64,000 bases of DNA from Gemmatimonadota bacterium (GTDB taxonomy: Bacteria > Gemmatimonadota > Gemmatimonadetes > Longimicrobiales > Gaopeijiaceae): the NCBI GenBank assembly GCA_007121455.1, contig SKKN01000006.1:62001-126000 (forward strand). Direction: 5' to 3'. Positions within the stretch are counted from its first letter, which is position 1. Every line of letters starts with the position of its first letter. Under the pieces are notes generated by a model that saw only the letters and a program-made list of their open reading frames with translations, was not told the origin of the DNA and did not search any database. The position numbers were made by a program, and so were the translations under genes. Positions 1-64,000 of the stretch are shown here, in pieces.

Positions 1-229
1 TCAGCGGTCCGCCCTCACCATTATGACGAGAACCCCATTCGGGGGACTCGGGTTCGGGAAAATTCGGGCCGGAGCGGGTTCGGTGAACGCGGTCCTTAAG
101 CCTTCCCCGCCGAGCGGGGGGGGAACATCGTCTCCTGGGCAACGTACCTTTATTTGACACGCGCTCACCTGACGAGCGCACACTTCTCCCTTCCCACGAG
201 CGGTACTGTCACACGCCGCAGGGGGTACC

Positions 230-1078
230 GTGGTCACCCGGCAGACAGTGCTGACAGCTTGGGCCGCCCTGCTCGTCGCGCTGTTACTCCCGGCCGTCCT
301 CTTCGGCCAGAATTCGGGTGATCGCGAGCAACAGGTGCGGGTCCACGGCACGGTCGTCGACCATGAGACGGGCGCTCCCCTCGATGGAGTGCTGGTACGG
401 ATCCGGTCGGCCTCCATTCCCGACGATCTCGAGCGGTTCACGAATGCGGAGGGCGATTTCGGGTTCGAGCCTGTGCCCGTCGGTGTCTACCACATCCGCG
501 TGATGCGGCTCGGTTATCAGACCGTGGACCACACGGTCCAACTCACGCAGCGCTCCAGACTCGATATCGAAGTGGAGCTCACGTCGCAGGCTGTGGCGCT
601 CGAGCCGATCATCGTCGCGACGACCCGGCAGAGCTCTCTGGCGCTGACCGGTTTCTATGACCGGATGGACCGCGGGCTCGGACGGTTCGTGACCCGGGAC
701 GACATCGAGACCCGGAACCCCTTCTACATCACCGATCTGCTCCGATCCATGCCGGGCGTGCACGTGGCGGGTCCGGGCCACACCGGGAACCGTGGGATCA
801 TCAGCATGCGAGGGGGGTGCCGACCGGACGTCTACGTGGACGGAACCCGGATGATTCCGCCCGTGCCGATGGACGAGCTCTTCAGCGTGCACGATGTCGA
901 GGCGATCGAGGTCTACAGCTCGGCCGAGTCCCCCGCTCAGTACTCCACATCGAGTGGATGCGGAACCGTGTTGGTCTGGACTCGGCGTCCCGAAAGGGGG
1001 GGCGGCCAGCCCTTCTCCTGGGCGCGACTCGCGGTGGGTGTGGGATTCCTCGCGGCCGGATTCCTCCTGACTCGCTGA
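230..1078 (+). CDS. Secreted protein with carboxypeptidase-regulatory-like and TonB plug domains, no barrel
   Basis: 282 aa from a GTG start. An N-terminal signal peptide (hydrophobic run at about residues 8-25) precedes a carboxypeptidase-regulatory-like beta-sandwich at about 37-115 (motif HGTVVDHETGAPLDGVLV) and a TonB-receptor plug domain at about 140-250 (DLLRSMPGVHV, YVDGTRM, IEAIEVY-like strand). The beta-barrel of 600 or more residues seen in normal TonB-dependent receptors is absent, and the protein ends with a short hydrophobic stretch (about 263-280). I infer a periplasmic or membrane-anchored protein that may serve the SusC/SusD pair encoded just downstream. No frameshifted barrel follows, because the next 240 bp hold no continuation. 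Function is unproven; domain calls are fairly secure. Confidence 0.8.
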   Translation: MVTRQTVLTAWAALLVALLLPAVLFGQNSGDREQQVRVHGTVVDHETGAPLDGVLVRIRSASIPDDLERFTNAEGDFGFEPVPVGVYHIRVMRLGYQTVDHTVQLTQRSRLDIEVELTSQAVALEPIIVATTRQSSLALTGFYDRMDRGLGRFVTRDDIETRNPFYITDLLRSMPGVHVAGPGHTGNRGIISMRGGCRPDVYVDGTRMIPPVPMDELFSVHDVEAIEVYSSAESPAQYSTSSGCGTVLVWTRRPERGGGQPFSWARLAVGVGFLAAGFLLTR

Positions 1079-1319
1079 CGCCCGCAACAGCCGCACTTCG
1101 AAGTTTCCGGGCCGTCTCCTCGCCCTCTCCTGCCTCCGTGTTTCTGCTTGCGCGATGCACTCGCAACCCTTGCGCAATTCTTACAAGATCCCAATATGTT
1201 TGCCCTACTGAACTCGTCGCTCCGCGGGATCGGAAGCGACGAGTGGCGACCAGGGCCGTACCGTCGGACCCCGCGTCGTGCCAACGTACTTCCCAACGCC
1301 GTAGCGGCGGAGGCATATC
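1079..1319. other. Intergenic region before susC-like gene
   Basis: 241 bp without a gene. It holds a possible promoter at 1170-1202 and a purine-rich stretch (GGCGGAGGC) just before the ATG at 1320 that may be the ribosome-binding site. I see no RNA gene. Confidence 0.4.
1170..1202 (+). promoter_or_regulatory. Possible promoter of the susC-like gene
   Basis: TTGCGC at 1170-1175 is followed after 22 bp from its TTG by TATGTTTG at 1195-1202, which fits the TAnnTTTG -7 element known from Bacteroidota. Read in the E. coli way the -10 (AATATG, 17 bp after TTGCGC) is poor. The match rests on short motifs only. Confidence 0.3.
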
Positions 1320-4226
1320 ATGGATCCCTTTTCGCGTTCGATGGGGAGGTGGACAGTGCTCGGCCTGGCTGTCGCCCTCCTCTTTGCCGTAGCCGAGGCG
1401 GCTTCCGCCCAGGCGACGGGGACGGTCCAGGGCACGGTCGTCGATGGTCAGTCACAGCGGCCCCTTCAGGGGGTGCAAGTGACCGTTGTCGGCACGAACC
1501 GTGGAACCGTGGCGGGGAGCGACGGCCGATTCACGATCACTGCCGTGCCCGCGGGCGAGGTGACGGTGCGGGCGCAGATGATCGGGTACGGCACCAGCGA
1601 GAACACGGTCACGCTGTCGGAGGGCGAGACCGCGACGGTGGACTTCGAGTTGCGGGTGAGCGCACTTGCGATGGACGAGCTCGTCGTGACTGGCGTCGGT
1701 CAGGCGACGCAGCGTCGACAGCTCTCCACGTCCGTGTCGGTGATCGGTGCGGACGCAATCTCGGAGGCCCCGGTGCAGAGCCTCGACCAGCTTCTCCAGG
1801 GGCGCGTCGCCGGCGCCACGGTCAGTAACGTCTCGGCACAGCCGGGCACGGCGTCGCTGATGAACTTCCGGGGGGTCTCCAGCGTCTTCGGAGCCCAGAC
1901 CCCGGTCATCTACGTGGACGGTGTCCGGGTGGACAACACGATGTCCGCGTCGGCCGGAACGGGCGGAGAGCAGACCTCCGCCCTCGCTGAGCTCCTCACT
2001 TCGGACATCGAGCGGATCGAGGTGACCCGTGGAGGTGCGGCGAGCACGCTCTACGGATCGGATGCCGCGACGGGAGTGATCCAGATCTTTACGCGGCGGG
2101 GGACGCCCGGAGCGCCTCGGATCTCGGCGAGGGTCGAGCAGGGTGTGGACGTGCCGGAGCTCCGGTACCTCCTCGACGCGGGGATGATCTATCCGAACCT
2201 GGTCGAAGCGGGCCAGGTCCCGGCGGACTTCATCGAGAGGAACTTCTTCAGCACCGGTCACAGCCAGGGGTACTCGCTGAACGTGGCCGGGGGGACGGAG
2301 GACATCACCTACTCCGTGAGCGGCCGGATCGATCAGGCGGATGGGATCCAGCCGAAGAATGACAACGAGGTCTACAACCTCCGGGGCGGCCTCGAAGCGC
2401 AGCTCTCGGAGCGTTTCAGGGCGAGCTTCTCCGGCGGGTTTACCCGTTCGAACTTCAACCGCATCTTCAGCGGCACGTCGATCAGCGATCCGATCACGGC
2501 GCTCGAGGTCGGGGATGCGCTGTTCTTCGCCGGTACGGACGATCTCAACGAGGCGCTCGACATCTTCCTGATGCCGGACATCACCGAATCGGTGAACCGT
2601 TTCCAGTTCAGCACCGGGTTCCAGTTCGCGCACTCGGAGAACCTGAACGCCCGCGCCACGGTCGGGGTCGACAACCGGGCGAACCACCAGCGGATCTTCC
2701 AGCCGATCGGCTTTCGGGTCGGAAATGTCGAAGGCTCCCTGAACCGACGCCAGCGCGAGTTCACCTCCGTCACGCTCGACGCATCGGGAACGTACAGCTA
2801 TCCCACGGAAGGCAACTTCACGTCCTCCTTTACGCTGGGCGTGCAGGGGTTCCGCGACAACACGAGCGTGGTGAACGCCTTCGGTCGTGGCTTCGCCCTG
2901 CCCGGGTCCGTCGACTTCGGCGAGGCAGCGGACATCTCGGCTGGGGAGAGCAATCAGCAGGTGTTCACCGGAGGCCTCTACATCGACGAGCAGATCGGCC
3001 TCTGGGAGCGCGTGTTCGTGAACGTCGGTGTTCGGGTCGACGGGGGGACGAGCTTCGGGGACGACGTGGACTTCGAGGCCTACCCCAAATTCGGGTTCGC
3101 CTACAACCTTTCGGATGAAGGGTTCTTCCAGGACCGCTTCGACCGGTGGGTCGACGAGTTCAGGGTCCGGGCTGCGTACGGTGAGACGGGGAAGTTCCCG
3201 CCGCCCTTCCTCCGGGACCAGACGTTCGACGCCACCTCCTTCCGAGGGGAGAGCGCTGCGCGGTTCGATAACCCCGGAAACCCGGACCTTCGTCCGGAGG
3301 TCACGGAGACTTTCGAAGCCGGTTTCGATGCCGGGCTCTTCGAAAATCGTCTGGGGATCGACTTCAACTGGTACAACGCGCGTACGGTGGATGCCCTCTT
3401 CTTCGTTCCGGAGCAGCCGGCGACGGGACAGGGGACGCAGATCCGGAACGTGGGGACGATCGAGAATCAGGGGGTCGAGGTCGATCTGAACCTGCACGTG
3501 TTGAACCGCCCGAACTTCTCGTGGCACGTCGGCGCGATGTTCCAGACCGTGGACAACGAGATCACGGACATGGGGGGTGCCCCCGCATTCTTCCTCCCCG
3601 GTCCGCGCCTTCAGCAGCGAGTGGCCGAAGGACAGCCTGTGGGCGCGTGGTACATCACGCACCCGATCGACACGACCGAAGACGGCCTTCTCGACGACTT
3701 CGAGCACCAGTTCACCGGGACCGGCCCGATGCCGACCCAGAGTGGGAGCTTTTCGACGCGGGTGACTCTCTTCCAGAACCTCCAACTTTCGGCGCTGTTG
3801 GACTGGGCGTCGGGACATGAAGTGTACGACTGGGGTTCCGTGTGGGCGACGTACAATGGGATCTACCGCAGGGAACTTCTGGACGACGACTACGAGTTCC
3901 CGGTGCGCCACGACGCGGACGGAGAGCCGGTCGGCCGTTACAGCTTCACCCAGGCCGCCGTCGAGTTCCTGGAGCCTGGAGACTGGATGAAGCTCCGGGA
4001 AATCTCCGCCCGCTACAGCATGCCCACGACCTGGACGGGACGTCTCGGCGTGGACCGGGGGACGATCTACGGCAGCGTGCGGAATCTCGCCATCTGGTCG
4101 GAGAGCGACCTGATCGACCCCGAGCTCGCCGGCGTCATGGGTGGGGGGCTCCGGCTCGGCGGTGACACGAGCATCACCATCTCTCCGCCCCGTGCCTTCC
4201 GGTTCGGTGTGGAATTCGTGTTCTGA
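1320..4226 (+). CDS. SusC/RagA-family TonB-dependent outer-membrane receptor
   Basis: 968 aa. A signal peptide (about 1-31, cleavage near ASAQA) is followed by a carboxypeptidase-regulatory-like domain (about 33-115, GTVQGTVVDGQSQRPLQGV), a plug domain (about 125-255, with YVDGVRVDN and IERIEVTRGGAASTLYGSDA) and a long barrel that ends in a terminal Phe (FRFGVEFVF), the usual outer-membrane signature. Length is normal for SusC proteins. The SusD partner starts 54 bp downstream. The pair would import a ligand across the outer membrane using TonB energy. No glycan-degrading enzyme is nearby; the peptidases downstream make peptides one possible ligand, but that is only inference. Confidence 0.93.
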   Translation: MDPFSRSMGRWTVLGLAVALLFAVAEAASAQATGTVQGTVVDGQSQRPLQGVQVTVVGTNRGTVAGSDGRFTITAVPAGEVTVRAQMIGYGTSENTVTLSEGETATVDFELRVSALAMDELVVTGVGQATQRRQLSTSVSVIGADAISEAPVQSLDQLLQGRVAGATVSNVSAQPGTASLMNFRGVSSVFGAQTPVIYVDGVRVDNTMSASAGTGGEQTSALAELLTSDIERIEVTRGGAASTLYGSDAATGVIQIFTRRGTPGAPRISARVEQGVDVPELRYLLDAGMIYPNLVEAGQVPADFIERNFFSTGHSQGYSLNVAGGTEDITYSVSGRIDQADGIQPKNDNEVYNLRGGLEAQLSERFRASFSGGFTRSNFNRIFSGTSISDPITALEVGDALFFAGTDDLNEALDIFLMPDITESVNRFQFSTGFQFAHSENLNARATVGVDNRANHQRIFQPIGFRVGNVEGSLNRRQREFTSVTLDASGTYSYPTEGNFTSSFTLGVQGFRDNTSVVNAFGRGFALPGSVDFGEAADISAGESNQQVFTGGLYIDEQIGLWERVFVNVGVRVDGGTSFGDDVDFEAYPKFGFAYNLSDEGFFQDRFDRWVDEFRVRAAYGETGKFPPPFLRDQTFDATSFRGESAARFDNPGNPDLRPEVTETFEAGFDAGLFENRLGIDFNWYNARTVDALFFVPEQPATGQGTQIRNVGTIENQGVEVDLNLHVLNRPNFSWHVGAMFQTVDNEITDMGGAPAFFLPGPRLQQRVAEGQPVGAWYITHPIDTTEDGLLDDFEHQFTGTGPMPTQSGSFSTRVTLFQNLQLSALLDWASGHEVYDWGSVWATYNGIYRRELLDDDYEFPVRHDADGEPVGRYSFTQAAVEFLEPGDWMKLREISARYSMPTTWTGRLGVDRGTIYGSVRNLAIWSESDLIDPELAGVMGGGLRLGGDTSITISPPRAFRFGVEFVF

Positions 4227-4279
4227 TGAAGACATTCTCGACGAACGGAATGAACGGACATAGCGAGGGAGATGAATCG

Positions 4280-5761
4280 ATGAGGTATATCACAGTTGGT
4301 GGGAGCGGGAGAGGGAGGAGGGGCATCCGGCCCTTGCCGGTCCTCTTCGCTCTCCTCCTTACGGCAGGGATCGGAGGGTGCGACTTCCTGGATCCGACGG
4401 AAGTGCAGAACCCACGCACCACGGATGAGGATCTGGCGGGAGCGACGGAGCCGGTTCGTGCGTTGATGCCGGGTCTGCGGGCACAGATGGCGCGTGCGAC
4501 CGGATCGCAGGTCGTCATCAGCGAGGTCGTGAGCGACAACTACTCCGTCCAGGGGACGGGGATCAACCCGATCTTCGATGACCCGCGCTCCGTGGGGCCG
4601 AGCGTCCTGGATTTTACGAGTGCCGCGCAGGGAATCTACTGGAACAGCCAGGAGTTGAGGGCGCTGGCCGACTTCATCCTGGACGAGATCGCACCGATCG
4701 ATGACGCTGCGAGCGCGGACCACCTGGCCGAGGCGCACTACTACCGTGGGATCGCGTACCTGATCCAGGGTGAGAGCTTCATCGCGGCGCCGACCGAAGC
4801 GGATGGGCCCGCTCGTCCCGGCACCGAGCTCCTCCAGCGTGCGGTCTCGGATTTCGAGGCATCGATCACAGGAGCGGCCGGGGGCGAGTTCGCCCTTCCG
4901 GCGCGGGCAGCATTGGCGAGGACGCATCGACTTCTCGGAGATCCGGGAAGCGCGACGCAGGCAGCGCAGCAAGCCCTTGGAGAGAGCGGAACCTTCGTGT
5001 TCAGCCAACAGTTCGACGCGACGGGGATCGTCAACGCCCCGAACACCTTTACCGTGCAGCGTTCCTTGAAGGAGTTCCAGCCCCTTCCCCGTCTCGACTT
5101 TCTCGACCCGAAGTACGAGGGTCGTGAAACGCCGATTCCGGTGGCGAAGGCCGAGGAGATGCATCTGATCCTCGCAGAGGCGGCGTTGGCCGGGGACGAC
5201 GTCGAGACCGGGCGGGATCACCTCGTCGATGCGATCGAGCTCGCCCTTTCCCGTCCGGCGGCATCATGGACGGATGACGACCAGCGCCTGAACATCGACC
5301 TGTCTCCGCGTCCGCGGAGCTCGGAGATCGTGGTGCGGGCGGATCCGGACAGCCCCTTCCGCGAGGGTCTGGTGCTCGACCGGCCAAACGTTCAGATCCC
5401 GCTCTACCGGATCTCGCGGACCTCGCTGTCGGCGGATAGCGTCGCGGCGCTCACGGATGCGGACGAGGTATGGCACGCGTTCCATCTCGCCCGCCAGGAG
5501 ATCATGTTCCTGGAAGGGCGACGGATGTCGGACCTTGGGATCCGGCTGCCGATGATGCTCCGGGAGGTCGACGCGAACCCGAACATCTCGGCAGAGGGTG
5601 AAGGCACACGACCCTTCGTTCCGGACCACATCCCGCCGAACGCTCAGATGGATCGCTTCGATCCGGCGAGCCCGGAGGATGCCGGGACGACCGAAGTCAC
5701 GATTCGGCACGACATGAACCGGATTCTCACCGCGAACCGGGTGAGTCCGTTCCTGAACTGA
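4280..5761 (+). CDS. SusD/RagB-family outer-membrane lipoprotein
   Basis: 493 aa from ATG 4280. I prefer this start to the ATG at 4226 that overlaps the susC stop, because GAGGGAGA sits at proper distance and the signal peptide then begins directly (MRYITV...). The lipobox is GIGGC, with Cys at about residue 34 as lipid anchor. Two in-frame alternatives, 4226 and 4250, would add up to 18 residues. The helical TPR-like scaffold, the late REIMFLEGRRMSDLGIRLP-like segment and the position behind a SusC gene support SusD. It would bind ligand at the cell surface and cap the SusC channel. A strong terminator follows. Confidence 0.9.
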   Translation: MRYITVGGSGRGRRGIRPLPVLFALLLTAGIGGCDFLDPTEVQNPRTTDEDLAGATEPVRALMPGLRAQMARATGSQVVISEVVSDNYSVQGTGINPIFDDPRSVGPSVLDFTSAAQGIYWNSQELRALADFILDEIAPIDDAASADHLAEAHYYRGIAYLIQGESFIAAPTEADGPARPGTELLQRAVSDFEASITGAAGGEFALPARAALARTHRLLGDPGSATQAAQQALGESGTFVFSQQFDATGIVNAPNTFTVQRSLKEFQPLPRLDFLDPKYEGRETPIPVAKAEEMHLILAEAALAGDDVETGRDHLVDAIELALSRPAASWTDDDQRLNIDLSPRPRSSEIVVRADPDSPFREGLVLDRPNVQIPLYRISRTSLSADSVAALTDADEVWHAFHLARQEIMFLEGRRMSDLGIRLPMMLREVDANPNISAEGEGTRPFVPDHIPPNAQMDRFDPASPEDAGTTEVTIRHDMNRILTANRVSPFLN

Positions 5762-5793
5762 CCGACCTGAAGGGAATGCTCGAACACCCCGGG

Positions 5794-5830
5794 GGTCCGG
5801 CCGTGCGCGGCCGGGCCCTCGTTCCTTTTC
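5794..5830 (+). terminator. Rho-independent terminator after the susCD-like operon
   Basis: GGTCCGGCCG at 5794-5803 pairs with CGGCCGGGCC at 5808-5817 (one G:T pair) around a TGCG loop. A T-rich tail (CTCGTTCCTTTTCC) follows. It closes the transcript about 33 bp after the SusD stop codon. Confidence 0.75.
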
Positions 5831-5876
5831 CATTCGATCCTCCGACCGCGCCCGAGACGATTTCCCGACGTTCCCG

Positions 5877-6752
5877 GTGCAGATCCCGCCGACGATGAAT
5901 CAGCTTCCTCCTGCGGCCCGCCACTCCTCCGGTCCGCCTCAGCCATCAGGCTCCCGAATGAGCGCGCTTCGGGCCGCGTTTTCCCCGTGGCGGCTCACGG
6001 ACGAGGAAGGACTCTGGATCCCGGGGGAGGGCGTGAAGCGTGACGCGGAGCTCGGAGCCGAAGTCTCCGGCGGCCGGGGAGGGCTCGTCCGGCTCTGGCG
6101 CTCCGACCGTTCACTCGTCGTTACCCGCCGTGAGGCGCGGCTTCCACGGTTCGTGGAGGCGAAGGAGGCTTTCGACGCGGAGGGGTGGCCCGTCGTGGTT
6201 CGGGACAGTGGCGGCACGACCGTACCCCACTTCCCGGGAGCTCTCCAGGTGAGCCTCCTCCTGCCTCGGAGCCGATCGGAGGGGCTGGGTGTCGAGAACG
6301 TATACCACCTCCTCTGTGAGCCGGTGAAGTCCGCACTTCATGCCCTGGGACTCGAGACCGGGTACGGGGAGGTCGCCGGCTCCTTCTGTGACGGTCGGTT
6401 CAACCTCGTGCACGCGGGACGCAAGGTGGCGGGGACAGCGCAGCGGTGGAAGGGCGCGGGCCCCGGATCTCATCGGAACGAGGGATACATCCTCAGCCAC
6501 ATGGTCCTCTTCGTGGAGGGGGATCTCGTCGGCGCCACGAAGGCGGTGAACCGCTTCCTCGAGCTCGCGGGTGGGCGAGGAGGGTTCGAGCTGGACGCGC
6601 AGGAGACGGTCGATCGCGCTCTGCGTCGTGGGCATCCCCCTCAAGCCGGGGGAGACGCGGATGCACGGCCGCTCATGGACCGGGTGCGCCTCAGCCTCCG
6701 GGCCGCTCTCGAGCGGGACCTCGGCCTTCCTGGCACCACGACGGACGGGTAG
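5877..6752 (+). CDS. Lipoate-protein ligase A family protein
   Basis: 291 aa as the longest frame (GTG 5877). The first 27 residues are Pro/Ser rich, and ATG 5895 or ATG 5958 (MSALRAAFSPWRLTDEEG) may be the true start; none has a clear ribosome-binding site. The biotin/lipoate ligase fold is shown by RSDRSLVVTRRE, VVVRDSGGTTVPHFPG (the RRxxGG-like loop) and CDGRFNLVHAGRKVAGTAQR, where the KVAGTAQR segment holds the lipoyl-AMP lysine region. It would attach lipoate or a related acyl group to a carrier protein. thiI follows after 9 bp, suggesting one transcript. The exact substrate is not clear from sequence. Confidence 0.75.
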   Translation: MQIPPTMNQLPPAARHSSGPPQPSGSRMSALRAAFSPWRLTDEEGLWIPGEGVKRDAELGAEVSGGRGGLVRLWRSDRSLVVTRREARLPRFVEAKEAFDAEGWPVVVRDSGGTTVPHFPGALQVSLLLPRSRSEGLGVENVYHLLCEPVKSALHALGLETGYGEVAGSFCDGRFNLVHAGRKVAGTAQRWKGAGPGSHRNEGYILSHMVLFVEGDLVGATKAVNRFLELAGGRGGFELDAQETVDRALRRGHPPQAGGDADARPLMDRVRLSLRAALERDLGLPGTTTDG

Positions 6753-6761
6753 GTTCTACCC

Positions 6762-8234
6762 ATGAGCAACGCAAAAACCGATCTCGCCCTCTTCCTCGTC
6801 CGCCTGGGAGTGGAGGTGACCACGAAGAGTCGCCGGACCCGGCGGCATTTCCAGAGCCGCCTGATCGACAATCTGCGCGACGCCGTCGAGTCGTCCGGCT
6901 TCGAGATGCGAGTGGAGAATCTCTGGAGTCGGATTCTCATCGAAACCTCCTCCCCGGAGGCTCTATCCGCCATGGCGCGGGTGCACGGGGTCAGCTCCAT
7001 TTCTCCAATCGATGCGCGCATCCCGGCCGACCTGACCCGGATCGTCGAGGTCGGCGAGGAGCTCTACGCGATCCGGGTCGAGGGGAAGACCTTTGCCGTG
7101 GCGGCTCGCCGTACGGGAAAGCAGTCCTTCCGCTCCCAGGCGGTCCGGGAGGAGCTCGGCGCGGCGCTTCTTCCCCACTCTGCGGGAGTCGATCTCGACA
7201 ATCCGGAGTTCACCGCCTCCGTCGAGGTGCGCGACTCCCAGGCCTTCCTCTTCTCCGAGCGGATTCCCGGTCCTGGGGGGCTCCCGCTCGGAGTCGAGGG
7301 AAAGGCTGTGTGTCTGCTTTCCGGGGGGTTCGATTCCGCTGTCGCGGCATGGCTTCTCCTCAAACGGGGCGTCTCCCTGGAATACGTGTTCTGCAATCTC
7401 GGCGGAGCCGCCTACGAGCGCTCCGTCCTCGCTGTGGCCAAGGTTCTCGCCGACCGTTGGAGCTACGGGGACCGCCCCAGGATTCACATCGTGGAATTCG
7501 CGGAGCCGATCGAAGCGCTCCGGGAACGGGTCGGGGGCGCGTACTGGCAAGTCGTCCTGAAGCGGCTGATGTATCGGGCTGCGGGGAGGATCGCGGCAGA
7601 GGTGCAGGCAGACGGGGTCGTGACCGGAGAGTCGCTCGGACAGGTCTCCTCACAGACCCTCGGCAATCTCAGAGCGATCGATGATGCGGTGGATCTTCCC
7701 GTGTTCCGGCCGCTCCTCGGGCTCGAGAAGCCCGAGATCATCGAGCGAGCGAACGAAATCGGCACCGGTCCAATCAGCGCCAAGGTACGGGAATACTGCG
7801 CAATCAACACCGGCCGGCCGGTCACGAACGCCCGTCCCGGGCTCGTCCGGCGGGAGGAGGACAAACTCGACCTCGCGCTCCTCGATCGAGTGGTGGGGGA
7901 GAGGAACGTCCTGGATCTCCGATCGATGGATCCAGTGGACCTGGTCGCTCCCTACCTCTTCATGGAGAAGATTCCGGAGACGGCCGCGGTTCTCGACATC
8001 CGGGGCAAGAAGGAGTATGCTGCCTGGCACTTCCCCGGGGCGATACGGAAGGACCCGTCGGAGCTCCGGCGCCGGCGGCTCCGCGAGCTCGACAAGGAGC
8101 AGGTATACGTCCTGTATTGCCGATACGGTCTCGAGTCGGCGGACGTGGTCGAGGAGATGCAGCGACAGGGGTTCGAGGCCTACGCCTACCGGGGAGGGGT
8201 CGAAAAGCTGCGCCGGGAGGCCGAGCCAGCATAG
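6762..8234 (+). CDS. thiI: tRNA 4-thiouridine synthase ThiI with C-terminal rhodanese domain
   Basis: 490 aa. An N-terminal ferredoxin-like plus THUMP region (about 60-170) is followed by the PP-loop ATP pyrophosphatase motif SGGFDS (about 187-192), the conserved KVREYCAINTGRPVTNA segment with the first redox Cys, and a rhodanese domain (about 395-490) whose active Cys is in YCRYGLES (about Cys453). This is the long, E. coli-like ThiI arrangement, which transfers persulfide sulfur to tRNA U8 and can feed thiamine thiazole synthesis. No thiamine genes are close by, and the neighbour is a lipoate-ligase-like gene. The start ATG lies 9 bp after the upstream stop. Confidence 0.92.
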   Translation: MSNAKTDLALFLVRLGVEVTTKSRRTRRHFQSRLIDNLRDAVESSGFEMRVENLWSRILIETSSPEALSAMARVHGVSSISPIDARIPADLTRIVEVGEELYAIRVEGKTFAVAARRTGKQSFRSQAVREELGAALLPHSAGVDLDNPEFTASVEVRDSQAFLFSERIPGPGGLPLGVEGKAVCLLSGGFDSAVAAWLLLKRGVSLEYVFCNLGGAAYERSVLAVAKVLADRWSYGDRPRIHIVEFAEPIEALRERVGGAYWQVVLKRLMYRAAGRIAAEVQADGVVTGESLGQVSSQTLGNLRAIDDAVDLPVFRPLLGLEKPEIIERANEIGTGPISAKVREYCAINTGRPVTNARPGLVRREEDKLDLALLDRVVGERNVLDLRSMDPVDLVAPYLFMEKIPETAAVLDIRGKKEYAAWHFPGAIRKDPSELRRRRLRELDKEQVYVLYCRYGLESADVVEEMQRQGFEAYAYRGGVEKLRREAEPA

Positions 8235-8240
8235 GGACCA

Positions 8241-9278
8241 TCAGGGTGCGGGGGCTCGTTCAGCGACGTCCCCGAGCCGCGCATCGGCCAGTTGCGTAAA
8301 GCGCAGCACGGTGGTGACGGCGTCCACGAAGAAGTCCGGAGTGATGTCCTCGAAGGCGTCCGAAGGGTCATGGTATCCGGGGTGGTCTTCCACCCCGAAG
8401 TAGAGGAAGGGGATGCCCTCCTCGTGGAACGCCGCGTGATCCGAGGCCATCGTCCAATCCTCTCCGGGCGGAAGGTCGGGCCGATCGTGCCCGCGGAGCA
8501 GCTCCAATCCGCCCGCCGGCTCGACCTCGTCGAGCAGCTCACCCAGGGAGGGGTAGTGGTACGTCCCGGCCGCGTAGAGTTCTCCCGCTTCGCTCCGGCT
8601 TACCATGTCCATGTTCACGTTCAGCTCGATGTGCTCGACGTCCACCGGAGGATCGGAGATGAATGCGCGGGCGCCCTGGAGGCCCATCTCCTCGGCGTCC
8701 ATCGCCGCGAACACGATCGTGTGTTCGGGCGGATGCTCGACGAAGCGCCGGGCCAGGGCCAAAAGGCCCGCCGTCCCCGATGCATTGTCGTCTGCTCCAT
8801 TGTAGATCTCCCCGTTCCGGACCCCGAGGTGGTCGTAGTGTGCGGTCACGACCAGCACGTGGTCCCCGGAGCCGGAGCCGTCGACCCGGCCGACCACGTT
8901 CACCCCTTCGAGAGCAGCCCCGCCGGGTCCCTCGACAGGAAAGGAATGTTCGTAGCTATCTCCGAAGGGAAGGAGGCCGATCTCCTCGAAGCGCTCCAGG
9001 AGGTAGCGCCGGGCTCGTTCGTTTCCGGGAGTGCCGGTCTGGCGACCTTCCATCGAATCGTGGGCGAGAACCTGGACGTCTCTCAGGAGCTGTGCCCGGT
9101 CGACCTCGTCGGGGCCGACCGCGGCATGGAGGAACGGCGCGGTGACCACGACCTCGCCGACCTGCGCTCCGCCGGAGATCACAGGGCCGATCTGCGCCGA
9201 GAGAGAGCCCGGCGCAGCCGGCGCAAGAAGCAAACCGGTCGCGAGGATCGCCGTGAGCTCACGGAGGCACGCCCTCAT
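8241..9278 (-). CDS. Secreted M28-family zinc aminopeptidase
   Basis: 345 aa from ATG 9278. The frame stays open upstream to 9560, but the start at 9278 puts a classic signal peptide first (MRACLRELTAILATGLLLAP, cleavage near LSAQ). The M28 metal ligands are all present: His and Asp in HYDHLG, the bridging Asp in YNGADDNASGT, the catalytic and ligand Glu pair in DAEEMGLQG, Asp in NMDMV, and the last His in ASDHAAFHEEGIPF. It should remove N-terminal residues from peptides in the periplasm or outside. It ends 6 bp from the convergent thiI stop. A 369 bp divergent region separates it from the M24 peptidase gene. Confidence 0.88.
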   Translation of the reverse strand: MRACLRELTAILATGLLLAPAAPGSLSAQIGPVISGGAQVGEVVVTAPFLHAAVGPDEVDRAQLLRDVQVLAHDSMEGRQTGTPGNERARRYLLERFEEIGLLPFGDSYEHSFPVEGPGGAALEGVNVVGRVDGSGSGDHVLVVTAHYDHLGVRNGEIYNGADDNASGTAGLLALARRFVEHPPEHTIVFAAMDAEEMGLQGARAFISDPPVDVEHIELNVNMDMVSRSEAGELYAAGTYHYPSLGELLDEVEPAGGLELLRGHDRPDLPPGEDWTMASDHAAFHEEGIPFLYFGVEDHPGYHDPSDAFEDITPDFFVDAVTTVLRFTQLADARLGDVAERAPAP

Positions 9279-9647
9279 CCGCTTTCTCGCGAGTTTGCGA
9301 CCTTCCGAGTGCAGGGACTCCCCACGACCGCTCCGGACTCCTCCGGCTCCTTCCCACATGGTTCCTCGCTGTGTTTGGGCTTCCTGGATCCTCACCTTGG
9401 AACTGCAAGCCTCCCCCATGCGCCGGGGAGCCGGAGAGCCTCTCCAGGCTCCGCCGGGCGTGGAGGGTGAAACCTCCACAGGCGGCTCGGGGTTCCGCTC
9501 CCGCGACCCCAGGGGACCCGGCCCCTGCAGTCCGGTGAGAGCGGAACTCCAACGCGGCACAAGCGAACGAAGATGCGGCGAGCGGGTTAAAACCCCATCT
9601 TTGCCTACTTTCGCCCGTGCGTGGATCCGTCAAGGAGCGAACACACC
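9279..9647. other. 369 bp divergent intergenic region with stable hairpins
   Basis: No convincing gene. The most structured part is 9451-9485: CCGCC (9451-9455) pairs with GGCGG (9481-9485), and inside it GTGGAGG (9460-9466) pairs with CCTCCAC (9473-9479) around a GTGAAA loop. A smaller GGAGA/TCTCC hairpin lies just before, at about 9433-9445. Neither has a T tract. GGGTTAAAACCCC at about 9584-9596 is near-palindromic. The region must hold the promoters of both flanking peptidase genes. Confidence 0.5.
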
Positions 9648-11132
9648 GTGAAGCGACTCTGTCCCACCATTTGCCTGCTCATCCTGCTCGCTGCTCATTC
9701 TACGCTGCAGGCGCAGGTCAGCCATGAGGAATACGAGGAGCGGAGGGCGACCCTCGTCGAACAGGCGGGAGAGGGAGTCCTCCTCCTGATGGGAAGCGCC
9801 GCGCCTCCACAGGACTACATCCACTTCTTCCAGAACTCCCCTTTCCTCTACCTGACCGGGTTTCGGGAGCCCGACGCGGTCGTGGTGATCGTGACCCAGG
9901 CCGGGGAGAGCGAGGAGACGATTTTCGTGAATCCGCGTGACCCGGCCACCGAGACCTGGGAGGGATACCGGGTTGGCCCGGAGAGAACGCTGGATCGGGT
10001 GGGGATCCCGGGCCGCTCCGTGGAAGAGCTTCCGGCCGTCATGGACTCTCTCCTTTCCGTGGGGCACGCGCTCGGGGTCGTCGGCGACGTGGAGCGTGAG
10101 GCCGAGATCCTGAGCCATGACACCCAGCGGCTCCTCCGTCTGATCGGCGACAGGGACATCGAGATTGCGAAGCACACGGGGACGGTCGCTCGCATGAGGG
10201 AGGTGAAGAGCGAAGCGGAGCTGGATCTCCTCCGGCGCTCCGCAGAGATCACTTCGCGGGCCCATCACGATCTCATGCGTAAGATGGAGCCGGGACTGAA
10301 CGAGTTCGAGCTGCAGGCACTCGCGGAGTTCACGTTCCGGCGGTACGGGGCCGATCGACCCGCGTTCGCGTCGATCGTCGGGTCGGGCCCGAACTCGACC
10401 GTCCTCCACTACAACGAGAATGACCGCTTCATCGAGGATGGCGACATCGTCAAGATCGACATCGGGGCCTCCTACCAGGGCTACGCGGCCGATGTGACCC
10501 GCTCGATCCCGGCGAACGGTGTCTTTTCCGAGGCACAGAGGGAGATCTATCAGATCGTCAGGGAGGCGCAGGCGGCTGCGGAAGAGGTGGCGGAGCCGGG
10601 TTCTCCGCGGGAGAGGATGTTCCAGGTGGCGAACCGGACCCTCGCTCAGGGGCTTGCCGGGGTTGGGCTCATCGAGGCACCCGGGGCGACGTTCGACTGC
10701 GAGGCGCCAAGCGGAGCACTTTCAGAGTGCCCACAGTGGTTCCTGTACTACATGCACGGCCTCAGCCACGGGATCGGCCTCGACGTCCACGATCCGTGGC
10801 CCGAGACGCTCGAGCCCGGCTCGGCCTTCACGATCGAGCCCGGGATCTACGTGCGTCCGAATCTCCTCGACATCATTCCGGATACGCCTCGGAACGAGGC
10901 GATGATCGACGCCATCCGTCCCGCCTTCGAGCGCTTCCGCGAGATCGGGGTCCGGATCGAGGACGACTACATCATGACGGAGGAGGGGCTCGAGTGGATC
11001 TCCCGGGTTCCGCGGGAGATCGACGAGGTGGAGGCTCTGATGGCGGAAGAGTGGGATGGGCCTGAGCCCAGGATGGCCGAGATGGTGGAGTGGTACAGGA
11101 AGTTCCGGCCTTTGGCGAACGAGTTGAGATAA
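9648..11132 (+). CDS. Secreted M24B-family Xaa-Pro aminopeptidase
   Basis: 494 aa from GTG 9648. An AAGGAG ribosome-binding site 8 bp upstream favours this over GTG 9621, and it gives a clean signal peptide (KRLCPTICLLILLAAHSTLQAQ). An N-terminal aminopeptidase-P domain (about 30-180) is followed by the pita-bread catalytic domain with all five metal ligands: two Asp in DIGASYQGYAADVTRS, His in MHGLSHGIGLDVHD, Glu in FTIEPGIYV and Glu in VRIEDDYIMT. It would cleave N-terminal residues before proline. With the divergent M28 enzyme it suggests extracytoplasmic peptide use. Confidence 0.9.
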   Translation: MKRLCPTICLLILLAAHSTLQAQVSHEEYEERRATLVEQAGEGVLLLMGSAAPPQDYIHFFQNSPFLYLTGFREPDAVVVIVTQAGESEETIFVNPRDPATETWEGYRVGPERTLDRVGIPGRSVEELPAVMDSLLSVGHALGVVGDVEREAEILSHDTQRLLRLIGDRDIEIAKHTGTVARMREVKSEAELDLLRRSAEITSRAHHDLMRKMEPGLNEFELQALAEFTFRRYGADRPAFASIVGSGPNSTVLHYNENDRFIEDGDIVKIDIGASYQGYAADVTRSIPANGVFSEAQREIYQIVREAQAAAEEVAEPGSPRERMFQVANRTLAQGLAGVGLIEAPGATFDCEAPSGALSECPQWFLYYMHGLSHGIGLDVHDPWPETLEPGSAFTIEPGIYVRPNLLDIIPDTPRNEAMIDAIRPAFERFREIGVRIEDDYIMTEEGLEWISRVPREIDEVEALMAEEWDGPEPRMAEMVEWYRKFRPLANELR

Positions 11133-11152
11133 CCTCCCGCCCGGGAGGGGAG
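11133..11152 (+). promoter_or_regulatory. Hairpin overlapping the ribosome-binding site of the PLC-like gene
   Basis: CCTCCC (11133-11138) pairs with GGGAGG (11143-11148) around GCCC. The right arm is part of the GGGAGGGGAG ribosome-binding site for the ATG at 11158, so folding would hide it from ribosomes. The hairpin begins directly after the stop codon of the upstream gene, so ribosomes ending there could open it. Confidence 0.45.
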
Positions 11153-11157
11153 TCCCT

Positions 11158-12135
11158 ATGCCTTGCGCGGCAACGCACCTTCATCTGGCCGACCGGATTC
11201 TCTCCCATTGGGAGGGGTCGCCGGAGCGCGCTCCATTCCCCCCGGGTCACCGGGAGTTGCGGGAGGCGTTCGTCCATGGAGTGATCGCTCCCGACATGGG
11301 CTTCGTTCCGGGTGTGGACCGGTTCGTCTCCGACCTCGCGCATTACTCCTCACCCGCCGACCTCACGAGACGGCTCGTAGACGGGGCACGGGGCATGCGC
11401 CAGGAGGCTTTTGCCTGGGGCTGGGCGAGCCACGTCATCGGAGATGTCGTGCTCCACCCCATGGTCGGCTGCGCCGTGGGCGAGCGTCTCTATGGCGACC
11501 GGGAACGGAGGATGGATGCGATCGAGGATCTCGCGACCCATGTAGGAATGGAGGTGGGGCTGGATCTCGCGCTCCTTCGGTCCCACTCCGCGGAGTCGGT
11601 CCCTCCCCCCAATCCCTTCTTCCTCGGAGCCGACGTGCGACACCTGGTCGATGCGCTCCAGGGCACGTACGGACTCGAGTGGAGCCCCCACCGGCTACTT
11701 CAGGAGCATCGCCGGGCGGTGGAGTTGACGGCCCTCTGGCCGTTTGCCCTCCGTACGCTCGCGAGGGGAGGTGCGCCGGAAGCTCGACCGGGCGGTCGCG
11801 GGGGAAGGATCGTTGCGGCTCTCACAGGATTCGTAGGTCGCCTTTCCCCCGGAGGAACGCCTCTGCGTGGGTTCCTCCGGCCGCTCGACCCTCCGGGCTG
11901 GCTCGTGAAGACTGTGCTCCGCTTCGGGGACGAGATCCTGGAACGGATGGATGAGCTCGTACAAGAGGGGCCGGGTCGATTGGAGAATCGGAATCTGGAA
12001 ACGGGCGAGGTATCCGGCCCCGGTCGTGGACACCTACCTTCGGATTGGATTGCGGCGGAGCTCAGGATCCGCTCGACCGGTCGAGAATCACTCTCGCTGC
12101 GGCCAGGTCCTGCATCGCCATCCCCAGCGATTTGA
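11158..12135 (+). CDS. Zinc-dependent phospholipase C family protein
   Basis: 325 aa, mostly helical. Conserved His and Asp residues of the zinc-PLC (PF00882-like) family appear in CAATHLHLADRI near the start, APDMGFVPG, DLAHYSS and AWGWASHVIGDVVLHPMVG. These are the metal-binding clusters of phospholipase C/nuclease-fold proteins. There is no signal peptide, so the usual secreted toxin role is unlikely; many such proteins of environmental bacteria are uncharacterised. The gene follows the M24 peptidase by 25 bp. Its last 74 bp overlap the convergent cyclodeaminase-like gene, and the low-complexity tail read there may not matter for function. Confidence 0.7.
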   Translation: MPCAATHLHLADRILSHWEGSPERAPFPPGHRELREAFVHGVIAPDMGFVPGVDRFVSDLAHYSSPADLTRRLVDGARGMRQEAFAWGWASHVIGDVVLHPMVGCAVGERLYGDRERRMDAIEDLATHVGMEVGLDLALLRSHSAESVPPPNPFFLGADVRHLVDALQGTYGLEWSPHRLLQEHRRAVELTALWPFALRTLARGGAPEARPGGRGGRIVAALTGFVGRLSPGGTPLRGFLRPLDPPGWLVKTVLRFGDEILERMDELVQEGPGRLENRNLETGEVSGPGRGHLPSDWIAAELRIRSTGRESLSLRPGPASPSPAI

Positions 12136-13027
12136 AGATCGTGATCTCCTTCGGGCTCCCACGCCCCGGAGCCTCCCCTTCCAGGACCTCGCCGAGCTCC
12201 GCGATGAGGTGGGAGTCCTCGACCGCACCTTCCGCGATCGGGATGAGCAGGTCACCGGCCTCGGCGAGCGCCGACTCTCGCGAGTCGGCGTAGAACCGGG
12301 CGCTCCGGACCGTCTCCGTGTCCAGCTCCCGGGTCCGGGCCGTGCTTGCGCCCACGGCATTGATGTGAGCTCCCTCGGCGATCCAGCCGCGCTCGATCAC
12401 GGGTTTCGGGGAGGCGGTCACCGTGCAGATGATCGAGGCTCCCCGGACCGCCTCTGCTGGAGATCCGGCGGCCTGCACGGGAACCGAGTGCCGACGGGAT
12501 GCTTCATGGGCGAAGAACTCCCGGTGAGCTGTGGTCGGACTCCAGACACGGACTCTGCGGAGCGGCCGGACGTGGAGGACGGCCTCGAGGTGGCTCCTGG
12601 CTTGGACCCCGGAGCCGAGGATCGCAAGCTCGTCCGCGCCTTCTCTGGCGAGCAGGCGAGTCGCCGCGGCGCTGGCGGCAGCCGTCCGGATCGCGGTTAC
12701 GGGAGCGGCGTCGATGAGCCCGGACAGGGTCCCGTCACCGGAATCGAACAGAACGAGGATCCCCTGGTGCGACTCGAGCCCCTTTCGGTGGTTGTCGGGA
12801 AAGAGGGTGAGAAGCTTCGCACCGAGGGTACCGGGCTTCAGGATCGCACCCGGCTTCACGAGAAAGGAGCCGACTTCGTTCGGGAGTTGGAGCACCGTAC
12901 GGAGAGGCTGGATCACCTCTCCACGCGCGAGGCTGCGGAACGCCTCCTCCATCGCTTCGATGCACGCTGCCATGGGGAGGAGCTCGGGGACTCTCTCGGA
13001 CGGGACCACCGTGACGGAGTCGAGCAA
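12062..13027 (-). CDS. Ornithine cyclodeaminase / mu-crystallin family protein
   Basis: 321 aa from a TTG start at 13027. GAGGAG lies 7 bp upstream and the family's N-terminus begins there; the 55 extra upstream codons look non-coding. The Rossmann motif is ELAILGSGVQARSHLEAV, the substrate-side signature is GAKLLTLFPDNHRKGLESHQG and the C-terminus has TIFKSLGMAMQDLAAA. Family members reduce or cyclise amino acids (ornithine, lysine, ketimines, alanine) with NAD(P). The flavin amine oxidase gene lies 11 bp upstream on the same strand, so the two may act on one amino acid or imine. The substrate cannot be read from sequence. Confidence 0.85.
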   Translation of the reverse strand: MLDSVTVVPSERVPELLPMAACIEAMEEAFRSLARGEVIQPLRTVLQLPNEVGSFLVKPGAILKPGTLGAKLLTLFPDNHRKGLESHQGILVLFDSGDGTLSGLIDAAPVTAIRTAAASAAATRLLAREGADELAILGSGVQARSHLEAVLHVRPLRRVRVWSPTTAHREFFAHEASRRHSVPVQAAGSPAEAVRGASIICTVTASPKPVIERGWIAEGAHINAVGASTARTRELDTETVRSARFYADSRESALAEAGDLLIPIAEGAVEDSHLIAELGEVLEGEAPGRGSPKEITIFKSLGMAMQDLAAARVILDRSSGS

Positions 13028-13038
13028 GGGACGTCTCC

Positions 13039-14208
13039 TCAGGCCTGTGGGTTGATCGCGCGGCCTCGGGTGCCGTCGCCGAATCGCTCGATCATGAAGG
13101 GGCTCAGGTCTTCCGTGCTCTCCGCACCTGCGGCCCACTCGGCGACGAGCTCGCCGACGGTCACGGACAGCTTGAATCCGTGTCCCGAGCATGCGCTCAC
13201 GACCAGGACGTGTGGCGTGTCGGGGTGCTCATCCAGCACGAAATGCCGATCGGGCGTGTTCGTGTACAGACAGACGGCCGTGGCAGCGGGCCGCACGCCG
13301 GCGTCCGGGATCAGCATCGACAGCAGCTCCATCAGCCGCTCGATCTCCCGGGGTCGGACCGTTCGGTCCACCTGGTCCGGATCGGTAGACTCGCCTCCCT
13401 GGTGGAGGCCGATCCGTATGCCGTTGCCCAGGTCGGGGACGATGTAGGCCATCTGGTCCGGCTCGTGCTCCCAGAGCGCGAGCGGCATGCGCTCGCTGCC
13501 GAAGGCGTCGGGGTCCCGGGTCGGATCGAACCAGCATGCGACTTGCCGTTCGACGGTGAGCGGGAGTTGAAGATCGGGGCCGGTGAGCCGGTCGATCCAC
13601 GGACCGGCAGCGAGCACCGCCCGGGCGGCATGGTACGTGCCTTGACCCGTCCGTACCCGGACCCCGGTGGAGTCTGCCTCCCATTCCCGAACCGGCTCGT
13701 CGAACCGGAGCTCGGCTCCCGCCCTCCGCGCCGCCTCGAGCAGCACCTCGATGCACAGCTCCGGGAAGAGGAGGCCCGCCCCCGGTTCGTAGATCGCCAC
13801 CTGATCCCTCCCGATCCGGATCCGCGGATGCCTCCGGGCTGCCTCGGCCGGGGCGAGGATCTCGTGTGGGATTTCGCCTTCTCGTGCGCTGGCCATGGTC
13901 CGTTGCACGAGGGACCCGTCTTCCGAGCCGACGGTGAGCCCGCCCGTGACGCGAAGAAGCTCCCGGCCGGACTCCTCCTCCAGCCTCCGCCAGCTCGCGT
14001 AGGCGCGGCGCAGGAGAGGGAGGTACGACGCACCCTCGAAGTACGCTTGCCGGATGATTCGCGCGTCACCATGGCTCGATCCGTAGGGGTGTGGTGGCGC
14101 GAACCGGTCCAGCCCGATTACCCGGAAGCCGCGCGTCTGGAGTGCGTGCGCGGCGGCGGAGCCCATCGCTCCGAGTCCGAGCACGATGACGTCGACCTCC
14201 CGACCCAT
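13039..14208 (-). CDS. FAD-dependent amine oxidase, monomeric sarcosine oxidase / N-methyltryptophan oxidase type
   Basis: 389 aa from ATG 14208. The frame is open for a further 425 codons upstream, but that part is antisense to another gene and not protein-like. The dinucleotide-binding motif VIVLGLGAMGSAAAHAL opens the protein, followed by HGDARIIRQAYFEG and, near residue 320, AVCLYTNTPDRHFVLD, whose Cys matches the covalent flavin Cys of monomeric sarcosine oxidase. ACSGHGFKLSVTVGEL closes the FAD site. It would oxidise a secondary amine to an imine with release of peroxide. The downstream cyclodeaminase-like reductase is a plausible partner. Confidence 0.87.
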   Translation of the reverse strand: MGREVDVIVLGLGAMGSAAAHALQTRGFRVIGLDRFAPPHPYGSSHGDARIIRQAYFEGASYLPLLRRAYASWRRLEEESGRELLRVTGGLTVGSEDGSLVQRTMASAREGEIPHEILAPAEAARRHPRIRIGRDQVAIYEPGAGLLFPELCIEVLLEAARRAGAELRFDEPVREWEADSTGVRVRTGQGTYHAARAVLAAGPWIDRLTGPDLQLPLTVERQVACWFDPTRDPDAFGSERMPLALWEHEPDQMAYIVPDLGNGIRIGLHQGGESTDPDQVDRTVRPREIERLMELLSMLIPDAGVRPAATAVCLYTNTPDRHFVLDEHPDTPHVLVVSACSGHGFKLSVTVGELVAEWAAGAESTEDLSPFMIERFGDGTRGRAINPQA

Positions 14209-14341
14209 GGGTTCTCTCTTCGTGAGTGACCGTGAAAGCAAAGGGCCCCGACTCCATTCTGGGGTGCCCCAGCCTCGGGAGCCAGTCATTCGAGCTGAAC
14301 GCTGTTCGGCTCCTGGGTCGCCTGATCCCGGATCTATCGGT

Positions 14342-14363
14342 CTCTCGAACGGTACTTCGAGAG
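14342..14363. promoter_or_regulatory. Perfect 8-bp inverted repeat in a divergent promoter region
   Basis: CTCTCGAA (14342-14349) and TTCGAGAG (14356-14363) are perfect complements with a 6 bp spacer. It lies between the amine oxidase gene (minus) and the DUF3810 gene (plus), so a shared operator is possible. No T tract follows, so a terminator is unlikely. Confidence 0.4.
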
Positions 14364-14421
14364 GCGGGTGCGAGCCGCCCGTCCGAGCCGAATCGAACGC
14401 GGAGCGTGGGGAGAGAATGCG

Positions 14422-15675
14422 ATGATCCAGGGGCCGGAGGCCGGGCATGAGGACCGGGCGCCGACCGAGCCGCTGCCGGTTCGTCGGGCCGTGGTTTCGG
14501 TCGCATTGGGTGCGGCCGCCTACGGACTCTTCGTCCTCCTCCGGCGCCAGCCCGGCCACCCGCTCCAGGAGGTCGTGACCGCCCCGGGAGCGGCTGTCTC
14601 GAGCGTGCTCGGGCGACTCTCGTCGCTCTCCCCTGTCCCCGTCGCGGAACTGGGCCTCCTGCTGCTCCTCCTGCTCTGGGGGTTCACCTTCGCTCGAGCG
14701 CTCGGGCGAACACGGAGCGGTGGGGGAGGCGCCCGCCGAGCCTTGGGCGCGGGCGGACTGCGGGTCGTATCGGATATCGGCCTTCTCGCCTTCTTTTTCT
14801 ATGCGCTCTGGGGCTTCGGGTATGCGGCCGGACCGCTCGACGAGAGGTTGGGCCTCGATCGCGCACCCATCTCCCCACACGAGGTGCGGGGGCTCGCGGA
14901 GGAGATGGTGCGAGCGGCGAACGAGGAATATCTGCGAATCCACGGCTCGCCGGATGCAGGCGTCCCCACATCGGTCTCCTCGAACCCCGGACCGCTGGCC
15001 GCCGCGCTGGACGAGGGCTGGCGGCTCGCCGGGGCCGAGCTCGGCCTGGATGGGCTGCGGACCTACCGCCACGCCCCACCCCGGACCCTTCGACTCGGAT
15101 CGCCGATCCGCCATCTCGGGGTGTCCGGCATCTACGTCCCCTTCACCGGTGAAGCCTTCGTCCTCCACGACCTGCCCGCGGTTGCACTCGGAAAGGCCCT
15201 CGCCCACGAGACGGCGCACCAGAGAGGGGTCGCTCACGAGTCGGACGCGAACTTCCTGGGGTACGTCGTGGCCTCCCGGTCCCCCGATCCTCTCCTTCGC
15301 TACTCGGCCTATGTCTTCGCCCAGAGGCAGCTTCTCAACGCCCTCGCCCGCACGGACCCGGAGGCCCGGGACGCCTTGGCGGAAGAGCGCCTTCCCGGCG
15401 TCCAGCGCGATGCAATCGACCTCAGGCGCTTCTGGCAGCGGGTAGAGGGTATGGGGACCCGCCTCGGTACGCAGGTGAATCACGCCTACCTCCAGCAGCA
15501 GGGGATCCCGGAGGGTGTCCAGAGCTATGGAGGGAGCTTGACCTCCCTCGTGCGGTACGCTCGGAGTCGGGGAGGGACGCTACTTGCTCTCGACGGGGCC
15601 GCGGCAGAGGTCGCCGACAGCAGTGTAGAGGAGGAATCGGGACGTGGGGACGCAGCGACGGGAGGATCACGGTGA
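14422..15675 (+). CDS. DUF3810-family membrane protein with a HExxH-like metal motif
   Basis: 417 aa from ATG 14422, preceded by GGGGAGAG. There are about three membrane segments in the first 140 residues (around 22-37, 75-97 and 112-130), then a soluble domain. LAHETAHQRGVAHESDANF (about residues 255-273) gives a HETAH motif plus a downstream Glu, as in zincin-type metallopeptidases; the first-turn residues fit HExxH exactly (H-E-T-A-H). The family is known only as DUF3810, so peptidase activity is inference. The stop overlaps the start of hemG by 4 bp (GTGA), implying translational coupling with haem synthesis, which is unexplained. Confidence 0.75.
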   Translation: MIQGPEAGHEDRAPTEPLPVRRAVVSVALGAAAYGLFVLLRRQPGHPLQEVVTAPGAAVSSVLGRLSSLSPVPVAELGLLLLLLLWGFTFARALGRTRSGGGGARRALGAGGLRVVSDIGLLAFFFYALWGFGYAAGPLDERLGLDRAPISPHEVRGLAEEMVRAANEEYLRIHGSPDAGVPTSVSSNPGPLAAALDEGWRLAGAELGLDGLRTYRHAPPRTLRLGSPIRHLGVSGIYVPFTGEAFVLHDLPAVALGKALAHETAHQRGVAHESDANFLGYVVASRSPDPLLRYSAYVFAQRQLLNALARTDPEARDALAEERLPGVQRDAIDLRRFWQRVEGMGTRLGTQVNHAYLQQQGIPEGVQSYGGSLTSLVRYARSRGGTLLALDGAAAEVADSSVEEESGRGDAATGGSR

Positions 15676-16970
15676 TCGGGATCGTGGGGGGAGGTCTGAG
15701 CGGGCTCGCGCTGGGGCTCGCGCTCCGGGAGCGGGGAGTGGACGTCGTCGTGCTCGAGGGGGACGAGAGAGCCGGAGGTGTGATCCGCTCGAGCCAGGTG
15801 GAAGGGAGGGTTCTCGATCATGGACCCCAGAGGGCGCGGCTGAGTCCGGAGGTCAAGGCGCTCGTCACGCAGCTCGGATTGACGGAACGCATTCTGGAAG
15901 CACCTCCGGAGCTCCCTCTGTACGTATTCCGGAAGGGAAGGCTGAGGGCGGTTCCCTTCAACGTCCCCGAGTTCCTGCGGTCTGATCTCCTTTCCCTCCG
16001 GGGCCGAGCGCGAGTGTTGCTGGAGCCGGTCACCGGTGGAGTCGACGACGATGAGACGGTCGGTGCGTTCTTTCGGCGGAAGTTGGGAGACGAGGCGTAC
16101 CTGGCCCTGGCAGGCCCCCTCTTCGGCGGACTCTACGGCTCCGATCCCGACGAAATGTACACCCGTCACGCTCTTGCGGAGCTCCTCGCCGGCCTGGGTG
16201 TGCGGAGGAGTCTCCTCGTTCGCTACCTCCAGGGAGCCCTGAGTCGGGCCGGCCGGATTCCAGCGGTAACCTTCGTGGGCGGGATGGAGGAGCTGCCTCG
16301 GGCGATGGCCGATGCCCTCGGCTCCACTCTACACCTCGACACTCCGGTCGACGACCTGGCGCCCCGGGGGGCCGGGTGGACGATCCGATCCGGGGAACGG
16401 GAATGGGATGTGGAGAGAGTCGTGATGACGACACCCGCGGGCATCACCGCTCGCTTGCTCGAGGGAGTGGCCCCCGGAGTCGCTGAGCGCATCCACAGGC
16501 TCGACTACAACCGCCTCGCGCTCGTTCACCTGGTCTCGGAGTGCAATCTCCACGGATGGGGCTTCCAGGTCGCGCTCGAAGAAGAACTCCGAACCCGGGG
16601 CGTCACATGGAACGCGTCGATCTTCGGGAGAGATGGAATCTACACGGCGTTTCTCGGCGATCCGGGGCCCGACCTCGGGCACGACGCGGAGATCGCGCGG
16701 AAGGAGTTCCGTGAAATCACGGGGTGCGAAGCGCGTGTCCTCTCCGTCGACACCGCGGAGATCCCGGCCTGGAACCGAAGCTGGGCGGCTGTGGACGAGC
16801 CGTGGGATCTGCCTGCGGGCCTGCATCTCTTCGCGAACTGGGAATCTCGGGTGGGGATCCCGGCACGGATCCGGAAAGCCGGGGCCCTCGCTCGAACGCT
16901 CTCCGCGGAAGGGTCGTCGCCCTCCTCCCACGACCTCACATCGAGTTCGCCGGGCGCGACACGGCGTTGA
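15672..16970 (+). CDS. hemG: Protoporphyrinogen/coproporphyrinogen oxidase (HemY type)
   Basis: 432 aa, GTG start overlapping the upstream stop. The N-terminal FAD-binding motif IGIVGGGLSGLALGLAL is followed by LEGDERAGGVIRS. PLFGGLYGSDPDEM is typical of the oxygen-dependent oxidase family, and the C-terminal flavin motif is FANWESRVGIPARIRKAG. It oxidises (copro)porphyrinogen III to the porphyrin by removing six electrons; which of the two it prefers is not decided here. The gene is convergent with hemH, and their 3' ends overlap by 35 bp. It is somewhat shorter than the usual 450-480 aa. Confidence 0.88.
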   Translation: MIGIVGGGLSGLALGLALRERGVDVVVLEGDERAGGVIRSSQVEGRVLDHGPQRARLSPEVKALVTQLGLTERILEAPPELPLYVFRKGRLRAVPFNVPEFLRSDLLSLRGRARVLLEPVTGGVDDDETVGAFFRRKLGDEAYLALAGPLFGGLYGSDPDEMYTRHALAELLAGLGVRRSLLVRYLQGALSRAGRIPAVTFVGGMEELPRAMADALGSTLHLDTPVDDLAPRGAGWTIRSGEREWDVERVVMTTPAGITARLLEGVAPGVAERIHRLDYNRLALVHLVSECNLHGWGFQVALEEELRTRGVTWNASIFGRDGIYTAFLGDPGPDLGHDAEIARKEFREITGCEARVLSVDTAEIPAWNRSWAAVDEPWDLPAGLHLFANWESRVGIPARIRKAGALARTLSAEGSSPSSHDLTSSSPGATRR

Positions 16971-18012
16971 GGCAGTAGGTTCCCGGCGTCGGTCGGCACC
17001 TACAGCGGCCCCACGTCAGATCACCCGATTCGGGGAGGGTCTCACCCGAGGCTCGAAGCAGCGGCTCGACGAGGTCGGCCAAGACGACCGCGAAGCGCGG
17101 ATCGTCGTGCGGAACCGGCACCCGATGAAAGCGGAGCCCGACCTCCTCCGCCTCCTCTCGGAGGTCGTGATCCAGCTCGGCGAGGGTTTCGGATTGCTCG
17201 TGCATGAAGCTGACGGGCACGACCACGACGACATCGGCGTCCACCTCCCGGATCACGGTCTCCACATCCGGTTGGGTCCATTCGATCCCGCGGTTCGTGT
17301 GGTTCTGGTATCCGATGACGTGGTCCTCGACCCCCAGCTCCCGGGCGATCGCCCGGCAGGATTCCTCCGCGTATGCCTGGTAGCGGACCCCCTCGTGGAT
17401 GTATTTCATCGGGGTGCCGTGGGCCGAGAAGACGAGCTTCACGCCGGCCTGGGTCAGATCGAGGCCATCCGCCTCGACGGATGCACGGATCCCGTCCGCT
17501 CGGATCGAGGTGTAGAGGGGGTGGCGGTGCCATCCGGTCACCGCGGAGAACGGGACGTCCCAGTCGAGGGTCCCGACCTCCTTCTCGACCGCGTCCAGAG
17601 CGGCGATCGTCGTGGAAGCGCCGCAAAGCGGATAGACGGGAAGGCCGACGAGCTGTTCGATGTCGTCCTCTCGCGCGGCGCGGACCGCAGCGGAGATCAG
17701 GGGATCGGTGAACTGCATCGCCGGGTAGGTCCGCGCGTCGTGCCCTCTGCTCCGGAGCTCGTCCTCGACGGCGCGGGCCTGCTGGGTCGCCTGCCGGTTC
17801 AGGGGAGACGCTCCGATTTTGCGGTACTCCTCGATGAGGCCGGGCGCCCGGCGCTCGGCGAGCTCCCGGCTCCGGCGGCGAGCAGCCTCCGGGGAGACGT
17901 CACCCTCGAGACTCGCGTTCGTCAGGAAAATGCGCTCGAGGAAGGGTACGACCTCTTCCTCGGTCGCGTCTTCGGGCTCCCCGAAGTTGAGGACGACCAC
18001 TCCGATCTTCAT
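16936..18012 (-). CDS. hemH: Ferrochelatase with a cysteine-rich C-terminus
   Basis: 358 aa from ATG 18012, which overlaps the hemE stop by 4 bp (ATGA). Family signatures are VVVLNFGEPED at the start, MQFTDPLI, LVFSAHGTPMKY with the active-site His, GYQNHTNRG, and SFMHEQSETLAELDHDL with the catalytic-side Glu. It inserts Fe(II) into a porphyrin at the membrane face. The last 25 residues contain WGRCRCRPTPGTYCLN, three closely spaced Cys resembling the C-terminal [2Fe-2S] ligands seen in some bacterial and animal ferrochelatases. The fourth ligand would have to come from an internal Cys, for example in YPLCGAST or EESCRA. Confidence 0.92.
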   Translation of the reverse strand: MKIGVVVLNFGEPEDATEEEVVPFLERIFLTNASLEGDVSPEAARRRSRELAERRAPGLIEEYRKIGASPLNRQATQQARAVEDELRSRGHDARTYPAMQFTDPLISAAVRAAREDDIEQLVGLPVYPLCGASTTIAALDAVEKEVGTLDWDVPFSAVTGWHRHPLYTSIRADGIRASVEADGLDLTQAGVKLVFSAHGTPMKYIHEGVRYQAYAEESCRAIARELGVEDHVIGYQNHTNRGIEWTQPDVETVIREVDADVVVVVPVSFMHEQSETLAELDHDLREEAEEVGLRFHRVPVPHDDPRFAVVLADLVEPLLRASGETLPESGDLTWGRCRCRPTPGTYCLNAVSRPANSM

Positions 18013-19094
18013 GAAACGGTATCTCCTTTGGCCATGGATCCCGCGGGCTGGTGGCCGAGGCGCGCCCGAGCGGCCTCGAGGTCGAAGCTGTGGACATGAT
18101 CCACCACGGCACGTACCACCTCGGGATCCGTCTGCGGCAGGAGCCCGTGCCCGACGTTGAAGATGTGACCCGGACGCCCTCCGACCGCCTGCAGGATCCG
18201 ATCGGCGTGGCTGATCGCCACATCGCGGCCCGCGAGGAGGGATATGGGGTCGAGGTTCCCCTGGACGGCCCGGTCCGAACCGACCAGCTCCCACGCCTCA
18301 TCGATCGGCACCCGCCAATCGAGCCCAACCGCATCGCCCCCGGCCTCGGCCATCGCGGGAAGGAGGGCGGGGTTTCCGGTCGCGAAGTTGATCGTCGGTA
18401 CGCCCGAAGCGGCGAGCTCCCCGAGGATCCTCCGAGAGTATGGGAGGACCCCGGAACCGTAGTCGTCCGGGTGGAGCGAGCCGGCCCAGGAGTCGAAGAG
18501 CTGAACACAGACGGCGCCGGCTTCGACCTGGGCCTTGGCGAACTCCACGAGGTGTTCGACCCAGTACGACATGAGCTCGTCCCAGAGCTCCGGCTCGCGC
18601 CACATGAAGACCTTCGTGCCGGAGCGATCCCGGGTCCGAGGAGACTCCACCAAATAGGTCATGAGGGTGAACGGCGCCCCGATGAAGCCCAGCGTCGGGA
18701 CGTCGATCCGCTCCTTGAGGATGCGGAGGGTGTCCAGCACGAAATCGAGGGTTTCCCTGGGCTCGAAGGGCCGGAGCGACCGGATCCTCTCGGCCGTGTC
18801 GTAGGGGTGCGGCAGCACCGGACCGAGGCCCTTTTCGATCTTCACATCGAGCCCTGCCCCGACGAAGATCGTGGAGATATCCGCATAGAGCACGGCTGCA
18901 TCGACCGGGAAGTACTCCAGCGGCAGGGCGGTGATGTGGGCCGCGAGCTCCGGGTTACGCGTGACCTCCAGGAGGTCTCGAGTTCCCTTGAGCTCGTGGT
19001 AACGCGGAAGCGAGCGTCCGGCCTGGCGCATGAACCAGACGGGGGTCCGGTCGACGGGCTCGCGACGGAGTGCACGCAGAAGTCGGTCGTTCAT
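18009..19094 (-). CDS. hemE: Uroporphyrinogen III decarboxylase
   Basis: 361 aa. PVWFMRQAGRSLPRYHELK is the diagnostic N-terminal motif with the substrate-binding Arg residues. ADISTIFVGAGLDV carries the catalytic-region Asp, followed by GFIGAPFTLMTYLVE and FNVGHGLLPQTDPE with the C-terminal His. It removes four carboxylates from uroporphyrinogen III to give coproporphyrinogen III. hemH is coupled directly downstream, and hemG lies convergent beyond it, so the last steps of haem synthesis sit together. Its upstream region is a 227 bp divergent spacer shared with thyX. Confidence 0.95.
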   Translation of the reverse strand: MNDRLLRALRREPVDRTPVWFMRQAGRSLPRYHELKGTRDLLEVTRNPELAAHITALPLEYFPVDAAVLYADISTIFVGAGLDVKIEKGLGPVLPHPYDTAERIRSLRPFEPRETLDFVLDTLRILKERIDVPTLGFIGAPFTLMTYLVESPRTRDRSGTKVFMWREPELWDELMSYWVEHLVEFAKAQVEAGAVCVQLFDSWAGSLHPDDYGSGVLPYSRRILGELAASGVPTINFATGNPALLPAMAEAGGDAVGLDWRVPIDEAWELVGSDRAVQGNLDPISLLAGRDVAISHADRILQAVGGRPGHIFNVGHGLLPQTDPEVVRAVVDHVHSFDLEAARARLGHQPAGSMAKGDTVS

Positions 19095-19321
19095 GAGCGT
19101 ATGCGCCGAGGTTGAATGGACGGGCTTCCTCGCGCTGGAATCTACAAAGACCGTGGGGGCAGGTCACCGTGGCTGTGAAGCGGGAGGGGAGGGATTTCTT
19201 TTCTGCGGGGTCCGGACTAGGATCCATCCTCGATCCGAGACCGCACTCCCCGACGGGTCCGTTTCCGGACTCGACCTGGGCGAGCGGATGAGCAACACTC
19301 CTTTCAGACCGACGATCCGCG

Positions 19322-20308
19322 ATGGAAACGAAGCGACCCACGACACCGGAGGCCGAGGAAATCCTCGGTGGGTACTTTCCGGTCCTCGACCACGGATTCG
19401 TAGCCCTCGTGGACTACATGGGCTCGGACGAAGACGTGGAACGCGCTGCCCGTGTGAGCTACGGGTATGGGACCCGGAAACGCTCTGCCACACGCGGGCT
19501 CGTGCGTTACCTCCGGCGGCACCGCCACACGACACCGTCCGAGATGGTGGAGCTCAAGTTCCACTGCGCGATGCCGATGTTCGTGGCTCGGCAGTGGATC
19601 CGGCACCGGACGGCGTCGGTCAACGAGTATTCGGGACGGTATTCGCTCATGCCGCTCCTCTTCTACCGACCCGAGCTCGAGCATTTCGCGCTTCAGAGCG
19701 GGAGCAATCGGCAGGGCCGTGAGGCGGCTGCCTCGCAGCCCCTCTACGAGGAGGCCGTGGACCGTTGGGAGCGCACACGCAGGGAGGCCTCGCGCGACTA
19801 CGGATGGCTCGTCGGCGAGGATGTGGCGAGGGAGCTCGCGCGCATCGATCTCCCCCTATCGACCTATACCCAGTGGTACTGGAAGATGGACCTTCACAAC
19901 CTGCTTCACTTCCTCTCCCTCCGGGCGGATCCGCACGCGCAGTGGGAGATTCGGGAGTTCGCCGGAACGATGGCCGGGATGGTGAAGCGCGTGGCGCCGC
20001 TCTCCTTCGAGGCGTGGCTGGACTACGATCTCGGGGGGGCTTCGTTCAGCCGCGCGGAACTGGGAGCCCTGGCCCGGTTGCTCGAGCCGGAAAGCGATGG
20101 AGCGATCAGGGTCCGAACCGATGGCCCGGAGGGTCTCTCCGCCGAGGACCTCGAGCAGGTGGGTCTTTCATCACGGGAGGTCCGGGAGTTCGGAGCCAAG
20201 CTCCGATCCGAAGACCTGCCGAGCTTCGAGCTGGACCTCTCGAGGATGCGGACCGCCGAGGAGGTTTCGGAAAAGATGGAGGAGGCGCTTCCCGATTCCC
20301 TCGAGTGA
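19322..20308 (+). CDS. thyX: FAD-dependent thymidylate synthase ThyX with C-terminal extension
   Basis: 328 aa. The ThyX signature RHRTASVNEYSGRY lies at about residues 98-111, matching RHRxxSxNExSxRY, with KFHCAMPMFVARQWI before it and YTQWYWKMDLHNLLHFLSLR in the C-terminal half of the fold. It methylates dUMP to dTMP using methylene-folate and flavin. Normal ThyX proteins have about 220-260 residues; here about 80 charged residues follow, ending in EEALPDSLE, with no known domain that I recognise. No classical thyA is in the window. The ATG at 19322 lacks a clear ribosome-binding site. Confidence 0.93.
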   Translation: METKRPTTPEAEEILGGYFPVLDHGFVALVDYMGSDEDVERAARVSYGYGTRKRSATRGLVRYLRRHRHTTPSEMVELKFHCAMPMFVARQWIRHRTASVNEYSGRYSLMPLLFYRPELEHFALQSGSNRQGREAAASQPLYEEAVDRWERTRREASRDYGWLVGEDVARELARIDLPLSTYTQWYWKMDLHNLLHFLSLRADPHAQWEIREFAGTMAGMVKRVAPLSFEAWLDYDLGGASFSRAELGALARLLEPESDGAIRVRTDGPEGLSAEDLEQVGLSSREVREFGAKLRSEDLPSFELDLSRMRTAEEVSEKMEEALPDSLE

Positions 20309-20323
20309 CTGCCCCGGAATACC

Positions 20324-20345
20324 GACCGTCGCGGGTGCGACGGTC
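20324..20345. repeat. Perfect 9-bp hairpin between convergent genes
   Basis: GACCGTCGC (20324-20332) pairs perfectly with GCGACGGTC (20337-20345) around GGGT. It lies 16 bp after the thyX stop, in the gap to the convergent deacetylase-like gene. No T tract follows on either strand, so it is at best an imperfect terminator or an mRNA 3'-end stabiliser. Confidence 0.5.
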
Positions 20346-20482
20346 GACACGGTGCGCTCCGCCACGGTGGGGGCGCTCAAGGGATTGGGTGAGGTCGCCC
20401 GGGAAGCGGGGACGGACGCGGGTGTGTCCGGGTCCGACGCAGCCTGAAGGCGTCGAGGCGGGCGGGATCCGTCCCATTGGGC

Positions 20483-21427
20483 TCAGGCGTTTCGCTCATG
20501 GTGGCGGGCCGACCGCGCCCGGATCGCCTCGATGACGGTGTTGCGATGGATTTCCACGGTGTCTTCCTCGTCGAAGGCATAGCCTCCAGCGAGCACCACG
20601 GCGACCGGAACCCCCCGCATCCGAGCTTGCCCGAGCACCTCTGCGTCCCGGCGCCGGAGGCCCTCCTTCGAAAGGCCGAGGCCTCCGAGTTGATCCCCCT
20701 CGTAGGGGTCGGCGCCCGCGAGGTAGAGCAGGAGGTCGAACTCGTGGGCGTCCAGGACCTTCTGGAGGTGTCGTTCGAGGAGTCCGAGGTAGGCGGCATC
20801 GCCGGTTCCTCGGTCGAGCCCCAGGTCCAGGTCCCCGGGGGGCTTTACGACCGGGTAGTTCCGCTCCTCGTGCATCGAGAAGGTGAACACGGTCGGGTCG
20901 TCGCGGAAGATCTCGGCGGTCCCGTTGCCATGATGGACGTCGAGGTCCACGATGAGCGTTCGCTTCACTCCCCCCCCTGCGTGCAGGGTGCGGGCCGCCA
21001 CGGCAACGTCATTGAGCAGGCAGAAGCCCTCGCCGTGACCGGTGAAGGCGTGATGGAACCCCCCTCCAAGGTGGACTGAAGCCCCATCCTCCAGTGCAAT
21101 CCGAGCCGTCATCGTGGTTCCGCCGGCGCAGAGGACGGAGGCCGTGCGGAGTTCCGCCGAGAAGGGGAGCTCGAGGATGCGCTCTTCCGCAGCGCTGAAG
21201 CTCCCGCGACGGATCTTCTCCAGGTAGGTGTCGGAGTGGACCCGAGCGAGGTCTTCTTCGGATGCGGGAGCCGGAGCGAGGAAGGAGGCCTCGGTCAGGA
21301 CGCCTTCCGCCAGAAGCCGCTCCTTCACCCTCCGATATTTCCTCGTCGGGAACACGTGCGGCCCGATATCGACTTCATAGTCAGGGGACCAGACGACGGA
21401 GATCGGGAGCGCTGGGTCTCGGGACAT
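20483..21427 (-). CDS. Histone deacetylase / acetoin-utilisation (AcuC) family deacetylase
   Basis: 314 aa from ATG 21427, with AAGGGGG in front. The arginase/deacetylase fold is shown by GGGFHHAFTGHGEGFC with the catalytic His pair, DLDVHHGNGT with the zinc Asp and His, AGADPYEGD with the third zinc ligand, and VLAGGYAFDE with the catalytic Tyr. All catalytic residues are intact. Bacterial members deacetylate acyl-CoA synthetases, polyamines or other small amides. The real substrate is unknown, but an acyl-CoA ligase at 43888 is one conceivable target. It is divergent from the SRPBCC/radical SAM cluster. Confidence 0.87.
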   Translation of the reverse strand: MSRDPALPISVVWSPDYEVDIGPHVFPTRKYRRVKERLLAEGVLTEASFLAPAPASEEDLARVHSDTYLEKIRRGSFSAAEERILELPFSAELRTASVLCAGGTTMTARIALEDGASVHLGGGFHHAFTGHGEGFCLLNDVAVAARTLHAGGGVKRTLIVDLDVHHGNGTAEIFRDDPTVFTFSMHEERNYPVVKPPGDLDLGLDRGTGDAAYLGLLERHLQKVLDAHEFDLLLYLAGADPYEGDQLGGLGLSKEGLRRRDAEVLGQARMRGVPVAVVLAGGYAFDEEDTVEIHRNTVIEAIRARSARHHERNA

Positions 21428-21516
21428 CGTTTCCCCCTTGAATCGACCGTTGGACAAAATGAGGTGTAGCATCGAGCCGGGTTTTCCTCCGGTGTGTCGG
21501 TGCCGGACATGACGGC

Positions 21517-21527
21517 GTGTCTGACAC
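21517..21527. promoter_or_regulatory. Palindrome between divergent genes
   Basis: GTGTC-T-GACAC is a perfect 5+1+5 palindrome in the 141 bp gap between the deacetylase-like gene and the SRPBCC gene. TGTCGG/CCGGACA about 20 bp before it repeats the TGTC/GACA theme. This is a candidate regulator site with no known consensus that I can name. Confidence 0.3.
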
Positions 21528-21568
21528 CACGCGGAGGAGGCGACGATGAATCATGAAAGGTACTCGCG

Positions 21569-22018
21569 ATGGAACGATCGGATCGAAAGCCCGCTGTACA
21601 GGTCGAAGGGGAGGTGTGGATCGGGGCTCCCCCCTCGAGAGTGTGGGAGGTCCTCACGGATCTCGAGCGGTGGAATCGTTGGCACCGGGGCATCTCCTTC
21701 GCGCAGCTCCGCGGCTCCGTCGAGCGCGGAACGATCTTCCACTGGAGAAAGGATGGGATGCACGTGGTCTCTGCCCTCGACCCGGTGGAGCCGGAACGGA
21801 CGTTCGGGTGGCACGGCCGCGCCTTCGGGGCCAGACTTCGTCACCTCTGGACGCTTGAACCTTCGCAAGGGGGCACGCGGGTGCGAGGGACCGAGTCGGT
21901 GGACGGGTTCATGGTATGGGTGATCCGACGGAGCGTGCGAAAGACGGTGGATCGGTCCCTCGCCGAGTGGCTTCACGGCCTCAAGGCTCGGGCCGAAGCT
22001 CCGAAGGAGGATCGATGA
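21569..22018 (+). CDS. SRPBCC-family (START-like) protein
   Basis: 149 aa. The helix-grip fold is suggested by VEGEVWIGAPPSRVWEVLTDLERWNRWHRGI at the N-terminus (beta strand, then the WEVLTD helix), a run of beta strands, and a long C-terminal helix (RKTVDRSLAEWLHGLKA). Family members bind hydrophobic ligands or act as cyclases; no catalytic residues can be named. The start ATG 21569 has only a weak AAAGG upstream. A much stronger GGAGGAGG at 21533-21540 precedes an ATG at 21546 in another frame. The stop overlaps the radical SAM start region, so this is the first gene of that operon. Confidence 0.75.
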   Translation: MERSDRKPAVQVEGEVWIGAPPSRVWEVLTDLERWNRWHRGISFAQLRGSVERGTIFHWRKDGMHVVSALDPVEPERTFGWHGRAFGARLRHLWTLEPSQGGTRVRGTESVDGFMVWVIRRSVRKTVDRSLAEWLHGLKARAEAPKEDR

Positions 22019-22947
22019 TGCTGCCCGTGCTCGGCGAAGTGAAGGGAAACGAGACGGAGGCGGCAGTCACAGCTCCGCTTTCGGCTCTCGACGAGCTCTG
22101 GTTCCAGGTGAGTGGTACCGTCTGCAATCTTCGCTGCACCCACTGCTTCATTTCCTGCTCCCCCGAGAATCACTCGTTCTGGTTCATGGAGCGGGAGCAG
22201 GTCCGGGACGCGCTCGAAGCTTCCGTGCCGATCGGTGTGAAGGAGTACTACTTCACCGGAGGGGAGCCCTTCATGAACCGGGAGATCGAGGGGATTCTGG
22301 AGGATGCTCTTCAGTATGGTCCCACCACCGTCCTGACGAATGCCACGATCATGCCGGAGCGGAGGGCTCATCGCCTCGCAAAGCTGCGGGACGCATCCCG
22401 GCACTCCCTCGAACTCCGGGTGAGTCTCGACGGCATCACTCGCGAGATGAACGATGCGATCCGGGGGGAGGGTGCCTTCGATCGGTGCATGGCAGGAGTG
22501 GAAACCCTCGTAGCTCAGGACTTCCTGCCCATCATCACATGCATGCGGAGCTGGCCGGAGGAGGAGACGGATCGCATGCTCGCCGGGTTCAGGAAGCTCC
22601 TCCTGAGCGTCGGGTACGACCGGCCGCGGCTCAAGATCCTCCCGCCCCTCCTCATCGGAGAGGAAGCGAAGCGGACGCGCGGCTACGCGGACACGGAGCG
22701 GATCACCCACGAGATGCTCGAGGGGTACGATCTGGACCAACTCCTCTGCAGCCGAGCACGGCTCGTCACGGCCGATGGTATCTACGCCTGTCCAATTCTC
22801 CTGGGGGTTCCGTCCGCACGGATGGCCGGCTCGTTGCACGAGGCGGTCCGGGCCCCCGCTCCCCTGACGCATTCCGCCTGCTTCACCTGCTACATGAGCG
22901 GCGCGATCTGCTCGAACATGCCCGCGGGTGGCGGGGAAGGGCATTGA
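22018..22947 (+). CDS. Radical SAM protein with SPASM-like C-terminal cysteines
   Basis: 309 aa from ATG 22018; ATG 22015 is an in-frame alternative and both follow AAGGAGG. The [4Fe-4S] motif is CNLRCTHCF (CxxxCxxC), followed by YYFTGGEPFMNREIE (the SAM-binding GGE) and LRVSLDG. The C-terminal part has Cys in LLCSR, YACPILLG, ACFTCYMSGAICSN, which fits a SPASM or twitch auxiliary-cluster domain. It should cleave SAM reductively and modify an unknown substrate. The next gene, a metallophosphoesterase-like protein, starts on the stop codon (TGATG), so the two are translationally coupled. No RiPP precursor-like small gene was found next to it. Confidence 0.85.
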   Translation: MLPVLGEVKGNETEAAVTAPLSALDELWFQVSGTVCNLRCTHCFISCSPENHSFWFMEREQVRDALEASVPIGVKEYYFTGGEPFMNREIEGILEDALQYGPTTVLTNATIMPERRAHRLAKLRDASRHSLELRVSLDGITREMNDAIRGEGAFDRCMAGVETLVAQDFLPIITCMRSWPEEETDRMLAGFRKLLLSVGYDRPRLKILPPLLIGEEAKRTRGYADTERITHEMLEGYDLDQLLCSRARLVTADGIYACPILLGVPSARMAGSLHEAVRAPAPLTHSACFTCYMSGAICSNMPAGGGEGH

Positions 22948-23792
22948 TGTCCTTTCCCGTGGGGCCGCCGGGAGGTGGGGCGACGGCAGGGCCGGGTCGG
23001 CCCGTGCAGTACGAACGGATCGCGGTCTTCGGCGGAATCTACTCCAATCACCGGGCACTTCGCGCGGCTGTAGAGGACGCGGCGGACCGGAACGTGGACG
23101 CGCTCTTCTGCCTCGGGGATCTCGGCGCATTCGGTCCTTCGCCGGACCGTGTTTTCCCGATCCTGAGGGAAGCCGGTGTCCAGGTAATCCGGGGCAATTA
23201 CGACGACTCGATCGCGAGAGGACTCGACGATTGCCAGTGCGGATACACGGACCCGCGCGACAATGAGTACGCCCGCCTCTCCTACCGGTACACGTTCGCA
23301 AGTACCTCTCTCGAGAATCGGCGCCGGCTTCAGCGGCTTCCCGAGGAGCTCCGCTTCCGGCTCGGAAGCCTGGACGTGCTCGCCTGCCACGGAAGCCCCC
23401 GGAGGATGAACGAGTTTCTCTGGGAGTCGACGACACCCGACCATTTCCTGTCGAAGCTTGCACGCGACCACTCGTGCGATGTGATCCTCGGAACCCATAC
23501 GGGACTCCATTGGGCCCGTGAGTTCGAGAGCTCTCGGTGGTACGTGAACGTCGGAGCCCTCGGGCGCCCGGCGAACGACGGCCGCACAAGCGTGACCTAC
23601 GCGGTCATCGAAGCGGATGGAACGAGCCTCGATGTGGAGTTCGTGCCGGTGACATACGATCATGAGGAGCTGGCGCGGGAGATGCGCGAGGAGCAGCTTC
23701 CCGAAGAGTTCGTCCAGACGATCCTGACGGGCTGGTGGACGACGTGCCTGGAGATCCTTCCGAGCAAGGAGCGAGCACGAGGGCGGTTCTGA
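22947..23792 (+). CDS. Metallophosphoesterase-like protein with altered metal motif
   Basis: 281 aa. The calcineurin-like fold is recognisable: CLGDLGAFGPSP (GD motif), IRGNYDDS in place of GNHD, LACHGSPR, and ILGTHTGLHW as the last metal-ligand strand. The first motif, normally DxH, reads GGIYSN, so the Asp and His ligands are Gly30 and Tyr32, and the GNHD His is Tyr. DDCQCGYTDPRDNEYA is a distinctive central segment. Either the metal centre is reduced or the protein has another role. It is coupled to the radical SAM gene and is followed after 31 bp by a symporter. I know of no assigned function for this pair. Confidence 0.75.
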   Translation: MSFPVGPPGGGATAGPGRPVQYERIAVFGGIYSNHRALRAAVEDAADRNVDALFCLGDLGAFGPSPDRVFPILREAGVQVIRGNYDDSIARGLDDCQCGYTDPRDNEYARLSYRYTFASTSLENRRRLQRLPEELRFRLGSLDVLACHGSPRRMNEFLWESTTPDHFLSKLARDHSCDVILGTHTGLHWAREFESSRWYVNVGALGRPANDGRTSVTYAVIEADGTSLDVEFVPVTYDHEELAREMREEQLPEEFVQTILTGWWTTCLEILPSKERARGRF

Positions 23793-23823
23793 GAGGCGGG
23801 GTTCACCGGTGCGGGGGGGCTGA

Positions 23824-25317
23824 ATGCAGGAGAGCGTGGGAGGCCAGCTGGTCGTGGACGGGCCGGCAGTCTGGGCCTTCGCTGGATATCTCGTCACGCT
23901 GGTCTTGATTGGGGCCTACTCCGTCCGCTTCTCGTCCTCCGGTATCGGCAACTTCTTCGTCGGGGGCCGGAAGATGCACCGCCTCGTGGTGGCACTCTCC
24001 GCGGTCGTCTCAGGTCGGAGTGCCTGGCTCCTCCTGGGTGTGACCGGGATGGCCTACTCGATGGGAGCATCCGCGCTCTGGGTTGTGGTGGGGTATACGG
24101 TCGTGGAGTTCTTCCTCTTCCTCTACTTCGCGGGTCGGCTCCGGCGCTTCAGCGAAGCATACGACTGTATCACCGTCCCCGACTTCTTTGCCGCCCGGTT
24201 CGGCGATGACGACGGCCGCCTGCGCATCGTGCTCGCCGTCGTCCTGATCGTGTTCATGACGAGCTATGTCTCCGCGCAGTTCGTCGGTGGGGGCAAGGCG
24301 ATCGGAGCGAGCTTCGGCCTCGGCTCCGGGACCGGGATCCTGATCACCGCGCTGATCGTCCTCCTGTACACGATGGTGGGCGGGTTCCTCGCGGTCAGCC
24401 TCACCGACACGATCCAGGGAATCTTCATGATCAGCGCCCTACTGCTTCTGCCGCTGGTCGCCATCCACGGCGCGGGCGGCTGGGGCGGAGTGGCGGGAGA
24501 GCTCGCCGCATACCAGGCCACCTTTCTCGATCCGCTCGCCCTCGGCTTCGGCGCTCTCCTGGGGATGGTCGGAATCGGCCTCGGAGCGCCGGGCAATCCT
24601 CACATCCTCGTGCGCTACATCTCGATCAAGGACCCCGCGGATCTCAAGTGGGCGGCGTATGTGGCGACGTTCTGGAATGTGGCGATGGGGGGTGGGGCGA
24701 TCCTCATCGGACTGGCGGGTCGGGTCTACTTCCCCGATGTCGGCCTTCTGCCCGAAGCGGACACCGAAAATCTCTACCCATCGCTGGCCAGGGAGCTGCT
24801 CCATCCGGTCCTCTTCGGCATGATCGTCGCGTCGATCTTCGCCGCGATCATGTCCACCGCGGATTCGCAGCTTCTCGTCGCAGCATCGAGTGTAGTGCGA
24901 GACGTATACGAAAAGGTGCTCCGACGCGGAGAGGAGGTGTCGGAGCGTTGGCTGGTCTTCCTCTCGCGGGCAATGGTCGCCGTGCTCGTCGTTGCCGCGC
25001 TCGTCCTGGGGCTTCTGGCGGAGGATCTGGTCTTCTGGCTCGTGCTCTTCGCCTGGGCAGGCCTCGGCGCCGCCCTCGGCCCGCCGGCGATTCTGGCGCT
25101 CTACTGGAAGGGGACGACCCGGGCCGGGGTCCTGGCGGGGATCGTGGTGGGGACGGTGACGACGGTGGTCTGGTACTTCACGCCGGCTCTGCGGGAGCGG
25201 ATGTACGAACTGATCCCCGCCTTTCTCCTCGGACTGCTCGTGACGTGGCTCGTGAGCCTGGCGACGCAGCGGCCCGCAGAGGTCGAGGAACGGTTCCGGG
25301 GGATGAAGGAGGGCTGA
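23824..25317 (+). CDS. Sodium:solute symporter (SSS / PutP family)
   Basis: 497 aa with about 13 hydrophobic membrane segments. The SSS pattern includes NFFVGGRKMHRLVVALSAVVSGRSAWLLLG (TM2 region with the sodium-site Ser), the YTMVGGFLAVSLTDTIQG loop, and IFAAIMSTADSQLLVAAS, a proline-permease hallmark with the TADSQLL sodium-binding segment. It would import a small organic solute, proline-like or other, with sodium. It follows the phosphoesterase-like gene by 31 bp on the same strand, so it could carry the substrate or product of the radical SAM pair. Substrate identity is unknown. Confidence 0.88.
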   Translation: MQESVGGQLVVDGPAVWAFAGYLVTLVLIGAYSVRFSSSGIGNFFVGGRKMHRLVVALSAVVSGRSAWLLLGVTGMAYSMGASALWVVVGYTVVEFFLFLYFAGRLRRFSEAYDCITVPDFFAARFGDDDGRLRIVLAVVLIVFMTSYVSAQFVGGGKAIGASFGLGSGTGILITALIVLLYTMVGGFLAVSLTDTIQGIFMISALLLLPLVAIHGAGGWGGVAGELAAYQATFLDPLALGFGALLGMVGIGLGAPGNPHILVRYISIKDPADLKWAAYVATFWNVAMGGGAILIGLAGRVYFPDVGLLPEADTENLYPSLARELLHPVLFGMIVASIFAAIMSTADSQLLVAASSVVRDVYEKVLRRGEEVSERWLVFLSRAMVAVLVVAALVLGLLAEDLVFWLVLFAWAGLGAALGPPAILALYWKGTTRAGVLAGIVVGTVTTVVWYFTPALRERMYELIPAFLLGLLVTWLVSLATQRPAEVEERFRGMKEG

Positions 25318-25359
25318 GGGAGCTGGAGGGTGGCCGCACGGGCGCGGTTCCCCGGTACG

Positions 25360-25656
25360 TCAGGGAAGCTCTTCGCCGACGGCTACCACCGCCATTTCCG
25401 GAATCAGGTGGAGATCATCCTCCACGAGGTGGGCGGCTTCGGCCAGGACGATGATCATGGTACCCGACTTGAGCGACGGGTCTTCCCCGGGGAGGTCATA
25501 GTCGTCGCTCGGAGAGTGGAGGACGATCTGTCCCCGTCGGAGGGAGCGGTCGGCGCAGGTGCCCACGAGGCGCACCGTCGCCCAACCGGGTCGGGGCGCC
25601 CACGTCATGTTCTTCGACGCATGGATGCGCCCGTCTCTCGTAGAACGGTTTTCCAT
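25360..25656 (-). CDS. Small protein of unknown function
   Basis: 98 aa from ATG 25656. A charged N-terminus is followed by an even, protein-like composition (WATVRLVGTCADRSLRRGQI, MIIVLAEAAHLVEDDLHLIP). No domain is recognised. No other reading frame in this stretch looks better. ATG 25608 is an alternative start. It could be co-transcribed with the unknown gene upstream (25768-26223). Treat as a plausible but unproven gene. Confidence 0.4.
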   Translation of the reverse strand: MENRSTRDGRIHASKNMTWAPRPGWATVRLVGTCADRSLRRGQIVLHSPSDDYDLPGEDPSLKSGTMIIVLAEAAHLVEDDLHLIPEMAVVAVGEELP

Positions 25657-25767
25657 AGAGGCAGTCTCCGCCTGTGTTCAGTGCTCGGAAGCAGCCGGTG
25701 GAGCCACCGGCTCTCTCTGGTGTCTACCCGCCGCTCGTTCAGGGGTCCGCAGCCGGGTCGGGCCTGC

Positions 25768-26223
25768 CTACGATTCGTGCTCATCGAGCTGCTGTTTCCC
25801 CTCGACCAGCAGGTCGAGCGCGGCACGTTGTGCCGGTGTCGGACTCGAAGGAAGCGACACCACGAGGGCGCGGGCCCGCTGATCTTCCGGCAGGTGCAGG
25901 ACGATCTCCCCTGCTGCCCGGGAGGCTGCGTACGGCCGCGACCTCCCCGATCCGTCCACGATGACCGTCCGGCCGGAATACCCGAGCTCGGCGATCCGCA
26001 CACCGTAGGCAATCCACTCCGTGAGCGGGTCCTGGTCGGGACCCGCAACCGCCGGGAGCACCCGGGTGCGGTAGTGGGCGACGGCCTCTGCGTATGCGGA
26101 TTCGTTCCGGCTCCGGAGGTGTTTCAGAAGGGCTCGGCAGTGGGCGCGAGGGTCCGGGGCCCCGGTTGTTTCGAGCGTCTCCGAAAGGCGCTCGTCCGCT
26201 CGAGTCTGCAGATCATCTTCCAT
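25768..26223 (-). CDS. Hypothetical protein
   Basis: 151 aa from ATG 26223; a longer GTG start at 26283 is possible. Helical N-terminal half (AHCRALLKHLRSRNESAYAEAV), then LTEWIAYGVRIAELGYSGRTV and a strand-rich part IVLHLPEDQRARALVVSLPS, ending in a helix rich in Ala, Glu and Gln. There is no signal peptide and no membrane segment. Composition and codon use look like a real gene. I do not recognise the family. It is divergent from the phosphoribosyltransferase gene. Confidence 0.6.
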   Translation of the reverse strand: MEDDLQTRADERLSETLETTGAPDPRAHCRALLKHLRSRNESAYAEAVAHYRTRVLPAVAGPDQDPLTEWIAYGVRIAELGYSGRTVIVDGSGRSRPYAASRAAGEIVLHLPEDQRARALVVSLPSSPTPAQRAALDLLVEGKQQLDEHES

Positions 26224-26299
26224 GATGCGATTACCATCGAGGTTGCGACGCTCGAGGTCAACCGGAGAGAGCCGAGAAAGCACGGTGCTCCACGATTCG

Positions 26300-26328
26300 T
26301 TGCCCTGGCCATCCGGTCCCTCTACCTT
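26300..26328 (+). promoter_or_regulatory. Probable promoter of the phosphoribosyltransferase gene
   Basis: TTGCCC (26300-26305), a 17 bp spacer, then TACCTT (26323-26328). The same TACCTT -10 with a 17 bp spacer recurs upstream of 42982. TACCTTTT also fits the TAnnTTT(G) form. The gene starts about 60 bp downstream. Confidence 0.42.
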
Positions 26329-26391
26329 TTCTCATTCGACGGGAACCACTCTTCGGCGTGTGCGATTCATCGCCCAACGTGAGACGAATCC

Positions 26392-26934
26392 ATGGTGAGT
26401 CCACACCGGCCCTCCAAAGCCTCTGCACGTCGGGATGACGAATTTCTCGAGTTGTCGTGGGAGATGTTCGGGGAGCTCTGTCGAGCCCTCGCGATGAGGG
26501 TTTCGAGGGAGTTCGCTCCGGAGATGATCGTGGGGATCGCGCGTGCTGGAGTGATCCCTGCGGCGATCATGGCGTCGATCCTCCGCAACGACTTCTATTC
26601 CATGAAGATTTCTCGACGGGAGGGAGGAGAGCAGGTTCGGGAGCGCCCCGCCGTTCTCTCCGCGGCGCCCATCCAGGCCCAGGGCAAGCGGGTGGTGCTG
26701 GTCGACGAGATCACCACCTCCGGCGACACGTTGCGCCTCGCCCTGGCGGCGCTTCGCGACGTGGGGGCGGCTGAGATCCGCACCGCTACCGCGTTCGCCC
26801 GCCCATCCGGGTATCGGCCGGACTACTACGCGCTCGAGACGGATGCCACGATCATCTTTCCATGGGACCGAAAGGTCTTCGATGGAACGCAGTGGGTCGT
26901 GAACCCGATGTACGAAGGTGTCCTGGACGAGTAA
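26392..26934 (+). CDS. Type I phosphoribosyltransferase family protein
   Basis: 180 aa. The PRPP-binding loop KRVVLVDEITTSGDTLRLAL (about residues 97-116) is textbook for the type I fold, and IVGIARAGVIPAAIMASIL forms the pyrophosphate loop. The hood region is not diagnostic. The length and FAPEMIVGIARAG resemble the archaeal and bacterial hypoxanthine/xanthine-type or regulatory PRTs. The base specificity cannot be stated. The gene is convergent with rho, 21 bp apart, with no obvious terminator between them. Confidence 0.82.
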   Translation: MVSPHRPSKASARRDDEFLELSWEMFGELCRALAMRVSREFAPEMIVGIARAGVIPAAIMASILRNDFYSMKISRREGGEQVRERPAVLSAAPIQAQGKRVVLVDEITTSGDTLRLALAALRDVGAAEIRTATAFARPSGYRPDYYALETDATIIFPWDRKVFDGTQWVVNPMYEGVLDE

Positions 26935-26955
26935 GACTCTCGTCACGGCGGCGTT

Positions 26956-28206
26956 TCAGCCCCCCTGCATCGAATCCAGGAACTCCTGGTTCGTCTTCGT
27001 CCTCTTCATTCGATCGAGCAGGAACTCGATCGCTTCCGCCGGCGGCATGTCGGAGAGGAAGTTGCGGAGGAGATAGACCCGGTTCAGCTCCGTTTCCGAA
27101 AGGAGGAGTTCTTCCTTTCGCGTTCCGGACCGGTTCAGGTCGATCGACGGGAAGATCCGCTTGTCCGCGATGTGGCGGTCCAGGACGAGCTCCATGTTGC
27201 CCGTGCCCTTGAACTCCTCGAAGATCACCTCATCCATCCGGCTGCCCGTTTCGACGAGGGCGGTTGCAATGATCGTGAGGGATCCTCCTTCGTCGATGTT
27301 CCGGGCCGCTCCGAAGAAGCGCTTCGGCTTGTGAAGCGCGTTCGCGTCGACACCTCCCGAGAGGATCTTGCCCGAATGGGGAACCGTCACGTTGTAGGCA
27401 CGGGCGAGGCGTGTGATCGAGTCCAGGAGGACGACCACGTCCTTCCCTGTCTCGACGAGGCGCTTCGCCTTGTCGAGGACCATTTCCGCCACCTGGGTGT
27501 GTCGGTCGGCCGGCTCGTCGAACGTGGAGGAGATGACCTCTCCGTCCACGTTCTCCTCCATGTCCGTGACCTCCTCGGGTCGTTCGTCGATGAGAAGCAC
27601 GATCAGGTAGACATCCGGATGGTTCTCCGTGATCGAATTCGCGATCTTCTGGAGAAGCATCGTCTTACCGGCCTTCGGGGGCGAGACGATCAGGCCTCGC
27701 TGTCCCATCCCGATGGGAGCGATCAGGTCCATCACACGCGTGGACAGGTCGCCGTCGAGGGCCTCGAGCCGAATGCGATCCTCCGGATAGCGCGGTCGGA
27801 GGTTGTCGAAGGCGATCCGGTGCTTTGCCTTTTCCGGGTCGTCGAGGTTCACTTCCTCCACCTTGAGGAGGGCGAGATACCTTTCGCCTTCCTTCGGTGG
27901 CCGAACCTGACCCAGGACCGTGTCCCCGGTTCGGAGGTCGAATCGCTTGATCTGGGACGGGCTCACATAGATGTCGTCCGGACCGTAGAGGTAGTTCCAG
28001 TCGGGCGATCGGAGGAACCCATACCCTTCGGGGAGAATTTCCAGAACGCCTTCGCCTCGCAGGACCACGTCCGTGTCGAGTAGATTTTGCTCGATCCGGA
28101 AGATGAGATCCTGCTTGCGGAGCCCGGAGTAGTTCGAGATGTTCAACTCTTCTGCCATCTCGTGGAGCTCTTGGACGTTCTTCCTCTTCAACTCTGCGAT
28201 GTCCAC
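26956..28206 (-). CDS. rho: Transcription termination factor Rho
   Basis: 416 aa from GTG 28206 with GGAGAAG upstream. The N-terminal helical Rho-N domain ([21 protein letters not shown]) and the cold-shock-like RNA-binding domain ([21 protein letters not shown]) precede the hexameric ATPase with Walker [14 protein letters not shown], Walker [18 protein letters not shown], the Q-loop/R-loop region [22 protein letters not shown] and the C-terminal [17 protein letters not shown]. Length is standard, without the long inserted N-terminal arms of some phyla. A good promoter lies about 60 bp upstream. Expected to be essential or near-essential. Confidence 0.97.
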
Positions 28207-28265
28207 GAACTTCTCCGTAGTGGAGGGGGATGCAGCGGTGGTAATGATTGGCTTCCCATTGTGGC

Positions 28266-28295
28266 GGTATACACCCGCCCGCGATCTGTCGTCAA
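28266..28295 (-). promoter_or_regulatory. Promoter of rho
   Basis: On the minus strand TTGACG (28295-28290) is followed after 18 bp by TATACC (28271-28266). Transcription would start near 28259 and give a leader of about 53 nt. This is the best sigma-70-like match in the window. Confidence 0.6.
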
Positions 28296-28392
28296 GGAAG
28301 TGGAGCGTCCGTCAGGAGAGCGGGAGGACTCGTTCAGGGCGAAGCCGCACTGGGTGCGCACGCCGAAAATATGAGGGCTTGGCGCCATAGTA

Positions 28393-29553
28393 ATGGGCTC
28401 CTCCGGGCCGGTCAAGGCTCTTCCCCCCCATTGGCCATCGATTTTTTCCACCTACCGGATTCTCTCCTTCGGAGGCGAGGAGATCATCCACGGTCACCTC
28501 CGGGCGGACCTCACGGAGGAGGATCCGGAGGTTCGGGACCTTCTCGAGGCGTGGGACGGGCGGTCGGTGCTTCGCCGCGGACCTTCCGCCGTTCACCTCG
28601 TGCTCGAACGGCCGTCCACGGACCCGTCTCGGATCCATTGGATCCTGCACATCGCGCTTTTCGGAGCAACCCTCTTCACCACACTCGTAGCCGGGGCCCT
28701 CCTCCAGGGTGTCGACCCGCTCGCGACGACCCTCGTGGAGCTGGGAGGAGTGGTCGTCCCGGTGCCCACCGGGGTGCGGGTCGAAGTGCTCGCCCTGGGT
28801 TGGCCCTTCGCCCTTCCTCTCCTCGGCATCCTGCTCGGTCACGAGATGGGGCACTACGTCGCTGCTCGCCTCCATCGGATCCGCGCGAGCCTTCCGTACT
28901 TCATTCCATTCCCGCCGTACTACTCGGTGGTGGGGACGCTTGGGGCGTTCATCCGCCTGCGGAGCCCGACTCTGGACCGTTCTGCCCTCCTCGATGTCGG
29001 CGTGTCGGGCCCAATCGTCAGCTTCCTCCTCTCCATTCCGGTTCTTTGGGTCGGTCTCGCGCTTTCGCAGCCGATCCCAGTCGACCCGGGAGACTTCACC
29101 CCCTATCTGATCCAGTTCGCCGGACAGCCGATTCGGGTTGGTGACGGAGCACTTCTCCGGCTGCTGACGCACTTCCACTTCAGTGCGGAAATCGGATCCG
29201 AGGCGATTCTCCTCCACCCCGTCGCGTTCGCGGGGTGGATCGGGCTCTTCGTCACCTTCCTGAACCTTCTCCCCTTCGGTCAGCTTGACGGCGGACACAT
29301 CGGCTACGCGCTCTGGGGGCGCCGACAGCGGTATGCGGGAATCTTCTTCCTCCTGTTGCTGGTTCCGCTCGGATTTCTCTGGTGGGGATGGTGGTTCTGG
29401 GGGGGCGTCGCCTTCCTCATCAACCGGGGCCGGCTGTCTCATCCTTCCGTGGTGATGAACGAGATCCCCCCGAGTCGCTTCCGGCGGCTGGTCGGAGTGG
29501 GCGCCATCGTGATGTTTCTCCTCACGTTCGCGCCCGTCCCCGTATCGCTCTGA
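28393..29553 (+). CDS. Site-2-protease-like M50 family membrane metallopeptidase
   Basis: 386 aa. An N-terminal soluble part of about 80 residues precedes about six membrane segments. The zinc motif is GHEMGHYVAAR (HExxH at about residues 151-155), and the second conserved motif NLLPFGQLDGGHIGYAL (about 290-306) supplies the Asp ligand. Both match the S2P/RseP family, which cuts substrates inside membranes. There is no PDZ domain, unlike RseP, so it belongs to the PDZ-less group. The start ATG lacks a clear ribosome-binding site and could lie a few codons elsewhere. Substrate unknown. Confidence 0.85.
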   Translation: MGSSGPVKALPPHWPSIFSTYRILSFGGEEIIHGHLRADLTEEDPEVRDLLEAWDGRSVLRRGPSAVHLVLERPSTDPSRIHWILHIALFGATLFTTLVAGALLQGVDPLATTLVELGGVVVPVPTGVRVEVLALGWPFALPLLGILLGHEMGHYVAARLHRIRASLPYFIPFPPYYSVVGTLGAFIRLRSPTLDRSALLDVGVSGPIVSFLLSIPVLWVGLALSQPIPVDPGDFTPYLIQFAGQPIRVGDGALLRLLTHFHFSAEIGSEAILLHPVAFAGWIGLFVTFLNLLPFGQLDGGHIGYALWGRRQRYAGIFFLLLLVPLGFLWWGWWFWGGVAFLINRGRLSHPSVVMNEIPPSRFRRLVGVGAIVMFLLTFAPVPVSL

Positions 29554-29841
29554 GGCGGTTTGCGTCGCACCTCCATCCAGCGATTCCCGGGAAAAAGCGG
29601 ATCCCAGCGCCTGGCACCTCGGGGGGCCGATTCGCTTGACATTCACGGGAGGCCCCCGGAACATTCGGCTGGGAATGGGTCCCGAAGGGAGGTTACGGCT
29701 CCATGCGGGGGCCTCCGACGGGATGACCAGGGAATCGTCTGTGGGAGAGCCGGCTTGGCCAGACACAACCGCGAGGGTGAGGGAACCGATCAGCGGGGAT
29801 TCTGTTACAATGTCAGCTATCAGCCGGACTGGCTTCGACAT
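29554..29841. other. Intergenic region upstream of a small gene
   Basis: 288 bp without a convincing gene. TTGACA occurs at 29636-29641, but no good -10 follows. An extended -10-like TGT-TACAAT (TACAAT at 29806-29811) lies about 30 bp before the GTG at 29842 and may drive it. Confidence 0.35.
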
Positions 29842-30123
29842 GTGAAAGTCACGCGCCTGCTGGAGTCCGGTCGACAGTCGACGATGATCCTGTTTCGCAA
29901 TCCGGCGGAACGGGGGGAGCGTGAGCCTGGCGACCAGGTGCGGACGCGAGTCCGGTGTCCTGACCAGGACCTGGACGTGCAGGTTACGGTTGCGGACAGT
30001 TGTGGCCACGTCCGACGGGTGCGGGTCGCGTGTGCGGTTCCTTCCGCGGATGGAGACGGTGAAGAGGAGGTCGTATTGACCTTCGAGAATGGACTGCCCC
30101 TCGGGGGCCCTTCCTCTCCCTGA
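29842..30123 (+). CDS. Small protein of unknown function
   Basis: 93 aa from GTG 29842. Composition is protein-like with alternating strands (DLDVQVTVADSCGHVRRVRV, EEEVVLTFENGLPLG) and two Cys at about residues 44 and 55-63. The frame is open for another 94 codons upstream, but that part is low-complexity and non-coding in appearance. An extended -10 element precedes it by about 30 bp; no ribosome-binding site is visible. No domain is recognised. Confidence 0.4.
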   Translation: MKVTRLLESGRQSTMILFRNPAERGEREPGDQVRTRVRCPDQDLDVQVTVADSCGHVRRVRVACAVPSADGDGEEEVVLTFENGLPLGGPSSP

Positions 30124-30126
30124 GCC

Positions 30127-30155
30127 CGCTCGCACACCAGCGGGTTCGCCTTTCC
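30127..30155 (+). terminator. Weak terminator-like hairpin
   Basis: CCCGCT pairs with AGCGGG around CGCACACC, immediately after the stop of the small gene at 29842-30123. TTCGCCTTTCC follows, so the tail is only moderately T-rich. Confidence 0.4.
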
Positions 30156-30277
30156 ATTAAACTCGTTGACTTGATCGCGCGACGACGAGTTCCGATTGCT
30201 TCCCCATGCGGGGTCGGTGGAGAATCGAGCGAAGAGCATGCACCGGAACCACGGGGCCACCGGAACCACGGGATGAG

Positions 30278-31060
30278 ATGACGACGAGATTGCTGGCTCC
30301 TTTCACCTGGCTCGGTTCCCATGGCCTCTCGATGACACAGGGCCTGGGAAACTGGGGCAGCTTGATCACGGACACGGTGCGGGCGCTTCGGCACGTGGAT
30401 GTGTGGGGAAGGCTCCTCCTCCCCCAGCTCGCCCGTATCGGAGTCGATTCGATCCCGATCGCCCTCTTTATCGCGACCTTCACCGGCATCGTGCTCGCCC
30501 TGCAGGCGTCGTACACCTTCACCGGAGCAATCCCGCTCTATTTCGTCGGGGTACTCGTCGGGAAGACGATGATCATGGAACTCGGGCCGGTTCTCACGGG
30601 TTTGGCGCTTGCAGGGCGGATCGGCGCAAACGTCGCTGCGGAGATCGGGTCCATGAAGGTCACCGAGCAGATCGATGCCCTGGAGACCCTGGCCTATCCT
30701 CCGAACGCCTACCTCGTGGTACCTCGGGTTCTCGCGGGGGTGATCATGTTTCCGGCCGTGACGATTCTCGCGATCGGTATGGGGATCACCTCGGGGTGGG
30801 TTACCTCTCTGCAGCTCCTCGACATGAGCACGCCGCAATTCGTTCGGGGCCTCACGCTCTTCTTCTTCCCGTTCGACGTCTGGTTCGCCATCATCAAGGC
30901 CACCAGCTTCGGGCTGGTCGTGACGCTCGTGGGATGCTTCTACGGGTTCCATACGACCGGGGGCGCGGAGGGCGTGGGGCGGTCGACAACCAAGGCCGTG
31001 GTGGTCAGCAGCATGTTGATTCTGGTGCTCGACGCCTTCTGGGCGGTGCTGCTCCTGTGA
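30278..31060 (+). CDS. mlaE: MlaE-family ABC transporter permease
   Basis: 260 aa from ATG 30278; the frame is open upstream to 30206 but the family begins near MTTRLLAPF. It has about five membrane helices, with the MlaE hallmarks FIATFTGIVLALQASY, GPVLTGLALAGRIGANVAAEIGSMKVTEQIDAL (the coupling helix) and VLAGVIMFPAVTIL. With the ATPase and MCE protein that follow it forms a Mla-type complex that moves phospholipids between inner and outer membranes. The ATPase gene starts 31 bp downstream. The gene symbol is used for family membership; the direction of transport is not predictable. Confidence 0.9.
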   Translation: MTTRLLAPFTWLGSHGLSMTQGLGNWGSLITDTVRALRHVDVWGRLLLPQLARIGVDSIPIALFIATFTGIVLALQASYTFTGAIPLYFVGVLVGKTMIMELGPVLTGLALAGRIGANVAAEIGSMKVTEQIDALETLAYPPNAYLVVPRVLAGVIMFPAVTILAIGMGITSGWVTSLQLLDMSTPQFVRGLTLFFFPFDVWFAIIKATSFGLVVTLVGCFYGFHTTGGAEGVGRSTTKAVVVSSMLILVLDAFWAVLLL

Positions 31061-31091
31061 CCTTGATGTCGGCGCCGCGGCGGAGTGCCCC

Positions 31092-31862
31092 ATGACGATC
31101 CAGCTCGACGACCTGCACAAGTCGTTCGGTCAGAAGCATGTGCTGCGCGGATTCTCCCTGGAGGTTCGGGACGGCGAAACGCTCACGGTCCTGGGGCCCT
31201 CCGGGAGCGGCAAGTCCGTGATGCTCAAGCACATCGTGGGTCTTCTCACCCCTGACCGAGGCCAAGTGTTGGTGGACGGCCAAAACGTCGGCGAGCTCGA
31301 GATGAATGATCTGTACGATTTGCGCCGAAAGGTAGGCTACGTTTTCCAGCTCGCCGCCCTGTTCGATTCGCTGTCGGTGGCGGACAACGTCGGCCTTGGG
31401 CTCCATAGGGTCGGAGGGTTCCGAGAGGACCAGATTCGGGAAAGGGTTCGGGAGTGCCTGCACCTCGTGGACCTCGAGGGCTTCGAGGATCGATTCCCTG
31501 CCGAGCTGTCGGGCGGCCAGAAGAAGCGGGCGGGATTGGCAAGAGCGATCGCAACGAAGCCGAAGTACCTGCTCTATGACGAGCCGACCACGGGCCTCGA
31601 TCCGCTCACGAAGGCGGTGATCGATCAGCTCATTCTCAAGATGCGCCAGGAGCTGGGGGTGACGGGGCTCGTCATCACACACGATATGGAGAGCGCTTAC
31701 CGCGTCTCGGATCGGATCGCTATGCTGTACGAAGGCCGGAGGCGCTTTCTGGGCACCCCCGACGAAATCAGGGGCACGGAAGATCCCGTGGTACGAGCGT
31801 TCATCGAAGGCGACCCTCAATACCTCGAGAGGCGAGAAACCACCGTGGAGGAAGCGTCGTGA
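31092..31862 (+). CDS. mlaF: Mla-type ABC transporter ATP-binding protein
   Basis: 256 aa. Walker A GPSGSGKSVMLKHI, signature LSGGQKKRAGLARAIA, Walker B YLLYDEPTTGLDP and the H-loop in VITHDMES are intact. The alternative signature LSGGQKKRA(G) is typical of MlaF-like proteins. It powers the permease encoded upstream. Its stop overlaps the start of the MCE-domain gene by 4 bp (GTGA), so the three genes form one operon. Other uptake ABC transporters share the ATPase family, but the neighbours make Mla secure. Confidence 0.92.
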   Translation: MTIQLDDLHKSFGQKHVLRGFSLEVRDGETLTVLGPSGSGKSVMLKHIVGLLTPDRGQVLVDGQNVGELEMNDLYDLRRKVGYVFQLAALFDSLSVADNVGLGLHRVGGFREDQIRERVRECLHLVDLEGFEDRFPAELSGGQKKRAGLARAIATKPKYLLYDEPTTGLDPLTKAVIDQLILKMRQELGVTGLVITHDMESAYRVSDRIAMLYEGRRRFLGTPDEIRGTEDPVVRAFIEGDPQYLERRETTVEEAS

Positions 31863-32848
31863 AGCGCAGGAACGAGACCCTCGTCGGACTGGTCCTCGTC
31901 CTCGGCGTGGTCACCGCCGTGTTCGGATCCCTCTGGCTGCAGGGATGGGAGTTCGGACGAACGGTGGAAACGGTCGAGGCGGTATTCAGCGACGTGGGGC
32001 AGGCGGCCGAGGGCAACGCAGTAAAGGTCCGGGGCGTACGCATCGGTAGGATCGACGAGGTGTCCGTCCATCCTGAAGGAGAGTTCGTACAGGTTGTGTT
32101 GCGTGTCGACGCGGATGTCCCCCGCCCTCCCGATGCCGCGGTCGTCCTCGCGCCGGAGTCGATGTTCGGGGAGTGGCAGGCCGAAATCGTATCGCGCTCC
32201 CTGTATCCGCACTTCCAATTCCTGGATCCGAACGAACCGGACGTGCTCCCCGGGTATGCGCTCCCCGACATTTCCCGGCTTACGGCGACTGCGGATCGGA
32301 TCTCCGAGAACCTGGCGGACCTCAGCGACCGCATCGGGATCGCGTTCAGTGAGGAGACGGCGGAGAACTTGGCGCGAACGATCCAGAACGTGGAGGGAGT
32401 GAGCGACCGACTCACGCAGCTCATCGAACAGCAGGCCGCCACCTTTGATGTCCTGGCTGCTCGAGTCGAGGAGGCGACGGGCGAGATCGGACGTGCGGCA
32501 ACGGCCAGCCGGACGACCTTCGACCACCTGAGCGACCTCATGGCCACCGGAGAGGTGGAGATGCTGCTCACCGACGTGCGGGATGTGGCCGAGGGGCTCC
32601 AGTCCCTCACGCAGGAGGCCACCACGACGACGAGTGAGTTTCAGAAGATGGCCGTCCGCGCCGAGTCCACGTTCGCACGGGTGGATCGGATCCTCGGGGC
32701 GGCAGAGGATGGCGAAGGCACTCTGGGACGATTGCTGAACGATCCCACGCTGATGAACGAGGTCGAGGCCACACTGGTGCAACTCCAACTCCTTCTCGAA
32801 GACGTTCGGGAGAACCCGCGTCGTTATCTGCGCCTCTCCATCTTCTGA
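31859..32848 (+). CDS. mlaD: MCE/MlaD-family periplasmic lipid-binding protein
   Basis: 329 aa from GTG 31859. A single N-terminal membrane anchor (NETLVGLVLVLGVVTAVFGSL) is followed by one MCE domain (about 35-115, with VFSDVGQAAEGNAVKVRGVRIG and VILRVDAD-type strands) and a long helical coiled-coil-like tail to the C-terminus (RISENLADLSDRIG, LARTIQNVEGVSDRL). Such tails span the periplasm as a shaft in larger MCE proteins. It would receive or deliver lipid for the transporter above. The periplasmic MlaC and lipoprotein MlaA partners are not in the window. Confidence 0.9.
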   Translation: MKRRNETLVGLVLVLGVVTAVFGSLWLQGWEFGRTVETVEAVFSDVGQAAEGNAVKVRGVRIGRIDEVSVHPEGEFVQVVLRVDADVPRPPDAAVVLAPESMFGEWQAEIVSRSLYPHFQFLDPNEPDVLPGYALPDISRLTATADRISENLADLSDRIGIAFSEETAENLARTIQNVEGVSDRLTQLIEQQAATFDVLAARVEEATGEIGRAATASRTTFDHLSDLMATGEVEMLLTDVRDVAEGLQSLTQEATTTTSEFQKMAVRAESTFARVDRILGAAEDGEGTLGRLLNDPTLMNEVEATLVQLQLLLEDVRENPRRYLRLSIF

Positions 32849-32908
32849 TCCCAACGGCTATCTTGGAGCGTCCTGATCGAGTCACTGCACTGGAGGGGAG
32901 GGACGGAC

Positions 32909-33400
32909 GTGACGGGAACGACGGAGGAAGCGACACAGGAGGAGTGGAGCGCGGGTGGAGTGGTCCTGCGGGCGGGCGAGAAGGCGATCCGCGTGCTCCT
33001 CATCCGCGACCCCTATCGCAATTGGGGCCTTCCGAAAGGGCACATCGAAGGGGAGGAGACCGCAGTCGCAGCAGCGCTCCGCGAAGTGCGTGAGGAGACG
33101 GGTCTGGAGAACCTCATCCTCGGACCCGAAGTGGGCACGATCGACTGGCGGTTTCGGCAGGGGGGGGTGACGATCCACAAGTACTGCCGCTTCTTCCTCA
33201 TGCAGTCTCCGTGGGGCGAGGCCGTCCCGGAAGTCGCAGAGGGGATCACCGAGTGCCGGTGGCTTCCCCTCGCCGATGCGATCGAGGGAATTACGTACGA
33301 GAACGCTCGCGGGATCCTGAGGCAGGTCGGTCCCATGCTCGATGAAGGAGCATCCCGTGAAGCCCCGTGGAAGGCGTGGCTGGGATCTCCGGGACGATGA
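32909..33400 (+). CDS. Nudix hydrolase
   Basis: 163 aa from GTG 32909, preceded by GGAGGGGAGGGACG. The Nudix box is complete: GHIEGEETAVAAALREVREE then TGL, matching Gx5Ex7REUxEExGU. WGLPKGHIE before it and the strand FRQGGVTIHKYCRFFL resemble diadenosine-polyphosphate or (p)ppGpp-type hydrolases of the MutT/Ap4A group. It would hydrolyse a nucleoside diphosphate linked to X. The substrate is uncertain. It follows the mla operon by 60 bp and may be part of it. Confidence 0.88.
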   Translation: MTGTTEEATQEEWSAGGVVLRAGEKAIRVLLIRDPYRNWGLPKGHIEGEETAVAAALREVREETGLENLILGPEVGTIDWRFRQGGVTIHKYCRFFLMQSPWGEAVPEVAEGITECRWLPLADAIEGITYENARGILRQVGPMLDEGASREAPWKAWLGSPGR

Positions 33401-33435
33401 GGAAACGATGCCGGCCCGGCAGGGGAATCGGGTGG

Positions 33436-33463
33436 TTGCTCTGAACCGGGAAGGGGTTATGCT
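33436..33463 (+). promoter_or_regulatory. Probable promoter of the ferredoxin reductase gene
   Basis: TTGCTC (33436-33441), 16 bp, then TATGCT (33458-33463). Transcription would start near 33470, giving a leader of about 60 nt before ATG 33529. A TGCCGG-C-CCGGCA palindrome at 33409-33421 lies just upstream and could be an operator or chance. Confidence 0.45.
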
Positions 33464-33528
33464 ATCGGGTTCCAGTCCCCATCGGGTGTTCCGGGAATAG
33501 GGCTTGCTCGCGTTCATGAAAGGGCGAG

Positions 33529-34539
33529 ATGGACACGGATCTGCGTGACATAACGATCATCGGTGGAGGCCCCACCGGCCTCTTCGCGGCCTTCTACGGA
33601 GGGATGAGAGGGGCATCGACCCGGGTCGTCGACTCTCTTCCCGAGCTCGGTGGCCAGCTCGCAGCGCTCTACCCGGAGAAGTATATCTTCGACGTGGGGG
33701 GGTTCCCGAAGGTGCTCGCCAAGGACCTCGCCACGAAGCTGCGAGAGCAGGCCCTCCAGTTCGAGCCCGAGGTGGTGCTCGACGAGGAGGTCACGCGCGT
33801 GGCCCCCCAGGAGGACGGGACGTTCCACCTCGAGGGGCGTGCAGGATCCTATCGGACGAAGGCGCTCATCGTCGCGGGGGGAAAAGGTGCGTTCGAGGCC
33901 CGGAAGCTCGAGGTGCCGGGCTACGACGACCTGCTCGGGAGCGGTGTCCATTACGCGGTGAAGGACCCGGAAACCTATCGCGGACAGAGGGTGGTGATCG
34001 TCGGGGGAGGGGACTCCGCGCTCGACTGGGTTCTCGCGCTCAAGGGTCTGACGCGGGAGCTCGTCCTGGTGCATCGGCGCGATACCTTTCGCGCGCACGA
34101 GCACAGCGTGACGCTCCTTCGACAGGCCTGTGTGAACGGTGAGGTGGAGCTGCGATCCTTCCATGAGGTGAAGGAGATCCATGGGGAGGGGCGCGTGGAG
34201 GGATGCACGATCTTCGACAACCGATCCGATGAGCACACGACGTTCGCTGCCGACGCGGTGCTCACCTTCCTCGGCTTCAAGCCGGATCTGGGCCCGATCA
34301 AGGACTGGGGCTTGGAGATTCGAAAGAACCGCCTTGTCGTGAATCACCTGATGGAGACGAACATCCCGGGAATCTACGGCGCGGGGGATATCGTGGACTA
34401 CGATGGGAAATTGGATCTCATCGCCACCGGTTTCGCCGAGGCCGCGATCGCGGTGAACAACGCGGTGCATCATGTCGACCCCGGCGCCCGAGTCAACCCG
34501 GGGCACTCGACGAACCTGAAGGTCTTCCAGGAAAAGTAG
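33529..34539 (+). CDS. Ferredoxin-NADP reductase, thioredoxin-reductase-like (YumC type)
   Basis: 336 aa. Two dinucleotide motifs are seen: [19 protein letters not shown] for FAD and [17 protein letters not shown] with [12 protein letters not shown] for NADPH. The C-terminus has [25 protein letters not shown]. The redox CxxC of thioredoxin reductase is absent, and the C-terminal extension ending in LKVFQEK is typical of the homodimeric YumC-type ferredoxin/flavodoxin reductases. It would exchange electrons between NADPH and ferredoxin. trxB follows after 7 bp, so the operon carries two sister flavoproteins. Confidence 0.88.
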
Positions 34540-34546
34540 AGGGAGC

Positions 34547-35554
34547 ATGACGAAGGACGCAGTGGAGAACGTGGTGATCGTAGGATCCGGCCCGGCGGCC
34601 TGGACGGCCGCCCTCTACGCGGCCCGGGCACGGCTTTCCCCCCTGGTCGTGGAGGGCGCCCCCTCCCGCGAGATGATTCCGGGCGGCCAGCTCATGTTCA
34701 CCACCGAGGTGGAGAACTACCCGGGGTTCCCGGATGGCGTGACCGGGCAGTTGCTGATGGAAAGGATGAAGGCGCAGGCGGTCCGGTTCGACACGCGAGT
34801 CCTCACCGACGACATCGTGACGGTCGAAACGAGCGGACGTCCGTTCGTCCTGCGTACGGCCGGGGGGGACGAGCTCCGGAGCCGGTCTGTCGTCATTGCC
34901 ACGGGGGCGAGGGCCAACTGGCTCGGACTCGAGCACGAGCAACGCCTCGCTCAGTCGGGAGGTGGAGTCTCTGCATGTGCGGTGTGCGACGGGGCGTTGC
35001 CCGCGTTCCGGGAAAAAGTCCTGGCTGTGGTGGGAGGTGGAGACTCCGCGATGGAGGAGGCGACCTACCTGACCAAGTTCGCGAGGAAGGTGGTCATCAT
35101 CCATCGGAGGGACGAATTCCGAGCGTCGACGATCATGACCGAAAAGGCTCTCCAGGATCCCAAGATCGATGTGGCATGGAACACGGTGGTGACCGACGTC
35201 CTGGGGGACGATTTCATCACAGGGCTCCGGCTGCAGGACACGATCTCCGGAGAGGAGCGTGAGCTCGAAGTGGGAGGCCTCTTCCTCGCGATCGGCCACA
35301 CCCCGAACACGGCTTTTCTACGGAATACCGTGGAGTTGGACGAGGACGGGTACATCGTGACTGCGAGGTCATGGCGGACCGAGACCAGCGTCCCGGGCAT
35401 CTTCGCCGCCGGGGATGTGATGGATCCCTACTACCGGCAGGCCGTCACTGCGGCTGGAACTGGATGCATGGCGGCCCTGGAAGCCGAGCGCTGGCTGGCG
35501 CACGGTGGAGCGGCCGCGCGCGCGGAGGCCTCTCCGGCAGCTTCCACCTCGTAG
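34547..35554 (+). CDS. trxB: Thioredoxin reductase
   Basis: 335 aa. [20 protein letters not shown] binds [19 protein letters not shown] holds the redox-active CAVC pair (about residues 144-147), [19 protein letters not shown] with [12 protein letters not shown] binds NADPH, and [23 protein letters not shown] closes the FAD site. All residues needed to reduce thioredoxin are present. The gene begins 7 bp after the ferredoxin-reductase-like gene, so both probably share the promoter near 33440. No thioredoxin gene is in the window. Confidence 0.95.
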
Positions 35555-35578
35555 GAGGGCTCACGACAAAAGGGCGCC

Positions 35579-36322
35579 TCAGCGTGTGAGTGACTGCCCG
35601 CCGTCCACGACGACGACCTCGCCGGTGATGAACGGCGAGCGGTCGAGAAAGAGTACAGTGCGAGCTACGTCCTCGGGGGATCCGAGGTGCCCCAGGACCG
35701 TTCGGTCGATCGCTCGCTGTTCCTGCTCTTCGGAATGGCCGTCAGGAAGGAGCACCGAGCCCGGTGCGATCGCGTTGACCCGGATCTTCGGGGCGAGGGA
35801 TCGCGCCATGACCCGGGTGAGGTGGAGGAGGGCCGCCTTCGAAACGGAGTGGTGGGGGAATTCCTCCCAGGGACGGAAGGCGGAGAGGTCGACGAGATTG
35901 ATGACCGATCCGCCCTCCGCTCCGAGAAGCGGGGCTGCTTCACGGGCGACGAGGAAGGGGCCCTTCAGGTTCACTCCCATGACACGGTCCCAGTCCTCGT
36001 TCTCGATGTCCAGGAGAGGCACCTGGCGGAAGAGCGAAGCATTGTTCACGACCAGGTCCAGGCGGCCCATCCGCTCCCGTACTTTCTCGATGAGCCAGGT
36101 CACTTCCTCCGGATTCGAGACGTCCGCCTGGGCGACGAACGCTCGTTGGCCCAGCTCTTCGATCCGTTGGGACACCTCCCTCGCCTCGGGCTCGGACGAG
36201 TGATAGTTCACCACCACGTGAAACCCGGCTTCGGCAAGCGCGAGGCAGATTGCTCGTCCGACCCGGACCGCTCCCCCGGTGACCAGCGCGACCCTTCCGG
36301 AGTGCAATTCCTGGCTCCCCAT
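35579..36322 (-). CDS. Pteridine-reductase-like SDR with His at the catalytic Tyr position
   Basis: 247 aa from ATG 36322 with GAGGAGG upstream. The cofactor motif VTGGAVRVGRA fits the TGX3RXG form that marks pteridine reductases (PTR1/FolM) rather than TGxxxGxG. NLVDLSAFRP places Asp145 where PTR1 has its catalytic Asp, 13 residues before the usual Tyr, and Lys162 follows four residues later. The Tyr itself is His158 (PHHSVSK). The C-terminus GEVVVVDGGQSL is typical of SDRs. It could reduce dihydropterin or dihydrofolate, which fits the pterin genes 4 kb away, but the missing Tyr makes activity uncertain. Confidence 0.8.
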   Translation of the reverse strand: MGSQELHSGRVALVTGGAVRVGRAICLALAEAGFHVVVNYHSSEPEAREVSQRIEELGQRAFVAQADVSNPEEVTWLIEKVRERMGRLDLVVNNASLFRQVPLLDIENEDWDRVMGVNLKGPFLVAREAAPLLGAEGGSVINLVDLSAFRPWEEFPHHSVSKAALLHLTRVMARSLAPKIRVNAIAPGSVLLPDGHSEEQEQRAIDRTVLGHLGSPEDVARTVLFLDRSPFITGEVVVVDGGQSLTR

Positions 36323-36355
36323 CGAACCTCCTCGGTTGCGGATCTCAGGGCGAGT

Positions 36356-36371
36356 TTTCGCGTGCGCGAAA
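36356..36371. promoter_or_regulatory. Perfect 16-bp palindrome between two divergent SDR genes
   Basis: TTTCGCG-TG-CGCGAAA is a perfect inverted repeat in the 133 bp gap between the SDR genes at 35579-36322 (minus) and 36456-37181 (plus). A TACACT -10-like box lies 20 bp further at 36391-36396. A shared operator is likely; the regulator is unknown. Confidence 0.45.
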
Positions 36372-36455
36372 CCCCCTGCTTCGGAGACGGTACACTGGAG
36401 TCCGGCGTGCAGGGCCGGATCGTAATCGCTGCGCTGGATGGAGGGAAGGGAGACG

Positions 36456-37181
36456 ATGAGCGAGGAGGGGGTGCGGGTAGCCGCGGTCACCGGGGGCACC
36501 CGGGGGATCGGATTCGGAGTGGCGCGGGCGTTGGTAGGTGCCGGATGGGCGGTGGCAGTGGGGTCTCGTTCCGATGAAGCGGTCGCCGCGGCCGGGGCAG
36601 CCTTGGAGACGGAAGCCCCGGGCCGCGTCTTCTCCCGCGTCCTCGACGTCCGCGACCGACGCAGCTGCCGGGCATTCGTGGAGGAGACGGTGCGGCACTT
36701 CGGCCGCCTGGACACCCTGGTCAACAACGCAGGGGCCGGCCGGTTCGAGTCGATCCGGGACCTCGCGCACGAGGACTGGGATCTACAGATCCGCACGAAC
36801 CTCGATGGGGTCTTCCACTGCTCCCAGGCAGCGATCCCTCATCTCGAGGGGAACGAGGAGGGGGGGTGGATCATCAACATCGGCTCGATCTCCAGTCGGA
36901 CCGCGATCGCTGGAGGCGCAGGGTACAATGCTTCGAAGTTCGGGCTCCTGGGTTTGACCGAAGCGATGATGCTCGATCTGAGGCACCAGAACATCCGGGT
37001 GACCATCATCATGCCCGGCAGCGTGGAAACGCCCTTTCTGGGGTCCCCTCCGAATCCGGAGGAGAGCTGGAAGCTCCGCCCGGAGGACGTGGGGCGGACG
37101 ATCCTGGACCTGATGAGGTATCCCGCGCACGCTCTGCCTTCCCGGATCGAGATCCGCCCCACCCGGCCGCCACGCAGGTAG
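36456..37181 (+). CDS. Short-chain dehydrogenase/reductase
   Basis: 241 aa from ATG 36456 (AAGGGAGACG upstream). Classical SDR residues are intact: VTGGTRGIGFGVARAL for NADP(H), LVNNAGAGRFE, Ser in NIGSISS, and YNASK with the catalytic Tyr and Lys. The substrate-loop region IMPGSVETPF is standard. The substrate is not predictable; related proteins are often annotated as 3-oxoacyl or sugar dehydrogenases. It is divergent from the pteridine-reductase-like SDR, with a shared palindrome in between. fumC follows after 65 bp. Confidence 0.85.
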   Translation: MSEEGVRVAAVTGGTRGIGFGVARALVGAGWAVAVGSRSDEAVAAAGAALETEAPGRVFSRVLDVRDRRSCRAFVEETVRHFGRLDTLVNNAGAGRFESIRDLAHEDWDLQIRTNLDGVFHCSQAAIPHLEGNEEGGWIINIGSISSRTAIAGGAGYNASKFGLLGLTEAMMLDLRHQNIRVTIIMPGSVETPFLGSPPNPEESWKLRPEDVGRTILDLMRYPAHALPSRIEIRPTRPPRR

Positions 37182-37246
37182 TAGAAAGAACAGATCGTCG
37201 GGGCTCGAACGGGCCCCGGCTCCACCAGATTAACTCGGAGCGAGAG

Positions 37247-38647
37247 ATGACGGAGTACCGGATCGAAAAGGATTCCCTGGGCGAGGTGCGGGTGCCTTCA
37301 GAGGCGCTTTACGGAGCTCAGACCCAGAGAGCGGTCGAGAACTTCCCGATCAGCGGACAGGGGTTCGGACGTCGATTCATCGAGGCGCTGGGCCTGATCA
37401 AGGGATCGGCGGCGAGGGTGAACGGCGAGCTGGGTCACCTCGACAGCGACGTCTCGAAAGCGATCGCCCGGGCGGCGGATGAGGTTCGGGAAGGAACGTG
37501 GGACGAGGAGTTCGTCGTCGACATCTACCAGACAGGATCCGGCACCTCCACGAACATGAATGCGAACGAGGTGATCGCAACGCGCGCGAACCAGCTCATC
37601 GGAACTCGCGGTGCGCCGATCCATCCGAACGACCACGTGAACTTCGGTCAGTCCTCGAACGACGTGATTCCCACCACGATCCACGTCTCCGGCCGTCTGG
37701 CGGTCGAGCGGGAACTGATCCCTGCTCTGGAGGATCTCCATTCCGCGCTGACGGCGAAAGCGGAGGAGTTCGACTCGGTGCTCAAGTCCGGGCGAACCCA
37801 TCTGATGGATGCCACTCCGGTCCGGCTCGGCCAGGAATTCGGGGGCTATGCCCGACAGGTCGAACGGGGGATCGAGCGGGTTCGGCGGGGAGCGGATGAG
37901 CTCTCCGAGCTCGCCCTCGGGGGCACTGCGGTCGGCACGGGCATCAACACGAACCCTGCATTCCCCGGACTGACGATCGCGCTCATCTCGAAGGAGACGA
38001 AGCTCGAGTTCCGGGAGGCCTTCAATCATTTCGAGACGCAGGCTGCTCAGGATGCGGTGGTCAGCCTTTCCGGCGCACTGAACACCGTGGCCGTCAGCCT
38101 GATGAAGGTGGCGGACGATGTTCGGTGGCTTGCGAGCGGACCCACGTCCGGGCTTCGGGAGATCGGGCTTCCCGCCGTGCAGCCGGGCAGTTCCATCATG
38201 CCCGGGAAGGTGAACCCGGTCCTCTCCGAAGCCCTGATGATGGCTTCTGCCCGAGTGGCCGGGAACCATACGGCGATCACCCTGGGGGGAGGCCGGGGCA
38301 ACTTTGAATTGAATGTCATGCTCCCCCTTCTCGCGCATTCCCTCCATGAGTCGATCCTCGTGCTTTCCAATGCGACCCGGGCATTCACGGACCGGTGCGT
38401 GCGGGGCATCACGGCGAATGAGGAGCGGTGCCGGGAGCTTCTCGAACGCAATCCGAGCATCGCAACGGCACTGAACCTCAAGATCGGGTATGACCGCGCG
38501 TCCGAGGTCGCGAAGGAAGCGGCTCGTAGCGGCCGATCGGTACGAGACGTGCTGCTCGAGGGTGGGCTCCTCCCCGAGGAGGAGGTGGATGAGGCCCTGA
38601 ATGTGATCGGCATGACCGAGCCGGGCTTTCCCGGGAAGGCGGGATGA
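37247..38647 (+). CDS. fumC: Class II fumarate hydratase
   Basis: 466 aa from ATG 37247; the frame runs open upstream but over the SDR gene. Signatures are GEVRVPSEALYGAQTQRAV at the N-terminus, TGSGTSTNMNANEVIATRA, HPNDHVNFGQSSNDVIPT with the active-site His region, and GSSIMPGKVNPVLSEAL with the catalytic Ser loop. Full length for FumC. It interconverts fumarate and malate in the TCA cycle without an iron-sulfur cluster. nfo begins on its stop codon (ATGA), so expression is coupled. Confidence 0.96.
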   Translation: MTEYRIEKDSLGEVRVPSEALYGAQTQRAVENFPISGQGFGRRFIEALGLIKGSAARVNGELGHLDSDVSKAIARAADEVREGTWDEEFVVDIYQTGSGTSTNMNANEVIATRANQLIGTRGAPIHPNDHVNFGQSSNDVIPTTIHVSGRLAVERELIPALEDLHSALTAKAEEFDSVLKSGRTHLMDATPVRLGQEFGGYARQVERGIERVRRGADELSELALGGTAVGTGINTNPAFPGLTIALISKETKLEFREAFNHFETQAAQDAVVSLSGALNTVAVSLMKVADDVRWLASGPTSGLREIGLPAVQPGSSIMPGKVNPVLSEALMMASARVAGNHTAITLGGGRGNFELNVMLPLLAHSLHESILVLSNATRAFTDRCVRGITANEERCRELLERNPSIATALNLKIGYDRASEVAKEAARSGRSVRDVLLEGGLLPEEEVDEALNVIGMTEPGFPGKAG

Positions 38648-39570
38648 GCGGCTCTCCTGTGGTCGAAGGGTCGGGAGCGTCGGGGGAGGCGCGTTCCGGG
38701 TCCGGGTCCCGGGACGAACTGGGAGCACACGTGTCTTCGGCGGGAGGAGTCGGCAATGCGCCCGATCGGGCCAGGGCGATCGATTCGGTGAGTCTGCAGC
38801 TCTTCACGAAGCAGCCGAGCCGGTGGGCAGAGCCCGAGTTGTCGGTGGAAGCGGTCGAAGCCTTCCGGGAGGCGCGTGCGGGGGTAGACATCGCGGTCGC
38901 AGGCTCCCATGACTCGTACCTGATCAACCTGGCTTCGCCGGACCCGAAGCTCTGGCAACGTTCGCTGGACTGCTTCATCGGCGAGCTCGGTCGATCGGTG
39001 GCGCTCGGGCTCGACTTCGTCGTCACGCATCCCGGCAACGCGACGGACGGCAACGAGCGCGAAGGCCTCGTTCGGAACGCGGAGGCACTCGTCCGCGCCC
39101 TGGAGGAGGTGCCGGGGGAGACTCGGGTCCTTCTCGAGCTCACCGCGGGCGCCGGGACGACGGTCGGCGCGACGTTCGAGAACCTGGAGATGATCATCCG
39201 TCGGGTACCCTCCGAGCTTCAGGGCCGGGTCGGAGTGTGCTTCGACACCTGCCACGCCTACTCTGCCGGATACGACCTCGTGGACGACTACGACTCGGTG
39301 TGGATCCGCTTCGACGACGTGCTGGGGCTGGATCGGCTCGGTCTGTTCCATCTGAACGATTCGAAACACCCCTTCGACTCCCGGAAGGACCGGCACGAGC
39401 ACATCGGAGAGGGGACGTTGGGCCCGGAGCCTTTCCGGAGGATCATGACGGACGAGCGATTCCTCGAGATCCCCAAGCTGCTGGAGACCCCGAAAGGCGA
39501 GGACATGGTCACCTTCGACCGGAAGAACCTGGCGCTTCTGCGGTCATTCCGCGCCGGATCCGGCGGGTGA
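38644..39570 (+). CDS. nfo: Deoxyribonuclease IV (endonuclease IV)
   Basis: 308 aa. After about 25 disordered Ser/Gly-rich residues the TIM-barrel begins at ELGAHVSSAGGV. Metal ligands appear in GAHVSSAGG, GSHDSYLINLAS, THPGNATDG, LLELTAGAG, VCFDTCHAYSAGYD, FHLNDSKHPFDSRKDRHEHIGEG, all in the family order. It cuts DNA at abasic sites in base-excision repair. The N-terminal extension is longer than usual, so a later start cannot be excluded, although the ATG overlaps the fumC stop neatly. Confidence 0.92.
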   Translation: MSGSPVVEGSGASGEARSGSGSRDELGAHVSSAGGVGNAPDRARAIDSVSLQLFTKQPSRWAEPELSVEAVEAFREARAGVDIAVAGSHDSYLINLASPDPKLWQRSLDCFIGELGRSVALGLDFVVTHPGNATDGNEREGLVRNAEALVRALEEVPGETRVLLELTAGAGTTVGATFENLEMIIRRVPSELQGRVGVCFDTCHAYSAGYDLVDDYDSVWIRFDDVLGLDRLGLFHLNDSKHPFDSRKDRHEHIGEGTLGPEPFRRIMTDERFLEIPKLLETPKGEDMVTFDRKNLALLRSFRAGSGG

Positions 39571-39604
39571 ACGTCCCGTCGATCAAGCACTTTCCGGGCA
39601 CTAC

Positions 39605-39633
39605 TGGACGCGAGGGGGAGCGGGCCCTATATT
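39605..39633 (+). promoter_or_regulatory. Promoter of the pterin-operon leader
   Basis: TGGACG (39605-39610), exactly 17 bp, then TATATT (39628-39633), which matches five of six -10 positions. A second TATATT lies at 39659-39664 in a repeated context (GGGCCTTATATT against GGGCCCTATATT). Transcription would start near 39640 or 39671. Confidence 0.55.
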
Positions 39634-39639
39634 CCCCTC

Positions 39640-39849
39640 GAGCCTCATCGAAGGGCCTTATATTGAGCCAACACATCAGAAGCCGGGACTGACTCTCGTG
39701 GATGCCGCCCTGCCCCTTACGGGGACTGCGAATTCCGCGGGGAGGTCACCAAAAGTTCACCCCGGGCTTCAATAGAACCCCTTCGGTGCAGGCTGCCGGG
39801 GCCGGCACTCCTTGCGGAGGCCGGTCCCGGTTTTTTTGTGCCGGGACCG
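39640..39849 (+). ncRNA. Candidate structured leader / attenuator RNA of the pterin operon
   Basis: The stretch between the TATATT promoter and the pterin genes contains no gene but folds strongly. A terminator hairpin uses CCGGGGCCGGC (39796-39806) and GCCGGTCCCGG (39820-39830), followed by seven T. The same right arm is also complementary to GCCGGGAC at 39682-39689 upstream and to CCGGGACCG at 39841-39849 downstream (9 perfect pairs). Three mutually exclusive pairings of one segment is the layout of an attenuator. A CCCC-TTAC-GGGG hairpin sits at 39713-39724. I cannot match it to THF, preQ1 or another riboswitch core, and a free-standing RNA of about 170-200 nt is the alternative. Confidence 0.45.
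39796..39837 (+). terminator. Intrinsic terminator inside the leader
   Basis: CCGGGGCCGGC (39796-39806) pairs with GCCGGTCCCGG (39820-39830) over 11 bp with one G:T, loop of 13 nt, followed by TTTTTTT (39831-39837). It is the strongest terminator in the window and stands about 140 bp before the first pterin gene rather than after a gene. Confidence 0.75.
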
Positions 39850-39977
39850 AACGACTCGACAGGGGGTAGCTTGGGCCCGAGGTACGGAACGCATCCGTCC
39901 GGGGAATTTGCGCGGCGTCCAAACGCAGGCCGCCTCCCTGCCCGTATCGGAAACGCAAGCCCTATCGGGGAGTCCGA

Positions 39978-40394
39978 ATGCCGCGCGTGCGGGTTACCCG
40001 CCGACTCCATTTTTCGGCTGCTCACCGGCTCTACCGGTCCGAATGGTCCGACGAGCGGAATCGAGAGGTCTTTGGAGACTGCTCGAATCCACTCTGGCAC
40101 GGCCACAACTACGAGTTGGACGTGACCGTGGAAGGGGAGGTGGACCCTACGACCGGGTTTGTCCTGGACCTTTCCCGCCTGAAGAGGATTGTGGAGGAGA
40201 ATGTGATCCGGGACCTCGATCACAGGAACCTGAACGTCGAGGTGCCCTGGCTCGAAGGGATGAATCCCACCACCGAAAACGTCGTGGTGGCGATCTGGGG
40301 CCAGCTCCGCCCGGCCCTGCCGGAAGGCATCGCTCTCACCCGGCTCGTGCTTTGGGAGACACCGAGAAACTACGTGGAGTATGTCGGGGAATGA
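39978..40394 (+). CDS. 6-pyruvoyl-tetrahydropterin synthase-like protein
   Basis: 138 aa. Zinc-binding His residues lie in HFSAAHRLY and in [10 protein letters not shown]. The catalytic Cys in [13 protein letters not shown] is five residues before the HGH, as in the animal-type synthase that acts on dihydroneopterin triphosphate (CxxxxxHGHNY), whereas QueD proteins have Cxxx[11 protein letters not shown] and [10 protein letters not shown] complete the active site. It would make 6-pyruvoyl-tetrahydropterin for a biopterin-like cofactor. GTP cyclohydrolase I, its supplier, is encoded immediately downstream. A bifunctional QueD/sepiapterin-cleaving activity is an alternative. Confidence 0.85.
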
Positions 40395-40419
40395 ACGCCC
40401 CGGGAATTGGAGGGGAACG

Positions 40420-41067
40420 ATGACGGTAAGGCAGACGGCCCGGATTCTCGAGGAGGAGGATCCGGAGCTCGATGTGACGGAAGGGCCGGATCTCGCACAG
40501 GTCCCGTATCAGGATCTGATCGCCGAGATGATCCGCCGGATCGGAGAAGATCCGGACCGTGAGGGGCTGCGGAAGACCCCCGAACGGGTCGAGAAGGCGA
40601 TGAGGTTCCTCACCCAGGGCTATGGGCTCGATCCGAACGAGGTGGTGGGTGACGCTCTTTACGAGGAGCGTCATCACAACATGGTGATGGTCAAGGACAT
40701 CGAGATGTATTCCCTCTGTGAGCATCACCTCTTGCCGTTCTTCGGAAAGGTCCACGTGGCGTACATCCCGAACGGGAAGATCATGGGGCTGAGCAAGATG
40801 GCCCGCCTTGTCGAGGTCTTTGCCCGCCGGCTTCAGGTCCAGGAACGGTTGACCGAGGAAATCGCGCAGAGCCTGTGGGAGGTCGTGGAGCCACAGGGCG
40901 TGGGTGTCGTGATCGAGGCATACCACCTCTGCATGATGATGCGAGGAGTGGAGAAGCAAAACTCCACGACGATCACCTCGGCGATGCGCGGAAACTTCCT
41001 CGAGGACGCGAGGACCCGGGAGGAGTTCCTCCACCTCGCGCTCACCACCCATCGGCCCGTCTCCTGA
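40420..41067 (+). CDS. folE: GTP cyclohydrolase I
   Basis: 215 aa from ATG 40420 with GGAGGGGAACG upstream; ATG 40381, overlapping the previous gene, is less likely. [38 protein letters not shown] with the zinc Cys and His, and [20 protein letters not shown] with the second zinc Cys define the family. It converts GTP to dihydroneopterin triphosphate, the first step of folate, biopterin and queuosine synthesis. It stands between the pyruvoyl-pterin synthase-like gene and an SDR gene, which favours a biopterin-type route. Confidence 0.96.
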
Positions 41068-41072
41068 GCTCC

Positions 41073-41780
41073 ATGGGACTCGAAGGCAGGTTGGTGCTCG
41101 TGACGGGTGCGAGTCGCGGGATCGGTCGAAGTGTCGCCAGACGCATCGCCTCGGCAGGGGGCCGGGTCGGACTCGTGGCCCGAAATGCCGCGCCGCTCGA
41201 GGACCTCGCGGACGAGTTGGGAGGCGTCGCACTTCCGGCGGACGTCTCGGACCCGGAGCAGGTCGACGACATGGTTTCGAGGTTCCGGTCGGAGATGGGG
41301 GGAGCGCCGCAGCTCGTGGTGCACTCCGCTGGAGTTTTTTCGCTGGGTGCGGTCGCGGAAGAGTCCGTGAAGGCGTTCGACCAGCACCTTGCAGTGAACC
41401 TCCGGGCGGCCTTTCTCGTGATCCGGGCGGTGCTTCCCGAGATGCTTGCGCATGGGGGAGGCACGATCGTCACGGTGGGATCCGTCGCGGGGCGGAAGGC
41501 GTTTCCGGGGAATGGAGCCTACTCCGCATCGAAATTTGGGCTCCGGGGGCTTCACGAGGTGCTGCTCGAGGAGACCCGCGGAACTGCGGTGCGGGTGACC
41601 CTCCTCGAGCCGGCGGCGACGGACACGACGATCTGGGATCCGCTCGGCGTGGAGGGCACTCCCGATCTGCCCGGCCGCTCCGAAATGCTTCGGCCGGAGG
41701 ACGTGGCGGACGCCGTGGTCTTCGCGGCCACCCGTGCCGGGCATGTACGGATCCCATTTCTTCCCATCGAACGGGCCTGA
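41073..41780 (+). CDS. SDR family oxidoreductase, possible sepiapterin-reductase role
   Basis: 235 aa, ATG 5 bp after the folE stop. Classical SDR motifs are intact: VLVTGASRGIGRSVARRI, LVVHSAGVF, Ser in VGSVAGR and YSASK with Tyr and Lys. On sequence alone this is a general NADP-dependent reductase. The position between folE and a QueD-like gene and behind the pyruvoyl-pterin synthase suggests reduction of the pyruvoyl side chain, the job of sepiapterin reductase. That assignment is contextual only. Confidence 0.8.
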   Translation: MGLEGRLVLVTGASRGIGRSVARRIASAGGRVGLVARNAAPLEDLADELGGVALPADVSDPEQVDDMVSRFRSEMGGAPQLVVHSAGVFSLGAVAEESVKAFDQHLAVNLRAAFLVIRAVLPEMLAHGGGTIVTVGSVAGRKAFPGNGAYSASKFGLRGLHEVLLEETRGTAVRVTLLEPAATDTTIWDPLGVEGTPDLPGRSEMLRPEDVADAVVFAATRAGHVRIPFLPIERA

Positions 41781-41829
41781 CACTCAGCTCGGCCGAACGG
41801 ACAGGCCCGCCAAGAGCGAGAGGTTACCT

Positions 41830-42240
41830 GTGAACTACTATACGGTCAGCGTCCAAGCCCACTACGATGCGGCGCACTTCCTCCGGAATTACGGTGGGAA
41901 ATGCGAGCGGTTGCACGGCCACCGGTGGGTGGTGGAGGTAGCGCTTCGGACCGCTGAGCTGGGCGAAGGGGGCATCGCATTCGACTTCGTGGAGCTCAAG
42001 AGGCACCTCATGGAGCTCGTCGAACGCTTCGATCATCGCAACCTGAACGATGTCCCTCCCTTCACCGAGATCGAAACGAGTGCAGAGAACCAGGCGCGCT
42101 ACTTCTTCGAAGAAGTGAAGGAGCGCTTGCCCGCTGAGGTTGCGGAGGGGCTGTTGTACGCGCGGGTGTGGGAGACCCCGACCCAGTGGGCGCAGTACGG
42201 GCCGTCTCCCGCGGTTGCACCGGTCCCGTCCGGGCCTTGA
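41830..42240 (+). CDS. queD: 6-carboxy-tetrahydropterin synthase, QueD-like
   Basis: 136 aa from GTG 41830 (GAGAGG upstream). AHYDAAHFLRNYGGKCERLHGHRWVVEV shows the zinc His residues and the CxxxHGH catalytic motif of QueD. RFDHRNLNDVPPF and RVWETPTQWAQY are the other family blocks. It would turn dihydroneopterin triphosphate into 6-carboxy-tetrahydropterin for queuosine and other 7-deazaguanines. No queC or queE is in the window. This is the second member of the same family within 1.9 kb, and the two differ exactly in the spacing of the catalytic Cys. Confidence 0.85.
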   Translation: MNYYTVSVQAHYDAAHFLRNYGGKCERLHGHRWVVEVALRTAELGEGGIAFDFVELKRHLMELVERFDHRNLNDVPPFTEIETSAENQARYFFEEVKERLPAEVAEGLLYARVWETPTQWAQYGPSPAVAPVPSGP

Positions 42241-42246
42241 GAACCC

Positions 42247-42870
42247 GTGCACCTGCTTCTCACCGACCGGCTCATCTGCCCTCGATGCGGCCCGCCTCAC
42301 GGCCTGATCCTCCTGGCGGACGAAGTTGCGGACCGGAGGGTGTACGAGGGTACGTTGGGATGTTCGAACTGCCGGGAGGAGTACGAGGTGCAAAGCGGCT
42401 TCGCGGACCTGAGGCGTCCACCACGCGAGCCATTTCCCGATCCGGTGGCCTCCTCCTCCACGAACGAGGAGGAGGCGCTGCAGCTCGCCGCCCTGTTCGG
42501 TGTGGAGAGGGGGCCCGGCTTCCTGCTCCTTCTCGGTGAGACCGCGGTCCATGCGCCCTCGATCGCAGCGGCAATCGAAGACATCGAGGTCATCGCCGCG
42601 GATCCGATGATGCGGGCTCTGCCGGAGGCGCCGGGAGTGAGTCGCATCGCGGTGCACGACGAGCTCCCTTTCTTCCAGGGTGGCATCCGCGGCGTGGCGA
42701 TGATCGGGGACGAAGCGGAACGCAAAATGAATGAAGGGGTCCGAGTTCTGGCGGCCGGGAGCCATCTCGTGGTTCTGCATCCCTCCGCGGCCACCTCGAA
42801 CCTCCTGTCGGGATGGGAGCTGAAGGTCGTGGTCGAGGACCCGAGGGCAGTGGTGGGAGTCCGTATTTGA
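42247..42870 (+). CDS. Trm112-like zinc-ribbon protein of unknown function
   Basis: 207 aa from GTG 42247, 6 bp after the QueD-like gene. The first 55 residues form a Trm112-like zinc ribbon with two Cys pairs, CPRCG and LGCSNCREEYEV. The rest has a Rossmann-like pattern (GFLLLLGETAVHAPSIAAAI, VEDIEVIAADPMMR) reminiscent of a methyltransferase without the SAM motif. Trm112-type domains often activate methyltransferases. Function is unknown, but the spacing places it in the pterin operon. Confidence 0.65.
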   Translation: MHLLLTDRLICPRCGPPHGLILLADEVADRRVYEGTLGCSNCREEYEVQSGFADLRRPPREPFPDPVASSSTNEEEALQLAALFGVERGPGFLLLLGETAVHAPSIAAAIEDIEVIAADPMMRALPEAPGVSRIAVHDELPFFQGGIRGVAMIGDEAERKMNEGVRVLAAGSHLVVLHPSAATSNLLSGWELKVVVEDPRAVVGVRI

Positions 42871-42907
42871 TGCCCGTTCTTCCGCCGTCGGCCGGCTTCT
42901 CGATCCG

Positions 42908-42936
42908 TTGCGCAGGGGTGGGGCCATCCCTACCTT
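42908..42936 (+). promoter_or_regulatory. Probable promoter of the TPR/OsmC operon
   Basis: TTGCGC (42908-42913), 17 bp, then TACCTT (42931-42936). The same spacing and -10 appear upstream of 26392. The first gene starts at 42982. Confidence 0.42.
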
Positions 42937-42981
42937 CCGAACCATGATTTCCTTCCTGCCAATCGTCCTCAATGGGTTGCC

Positions 42982-43434
42982 ATGACTTGGTGGAAGAAGC
43001 TCTTCGGGGGTCCGGGCGACTCGGAACGGGTCGACTACTATCAAGAGGGCCTGGTTTTGCTCAGGGAGGGCAAGTTCCATGAGGCGCTCACGTCTTTTCG
43101 GCTGGCGCTCAAGGAATCCCCCGGCGATCCGGTCGTGCTGCAGCAGATCGCCATCGCCTACACCCGGATCGGGATGACCGAGGAAGCGACGAAAACCTAC
43201 CGACACGTCCTTCAGAAGGACCCTGGCGCACCCGGGGCCCACTACGGGCTGGCCTACCTTCTGCTCCACGGCGGGCGCGAGTCGGAGGCGGCCACTCATC
43301 TCGAAGCCTTCCTGGACAACGCGCCCGTCGAAGCTGAGGCTGGGGAGCACATCCTGCACGCCCGGTCCACCCTTGCTCGCCTCCGCGGTGACGTCGAGGC
43401 GGACACGCCACTATCGAGTGATGACCATGTCTAA
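42982..43434 (+). CDS. Tetratricopeptide-repeat protein
   Basis: 150 aa. After MTWWKKLFGGPGDSE come about three TPR units (YYQEGLVLLREGKFHEALTSF, VVLQQIAIAYTRIGMTEEAT, HYGLAYLLLHGGRESEAATH). No signal peptide and no catalytic domain. TPRs mediate protein contacts; the partner is unknown. The OsmC gene starts inside its 3' end, so the two are coupled. Confidence 0.82.
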   Translation: MTWWKKLFGGPGDSERVDYYQEGLVLLREGKFHEALTSFRLALKESPGDPVVLQQIAIAYTRIGMTEEATKTYRHVLQKDPGAPGAHYGLAYLLLHGGRESEAATHLEAFLDNAPVEAEAGEHILHARSTLARLRGDVEADTPLSSDDHV

Positions 43435-43837
43435 GCGATCCGCCGAGCTCCGTTGGAGTGGGAAGGGCCTCTCCTTCCGCGGCCGAGGAGGAGACGGGCC
43501 GGAAGTTTCCCTCGACGGTGAGTCGCGGGAGGGGCCGGCCCCGATGGAGGCCCTCCTTCTGAGCCTCGCCGGGTGCATGGGTGTCGACGTATTGGCGATC
43601 CTGAAAAAGTCGCGGGTACCCCTCTCGAGCCTCGAGATTTTCACGGAAGGGGAGCGCGCTCCGGAGGCTCCTGAACGGTTCACCCGGATCCGGATGGTCT
43701 TCAGGGTCGAAGGCGTGGAGGAGGACCACCTTCCGCGTCTCGAACGCGCGATTCACCTTTCCGTCGAGAAGTACTGCAGCGTCTTCCACACTCTCCGGGA
43801 AGACATCGAGTTCGAAACCGCCATCGAGCGGAGCTGA
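43421..43837 (+). CDS. OsmC/Ohr-family protein
   Basis: 138 aa from ATG 43421 (ATG 43427 also possible), overlapping the TPR gene by 14 bp. The two redox Cys of the family are in LLSLAGCMGVDVL (about Cys48) and VEKYCSVFHTL (about Cys117). The YhfA-like subgroup shares this form. It would reduce organic hydroperoxides or act on small thiol-reactive compounds. A weak ribosome-binding site suggests dependence on translation of the upstream gene. Confidence 0.85.
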   Translation: MTMSKRSAELRWSGKGLSFRGRGGDGPEVSLDGESREGPAPMEALLLSLAGCMGVDVLAILKKSRVPLSSLEIFTEGERAPEAPERFTRIRMVFRVEGVEEDHLPRLERAIHLSVEKYCSVFHTLREDIEFETAIERS

Positions 43838-43887
43838 TCCTCGGCAGCGGCAGGCCCCCACGCGAAAGATCGAGGAGGTGACCCAGA

Positions 43888-45756
43888 ATGGATGCCACCG
43901 CCACAGCGAGCGCTTCCAATTACGCGGCCAACCCCGCAGATCTCCCATCCGGAACGCTTACGAAGCTGTTTCACGGGAGCACCGAGCGGAATCGATCCCG
44001 CTCGGCATTCCGGTACTTCAACGGGGCAGCCTGGCAGGACATCACGTACGGGGAAGCACGGAGGCTGGCTGCCCGCGTCACCGGCGCGCTGAAGGAGCTC
44101 GACCTGGAGCGAGGGGAAAGGGTCGCGATCCTCTCCGAGAACCGACCCGAATGGGCGCTTTCCGACTACGGCTGCCTCGTCGCCGGTGTCGTGGATGTGC
44201 CGATCTACGCGACGCTCACTCCGGACCAGATCGCATACATTCTCGAAGATTCCGGTGCGCGACTCATTTTCTGCTCGACGCCGGAGCAGTTGGCGAAGGT
44301 CGAGAGGATTCGCTCCGGGTTGCCGGAGCTGTCCCACGTCGTGGTGTTCGATTCGCCGGAGACGCGCCCGGAAGGAGTGTTGACGTGGGATGAATTCCTC
44401 GCGAAGGGGGACGGTTGGGATGGCGTCGCGGACGATGCCGTCTTTTCGGAGGAGGTCGAGCGCGCGGCTCCGGATCAGGTCGCGACGATCCTCTATACTT
44501 CGGGAACGACGGGGGACCCCAAAGGGGTCATGCTCACCCATGACAACCTGTTTTCGAACATCGAGGCGACGAGTCGCCTGCTTTCCATGGGCACCGACGA
44601 CTCGACGCTTTCCTTCCTTCCCCTCTCCCACGTCTTCCAGAGGATGGTCGACTACTACCTCTTCGGCAGTGGAGTGCTGATCGCCTATGCCCGCTCGATC
44701 GACACGGTCGCGGAAGACCTGAGGACGATCCGGCCTACGATCGTGGTGTCCGTTCCCCGGCTGTACGAGAAGGTCCACGCGAAGGTGACGGAGGCCGGTG
44801 GGCTCAAGGGGCAGCTGGTACAGTGGGCCAAGTCCGTGGGTGAACGATGGGCGGATGCACGTCTCGAGGGGAGAACACCGGACCTCTCCGTCCGGCTGCA
44901 ATACCCCCTCGCGAACGCCCTCGTATTCAAGAAGCTCCGGGAAGGAGTCGGAGGACGGCTGAAGTTCTTCGTCAGCGGAGGCGCACCTCTCTCTCCCGAG
45001 ATCAACAAGTTCTTCTATTCGGCGGGCATCCTGATCCTGGAGGGGTACGGGCTGACCGAGACGAGCCCGGTCACGAACGTCAATACGCCGGAAGCCCTCA
45101 AGATCGGGACCGTGGGGCGGCCCGTACCGGGAACCGAGATCAGGATTGCCGAGGACGGTGAGATCCTCGTCCGAGGCCGCCAGGTAATGAAGGGGTACTT
45201 CAACCGACCGGAGGCGACGGCCGAAGCGATCACCGAGGACGGGTGGTTCCATACCGGGGATATCGGGGAGCTCGATGCAGAGGGGTTTCTGCGGATCACG
45301 GATCGGAAGAAGGATCTGATCGTGACGGCAGGGGGGAAGAACGTGGCTCCTCAGCCGATCGAGGGTCGCCTGAAGGAGAATCGGTTCATCGATCAGCCCG
45401 TGCTGGTGGGGGACCGGAGGAAGTTCCTCTCTCTTCTCGTGGTCCCGAGCTTTGAAACCCTCGAGTCGTGGGCCCGGGATAAGGGGTTGTCCTTTTCCGG
45501 CCGCCGTGAGCTCCTCGAGCGGGAAGAGGTTCACCGCCTCTTCGAGAACGAGGTCGCCCGGGAGATGAAGGAATACGCACGGGTGGAGGTTCCCAAGAAG
45601 ATCGTATTGCTGGACGAGGAGTTCACGATCGAGGACGGCTCCCTGACCCCGACGCAGAAGGTCAAGCGGCGCGTGGTGGAGGAGCGGCTCGGAGAGGTCA
45701 TCGACTCACTGTACGACGAAGGCCGCCGCGACCAGACGGTCTTCCTGCCCTGGTAA
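43888..45756 (+). CDS. Long-chain fatty acid-CoA ligase
   Basis: 622 aa, ATG preceded by GAGGAGGTGA. The AMP-forming ligase motifs are complete: ILYTSGTTGDPKGVMLTHDN (P-loop), GYGLTETSPVTN, DGWFHTGDIGELDAEGFL and ITDRKKDLIVTAGGKNVAPQ, with a long C-terminal lid domain. The length and the extended linker resemble the FAA/FadD15-type enzymes used for membrane-associated acyl activation. It makes acyl-CoA from fatty acid, ATP and CoA. cutA follows after 7 bp. Confidence 0.93.
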   Translation: MDATATASASNYAANPADLPSGTLTKLFHGSTERNRSRSAFRYFNGAAWQDITYGEARRLAARVTGALKELDLERGERVAILSENRPEWALSDYGCLVAGVVDVPIYATLTPDQIAYILEDSGARLIFCSTPEQLAKVERIRSGLPELSHVVVFDSPETRPEGVLTWDEFLAKGDGWDGVADDAVFSEEVERAAPDQVATILYTSGTTGDPKGVMLTHDNLFSNIEATSRLLSMGTDDSTLSFLPLSHVFQRMVDYYLFGSGVLIAYARSIDTVAEDLRTIRPTIVVSVPRLYEKVHAKVTEAGGLKGQLVQWAKSVGERWADARLEGRTPDLSVRLQYPLANALVFKKLREGVGGRLKFFVSGGAPLSPEINKFFYSAGILILEGYGLTETSPVTNVNTPEALKIGTVGRPVPGTEIRIAEDGEILVRGRQVMKGYFNRPEATAEAITEDGWFHTGDIGELDAEGFLRITDRKKDLIVTAGGKNVAPQPIEGRLKENRFIDQPVLVGDRRKFLSLLVVPSFETLESWARDKGLSFSGRRELLEREEVHRLFENEVAREMKEYARVEVPKKIVLLDEEFTIEDGSLTPTQKVKRRVVEERLGEVIDSLYDEGRRDQTVFLPW

Positions 45757-45763
45757 TTCGAAG

Positions 45764-46099
45764 ATGTCGGAGATCCGCGTCGTACTCGTGACGGCTCCCA
45801 GCCAGGAGGAGGGAGAGCGGCTGGCGCGCTCCCTCGTATCCGAGCGGCTGGCAGCTTGCGGAAATGTGATCCCTCGCGTCGAGTCGGTGTACTGGTGGGA
45901 GGGTGAGGTGCAACAGGATTCAGAGGTCCTGCTCATCCTGAAGACCACGGCGGGGCGGGTCGATACGCTCGTCCGCCGAGTGAAGGATCTGCATTCGTAC
46001 GATGTTCCTGAAGCGCTGGCCCTCCCCGTGCGGGAGGGATTGGAGGAATACATGGATTGGGTGGCTAAGGAGTGCATGGGGGACTCCACGGAGGGATGA
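45764..46099 (+). CDS. cutA: CutA1 divalent-ion tolerance protein
   Basis: 111 aa, full length. VVLVTAPSQEEGERLARSLVSERLAACGNVIP and VYWWEGEVQQDSEVLLILKT are diagnostic for the trimeric ferredoxin-like fold. ELAA-type Cys33 (LAACGNV) and downstream YDVPEALALPV are conserved. Linked to copper/divalent metal tolerance, although the mechanism is not settled. Coupled to the next TPR gene by an ATGA overlap. Confidence 0.95.
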   Translation: MSEIRVVLVTAPSQEEGERLARSLVSERLAACGNVIPRVESVYWWEGEVQQDSEVLLILKTTAGRVDTLVRRVKDLHSYDVPEALALPVREGLEEYMDWVAKECMGDSTEG

Positions 46100-46938
46100 G
46101 CGGAAAGAAACGAGAGCAGGAGGAGATGGATCTCCCGGTCGAAGGAGAGGAAGAAGAGCGCCCGCAGGATGAGGATCCCGCGGACCCACCCGTGGAGCTC
46201 GCGGAGGACCTGTCTCGCCACGCATCGTCGGAGGAGGACGCGGTGCCTGTCCGGGCAGGGAGCGGCTCCGGGACGCATGCCGGCTCGGGGGGGGAGCCCG
46301 GCGTCGAGGAGGGGGCGGACGATCCGCTCCAGGCCGGCCTTCATCGTGCACGAGCCCTCGTCGGGGAAGGCCGGGTGCGGGAGGCGATCGAGCTGTATCG
46401 CTCGCTCACGAAGGCCTTTCCCGAGAGCGTGAAGGCGAAGAACAACCTGGGTGTCCTCTTCGATGAGACCGGCGCGCACGAGATGGCGCTCGAGCAATTC
46501 CAGGGAGCTCGAGACCTCGACCCGGAGAACGTGGATGTCCTCTCGAACCTGGGGGCATGTCTCGGGGCCGTGAACCGCTTCGAGGCGGCGGAGCGAGAGC
46601 TTCGGAAGGCCCTTCGGCTCCAGCCGGAACGTGTGGACGTTCGGGCGAACCTCGGGGTCCTTTTCTATCGGCGGGGGCTCTATGCCGAAGCAGAGCATGA
46701 GCTCCGGTGGGTGTGCAGCAGGGATTCGAGCCACGGCCCCGCGCACCTCTATCGGGGGGAGGCCTTGAACCGCCTGGGCCGAGTGGATGATGCGCTCGAA
46801 ATGTTGAAGCGCGCTTCGCACCTTCAGCCCGAAAATCCGCGACCGTACTACGTTATGGGGATCCTCTACGACCGAAAGCACCTCCCACAGGAGGCCGGGG
46901 AGATGTACCGGAAGGCGCGAGAGCTGTCGACCCGGTGA
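46096..46938 (+). CDS. TPR protein with acidic N-terminus
   Basis: 280 aa. The first 75 residues are highly acidic and probably disordered (EGEEEERPQDEDPADPPVEL). From about residue 80 there are about five to six TPR units (GLHRARALVGEGRVREAIEL, AKNNLGVLFDETGAHEMALE, LSNLGACLGAVNRFEAAERE, ANLGVLFYRRGLYAEAEHEL, AHLYRGEALNRLGRVDDALE). No secretion signal. Its ATG overlaps the cutA stop, and its stop overlaps the macro-like gene start (GTGA). Confidence 0.85.
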   Translation: MSGKKREQEEMDLPVEGEEEERPQDEDPADPPVELAEDLSRHASSEEDAVPVRAGSGSGTHAGSGGEPGVEEGADDPLQAGLHRARALVGEGRVREAIELYRSLTKAFPESVKAKNNLGVLFDETGAHEMALEQFQGARDLDPENVDVLSNLGACLGAVNRFEAAERELRKALRLQPERVDVRANLGVLFYRRGLYAEAEHELRWVCSRDSSHGPAHLYRGEALNRLGRVDDALEMLKRASHLQPENPRPYYVMGILYDRKHLPQEAGEMYRKARELSTR

Positions 46939-47444
46939 TCCGTGTCGTGCTTTCGAGCCCGGAGCTCCTGGAGGCCGAGGCGATCCTCCGCTCGGTGAGC
47001 GACGAGCTCGAGGCCGTGACCCCCGTGGAGAAGCGGCTCGGCGTCGTGGCGGGGTCCGCGATCCTCGAGCGACTTCGCAGCGTCGGATCCCTCCCCGTGG
47101 GGGGGGCCGTCATCACGCCGGGGGGGGACCTCTCCGCGGCGTTCTTCATCCATGTGGTCATCCTCTCTCGCGATGAGCCCGTCACGGCACCGGGAGTGGG
47201 CCGTGCGCTCGTCAACGGACTCCGCAGAGCGGCGGAATGGGGGGTCGAGAGGCTCGTCCTCCCTCCTCTCGGCACGGGTGTGGGGAACCTGGACGCCGAG
47301 ACGGCGGCACAGGTTATGGCCGACACGCTCCGGGAGCACATGGTGGTCACGGAGTTCCCGGCCGAGGTGGTAGTGGCGGTGGCGAACGAGTATGAGGAGG
47401 ACGCCTTCCGCCGGGAGGTGGAGCGGGTGCAGCGCCGAGGGTGA
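46935..47444 (+). CDS. Macro-domain-like protein
   Basis: 169 aa from GTG 46935. The central and C-terminal part resembles a macro (ADP-ribose-binding) fold: VGGAVITPGG, FFIHVVILSRDE (the VIH strand), and VERLVLPPLGTGVGNLDAETAAQVMADTL (the phosphate loop GTGVG). The N-terminal NAAN-type motif and its ligand Asn are missing; GVVAGSAIL stands roughly there. Ligand binding may therefore differ. It lies between a TPR gene and a transglutaminase-like gene, with coupled start. Confidence 0.65.
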   Translation: MIRVVLSSPELLEAEAILRSVSDELEAVTPVEKRLGVVAGSAILERLRSVGSLPVGGAVITPGGDLSAAFFIHVVILSRDEPVTAPGVGRALVNGLRRAAEWGVERLVLPPLGTGVGNLDAETAAQVMADTLREHMVVTEFPAEVVVAVANEYEEDAFRREVERVQRRG

Positions 47445-47497
47445 CCTGTCGCCGAGCTTCGGGCGACGCTGCCTGGGCACCATCAGGGGGACGAGCC

Positions 47498-49081
47498 ATG
47501 GTTTCGAACCGGAGAGCGGCCATCGGGGTGGGCGTCCTGATCGTGTGGGCCGCGATGGTCGGATGGCACGTCCACCGTGAGTACTTCGAGCCCGAGCTCA
47601 CCCGCCTGACACGGGCGACGATGTCACTCGCTCCCGGAACGAACTTCTACGCGCTCCGGATGGGGAACGAAACGGTGGGAACGGCCACATCCCGGCTGGA
47701 CACCGTTCCCGACGGTGGCGGCTTCATCCTCCAGGATCAGATGAATCTGGAGCTGGCAGCGCTCGGCCAGTCGGGCGGAGCGATGACCCAGACGAGGGTC
47801 TCTCTCAGCCCCACGCTTTCGATGGAAAGCTTCTCCTTCTCCCTCGCGTCGGACGCCGGTCGTTTCGAGGCGCGGGGATCCGTTTCCGGGGACACCCTCC
47901 TCACCGTCGATGTCGACGCCGGGGGAAGCGTGGAGGAAGTGAGCTTTCGCCTCCAGGATCCTCCGATCTTCGCCGCCGTGCTTCCCATCCGGGTGGCCAT
48001 GTCGGGAGAACTTCGGCCCGGCCGCACCTTCCGTTTCCCGGTCTTCGACCCCTCCACCGTCTCCACCCGAACCGTGGAGGTGCAGGTGCTCGCCCAGGAT
48101 ACGCTGATGGTTCCGGACACCGTGATCCGGGAGCCGGGGAGCGGCCGCTGGGTTCCGTCCGGACAGGTTGCCGTCCCGGCCTGGCAGATCTCCGAAGACT
48201 ACGGGGGAATCCGCGTGGAAAGTTGGATCGACGCCGACGGGCGGGTCCTTCGATCCTCGAGCCCGATGGGGTTCTCGATGGAGAAGACGGAATTCGAGCT
48301 CGCCCGGCAGGATCAGGACGATACGCGAAGTCGGGGAGGGGGGCGTGGGGCGGGTGCGGACGTCGTGCTGAACACCGCGATCGAGAGCAACGTGGACCTC
48401 GGCCGGGTCGAGACGCACGACGAGCTCCGGTTCCTCCTGTCCGGCGTGGATCTGGAGGGGTTCGACCTCGATGGGGGCCGGCAGGAGCTCCGGGGAGACA
48501 CGCTCATCGTCCGTCGGGAGTCCTGGAGCGAGTTGAGTCCGGAGTACGATCTGCCCTATCCTCGGATGGATCTGCGGGAAGCGCTTCAGCCGGAGCCGCT
48601 GATCCAGAGCGGCAACGAGCGGATCATCGCCGAGGCCCGTGAGGCGGTGAGTTGGCGCTCCCGGGGGGGGAACGATCCCAAGGCTTCGGCGCAACGCCTC
48701 AACGTTCATGTTCACCGGCTGATCAGGAAGGAGATGGCCTTCGCCATCCCAAGCGCGCTCCAGGTTCTGGAGACGCGGCGAGGCGACTGCAACGAGCACA
48801 CCGTCCTCTACGTCGCTCTCGCCCGCTCGCTGGGGCTTCCCGCCCGCACGGCCGTGGGGCTGGTCTACATGGAGGGAGCGTTCTTCTATCACTCCTGGCC
48901 CGAGGTCTGGCTCGGCGAGTGGGTCGCGATGGACCCGACCCTCGGGCAGTCGCCCGCGAGCGCCGCGCACATCCGTTTCAGGGTGGGCGGACTCGCGCAG
49001 CAGGTGGAGATCGCGCGCCTGATCGGCAGTCTCCGGATTCGGGTCCTCGACGAACTCCCTCGCGCAACGGAGGAGCGGTGA
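47498..49081 (+). CDS. Membrane-anchored transglutaminase-like protein
   Basis: 527 aa from ATG 47498. One N-terminal membrane anchor (about 7-25, IGVGVLIVWAAMVGW), a long beta-rich periplasmic region, then a transglutaminase core: RRGDCNEHTVLYVALARSLG with the Cys, AFFYHSWPEVWL with the His and VAMDPTLGQ with the Asp, a complete triad. Such proteins are thiol proteases or amidases more often than cross-linkers. The ABC ATPase gene starts on its stop codon (TGATG), which suggests the protein serves or is regulated with the transporter. Confidence 0.82.
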   Translation: MVSNRRAAIGVGVLIVWAAMVGWHVHREYFEPELTRLTRATMSLAPGTNFYALRMGNETVGTATSRLDTVPDGGGFILQDQMNLELAALGQSGGAMTQTRVSLSPTLSMESFSFSLASDAGRFEARGSVSGDTLLTVDVDAGGSVEEVSFRLQDPPIFAAVLPIRVAMSGELRPGRTFRFPVFDPSTVSTRTVEVQVLAQDTLMVPDTVIREPGSGRWVPSGQVAVPAWQISEDYGGIRVESWIDADGRVLRSSSPMGFSMEKTEFELARQDQDDTRSRGGGRGAGADVVLNTAIESNVDLGRVETHDELRFLLSGVDLEGFDLDGGRQELRGDTLIVRRESWSELSPEYDLPYPRMDLREALQPEPLIQSGNERIIAEAREAVSWRSRGGNDPKASAQRLNVHVHRLIRKEMAFAIPSALQVLETRRGDCNEHTVLYVALARSLGLPARTAVGLVYMEGAFFYHSWPEVWLGEWVAMDPTLGQSPASAAHIRFRVGGLAQQVEIARLIGSLRIRVLDELPRATEER

Positions 49082-49929
49082 TGTGGGATGGGAGCGAGGT
49101 CGACGAGGAGGCATCACACGGAGGAGAGACCGTGCTCCGGCTGACGGGTCTGGTGAAGCGCTACGGTGGCTTCACTGCCGTGGGAGGCGTCGATCTCGAG
49201 GTCTTCCCCGGAGAGATCTTCGGGTTCCTCGGCCCGAACGGTGCCGGGAAGACCACGACGATCCGGATGGTCGCGGGAGTGCTCCAGCCGTCCGAGGGAA
49301 GCATCCGGGTCGGCCCCCACGACATGGTTTCCGAGCCGTCCGCCGCCAAGTCGCAGGTCGGGTACATCCCCGACCGGCCCTTTCTCTACGAGAAGCTGAG
49401 CGGAGGCGAGTTCCTCCGCTTCGTCGCCGGGCTCTGGGGCAGGGAAGGGGCGCAGGTGGAGGAGCGGATCGACCGGTTTCTCGAGCTCTTCCATCTGACG
49501 GAGTGGCGCGACGAGCTGATCGGGAGCTACTCCCATGGAATGCGCCAGAAGCTCCTGATCAGCTCCGCACTGATCCACGATCCGGCGCTCGTCGTGATCG
49601 ACGAGCCCATGGTGGGACTGGACCCCCGTGCGGCACGCCTCCTCAAGGACCTTCTCCGCACGTATGTGCATGAAGGGGGCACCGTCTTCCTCTCCACGCA
49701 CACTTTGGAGGTGGCGGAGGCGCTCTGCGACCGTATCGCCATCATCCACACCGGCCGGATCATCGCCATGGGCTCGATGGAGGAGCTTCGCGCGGAGGCC
49801 GACGCGGGAGGAGCGCATCTCGAGGAGATCTTCCTGAAGGTCACGGGAGGGGACGAGATGGCGGAGGTGGTGGCGAGCCTCCGGGAGACTCTGGAGCGAG
49901 GGGGGGCGGGGAGTGCAGATCGGTCGTAG
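49081..49929 (+). CDS. ABC transporter ATP-binding protein
   Basis: 282 aa. Walker A FLGPNGAGKTTTIRMVAGVL, signature YSHGMRQKLLISSALI in the SHGMRQK form common in export and ABC-2 systems, Walker B LVVIDEPMVGLDPRA and H-loop STHTLEVAE are all present. The frame starts within the stop of the transglutaminase gene. The permease gene begins 17 bp before its end. Together they make an exporter of unknown substrate. Confidence 0.92.
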   Translation: MWDGSEVDEEASHGGETVLRLTGLVKRYGGFTAVGGVDLEVFPGEIFGFLGPNGAGKTTTIRMVAGVLQPSEGSIRVGPHDMVSEPSAAKSQVGYIPDRPFLYEKLSGGEFLRFVAGLWGREGAQVEERIDRFLELFHLTEWRDELIGSYSHGMRQKLLISSALIHDPALVVIDEPMVGLDPRAARLLKDLLRTYVHEGGTVFLSTHTLEVAEALCDRIAIIHTGRIIAMGSMEELRAEADAGGAHLEEIFLKVTGGDEMAEVVASLRETLERGGAGSADRS

Positions 49930-51613
49930 GTTGCCGGCTTTCCTCTTCCTTCTCCTCCCCAAGGTTCGCGCGAAGCTGAACCGGACCCGGGGGGACGACG
50001 GTGCGTCTCTGAAGTTCGGGGTGCTGGGGGCGATGGCAGTCGTGTTCTGGGTGGGGATCTTCGCCATGATCCACCGCATGCTCCTCTACTTCCGGGGCAC
50101 GGAGGGGATCGGCGATCTCCTGGCGGCGAAGCTCCTGGGGCTCGCGCTCCTCACCTTTCTCCTCATCCTGCTTCTCTCGAACATCATTACCGCCCTCTCC
50201 ACCTTCTTCCTGGCGAAGGACGTGGAGCTTCTGGTGGCGTCGCCCATCGACCCGCTCCACGTCTACTGGGCCCGCCTTTGCGAAAGCCTGGCGAACTCGT
50301 CGTGGATGGTACTCCTCCTGATGGTCCCGCTGGTGGGCGCGTATGCGGCGGTGTACGGCGCGAGCCTCTCCTTCTACCTGTTGACGGCAGCGGTCGTCCT
50401 TCCCTTTCTCGTGCTTCCCGCCGTCGCGGGAAGCGCCCTCACCCTGATCCTCGTCAACGTCTTCCCCGCCCGGAGGACGAGGGATCTCCTTGCTCTCGTC
50501 GGCCTGCTCGCGGCGGCCGGCGTCGTCGTGCTCGTACGCTTTCTCCAGCCCGAGCGGCTCGTGCGGCCGGACGAGTTCAGAAGCCTGGTCGACTTCATGG
50601 CGGCGCTCCGGACCCCGACGTCTCCCTGGCTTCCCAGCGAGTGGGCGTCGAGCGCCTTGATGACGCACCTCGGCGGCTCGTTCGAGCCCTTCCCCTTCCT
50701 CCTGCTGGTCAGCACCGCAGCGGCGTTTCTCGTCGTGGGCGGATGGCTCCACCTCCGCTACTTCCCCGAAGGATTCTCCAGGGCTCAGGAAGGTGCGGAG
50801 AAGAAGGAAGGTCGTACCCGGTCCAGGGCCTGGGAGCGACTGCTCCGCCCTGCGGACCTGCGGACCCGGGAGCTGGTCGCCAAGGAGGTTCGCGTCTTCT
50901 TCCGGGATACGACGCAGTGGTCGCAGCTCATACTCCTCGGCGTCCTGATCGTCGTCTACATCTACAACATCCAGGTGCTCCCGCTCACGACGAGCGACGA
51001 CCTCTCGTTTTTCCTGGTAAACGTGGTCTCCTTCCTGAACCTGGGATTGGCGGGGTTCGTCGTCGCGGCGATCGCCGCTCGGTTCATCTTTCCCGCGATG
51101 TCGCTCGAGGGAAGGATGATGTGGCTGCTGCGTTCGTCTCCGCTCGACCCGAGGAGGATCTTCTGGGTGAAGTACTGGGTCGGCACAGTTCCCCTCCTCC
51201 TCATCGCGATTCCGCTGATCGTGGCCACGAACCTCATCCTGGAGGTGTCGACGTTCATGCTCGTCGTCTCCACCGTTACGATGGCAGGAGCGACCTTCGC
51301 GATCACCGCCCTCGCACTGGGTTTCGGCGCCCTCTACCCGAACTTCGATACGGAGAATCCCGCGGAGATTCCGACTTCGTTCGGCGGTCTCCTCTTCATG
51401 ATGGCCGCGGTGGGATACCTGGCGCTCGTAGCGGTGTTCGAGGGATGGCCGGTCTACCTCTTCCTCCAGGCGCGACTCCAGGGTGCGACCCTGGGAGAGG
51501 CGGGGATCTTCCCTCTCGTGCTCGGCTTCGGTAGCGTCGCCGTGGTGACGGCGCTTGCGATCACCATACCCCTGCGGCTCGGCATCAGGAGCGTTCGGTC
51601 CAGTGACTTCTGA
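49913..51613 (+). CDS. Large ABC-type exporter permease
   Basis: 566 aa from GTG 49913, overlapping the ATPase gene by 17 bp. About 12 hydrophobic segments in two halves separated by a charged linker near residues 290-330 (EGAEKKEGRTRSRAWERLLRP). VFFRDTTQWSQLILLGVLIV and WLLRSSPLDPRRIFWVKYW are features of the putative ABC exporter family. The double length suggests a fusion of two permease halves. Substrate unknown. The stop lies inside the start of the next gene. Confidence 0.82.
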   Translation: MQIGRRLPAFLFLLLPKVRAKLNRTRGDDGASLKFGVLGAMAVVFWVGIFAMIHRMLLYFRGTEGIGDLLAAKLLGLALLTFLLILLLSNIITALSTFFLAKDVELLVASPIDPLHVYWARLCESLANSSWMVLLLMVPLVGAYAAVYGASLSFYLLTAAVVLPFLVLPAVAGSALTLILVNVFPARRTRDLLALVGLLAAAGVVVLVRFLQPERLVRPDEFRSLVDFMAALRTPTSPWLPSEWASSALMTHLGGSFEPFPFLLLVSTAAAFLVVGGWLHLRYFPEGFSRAQEGAEKKEGRTRSRAWERLLRPADLRTRELVAKEVRVFFRDTTQWSQLILLGVLIVVYIYNIQVLPLTTSDDLSFFLVNVVSFLNLGLAGFVVAAIAARFIFPAMSLEGRMMWLLRSSPLDPRRIFWVKYWVGTVPLLLIAIPLIVATNLILEVSTFMLVVSTVTMAGATFAITALALGFGALYPNFDTENPAEIPTSFGGLLFMMAAVGYLALVAVFEGWPVYLFLQARLQGATLGEAGIFPLVLGFGSVAVVTALAITIPLRLGIRSVRSSDF

Positions 51614-52310
51614 GTTCTCTACACCGTCGCCGAATTCCGAAGGAGGCCGGTGGGCGCTCTCCACCGGCGGGGGAAAGGACGCCACTCTCGCCCTCCATCG
51701 GGCACGCGCCGAGGGGCTGTCCGTGCCTCTGGCCTACAGTATCCACGAGGGGAATACGGGGAGGATCCGCTTCCACGGTACTCCGGCCGCGCTCCTTCGG
51801 GAACAGGCGGATGCTCTCGGCCTCGAGCTGATCCAGGCGGGTACGCATCCGGACGACTTCGAATCCGTCTACCTACGACTCCTTGAGGAGCTGGTCGGAA
51901 AGGAGGTGGAGGGAGTCGTCTACGGAAACATCCACCTGCGCGACGTTCGGGCCTGGTACGAGGAGCGCACTCGCCGCGAGGGGCTCTCCCACCTGGAGCC
52001 GTTGTGGGGTGGTGCTCCGAGGGAAATCGCCCGGGAATTCGTGGATCTGGGGTACCGTGCGACGGTCGTGGGCGTCGACCTGACCCTCGGTGATCCGTCG
52101 TGGCTGGGCCGGGAATTGGACCACGCGTTCGTGGATCAACTCGAGGGCTCCGGCGTCGATGCGTGCGGTGAGAGAGGGGAGTACCATACCTTCGTGTGGG
52201 ATGGGCCTCTCTTCCGGAAGCCGGTGGGGTTTCGGACGGGACGGATCCTGGAGCGGGACGGGCATCAGTTTCTCGACCTCCTTTCCGGACTTGGCGGAGC
52301 GGATGGCTGA
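51603..52310 (+). CDS. Dph6/DUF71-type ATP pyrophosphatase
   Basis: 235 aa from GTG 51603; an upstream start at 51555 is open but overlaps the permease more. ALSTGGGKDATLALHRA is the PP-loop (SGGKDS-like, Ser to Gly change at one place). VYGNIHLRDVRAWYEERTRREGL and EPLWGG are the DUF71 signature blocks, as is the C-terminal GERGEYHTFVWDGPLF. The eukaryotic and archaeal members amidate diphthine; bacteria lack diphthamide, so the bacterial substrate is unknown. Confidence 0.82.
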   Translation: MTSEFSTPSPNSEGGRWALSTGGGKDATLALHRARAEGLSVPLAYSIHEGNTGRIRFHGTPAALLREQADALGLELIQAGTHPDDFESVYLRLLEELVGKEVEGVVYGNIHLRDVRAWYEERTRREGLSHLEPLWGGAPREIAREFVDLGYRATVVGVDLTLGDPSWLGRELDHAFVDQLEGSGVDACGERGEYHTFVWDGPLFRKPVGFRTGRILERDGHQFLDLLSGLGGADG

Positions 52311-52337
52311 GCTGAGTGGCCTTCTTCGAGCCGCGTC

Positions 52338-52366
52338 TCGACAAGACACGATCCGGGGTCCATATT
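52338..52366 (+). promoter_or_regulatory. Promoter of the small membrane-protein gene
   Basis: TCGACA (52338-52343), 17 bp, CATATT (52361-52366). The start of transcription would be near 52373, about 70 bp before ATG 52442. Confidence 0.5.
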
Positions 52367-52441
52367 GGGGCCTGAATCTGGAGGATGCCCCTGGGAAGTC
52401 GGGGGGCGGCTTCCGCGGTTGAGACCGTTTCGAGGAGAGGG

Positions 52442-52594
52442 ATGATGGGAAGCTTCCTGCCCGGCGGATACACTTTCGTTCACCTGGTATTCTGGCCCGT
52501 GGTGGCGCTGATCGTCGTGGGTACGAACGCAGTGCCGATCATGCTCAGCATCTCGATCGTTCTCCTGATCCTGGAGGGGTTGGGCCGGGCCTGA
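52442..52594 (+). CDS. Small membrane protein
   Basis: 50 aa from ATG 52442 (ATG 52445 is equally possible), with GAGGAGAGGG directly upstream. MMGSFLPGGYTFVHLVFWP is followed by two short hydrophobic segments, VVALIVVGTNAVPIML and SISIVLLILEGL. Its own promoter, ribosome-binding site and a terminator at 52660 frame it as a monocistronic unit. No family recognised. Confidence 0.6.
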   Translation: MMGSFLPGGYTFVHLVFWPVVALIVVGTNAVPIMLSISIVLLILEGLGRA

Positions 52595-52659
52595 GGAAGC
52601 CGGTCGCGGTCCTCCGGGTGTGGATGGAGGGTCGTCGTTCAGGTGCTGCACGGAGAAGG

Positions 52660-52692
52660 CGGCCCCCGGGAACCTGGGGGCCGTCTTCGTTT
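52660..52692 (+). terminator. Intrinsic terminator
   Basis: CGGCCCCC (52660-52667) pairs perfectly with GGGGGCCG (52676-52683) around GGGAACCT, followed by TCTTCGTTT. It ends the small membrane-protein transcript 66 bp after its stop. Confidence 0.75.
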
Positions 52693-52745
52693 ATCTCCAT
52701 ATCCCGTTCCGGGCCTTTCCCGCCCGGTGCTGAGCGGGATTTCTC

Positions 52746-52991
52746 GTGGAGGTGAATGTGCTCTGGCTTCAGATACTCGGTCTCGTGGCGGCCCTCGCAG
52801 TGGGCCTTTGGGTCGGTCGTCCCCGTTCCTTCAAGCAGTCTTCCCTCGAGATCGACGAGTTGCTCGAGAAGCGGGGGGAGCATCGAAAGGCGAAGCGGCA
52901 CATCACCTTCATCAACCTGCTTCAGAGAAAGGTGGAAAGGGGATCGCATCGGCGGCAGAAGCCGTCCGGTCGCCGGCCTTTCCAGCTCTGA
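52746..52991 (+). CDS. Small membrane-anchored basic protein
   Basis: 81 aa from GTG 52746; GTG codons at 52752 and 52758 are alternatives. One N-terminal membrane helix (VLWLQILGLVAALAVGLWVG) is followed by a very basic cytoplasmic or periplasmic tail (LLEKRGEHRKAKRHITF, SHRRQKPSGRRPFQL). No family recognised. It is flanked by a terminator upstream and a convergent DUF445 gene. Confidence 0.5.
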   Translation: MEVNVLWLQILGLVAALAVGLWVGRPRSFKQSSLEIDELLEKRGEHRKAKRHITFINLLQRKVERGSHRRQKPSGRRPFQL

Positions 52992-53014
52992 CGGTCCCGC
53001 CTCGCTCAACCCCC

Positions 53015-54583
53015 TCAGCCGAGCAGGGCGTTCACGACCACCAGAACGCATCCGATCACCGCGCCGAGGACGTACCCGAGGCGCACGATCAGCCGCAGCT
53101 CCCGGCTCGTGACCCTCCGGACGAGCTCCTCCAGCCGGGCCGTCGGGTACTCCCGCACCTTCGTTTCGACGCGCCGAGCCACGTCGATCCGGCGAACGAC
53201 CTCGGGCACCTGTCCCTGAAGCCAATGCCACAAAGGATCGGAGACGGCTTCCTCGAGACGGCTCGGCGTAGCCGGCGGAAGCCAGTCGGCGGGGCGGCCG
53301 AGGGGATGGTCGAGTAGAGAGCGGGTCACGGTCTGCCCAGCCTCCGCGTAGAGGCGGTGGGCGGCGCCACTCCGAGTCATCTGGATGATCCAATCCGCGA
53401 GCTGCTCCGGTGGCACGCGCTCGAAGAGCTCTCCCCACGTGCTCGTGGACATCCGGTCGAGCGCTGCGCGCATCTTCTCCACGAGGTATCTTCGTGCGGC
53501 GGGCTCACGGGCACCTGCCACAATCCATCCTGCAATGGTCTCTCTTGCCTCCCGGACGTTCGGGTCGTCCGGCGTACCGAGCACTGAGGTGACGGGACGC
53601 TGGAGGAAGTCCACGACGGCGTCGTTGACCCCCCTCGCCATCGCATCCTGTACGGCCGGGTCGCGGAGCATCTCGGAGAGATGCTCCGCGCCCTCCTCTT
53701 CGATCGTGCCGAGCACGCGGTCCACCGTCCCCTCCGTCACGATCAGGCGTGCGACCACCCGTTGGTGGAATCGTAGATCGTGGAGGAACCGCTGGAGCAG
53801 GTCGTGAACGGTCGTCTCGAAGCGTGCGCGCGCCACCGGGTCCTCCAGCAGCCGGCCCAGTCGCTGGATCGCGAGAGGCAAATACGCGGCGACGGCCTTT
53901 TCCAATGACGCCACGAGCCCGGAGGGGAGCACTTCCTCGAAGGTGCGCCCGGGTCGCAGGAAACGCCGCGCCGAATTCTCGAGCGATTCATCCACCGCCC
54001 TTCGAAAGCCCGCGCTGTCCGTGACGGAGTCGAGCCACTGATCGACGGTCTGGGCGAGGAGATCCTCGCGCTCGGGTGTCAGAATCTCGCCGATCGGTTG
54101 GTTACGAAGGGTTTCGACCAGGTCCTCCGAGCGGTCCGCGATCGCCCGTTCGAAGGCGGTGGAATGGAGGTAGACGTCGAGGCGTTCGAGGCCGACGTCG
54201 ACGAGGCCCTGGAGAAGGCCGTCCAGCTCCCGTGAGATTTCGGGAGGAAGGGTCTCCCGAAGAGAGGGCCGCTCCTTTTCGAGCACCTCGTTCAGGAAGG
54301 AGGACACGCGGACGTCGAAAGCCTCCCGGAATTCCTGGGTGGCGAAGGTTCGTGCCAGATCCTCGTCCGTCAGCAGTCGGTTCCCGACCGTGCGCCCAAC
54401 GGCTTCCGCGAGCCGTGCCTGGTTCTTCGGGATCGCGCCGTGGAGCAATCGGATACGCCACCGGCCGATCCGAGGTGGTTCATAGGGATGGAAGAGCATC
54501 CAGACCGCGACGGTATTCGTGATGCCTCCGGCGAGCGCACCGAAGGCGACGGTCAGGACCGCCCGGAGGAGCTCAGGGGGCAC
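53015..54583 (-). CDS. DUF445-family membrane protein
   Basis: 522 aa from GTG 54583. An N-terminal membrane segment (VLTVAFGALAGGITNTVAVWMLF) with the family motif LAGGITNTVAVWMLFHPYEP, a very long helical region and a C-terminal membrane segment (LGYVLGAVIGCVLVVVNALL). GAIPKNQARLAEAVGRTVGNRLL is the other DUF445 hallmark. Both ends in the membrane with a helical middle suggests a hairpin or tether. Function unknown. It starts 6 bp after the stop of the lipoprotein gene, so they share a transcript. Confidence 0.87.
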   Translation of the reverse strand: MPPELLRAVLTVAFGALAGGITNTVAVWMLFHPYEPPRIGRWRIRLLHGAIPKNQARLAEAVGRTVGNRLLTDEDLARTFATQEFREAFDVRVSSFLNEVLEKERPSLRETLPPEISRELDGLLQGLVDVGLERLDVYLHSTAFERAIADRSEDLVETLRNQPIGEILTPEREDLLAQTVDQWLDSVTDSAGFRRAVDESLENSARRFLRPGRTFEEVLPSGLVASLEKAVAAYLPLAIQRLGRLLEDPVARARFETTVHDLLQRFLHDLRFHQRVVARLIVTEGTVDRVLGTIEEEGAEHLSEMLRDPAVQDAMARGVNDAVVDFLQRPVTSVLGTPDDPNVREARETIAGWIVAGAREPAARRYLVEKMRAALDRMSTSTWGELFERVPPEQLADWIIQMTRSGAAHRLYAEAGQTVTRSLLDHPLGRPADWLPPATPSRLEEAVSDPLWHWLQGQVPEVVRRIDVARRVETKVREYPTARLEELVRRVTSRELRLIVRLGYVLGAVIGCVLVVVNALLG

Positions 54584-54589
54584 GGAGCA

Positions 54590-55549
54590 TCAGGGCTGGA
54601 CGTGTCTGAGCAGGCCCACCACGGGAAACGCGCGGCCTTCCATCTGGACCTCGCCCCGCACCTCGAAGAGGCCCTCGACGGGGAGGATGGGACCTTCCTC
54701 CTCCAGGGCCTGGAGGTGCACGGCCCCCACCTCCAGTTCGCCCGAGATCTCCCGGCCAGGCGTACTGAAGCGCCATGCCACCGGGACGTCCCGGCGCGCC
54801 CGCTCGAACGCACGGAGTTCCGTCCACTCCACGGTCACCTCGGGCCACCGGCGGTCCAGGAAGTCCACCCGGCTCCACGCGCGTGCGGTGGCTTCGCCCT
54901 GCTCCACCGCGTCAGGGTGATCGAGAAAGAGTTGGAAGTTGTTGCCGGAGACGAGGAACAGCCATTCCCCAGGACTGGGGTCCACGGCGCGTCGGCTGCG
55001 CCTCAGGTCGAGCACGACCCCCTCGAGATCCTGCGTCGGGGTCGTCGACCCGGCCGCGAAGAAGCGAACGCTCTCCCCTCCCGCTCCGCTCCAGTCCGCG
55101 AGCATCTCTCCGAGCCCCAGCTCGAGGCGTCGGCCGGCCTCCTGGAACCGAATCGATTCGATCAGGTCGTCCCCGCCCGCGACGATGCGGGTGGTCAGGG
55201 TCGGGAGGATCCTCCACGGGGCGCGTGTGGAGGGAGTATCCTGCACGTCCTCCTGGAACGCATCCCACCCCCCGTTTCGCAACATCCAGCCCTTCACTTC
55301 CCGTTCAACGCCTTCCGGCATGGTGCGTGCACCGAAGAACCACGGAATTACGACCAGAGAGTCGGCCTCCTCGGAGATGAATGCGAACTTGCGCTCGTAG
55401 ACGCGTCCCTGGAACGGGGTCGTATCGCCCTCGACGGACACCTCTTCCGCCTCCGTGAGACGAGGCGTTGTGTGCGCCTCATCTTCACCGCACGCGGACG
55501 TCAGTCCGAGGAGCAGGAGGATGAGCAGCAGGTATGCGGGCACGAACAC
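54590..55549 (-). CDS. Lipoprotein of unknown function
   Basis: 319 aa. Lipoprotein signal MFVPAYLLLILLLLGLTSAC with lipobox LTSAC (Cys20). The mature part is acidic and beta-rich (VEGDTTPFQGRVYERKFAF, VTVEWTELRAFERARRDVPVAW) with no enzyme motif. It is probably anchored in the outer or inner membrane. Pairing with DUF445 is suggestive because both could bridge the envelope. Divergent from the dicarboxylate symporter gene. Confidence 0.75.
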   Translation of the reverse strand: MFVPAYLLLILLLLGLTSACGEDEAHTTPRLTEAEEVSVEGDTTPFQGRVYERKFAFISEEADSLVVIPWFFGARTMPEGVEREVKGWMLRNGGWDAFQEDVQDTPSTRAPWRILPTLTTRIVAGGDDLIESIRFQEAGRRLELGLGEMLADWSGAGGESVRFFAAGSTTPTQDLEGVVLDLRRSRRAVDPSPGEWLFLVSGNNFQLFLDHPDAVEQGEATARAWSRVDFLDRRWPEVTVEWTELRAFERARRDVPVAWRFSTPGREISGELEVGAVHLQALEEEGPILPVEGLFEVRGEVQMEGRAFPVVGLLRHVQP

Positions 55550-55680
55550 TCCGGAAAGGGGGTGGAACTGACACGTTCGAGAAGGTAGCAGGCGACTTGC
55601 AGGGGGGCGAGGGCACTTCTATCTTCATCCGCACCTCCTCCTCGGGGACGCCGTCCTTTCACCCCTTCCCACCCCACTCG

Positions 55681-57009
55681 ATGCAGCTATACACCAAGAT
55701 TCTCCTCGGGCTCATCCTGGGTGCGATCTGCGGGTTCTTCGCGAACGTGCTCGGGATCGTATGGCTCCAGAACCTCTTCATCTCGCTCGAGCCCATCGGC
55801 ACCGTGTTCATCCGAGCGATCACGATGATCGTGGTGCCGCTCGTGGTGGCAAGCCTCATGGTGGGGACCGCTTCACTGGGGGATCTTGCGAAGCTTGGTA
55901 GGATCGGGGGGAAGACGGTAGCCTACTACCTCTGCACCACTGCAGTGGCGGTCACGATCGGGCTCTTGATCTCGAACCTCGTGAGGCCGGGTGCGAGGAT
56001 CGATCAAACGACGCGCGACACCCTCTCCCAGGAGTTCGACGAGCAGGCGGCGGGTGCGGTAACGCTCGCGGACGAGGCTCCGAGCGTCGTGGAGACCCTG
56101 ATCAATCTCATCCCGCAGAATCCGATCCAGGCCGCTGCGGAGCTGGACCTGCTTCCGCTGATCTTCTTCACGATCATCTTCGCCGCCGCCATCAGCGTCA
56201 TCGCGCCCGCCCGTCGGGATGCGGTGATCACCTTCTTCGAGGGGATCAACGACGCGTGCATGGTCGTCATCGATTGGATCATGAAAACGGCCCCGTACGC
56301 GGTGTTCGCGATCATCGCCGCCGTCGTCTCCCGGTTCGGGATGGATCTGCTTCAGAGCCTGCTCGTGTACACGGCCACGGTGGCGGCGGGCCTGCTGATC
56401 CACGGGTTCTTCACGTACGGGCTGGCGCTCCGGCTGTTGGCGAAGCTGGAGTTCCTCCCCTTTCTCAAGAATATCTCGAACGCTCCCCTGGTCGCTTTTT
56501 CCACCTCGTCGTCCAGCGCCACCCTCCCGGTCACCATGGAGACGGCCGAGGAGCGGGTGGGCATCTCCAAGCCGGTCTCCAGCTTCGTGCTTCCGCTGGG
56601 TGCGACGATCAACATGGACGGGACGGCGCTCTACCAGGCGGTAGCCGTGATGTTTATCGCGCAGATCTACGGGATCCCCCTCTCCGTCATGGACCAGCTC
56701 ATCGTGGTGCTGACCGCGACGCTGGCGTCGATCGGTGCGGCCGGAGTGCCGAGTGCCGGGATCATCACCCTGATCATCGTGCTGAACGCGGTGGGCCTCG
56801 GCGCTCACGTGCAGGCGGGGATCGCGCTCATCCTGGGAGTCGACCGGATCCTCGACATGCTCCGCACGGCCGTGAACGTGACGGGCGACCTTACGGCCTC
56901 TGCGGTGGTCGCGCGGAGCGAGGGGGAGAACCTGGAGCTCCGGCCCGCCCGGAGGAAGGTCGCGCCGGAGGAGGAGCGGGTTCCAGCAGGGACGGCCGGG
57001 GATCTCTGA
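55681..57009 (+). CDS. Dicarboxylate/amino acid:cation symporter (DAACS family)
   Basis: 442 aa from ATG 55681, the first residue of the first helix (MQLYTKILLGLILGAICGFF); the open frame upstream is not protein-like, and no ribosome-binding site is seen. The glutamate-transporter fold is plain: AFSTSSSSATLPVTMETAEE is the HP1 serine-rich loop, LPLGATINMDGTALYQ is the TM7 sodium/NMDG motif, and LTATLASIGAAGVPSAGIITL is HP2. It should take up glutamate, aspartate or C4-dicarboxylates with protons or sodium. C-terminal 30 residues are charged. Confidence 0.93.
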   Translation: MQLYTKILLGLILGAICGFFANVLGIVWLQNLFISLEPIGTVFIRAITMIVVPLVVASLMVGTASLGDLAKLGRIGGKTVAYYLCTTAVAVTIGLLISNLVRPGARIDQTTRDTLSQEFDEQAAGAVTLADEAPSVVETLINLIPQNPIQAAAELDLLPLIFFTIIFAAAISVIAPARRDAVITFFEGINDACMVVIDWIMKTAPYAVFAIIAAVVSRFGMDLLQSLLVYTATVAAGLLIHGFFTYGLALRLLAKLEFLPFLKNISNAPLVAFSTSSSSATLPVTMETAEERVGISKPVSSFVLPLGATINMDGTALYQAVAVMFIAQIYGIPLSVMDQLIVVLTATLASIGAAGVPSAGIITLIIVLNAVGLGAHVQAGIALILGVDRILDMLRTAVNVTGDLTASAVVARSEGENLELRPARRKVAPEEERVPAGTAGDL

Positions 57010-57076
57010 CGAGCAGGACCCCGGGTGGGGAGGGCGAGAGGGGGGAGGCCGAGCGGGGTGCCCCCCGGATACCAGC

Positions 57077-57511
57077 TCAGCCCTTGCGCTCCGCCGCCCC
57101 TGCGACCCGTCGGTCGAGTCGGGTCAGGAACCGGTGCACCCGCCTGGCGTTCGTGCCGAAATCGCCCCGCCCCTTCCGGGAGCGGGAGGAGACGTCGACC
57201 CGTGTCTGGGCGTTCTCGTCCAACCGGATCGTCACCCGGACGTCATCGACGAGGCGGAGAAGGAGTGTCCGCGCCTCGGCTTCGATCTCCCCTCTGGCAT
57301 CGTCCGCCCTGATCACGGACCAGCGCGCAAGGCCTCCATCGGCCAGTCGGAGCGCCTCCGTCCAGACGCCGTCGAACGGGACCGCATACGTGCGGCTCCG
57401 GAGTCGCGGGTCAGCGGCTTCCCGATCCGTTTCCACCCGGTTCTCGGTGAGTCCACGGTGAAGCCGGAGGATCCCGATTTGAAGCCAACCCGAGCTCGGG
57501 CGATCAGTCAC
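57077..57511 (-). CDS. DUF1499-family protein
   Basis: 144 aa from GTG 57511, preceded by GAGGAAGG. The family pattern is seen in VWTEALRLADGGLARWSVI, ARTLLLRLVDDVRVTIRL and TRVDVSSRSRKGRGDFGTNARRVHRFLTRL, close to the standard end of DUF1499. No signal peptide. Its GTG overlaps the stop of the decayed SIMPL frame (GTGA), showing it was once the second gene of that operon. Confidence 0.78.
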   Translation of the reverse strand: MTDRPSSGWLQIGILRLHRGLTENRVETDREAADPRLRSRTYAVPFDGVWTEALRLADGGLARWSVIRADDARGEIEAEARTLLLRLVDDVRVTIRLDENAQTRVDVSSRSRKGRGDFGTNARRVHRFLTRLDRRVAGAAERKG

Positions 57512-57744
57512 CAGCCTTCCTCGAGAATGCGGTACCGGATCGTCACGGACGCCGTAGTGGTCTGAAGGCCTGGTTCGATGGGGGTCTCCACGTCCATGGC
57601 GAACTCCCGTGCCGCGAGGTGGCGAGGTCCCGGAAATTGCGTGTCGCTGCGGGCCTCCGTCGGAGGACCCAGGGCGACCTCCATGGCTCCGGCGATGCCC
57701 CGGGCCTCCGCGTGCGCTTTGGAGGTTGCGTCCCGGAGGAGCGA
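57508..57744 (-). pseudogene. Remnant of a SIMPL (DUF541) domain gene
   Basis: On the minus strand the frame from 57744 to the TGA at 57508 encodes LLRDATSKAHAEARGIAGAM and later FAMDVETPIEPGLQ then TASVTIRYRILEEGW, which matches the C-terminal half of SIMPL-domain proteins. A TGA at 57747-57745 closes the frame upstream, no start codon with a ribosome-binding site is present, and the nucleotidyltransferase gene begins at 57987 on the other strand. The roughly 150 missing residues would not fit. I infer truncation, possibly with frameshifts in 57745-57960. Confidence 0.55.
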
Positions 57745-57986
57745 TCAGCGGCGCGAGCGACGAGATCATCATGTCCTCCTGGGAGGTGGACCAGTGAGCG
57801 GCCTCTCGGCTCAGCGGGGCCCACGCCGTGACGCCACAGCTCGACTATGGAACCGTCGAGTGCGACCCGTGTTCCGTGGCCCCGGTGCGCCCGGCGCCCG
57901 ATCGCGGCCGGGTTGAGCCGACCGGAGAGCCGTGGCATCTTCGGGTGCCAGGCTCCGCGTCCACCCCACTCCGAGGCAGCGCGTTC

Positions 57987-58982
57987 ATGAAGGCAATCAT
58001 TCCATTGGCTGGAAAGGGGACGCGGCTCCGTCCTCACACGTACGTAACTCCGAAGCCGCTCCTTTCCGTCGGCGGCCGCCCGGTGATGAGCTACATCCTC
58101 GACGACCTCGTCGAGCTCGGCGTCGATGAGATCGTCTTCGTCGTGGGCTACCTCGGGGACGTGATCCAGGAGTACATCTCCGAGGAGTATCCGGAGTTGA
58201 CCGCTCACTTCGTCGTCCAGGAGGTGCAGGACGGCACGGCCGGCGCGGTGAAGCTGGCGGCGCCCTTCATCGACGGGGATGTGCTGATCGTCTTCGTGGA
58301 TACGCTCTTCGATGCGGACCTCTCCCTCACCCGGGACCTTCCCGAAGATTGGGCGGGGGTGATCTGGGCGAAGGAAGTGGAGGACTATCAGCGGTTCGGG
58401 GTCATCGTGACCGGCGAGGACGGGGCGATGACACGGATTGTCGAGAAGCCGAAGGAGCCGGTTTCGAAGCTGGCGAACATCGGCCTCTACTACATCCGAG
58501 ACTCCGCGCTCCTCTTCGAGGGGATCGACGAGACGCTTGCAGCGGGCTCGGGGCCGGCCGGGGAGTACTATCTCACCGATGCTTTTCAGTACATGGTGGA
58601 CCAGGGTGCGAAGATCCAGACTGCCCCGGTGGCGGGATGGTACGATTGCGGGAAAAAGGAAACGCTGCTCGAGACGAATCAGCACCTCCTGGAGACGGAT
58701 CGGGGGACGGTGGATCCGTCGGTCTCCATGACGGAGAGCTACATTCACCCGCCGGTCCGGATCGAGGTCGGAGCGGTGCTGGAGGGATCCGAGGTGGGAC
58801 CCAATGTGACCCTCGCGGCAGGCGTACACCTCGTGAACGCCAGGATCCGGGACTCGATCGTGGGACGGGAAGCCAGCGTGGAAGGCTCCGAGCTCCAGGA
58901 CTCGCTCGTGGGATCCCGGGCGAAGGTGAGCGGCTTCCGCGGCACGCTCAATATCGGCGACGATTCAGAAGTGACGGGGTAA
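57987..58982 (+). CDS. Glucose-1-phosphate thymidylyltransferase-like sugar nucleotidyltransferase
   Basis: 331 aa from ATG 57987. MKAIIPLAGKGTRLRPHTYVTPKPLL is the nucleotide-binding start; YLGDVIQEYI, QDGTAGAVKLA and VEKPKEPVSKLANIGLYY follow. After about residue 250 a left-handed beta-helix of hexapeptide-like turns appears (VGPNVTLAAGVHLVNARI). This is the long RmlA form, with an added C-terminal domain as in sugar-nucleotide enzymes. It joins a sugar phosphate to dTTP or UTP. No partner sugar genes are adjacent. Confidence 0.88.
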   Translation: MKAIIPLAGKGTRLRPHTYVTPKPLLSVGGRPVMSYILDDLVELGVDEIVFVVGYLGDVIQEYISEEYPELTAHFVVQEVQDGTAGAVKLAAPFIDGDVLIVFVDTLFDADLSLTRDLPEDWAGVIWAKEVEDYQRFGVIVTGEDGAMTRIVEKPKEPVSKLANIGLYYIRDSALLFEGIDETLAAGSGPAGEYYLTDAFQYMVDQGAKIQTAPVAGWYDCGKKETLLETNQHLLETDRGTVDPSVSMTESYIHPPVRIEVGAVLEGSEVGPNVTLAAGVHLVNARIRDSIVGREASVEGSELQDSLVGSRAKVSGFRGTLNIGDDSEVTG

Positions 58983-58999
58983 GCCGCCCCGCGTCCCCG

Positions 59000-60274
59000 C
59001 TATGGTTCCGGCGAAACGCCTGCGACGGCCAGGCAGGTGAGGAGAGCCCGGACCACGCCTTCCGGCCCCCTCGTGTTCCGGTACCATTCGTCCATGGTGT
59101 GGGCCCGGCCGCCCTCACCTCCGGCACCCATGGTGAGGGCGGGTATGCCGAGGGACATCGGAATGTTCGCGTCCGTCGACGAGGAGGAGAGGAGGGGCTC
59201 GGTGCCGATGACCCTCGAAGCCGCGAGCGCGGCGACCACCAAAGGGGCGTGGGCTTCGGTCGCTCCTGCAGGGCGCCGGCCGATCTCCTCGACGGAGAGC
59301 CGGAGCGACCCCGGGCCCTCCGGCTGGGTCGCCTCCTGCATGTGCCGACGCACGCGACGCTCCAGGTCCGCGAGCAGGGCTCCGTCCTCACTCCGGAGAT
59401 CGACTTCGATCCATCCCTCGTCCGGGATGGAGTTGATCGAGCGGCCCCCGCCCCACCGGGCGACCGTGAGGGTGGTCCGAGGCGTTGCGGGCAGGGGCAG
59501 CTTCGTCAGGGCATCGACTCCGCGCGCGAGCAGGTGCAGAGGGTTCGGTTCGCCCCAGTCCGACCAGGAGTGGCCCCCCGGGCCCGTCAGTCGGAAGCGC
59601 AGGCGGATGGAACCGATGCCTCTCACCACGATGCGGCCGAGTCCCGCTCCGTCTAGGGAGATGAAGCCATGACACGCACGTGCTGCGCCGTTCTCGCCGA
59701 AGAGGTGCTTGACCCCACGGAGGTCCCCGGGGCCCTCCTCCCCTACGGTGCCTACGAAGAGCAGCGGGTGGTGAGGCCGGGCACCGCCCAGCACGACGGA
59801 GCGAGCGACTGCGAGGAGAGCTGCGAGCCCGCGGGAGTCATCCATGATGCTCGGGCCGGTGAAGCAGTTGCCGATCAGGCGGATGCTCGAGTCCGTCCCG
59901 GCCGGGAACACCGTATCGAGATGTGCGGAGAGGAGGACCGGCGGAAGCGAATCCTCCCCCGGGAGGAGCCCCAGCACGTTCCCGGCACCGTCCCGCTCCA
60001 CTCTTGACAGTCCAGCGTCGCGGAAGCCGGATTCCACGTGCGCGGCTCGTGCGTCTTCCGCAAAGGGCGGGGCAGGGATCTCCGCGATCTCCACCTGCTC
60101 CTGGAGGGTTCTGGAGTCCGTTCGCCGGATCGAGTCGATTGCGGTCCGGACGGACCGGAGCCTCAAGAGCTCACGGGGATGAGCCGGTCTCGCCCCTCGC
60201 CCAGGTGGGGCGTCCGTGCATGCCGGGGGGCGCTCGGGGTCGGAGATCGACGGATCGGGGTCGGATCGAGTCAT
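59000..60274 (-). CDS. M20-family metallopeptidase, PepT-like
   Basis: 424 aa. VLLSAHLDTVFPAG (first zinc His and Asp), SIMDDSRGLAALLAV (bridging Asp), FVGTVGEEGPGDLRGVKHLF (catalytic Glu pair) and GEGGRAHTMDEWY (last His) give the complete dinuclear-zinc set. LRFRLTGPGGHSWSDWGEPN marks the dimerisation domain insertion. It should hydrolyse small peptides in the cytoplasm; no signal peptide is present. Convergent with the nucleotidyltransferase gene at 17 bp. Confidence 0.88.
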   Translation of the reverse strand: MTRSDPDPSISDPERPPACTDAPPGRGARPAHPRELLRLRSVRTAIDSIRRTDSRTLQEQVEIAEIPAPPFAEDARAAHVESGFRDAGLSRVERDGAGNVLGLLPGEDSLPPVLLSAHLDTVFPAGTDSSIRLIGNCFTGPSIMDDSRGLAALLAVARSVVLGGARPHHPLLFVGTVGEEGPGDLRGVKHLFGENGAARACHGFISLDGAGLGRIVVRGIGSIRLRFRLTGPGGHSWSDWGEPNPLHLLARGVDALTKLPLPATPRTTLTVARWGGGRSINSIPDEGWIEVDLRSEDGALLADLERRVRRHMQEATQPEGPGSLRLSVEEIGRRPAGATEAHAPLVVAALAASRVIGTEPLLSSSSTDANIPMSLGIPALTMGAGGEGGRAHTMDEWYRNTRGPEGVVRALLTCLAVAGVSPEP

Positions 60275-60444
60275 GATCTGCTCAACTTCACCTCACGGCT
60301 CGGTGAGCGCCACCCGGTGGCAGTTCCCTTCTGCGCGGGGATCCGTTCCCAGGGCGGCGCTTGGACCTGCTCGAGTGGAGATCGCTTGAGAAAACCCCTA
60401 TTTTCATTGGTGGAGGAGTCTCACCAGAACTCCGAGGAGGGTGC

Positions 60445-61689
60445 ATGAAGCTGAATGAACGGGAGTTGATCTACGACTGGAACTCCCTTCCAGGCACTTT
60501 CGATTGGTCCTCCGTGAGCGAGGTGGAGCTCGACGACGAGACGCTCCGCGACGGGCTCCAGAATCCCTCGGTGGTGGATCCTCCCATCGGCGACAAGATC
60601 GAGTTGCTCCATCTGATGGCTGAGCTCGGGATCCACACGGCGGACATCGGGCTTCCAGGAGCCGGACCGCGGGCGACCGCAGATGTCGCGGCGCTCGCCC
60701 GCGAAATCGCCGATCAGCACCTTCCGATCGCGGCGAACTGTGCGGCACGAACGGTTGTGCGGGACATCCGCCCGATCGTGGACATCTCCCAGGCCACCGG
60801 CATCCCCATCGAGGTCTGCACCTTCATCGGAACCTCCCCGATCCGGCAGTACGCCGAGGACTGGACCCTCGACCGGATGCTTCGAACCTCCGAGGAGGCC
60901 GTGCGGTTTGCGGTATCCGAGGGGCTGTCCGTCATGTTCGTCACGGAGGACACCACCCGTGCGCGGCCGGAGACGCTCAAGGCGATTTATGGGCATGCGA
61001 TCGAGTGGGGGGCACGGCGGATCTGCCTCGCCGATACCGTCGGGCACGCGACCCCCGATGGCGTGCGGGGGCTCGTCCGCTTCGTCCTGGAAGAGATCGT
61101 AAAGCCGTCCGGAGAAGATGTGAAGGTAGATTTTCACGGACACCGTGATCGTGGGCTGGGGCTTGCGAACTCCCTCGCCGCGGCCGAGGCGGGGGCCCAC
61201 CGGCTCCATGGATCGGCACTCGGGATCGGAGAGCGGGTCGGGAATACCGAGATGGAGCTTCTCCTGGTCAATCTCAAGCTCCTGGGGCTCCACGATGCCG
61301 ACTTGAAGCGGCTACCCGAATACTGCGAACTGGTGTCTAGGGCGTGTCACACGGCCCTTCCTCCTGGGCAGCCCGTGGTCGGGAGAGATGCGTTCCGCAC
61401 TGGAACCGGCGTGCACGCTTCGGCGATCATGAAGGCGGAGGAGAAAGGCGACGCCTGGCTCGCGGACCGGATCTACTCGGGCATCCCCGCGGCCATGGTG
61501 GGACGGAGCCAGGAGATCGAGGTGAGCCACATGTCGGGAATCTCGAACGTTCGCTACTGGCTCGCCGCGCACGGACACAACGCGAATGACCAGGATCTCT
61601 GCTTGAAGATCTTCGAGGTCGCGAAGTCGGCGGATCGGACCCTTACCCGCGACGAGATCGAGGACCTGGTGAAGGAGGAGTCCCGCTGA
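60445..61689 (+). CDS. LeuA-like alpha-isopropylmalate/homocitrate synthase family enzyme
   Basis: 414 aa from ATG 60445 with GAGGAGGG upstream; TTG 60361 would add 28 residues. The catalytic TIM barrel has ELDDETLRDGLQNPSV (metal Asp and the RDG Arg), FHGHRDRGLGLANSLAAAEAG with the two metal His (HGH region) and GSALGIGERVGNTEMELLL. The C-terminal allosteric LeuA dimer domain is missing, so the enzyme should not be feedback-inhibited in the usual way. Acceptor 2-oxo acid unclear: isopropylmalate, homocitrate or citramalate synthesis are all possible. No leuBCD nearby. Confidence 0.85.
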   Translation: MKLNERELIYDWNSLPGTFDWSSVSEVELDDETLRDGLQNPSVVDPPIGDKIELLHLMAELGIHTADIGLPGAGPRATADVAALAREIADQHLPIAANCAARTVVRDIRPIVDISQATGIPIEVCTFIGTSPIRQYAEDWTLDRMLRTSEEAVRFAVSEGLSVMFVTEDTTRARPETLKAIYGHAIEWGARRICLADTVGHATPDGVRGLVRFVLEEIVKPSGEDVKVDFHGHRDRGLGLANSLAAAEAGAHRLHGSALGIGERVGNTEMELLLVNLKLLGLHDADLKRLPEYCELVSRACHTALPPGQPVVGRDAFRTGTGVHASAIMKAEEKGDAWLADRIYSGIPAAMVGRSQEIEVSHMSGISNVRYWLAAHGHNANDQDLCLKIFEVAKSADRTLTRDEIEDLVKEESR

Positions 61690-61780
61690 GTCGCTGCTCG
61701 TCGTGCGGCATCCGTCGCCGCCGGTTGATTTCCCTCCTCTGCGGACCGCTGGTGTGAGCAGGCCGGTCGAGTCCAAGGGG

Positions 61781-62674
61781 ATGAGTTGGACGGAGGAAGG
61801 CTCCCCCTATCCACGCCACCCACAGGTGGCGGACGAGACGGATGAGGAGGCGGTCGAGCAGCTCCTCGAAGAGGTGGGGACGGAAACGGAGCCGCGTCCG
61901 GTCCTCACCGTCGAGGGGCTCGAGGCGCGGGTCGCCGTGGTGACCGGTGCGTCCAGCGGGATCGGCCGTGCCGTCGCCCTCGACCTGGCCCGGCACGGTG
62001 TGCACATCGGCTTCAACTTCCTCGACGACGAGGAAGGCAGGTCGCGGCACGAAGCGGACGAGGTGGCGGAGGAGGTGGAGAGCTTCGGCGTGCGCGTCTT
62101 CTACCAAAGTTGCGATATCGGGCTCTCACAGGACGTCACACGATTCGTTTCGAAGGTGGAAGAGGAGCTCGGCGGGCTCCACATCCTGGTGAACAACGCG
62201 GGAATCGGGATCGACCGGGCGCTCTGGAGAATGTCGGACGAGGCGTGGGAGACGGTTCTCAGAACGAACCTGTCCGGTGCGTTCTACGCTCTGAGGGCGG
62301 TGGCACCCCGGTTCCGTGCCCAGGAGTGGGGAAAGATCGTCAATGTAGCGTCCGTTCACGGGATCAGGAGCGAGTTCGGGCTCGCGAACTACTCCGCTTC
62401 GAAGGCCGGCATCATCGCACTCACCCAGAACGCCGCGATCGAGCTCGGACCGTCGAACGTGAACGTCAATGCGGTGGCGCCAGGGTACATCCGGACCACC
62501 CAACTCACCGACCGGGTCCCATCCGAAATTCTGGATCGTGCGAGAGAGCGGAGCGTGCTCGGCCGTCTCGGAGATCCTCAGGACGTAGCCGGTGTGGTGA
62601 CCTTCCTCTGCTCCGAGGCCGCCCGGCACATCAGCGGAGCGGTGATCCCGATCGACGGTGGCTACCTGCTCTGA
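61781..62674 (+). CDS. FabG-like SDR with acidic N-terminal extension
   Basis: 297 aa from ATG 61781. The first 48 residues are acidic (VADETDEEAVEQLLEEVG) and not part of the SDR fold. VAVVTGASSGIGRAVALDLA, LVNNAGIGIDRALWRMSDE, SVHGIRSEFGLANYSASK and ISGAVIPIDGGYLL are the classical FabG-type landmarks, with Tyr and Lys intact. It may act as 3-oxoacyl-ACP or acetoacetyl-CoA reductase. The extension is unusual, and a later start such as near LTVEGLEAR cannot be ruled out. Confidence 0.84.
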   Translation: MSWTEEGSPYPRHPQVADETDEEAVEQLLEEVGTETEPRPVLTVEGLEARVAVVTGASSGIGRAVALDLARHGVHIGFNFLDDEEGRSRHEADEVAEEVESFGVRVFYQSCDIGLSQDVTRFVSKVEEELGGLHILVNNAGIGIDRALWRMSDEAWETVLRTNLSGAFYALRAVAPRFRAQEWGKIVNVASVHGIRSEFGLANYSASKAGIIALTQNAAIELGPSNVNVNAVAPGYIRTTQLTDRVPSEILDRARERSVLGRLGDPQDVAGVVTFLCSEAARHISGAVIPIDGGYLL

Positions 62675-62805
62675 GGTTGCGTCAGGCGCCTTGCCGCCGA
62701 TCCTGATTCTGGAACAGCTGTCGCGAAATTAGGTAGGTGTCGGAAAGCCTCGTCCGCTTCCGGCCGCCGTACGGCGCCCGAATGGCGGGCGCGAAGGAGG
62801 AATCG

Positions 62806-63285
62806 ATGTCGAATCGTACGGTCCAGGTTCGCACCAACCGCGGGGAATTCGAAGTCGAGTTGTTCGATGACCGCGCTCCGGTGACGACGAAAAACTTCAC
62901 CGACCTTGTTGAGAAAGGGTTCTACGACGGTCTCCGCTTCCATCGGGTGATCGAGGGGTTCATGATCCAGGGAGGTTGTCCCGAGGGTACGGGGCGAGGA
63001 GGGCCGGGTCACACGATCGAGGACGAATTCCACCCCGAGCTCCGCCACGATGCAGCGGGCGTCCTTTCGATGGCGAATGCGGGACCGAATACCGGCGGGT
63101 CGCAGTTCTTCGTTACGCTGGCCCCGACCCCCTGGCTCGACGACCGGCACGCGGTCTTCGGCCGCGTGACCGAGGGGCGCGATGTCGTCGAGGAGATCGG
63201 GGGCGTTGCGACCGATGGTGCGGACCGGCCGCGTGAGGACGTCGTGGTGGAGTCGATTCGGGTACGGGAGGCGCCCGCTACGTGA
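62806..63285 (+). CDS. Cyclophilin-type peptidyl-prolyl cis-trans isomerase
   Basis: 159 aa from ATG 62806 with AAGGAGG upstream. [36 protein letters not shown] contains the catalytic Arg and Phe, and [24 protein letters not shown] is the family's second block. No signal peptide, so it works in the cytoplasm. It catalyses proline isomerisation during protein folding. msrB overlaps its stop by 4 bp (GTGA), placing two protein-maintenance enzymes in one operon. Confidence 0.95.
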
Positions 63286-63713
63286 CCGAGCAGGAGCGAC
63301 CCACCGAGATCCGCCGCGTCGAGCGCCCGGAGAGGGAGTGGAAGGAGCGCCTCGACGCCGAGGCCTATCGTGTGGCGCGCCGGAAGGGGACCGAGCGGCC
63401 TTTCACCGGTCGGTACTGGGACGAAAAGCGGGCCGGCACGTACCGCTGCGTCTGTTGTCATCTGCCGCTCTTTCCGTCGAAGGAGAAGTACGAATCGGGC
63501 ACGGGTTGGCCGAGCTTTCGCGACGTCGTCTCCCGGGATCATGTGAAGGAGGTGGCCGATCGCTCGCTCTTCATGAAGCGGACCGAGGTGCTCTGTGCCG
63601 CGTGCGACGCGCATCTTGGCCACGTGTTCCCCGATGGACCCCCTCCGACTGGCCTCCGCTATTGCATCAACTCGGCGGCGCTGGATTTCGAGCCCGGTGA
63701 CGACGAGAGGTAA
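63282..63713 (+). CDS. msrB: Peptide-methionine (R)-S-oxide reductase
   Basis: 143 aa from GTG 63282. Zinc is bound by CVCC (about 54-57) and CAAC (about 104-107). GTGWPSF and [24 protein letters not shown] carry the substrate pocket and the catalytic Cys (RYCIN). It repairs oxidised methionine (R form) in proteins. Cytoplasmic; overlaps the cyclophilin gene. Confidence 0.96.
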
Positions 63714-63759
63714 CGGCGGTCCACCTGGCAGCACGGGCGGCTGGACAGGGGGGTCCGGC

Positions 63760-64000
63760 GTGCACATCCCTCCCCGTGGGATCCGACGAAGCCGGGCGGC
63801 CGCGCTTTCCCTGTGGGCAGCGGGAGCCCTCCTGATCGGGACGGCCTCCTGGGGGTGCTCCTCGGCGCAGGAGAATCCTCCCCGGCCCGGAGATGTTCGA
63901 GGAGGAGTGCCGAACCTGAGTGGCGTCTCGGTGATGGTCCTCCCCGTGCAGATTCGACGCGGAGTCGATCGGGAAATCGACGCGGAGATCGGGTACGCTT
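63760..64000 (+). CDS. Lipoprotein, 5' part only
   Basis: Frame from GTG 63760 to the window end, 80 codons. MHIPPRGIRRSRAAALSLWA starts a lipoprotein signal peptide; the lipobox is SWGC with Cys at about residue 33 followed by SSAQENPP. The mature part begins with GVPNLSGVSVMVLPVQIRRG, a strand pattern like the start of a beta-rich periplasmic protein with a predicted LPVQ motif seen in some TolB/LpoB-type proteins. The rest lies beyond the window. Confidence 0.6.
   Translation, partial: MHIPPRGIRRSRAAALSLWAAGALLIGTASWGCSSAQENPPRPGDVRGGVPNLSGVSVMVLPVQIRRGVDREIDAEIGYA

Follow-up and report, generated by a model that had tools for sequence, protein, structure and literature searches.

The leader that separates nfo from the pterin genes of this Gemmatimonadota bacterium raises a simple question: is it a cis-acting switch for the genes that follow, or does it encode an RNA of another kind? 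A sequence-only reading of the window (the whole 64,000-nucleotide stretch of DNA analysed here) had placed ahead of the pterin operon a structured RNA equipped with a promoter and a terminator of its own, and this part has been borne out. It had also proposed that the RNA senses a pterin or GTP as ligand, a claim that had to be abandoned, as the RNA is recognized as a 6S homologue that occurs once per genome with or without pterin genes. From the sequence comparisons given below, we conclude with high confidence that the leader is the divergent 6S RNA (SsrS) of this bacterium, with its own conserved promoter and an intrinsic terminator. The neighbouring genes and the transcription signals are the following:

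38644–39570, + strand: nfo, endonuclease IV (TIGR00587, 250 bits); upstream neighbour in close relatives only.
39605–39633, + strand: promoter of the RNA, TGGACG, 17 nt, TATATT; single promoter-like site in the region, with a conserved −10 box.
39796–39837, + strand: intrinsic terminator, 11-bp stem and seven T; homologues have a GC-rich hairpin at the same site.
39978–40394, + strand: PTPS/QueD-family gene (PF01242, TIGR00039); usual, not obligate, 3′ neighbour.
40381–41067, + strand: folE, GTP cyclohydrolase I (TIGR00063, 254 bits).

The promoter is formed by the boxes TGGACG (39605–39610) and TATATT (39628–39633) with a 17-nt spacer, and it is the sole promoter-like site found in a scan of 38600–40400, with 0.2 expected in shuffles. 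Among homologues, the −10 box is exactly TATATT in 20 of 30 and matches in at least five of six positions in 26 of 30 (0.2% and 7%, respectively, when shuffled), the mean best match to the RNA's own −10 being 5.5 out of 6. The terminator stem is made of CCGGGGCCGGC (39796–39806) and GCCGGTCCCGG (39820–39830), followed by seven T (39831–39837), and a GC-rich hairpin is likewise present 3′ of the RNA in homologues, some of which have no clear T run. Both signals had been proposed at these positions from the window alone, and both are found there. Transcription would be expected to start near 39640, and the conserved promoter and terminator predict a stand-alone transcript of about 155–200 nt.

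The RNA of about 160 nt between these signals (39635–39797), which the sequence-only reading had not recognized as a conserved unit, shows strong conservation of both its sequence and its structure. A DNA search of 58 relatives showed the stretch to be present in nearly all genomes of the same family and in several others of the order, the best-conserved part of the alignments lying upstream of the terminator (query 57–203). An alignment of 29 sequences from relatives gave a covarying fold of 44 pairs, in which 93.5% of cells are paired and 22 pairs have two-sided changes. None of 500 shuffles reached the score, and a shift of the partners by a single column lowered the pairing to about 50%. 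A phylum-wide alignment has the same covarying fold, with 91.4% of cells paired. Covariation in an alignment of homologues had been named beforehand as the check on a structured RNA, and it is seen in the closing stem (two-sided changes at 9 of 11 pairs), in helix P2 and in the apical helices. The resulting rod follows the 6S plan, in which a closing stem, an asymmetric central bubble and a long apical arm succeed each other:

39635–39797, + strand: 6S RNA (SsrS) homologue, span of the covariance-model match; homologous loci match RF00013.
39642–39656, + strand: closing stem, 5′ strand GCCTCATCGAAGGGC; covaries with 39778–39793.
39661–39669, + strand: helix P2, 5′ strand TATTGAGCC; pairs with 39765–39773 and, with 39670–39672, is the predicted pRNA template.
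39670–39683, + strand: central bubble, 5′ side AACACATCAGAAGC; unpaired in the consensus fold, its motif common to the above-threshold Rfam 6S homologue.
39679–39684, + strand: GAAGCC, alternative partner of the P2 3′ strand in a predicted central-bubble-collapse-type helix (folding test).
39684–39764, + strand: apical arm, covarying helices 3–6.
39765–39773, + strand: helix P2, 3′ strand GGCTTCAAT, predicted two-partner switching arm (covariation and folding test).
39778–39793, + strand: closing stem, 3′ strand CCCCTTCGGTGCAGGC (covariation).

The apical arm starts with P3 (CGGG/CCCG) and continues into a hairpin, TGACTCTCG... / ...GGGGAGGTCA, that is capped by a GCCCC-loop-GGGG tip.

6S RNA, a general RNA of bacteria, restrains RNA polymerase; its Rfam family is RF00013, with a curated (gathering) cutoff of 46.4 bits. 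Two covariance models of our own were compared with it: R1, built from the 29 relatives over 165 positions, and R2, built phylum-wide. R1 finds a full-length match in 193 of 200 Gemmatimonadota genomes and in 88 of 93 genera, nearly always a single one; the window copy is the match G000:C6:101635-101797, at 144.9 bits and in single copy. One of the seven genomes without an R1 match (G067) has an RF00013 match at 42.3 bits. A second R1 match at E ≤ 0.01, possibly a 6S paralogue, is present in G035 and G039, and those of G122 and G063 are at chance level only.

The assignment to 6S comes from the coincidence of both families of models on the same loci. In a first set of 81 genomes no RF00013 match exceeds the cutoff, and the matches with listed R1 coordinates coincide with R1 loci; in a second set of 30 genomes one match exceeds the cutoff, and all ten with E < 0.05 coincide with R1 loci. 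The coincidences include G080:C10:562.6 kb, G082:C9:15.66 kb, G127:C2:5134 kb and G117:C29:46.98 kb, and R1 run on the loci detected with RF00013 (L103–L110) gives E values from 7e-15 to 8e-9. The locus above the cutoff, in genome G213, reaches 56.6 bits with RF00013 and has an R1 match at the same place. It carries the exact TTGAGCCAACAC motif of the window, and its sequence includes UUUUUUGAGCCAACACGUCCC, the core of which is identical to that of UAUUGAGCCAACACAUCAG in the window. The window copy itself gives no match to RF00013 even at E ≤ 10, so that its 6S membership rests on its homologues; as RF00013 has no match anywhere else in the genome of the window either, this locus fills the 6S slot.

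A more distant comparison is provided by E. coli. With default filters R1 did not find the E. coli 6S RNA. With filters off, R2 ranked ssrS (L141:1484-1666) first in a 3.5-kb stretch, matching 1491–1658 over its full length, although weakly (14 bits, E of 0.006 for 3.5 kb, the next best being 0.26). In this alignment the P2 pairs UGAGCC/GGUUCA are in register, and window P2 (UUGAGCC / GGCUUCAA) occupies the place of E. coli CUGAGCC / GGUUCAAG. The P2 5′ strand TATTGAGCC aligns with E. coli TGAGCCGAU, which ends at nt 44. The E. coli segment UGAGCCGAU also ends at nt 44, the known pRNA start, and its counterpart in the window ends at C39672.

The rod, in which a closing stem and an apical arm flank the central bubble, and the single copy are features of 6S/SsrS RNAs of the B. 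subtilis 6S-1 and Aquifex type, and the predicted length of about 155–200 nt would agree with the 160–200 nt or so expected of a stand-alone 6S transcript. The Gemmatimonadota copies differ in their neighbours and, in nearly all members, are too diverged for RF00013. The Gemmatimonadota RNA adds a new, divergent member to a known class of RNA. A literature search returned no paper pairing 6S RNA with Gemmatimonadetes or Gemmatimonas; the 6S survey of Wehner 2014 was outside this search, so an earlier detection is possible. As the model recovers 6S RNA in about 97% of Gemmatimonadota genomes, a phylum-wide annotation gap is filled: in Rfam-based annotation these bacteria seem to be devoid of 6S RNA owing to sequence drift only.

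The sequence-only reading had drawn attention to the right arm of the terminator, which was thought to pair in three mutually exclusive ways. Both additional complementarities are literally present, but they are not conserved and constitute a feature of one genome. The right arm forms 11 bp with the GAAGCCGGGAC segment (GCCGGGAC) in the window; in 28 homologues the longest stretch of such pairing typically measures 5 bp and in most cases does not exceed what shuffled arms give, only about 4 of the 28 falling below 5% in this comparison. For CCGGGACCG (39841–39849) no conserved counterpart is found among homologues. Compensatory changes in all three pairings would have spoken for the proposal; of the three, the terminator is the conserved one. 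Mutually exclusive pairings do exist in this RNA, but the conserved pair has other partners and centres on the P2 3′ strand: GGCUUC (39765–39770) pairs either with UUGAGCC (39663–39669) in P2 or with GAAGCC (39679–39684) in the bubble. When 14 nt are blocked, as a pRNA on its template would do, the GGCUUC:GAAGCC helix is predicted in 22 of 29 homologues, and shuffling the bubble lowers the expected number of pairs from 4.8 to 0.6. A “central bubble collapse helix” between the P2 3′ strand and the distal 5′ bubble has been described for the 6S RNAs of B. subtilis and A. aeolicus (PMC8876501), and the two-way switch predicted here by folding matches this P2/collapse arrangement.

The general 6S cycle runs from polymerase binding through pRNA synthesis to release (PMC8876501). 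If the Gemmatimonadota RNA works as its family does, it would mimic an open promoter and bind the holoenzyme of RNA polymerase with the housekeeping sigma factor, lowering polymerase activity under nutrient shortage. During recovery, the polymerase would copy the 5′ side of the bubble into a short pRNA. The alignment with E. coli U44 places the putative pRNA start opposite C39672 (5′-GUUGGCUCAAU...), from where synthesis would read back through GAGCC. This would open P2 and free GGCUUC, which could then pair with GAAGCC in the collapse helix and cause the release of the polymerase.

Known regulators of folate, pterin or queuosine genes, such as the THF, preQ1 and folE-motif RNAs, are situated upstream of such genes, and the position of the leader would fit cis control of queD-folE by a novel riboswitch or attenuator that responds to a pterin, folate or GTP. 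In 23 of 30 close relatives queD or folE lies directly 3′ of the RNA (L008, L013 and L020 are loci cut off by a contig edge), and among 20 loci of other families 15 have one of them within 1 kb; moreover, a terminator stands between RNA and genes, and no separate operon promoter is seen. However, when folE and the RNA are tracked separately across genomes, the two come apart. They are on separate contigs in G016, G143, G213 and G140; in G004 15.6 kb separate them, and in G127 the distance is large; four f8 genomes keep the RNA and have no FolE match; and second folE copies in G230 and G127 lack the RNA, of which there is one R1 match per genome. Unlike the THF, preQ1 and folE-motif RNAs, the Gemmatimonadota RNA also occurs apart from those genes, and it has no Rfam match to these regulators. 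A scan of the window gave nothing at gathering cutoffs, which agrees with the earlier remark that no known folate or pterin regulator is recognizable here; the weak matches near the terminator at E ≤ 10, e.g., c4-a1b1, are due to chance. Neither is there a conserved arm common to the terminator and the structured core, and the fold is already explained by 6S homology. We therefore think that a pterin riboswitch is very unlikely, the 6S identity explaining the candidate away.

A 6S-resembling fold alone does not fix the protein partner, and the RNA might bind core RNA polymerase without sigma, as does Ms1 of Actinobacteria, which shares the 6S-like rod with a central bubble and was initially taken for a 6S RNA (PMC9130861). 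Yet Ms1 is about 300 nt long and has two extra terminal hairpins (PMC9130861), whereas the RNA studied here has about 155–200 nt and no such hairpins, its 165-position model being flanked directly by promoter and terminator. In addition, RF00013 is the named family that it matches best, and conservation extends to the pRNA-template motif, which leaves an Ms1-like function with a probability that we rate as slighter still. The presence of a GC-rich terminator could also suggest that only the end of the nfo or operon transcript is conserved and the rest is unconstrained spacer. This explanation is refuted by the R1 matches in 193 of 200 genomes and by the covariation: the conserved, covarying part is upstream of the terminator, and the RNA is kept where nfo is absent upstream.

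A 6S RNA being the preferred reading, the proximity of queD-folE still deserves attention. Such strong linkage exceeds the needs of a purely trans-acting RNA and counts against the 6S reading. No promoter-like −10 is present between the terminator and queD (39838–39977) in the window or in the corresponding gaps of 19 relatives, where the mean best −10 match is 3.35 out of 6 vs 3.40 in shuffles and some gaps have only 30–50 nt; read-through probably supplies queD-folE as a consequence. By analogy with ssrS-ygfA of E. coli, the 6S gene is probably the first cistron of the pterin operon. In E. coli, the gene immediately 3′ of ssrS is fau/ygfA, which encodes 5-formyl-THF cyclo-ligase (L141:1484-2290), so that in both cases a 6S RNA precedes a gene of this metabolic area. 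The Gemmatimonadota genes, in contrast, are queD/PTPS and folE, for pterin synthesis from GTP, with a predicted intrinsic terminator in between. The dicistronic ssrS-FAU1 transcript, which has been characterised by experiment, is conserved widely among Proteobacteria (PMC7641849), and ygfA is a frequent neighbour of 6S RNA, although no synteny is common to all bacteria (PMC9130861). We regard it as possible, if rather doubtful, that in many families of the phylum a GTP-to-pterin operon has the 6S RNA gene as its promoter-proximal part, the expression of queD-folE being set by transcription that reads through the 6S terminator. If true, this would represent, together with the proteobacterial ssrS-ygfA, a recurrent coupling of 6S output to folate/GTP metabolism. 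The location of 6S RNA ahead of one-carbon or pterin genes in two distant phyla offers a lead on why 6S RNA and folate metabolism travel together.

Some other loci came up along the way. Five contigs titled Gammaproteobacteria or Rhodospirillaceae (L057, L071, L076, L082 and L092) carry a 6S RNA of the Gemmatimonadota type at 127–130 bits, with nfo and queD-folE as neighbours in L057 and L076; they are probably mislabelled metagenome bins. Two matches of a contig pattern scan (L045 and L078) are chance, and the model rejects both. Finally, the region 3′ of folE in the window (41073–42240) holds a short-chain dehydrogenase (PF00106) and a second PTPS-family gene (QueD, TIGR03367, 90.0 bits), and judging from these gene families the PTPS-folE-SDR-PTPS cluster could yield a tetrahydrobiopterin-like pterin plus queuosine precursors.
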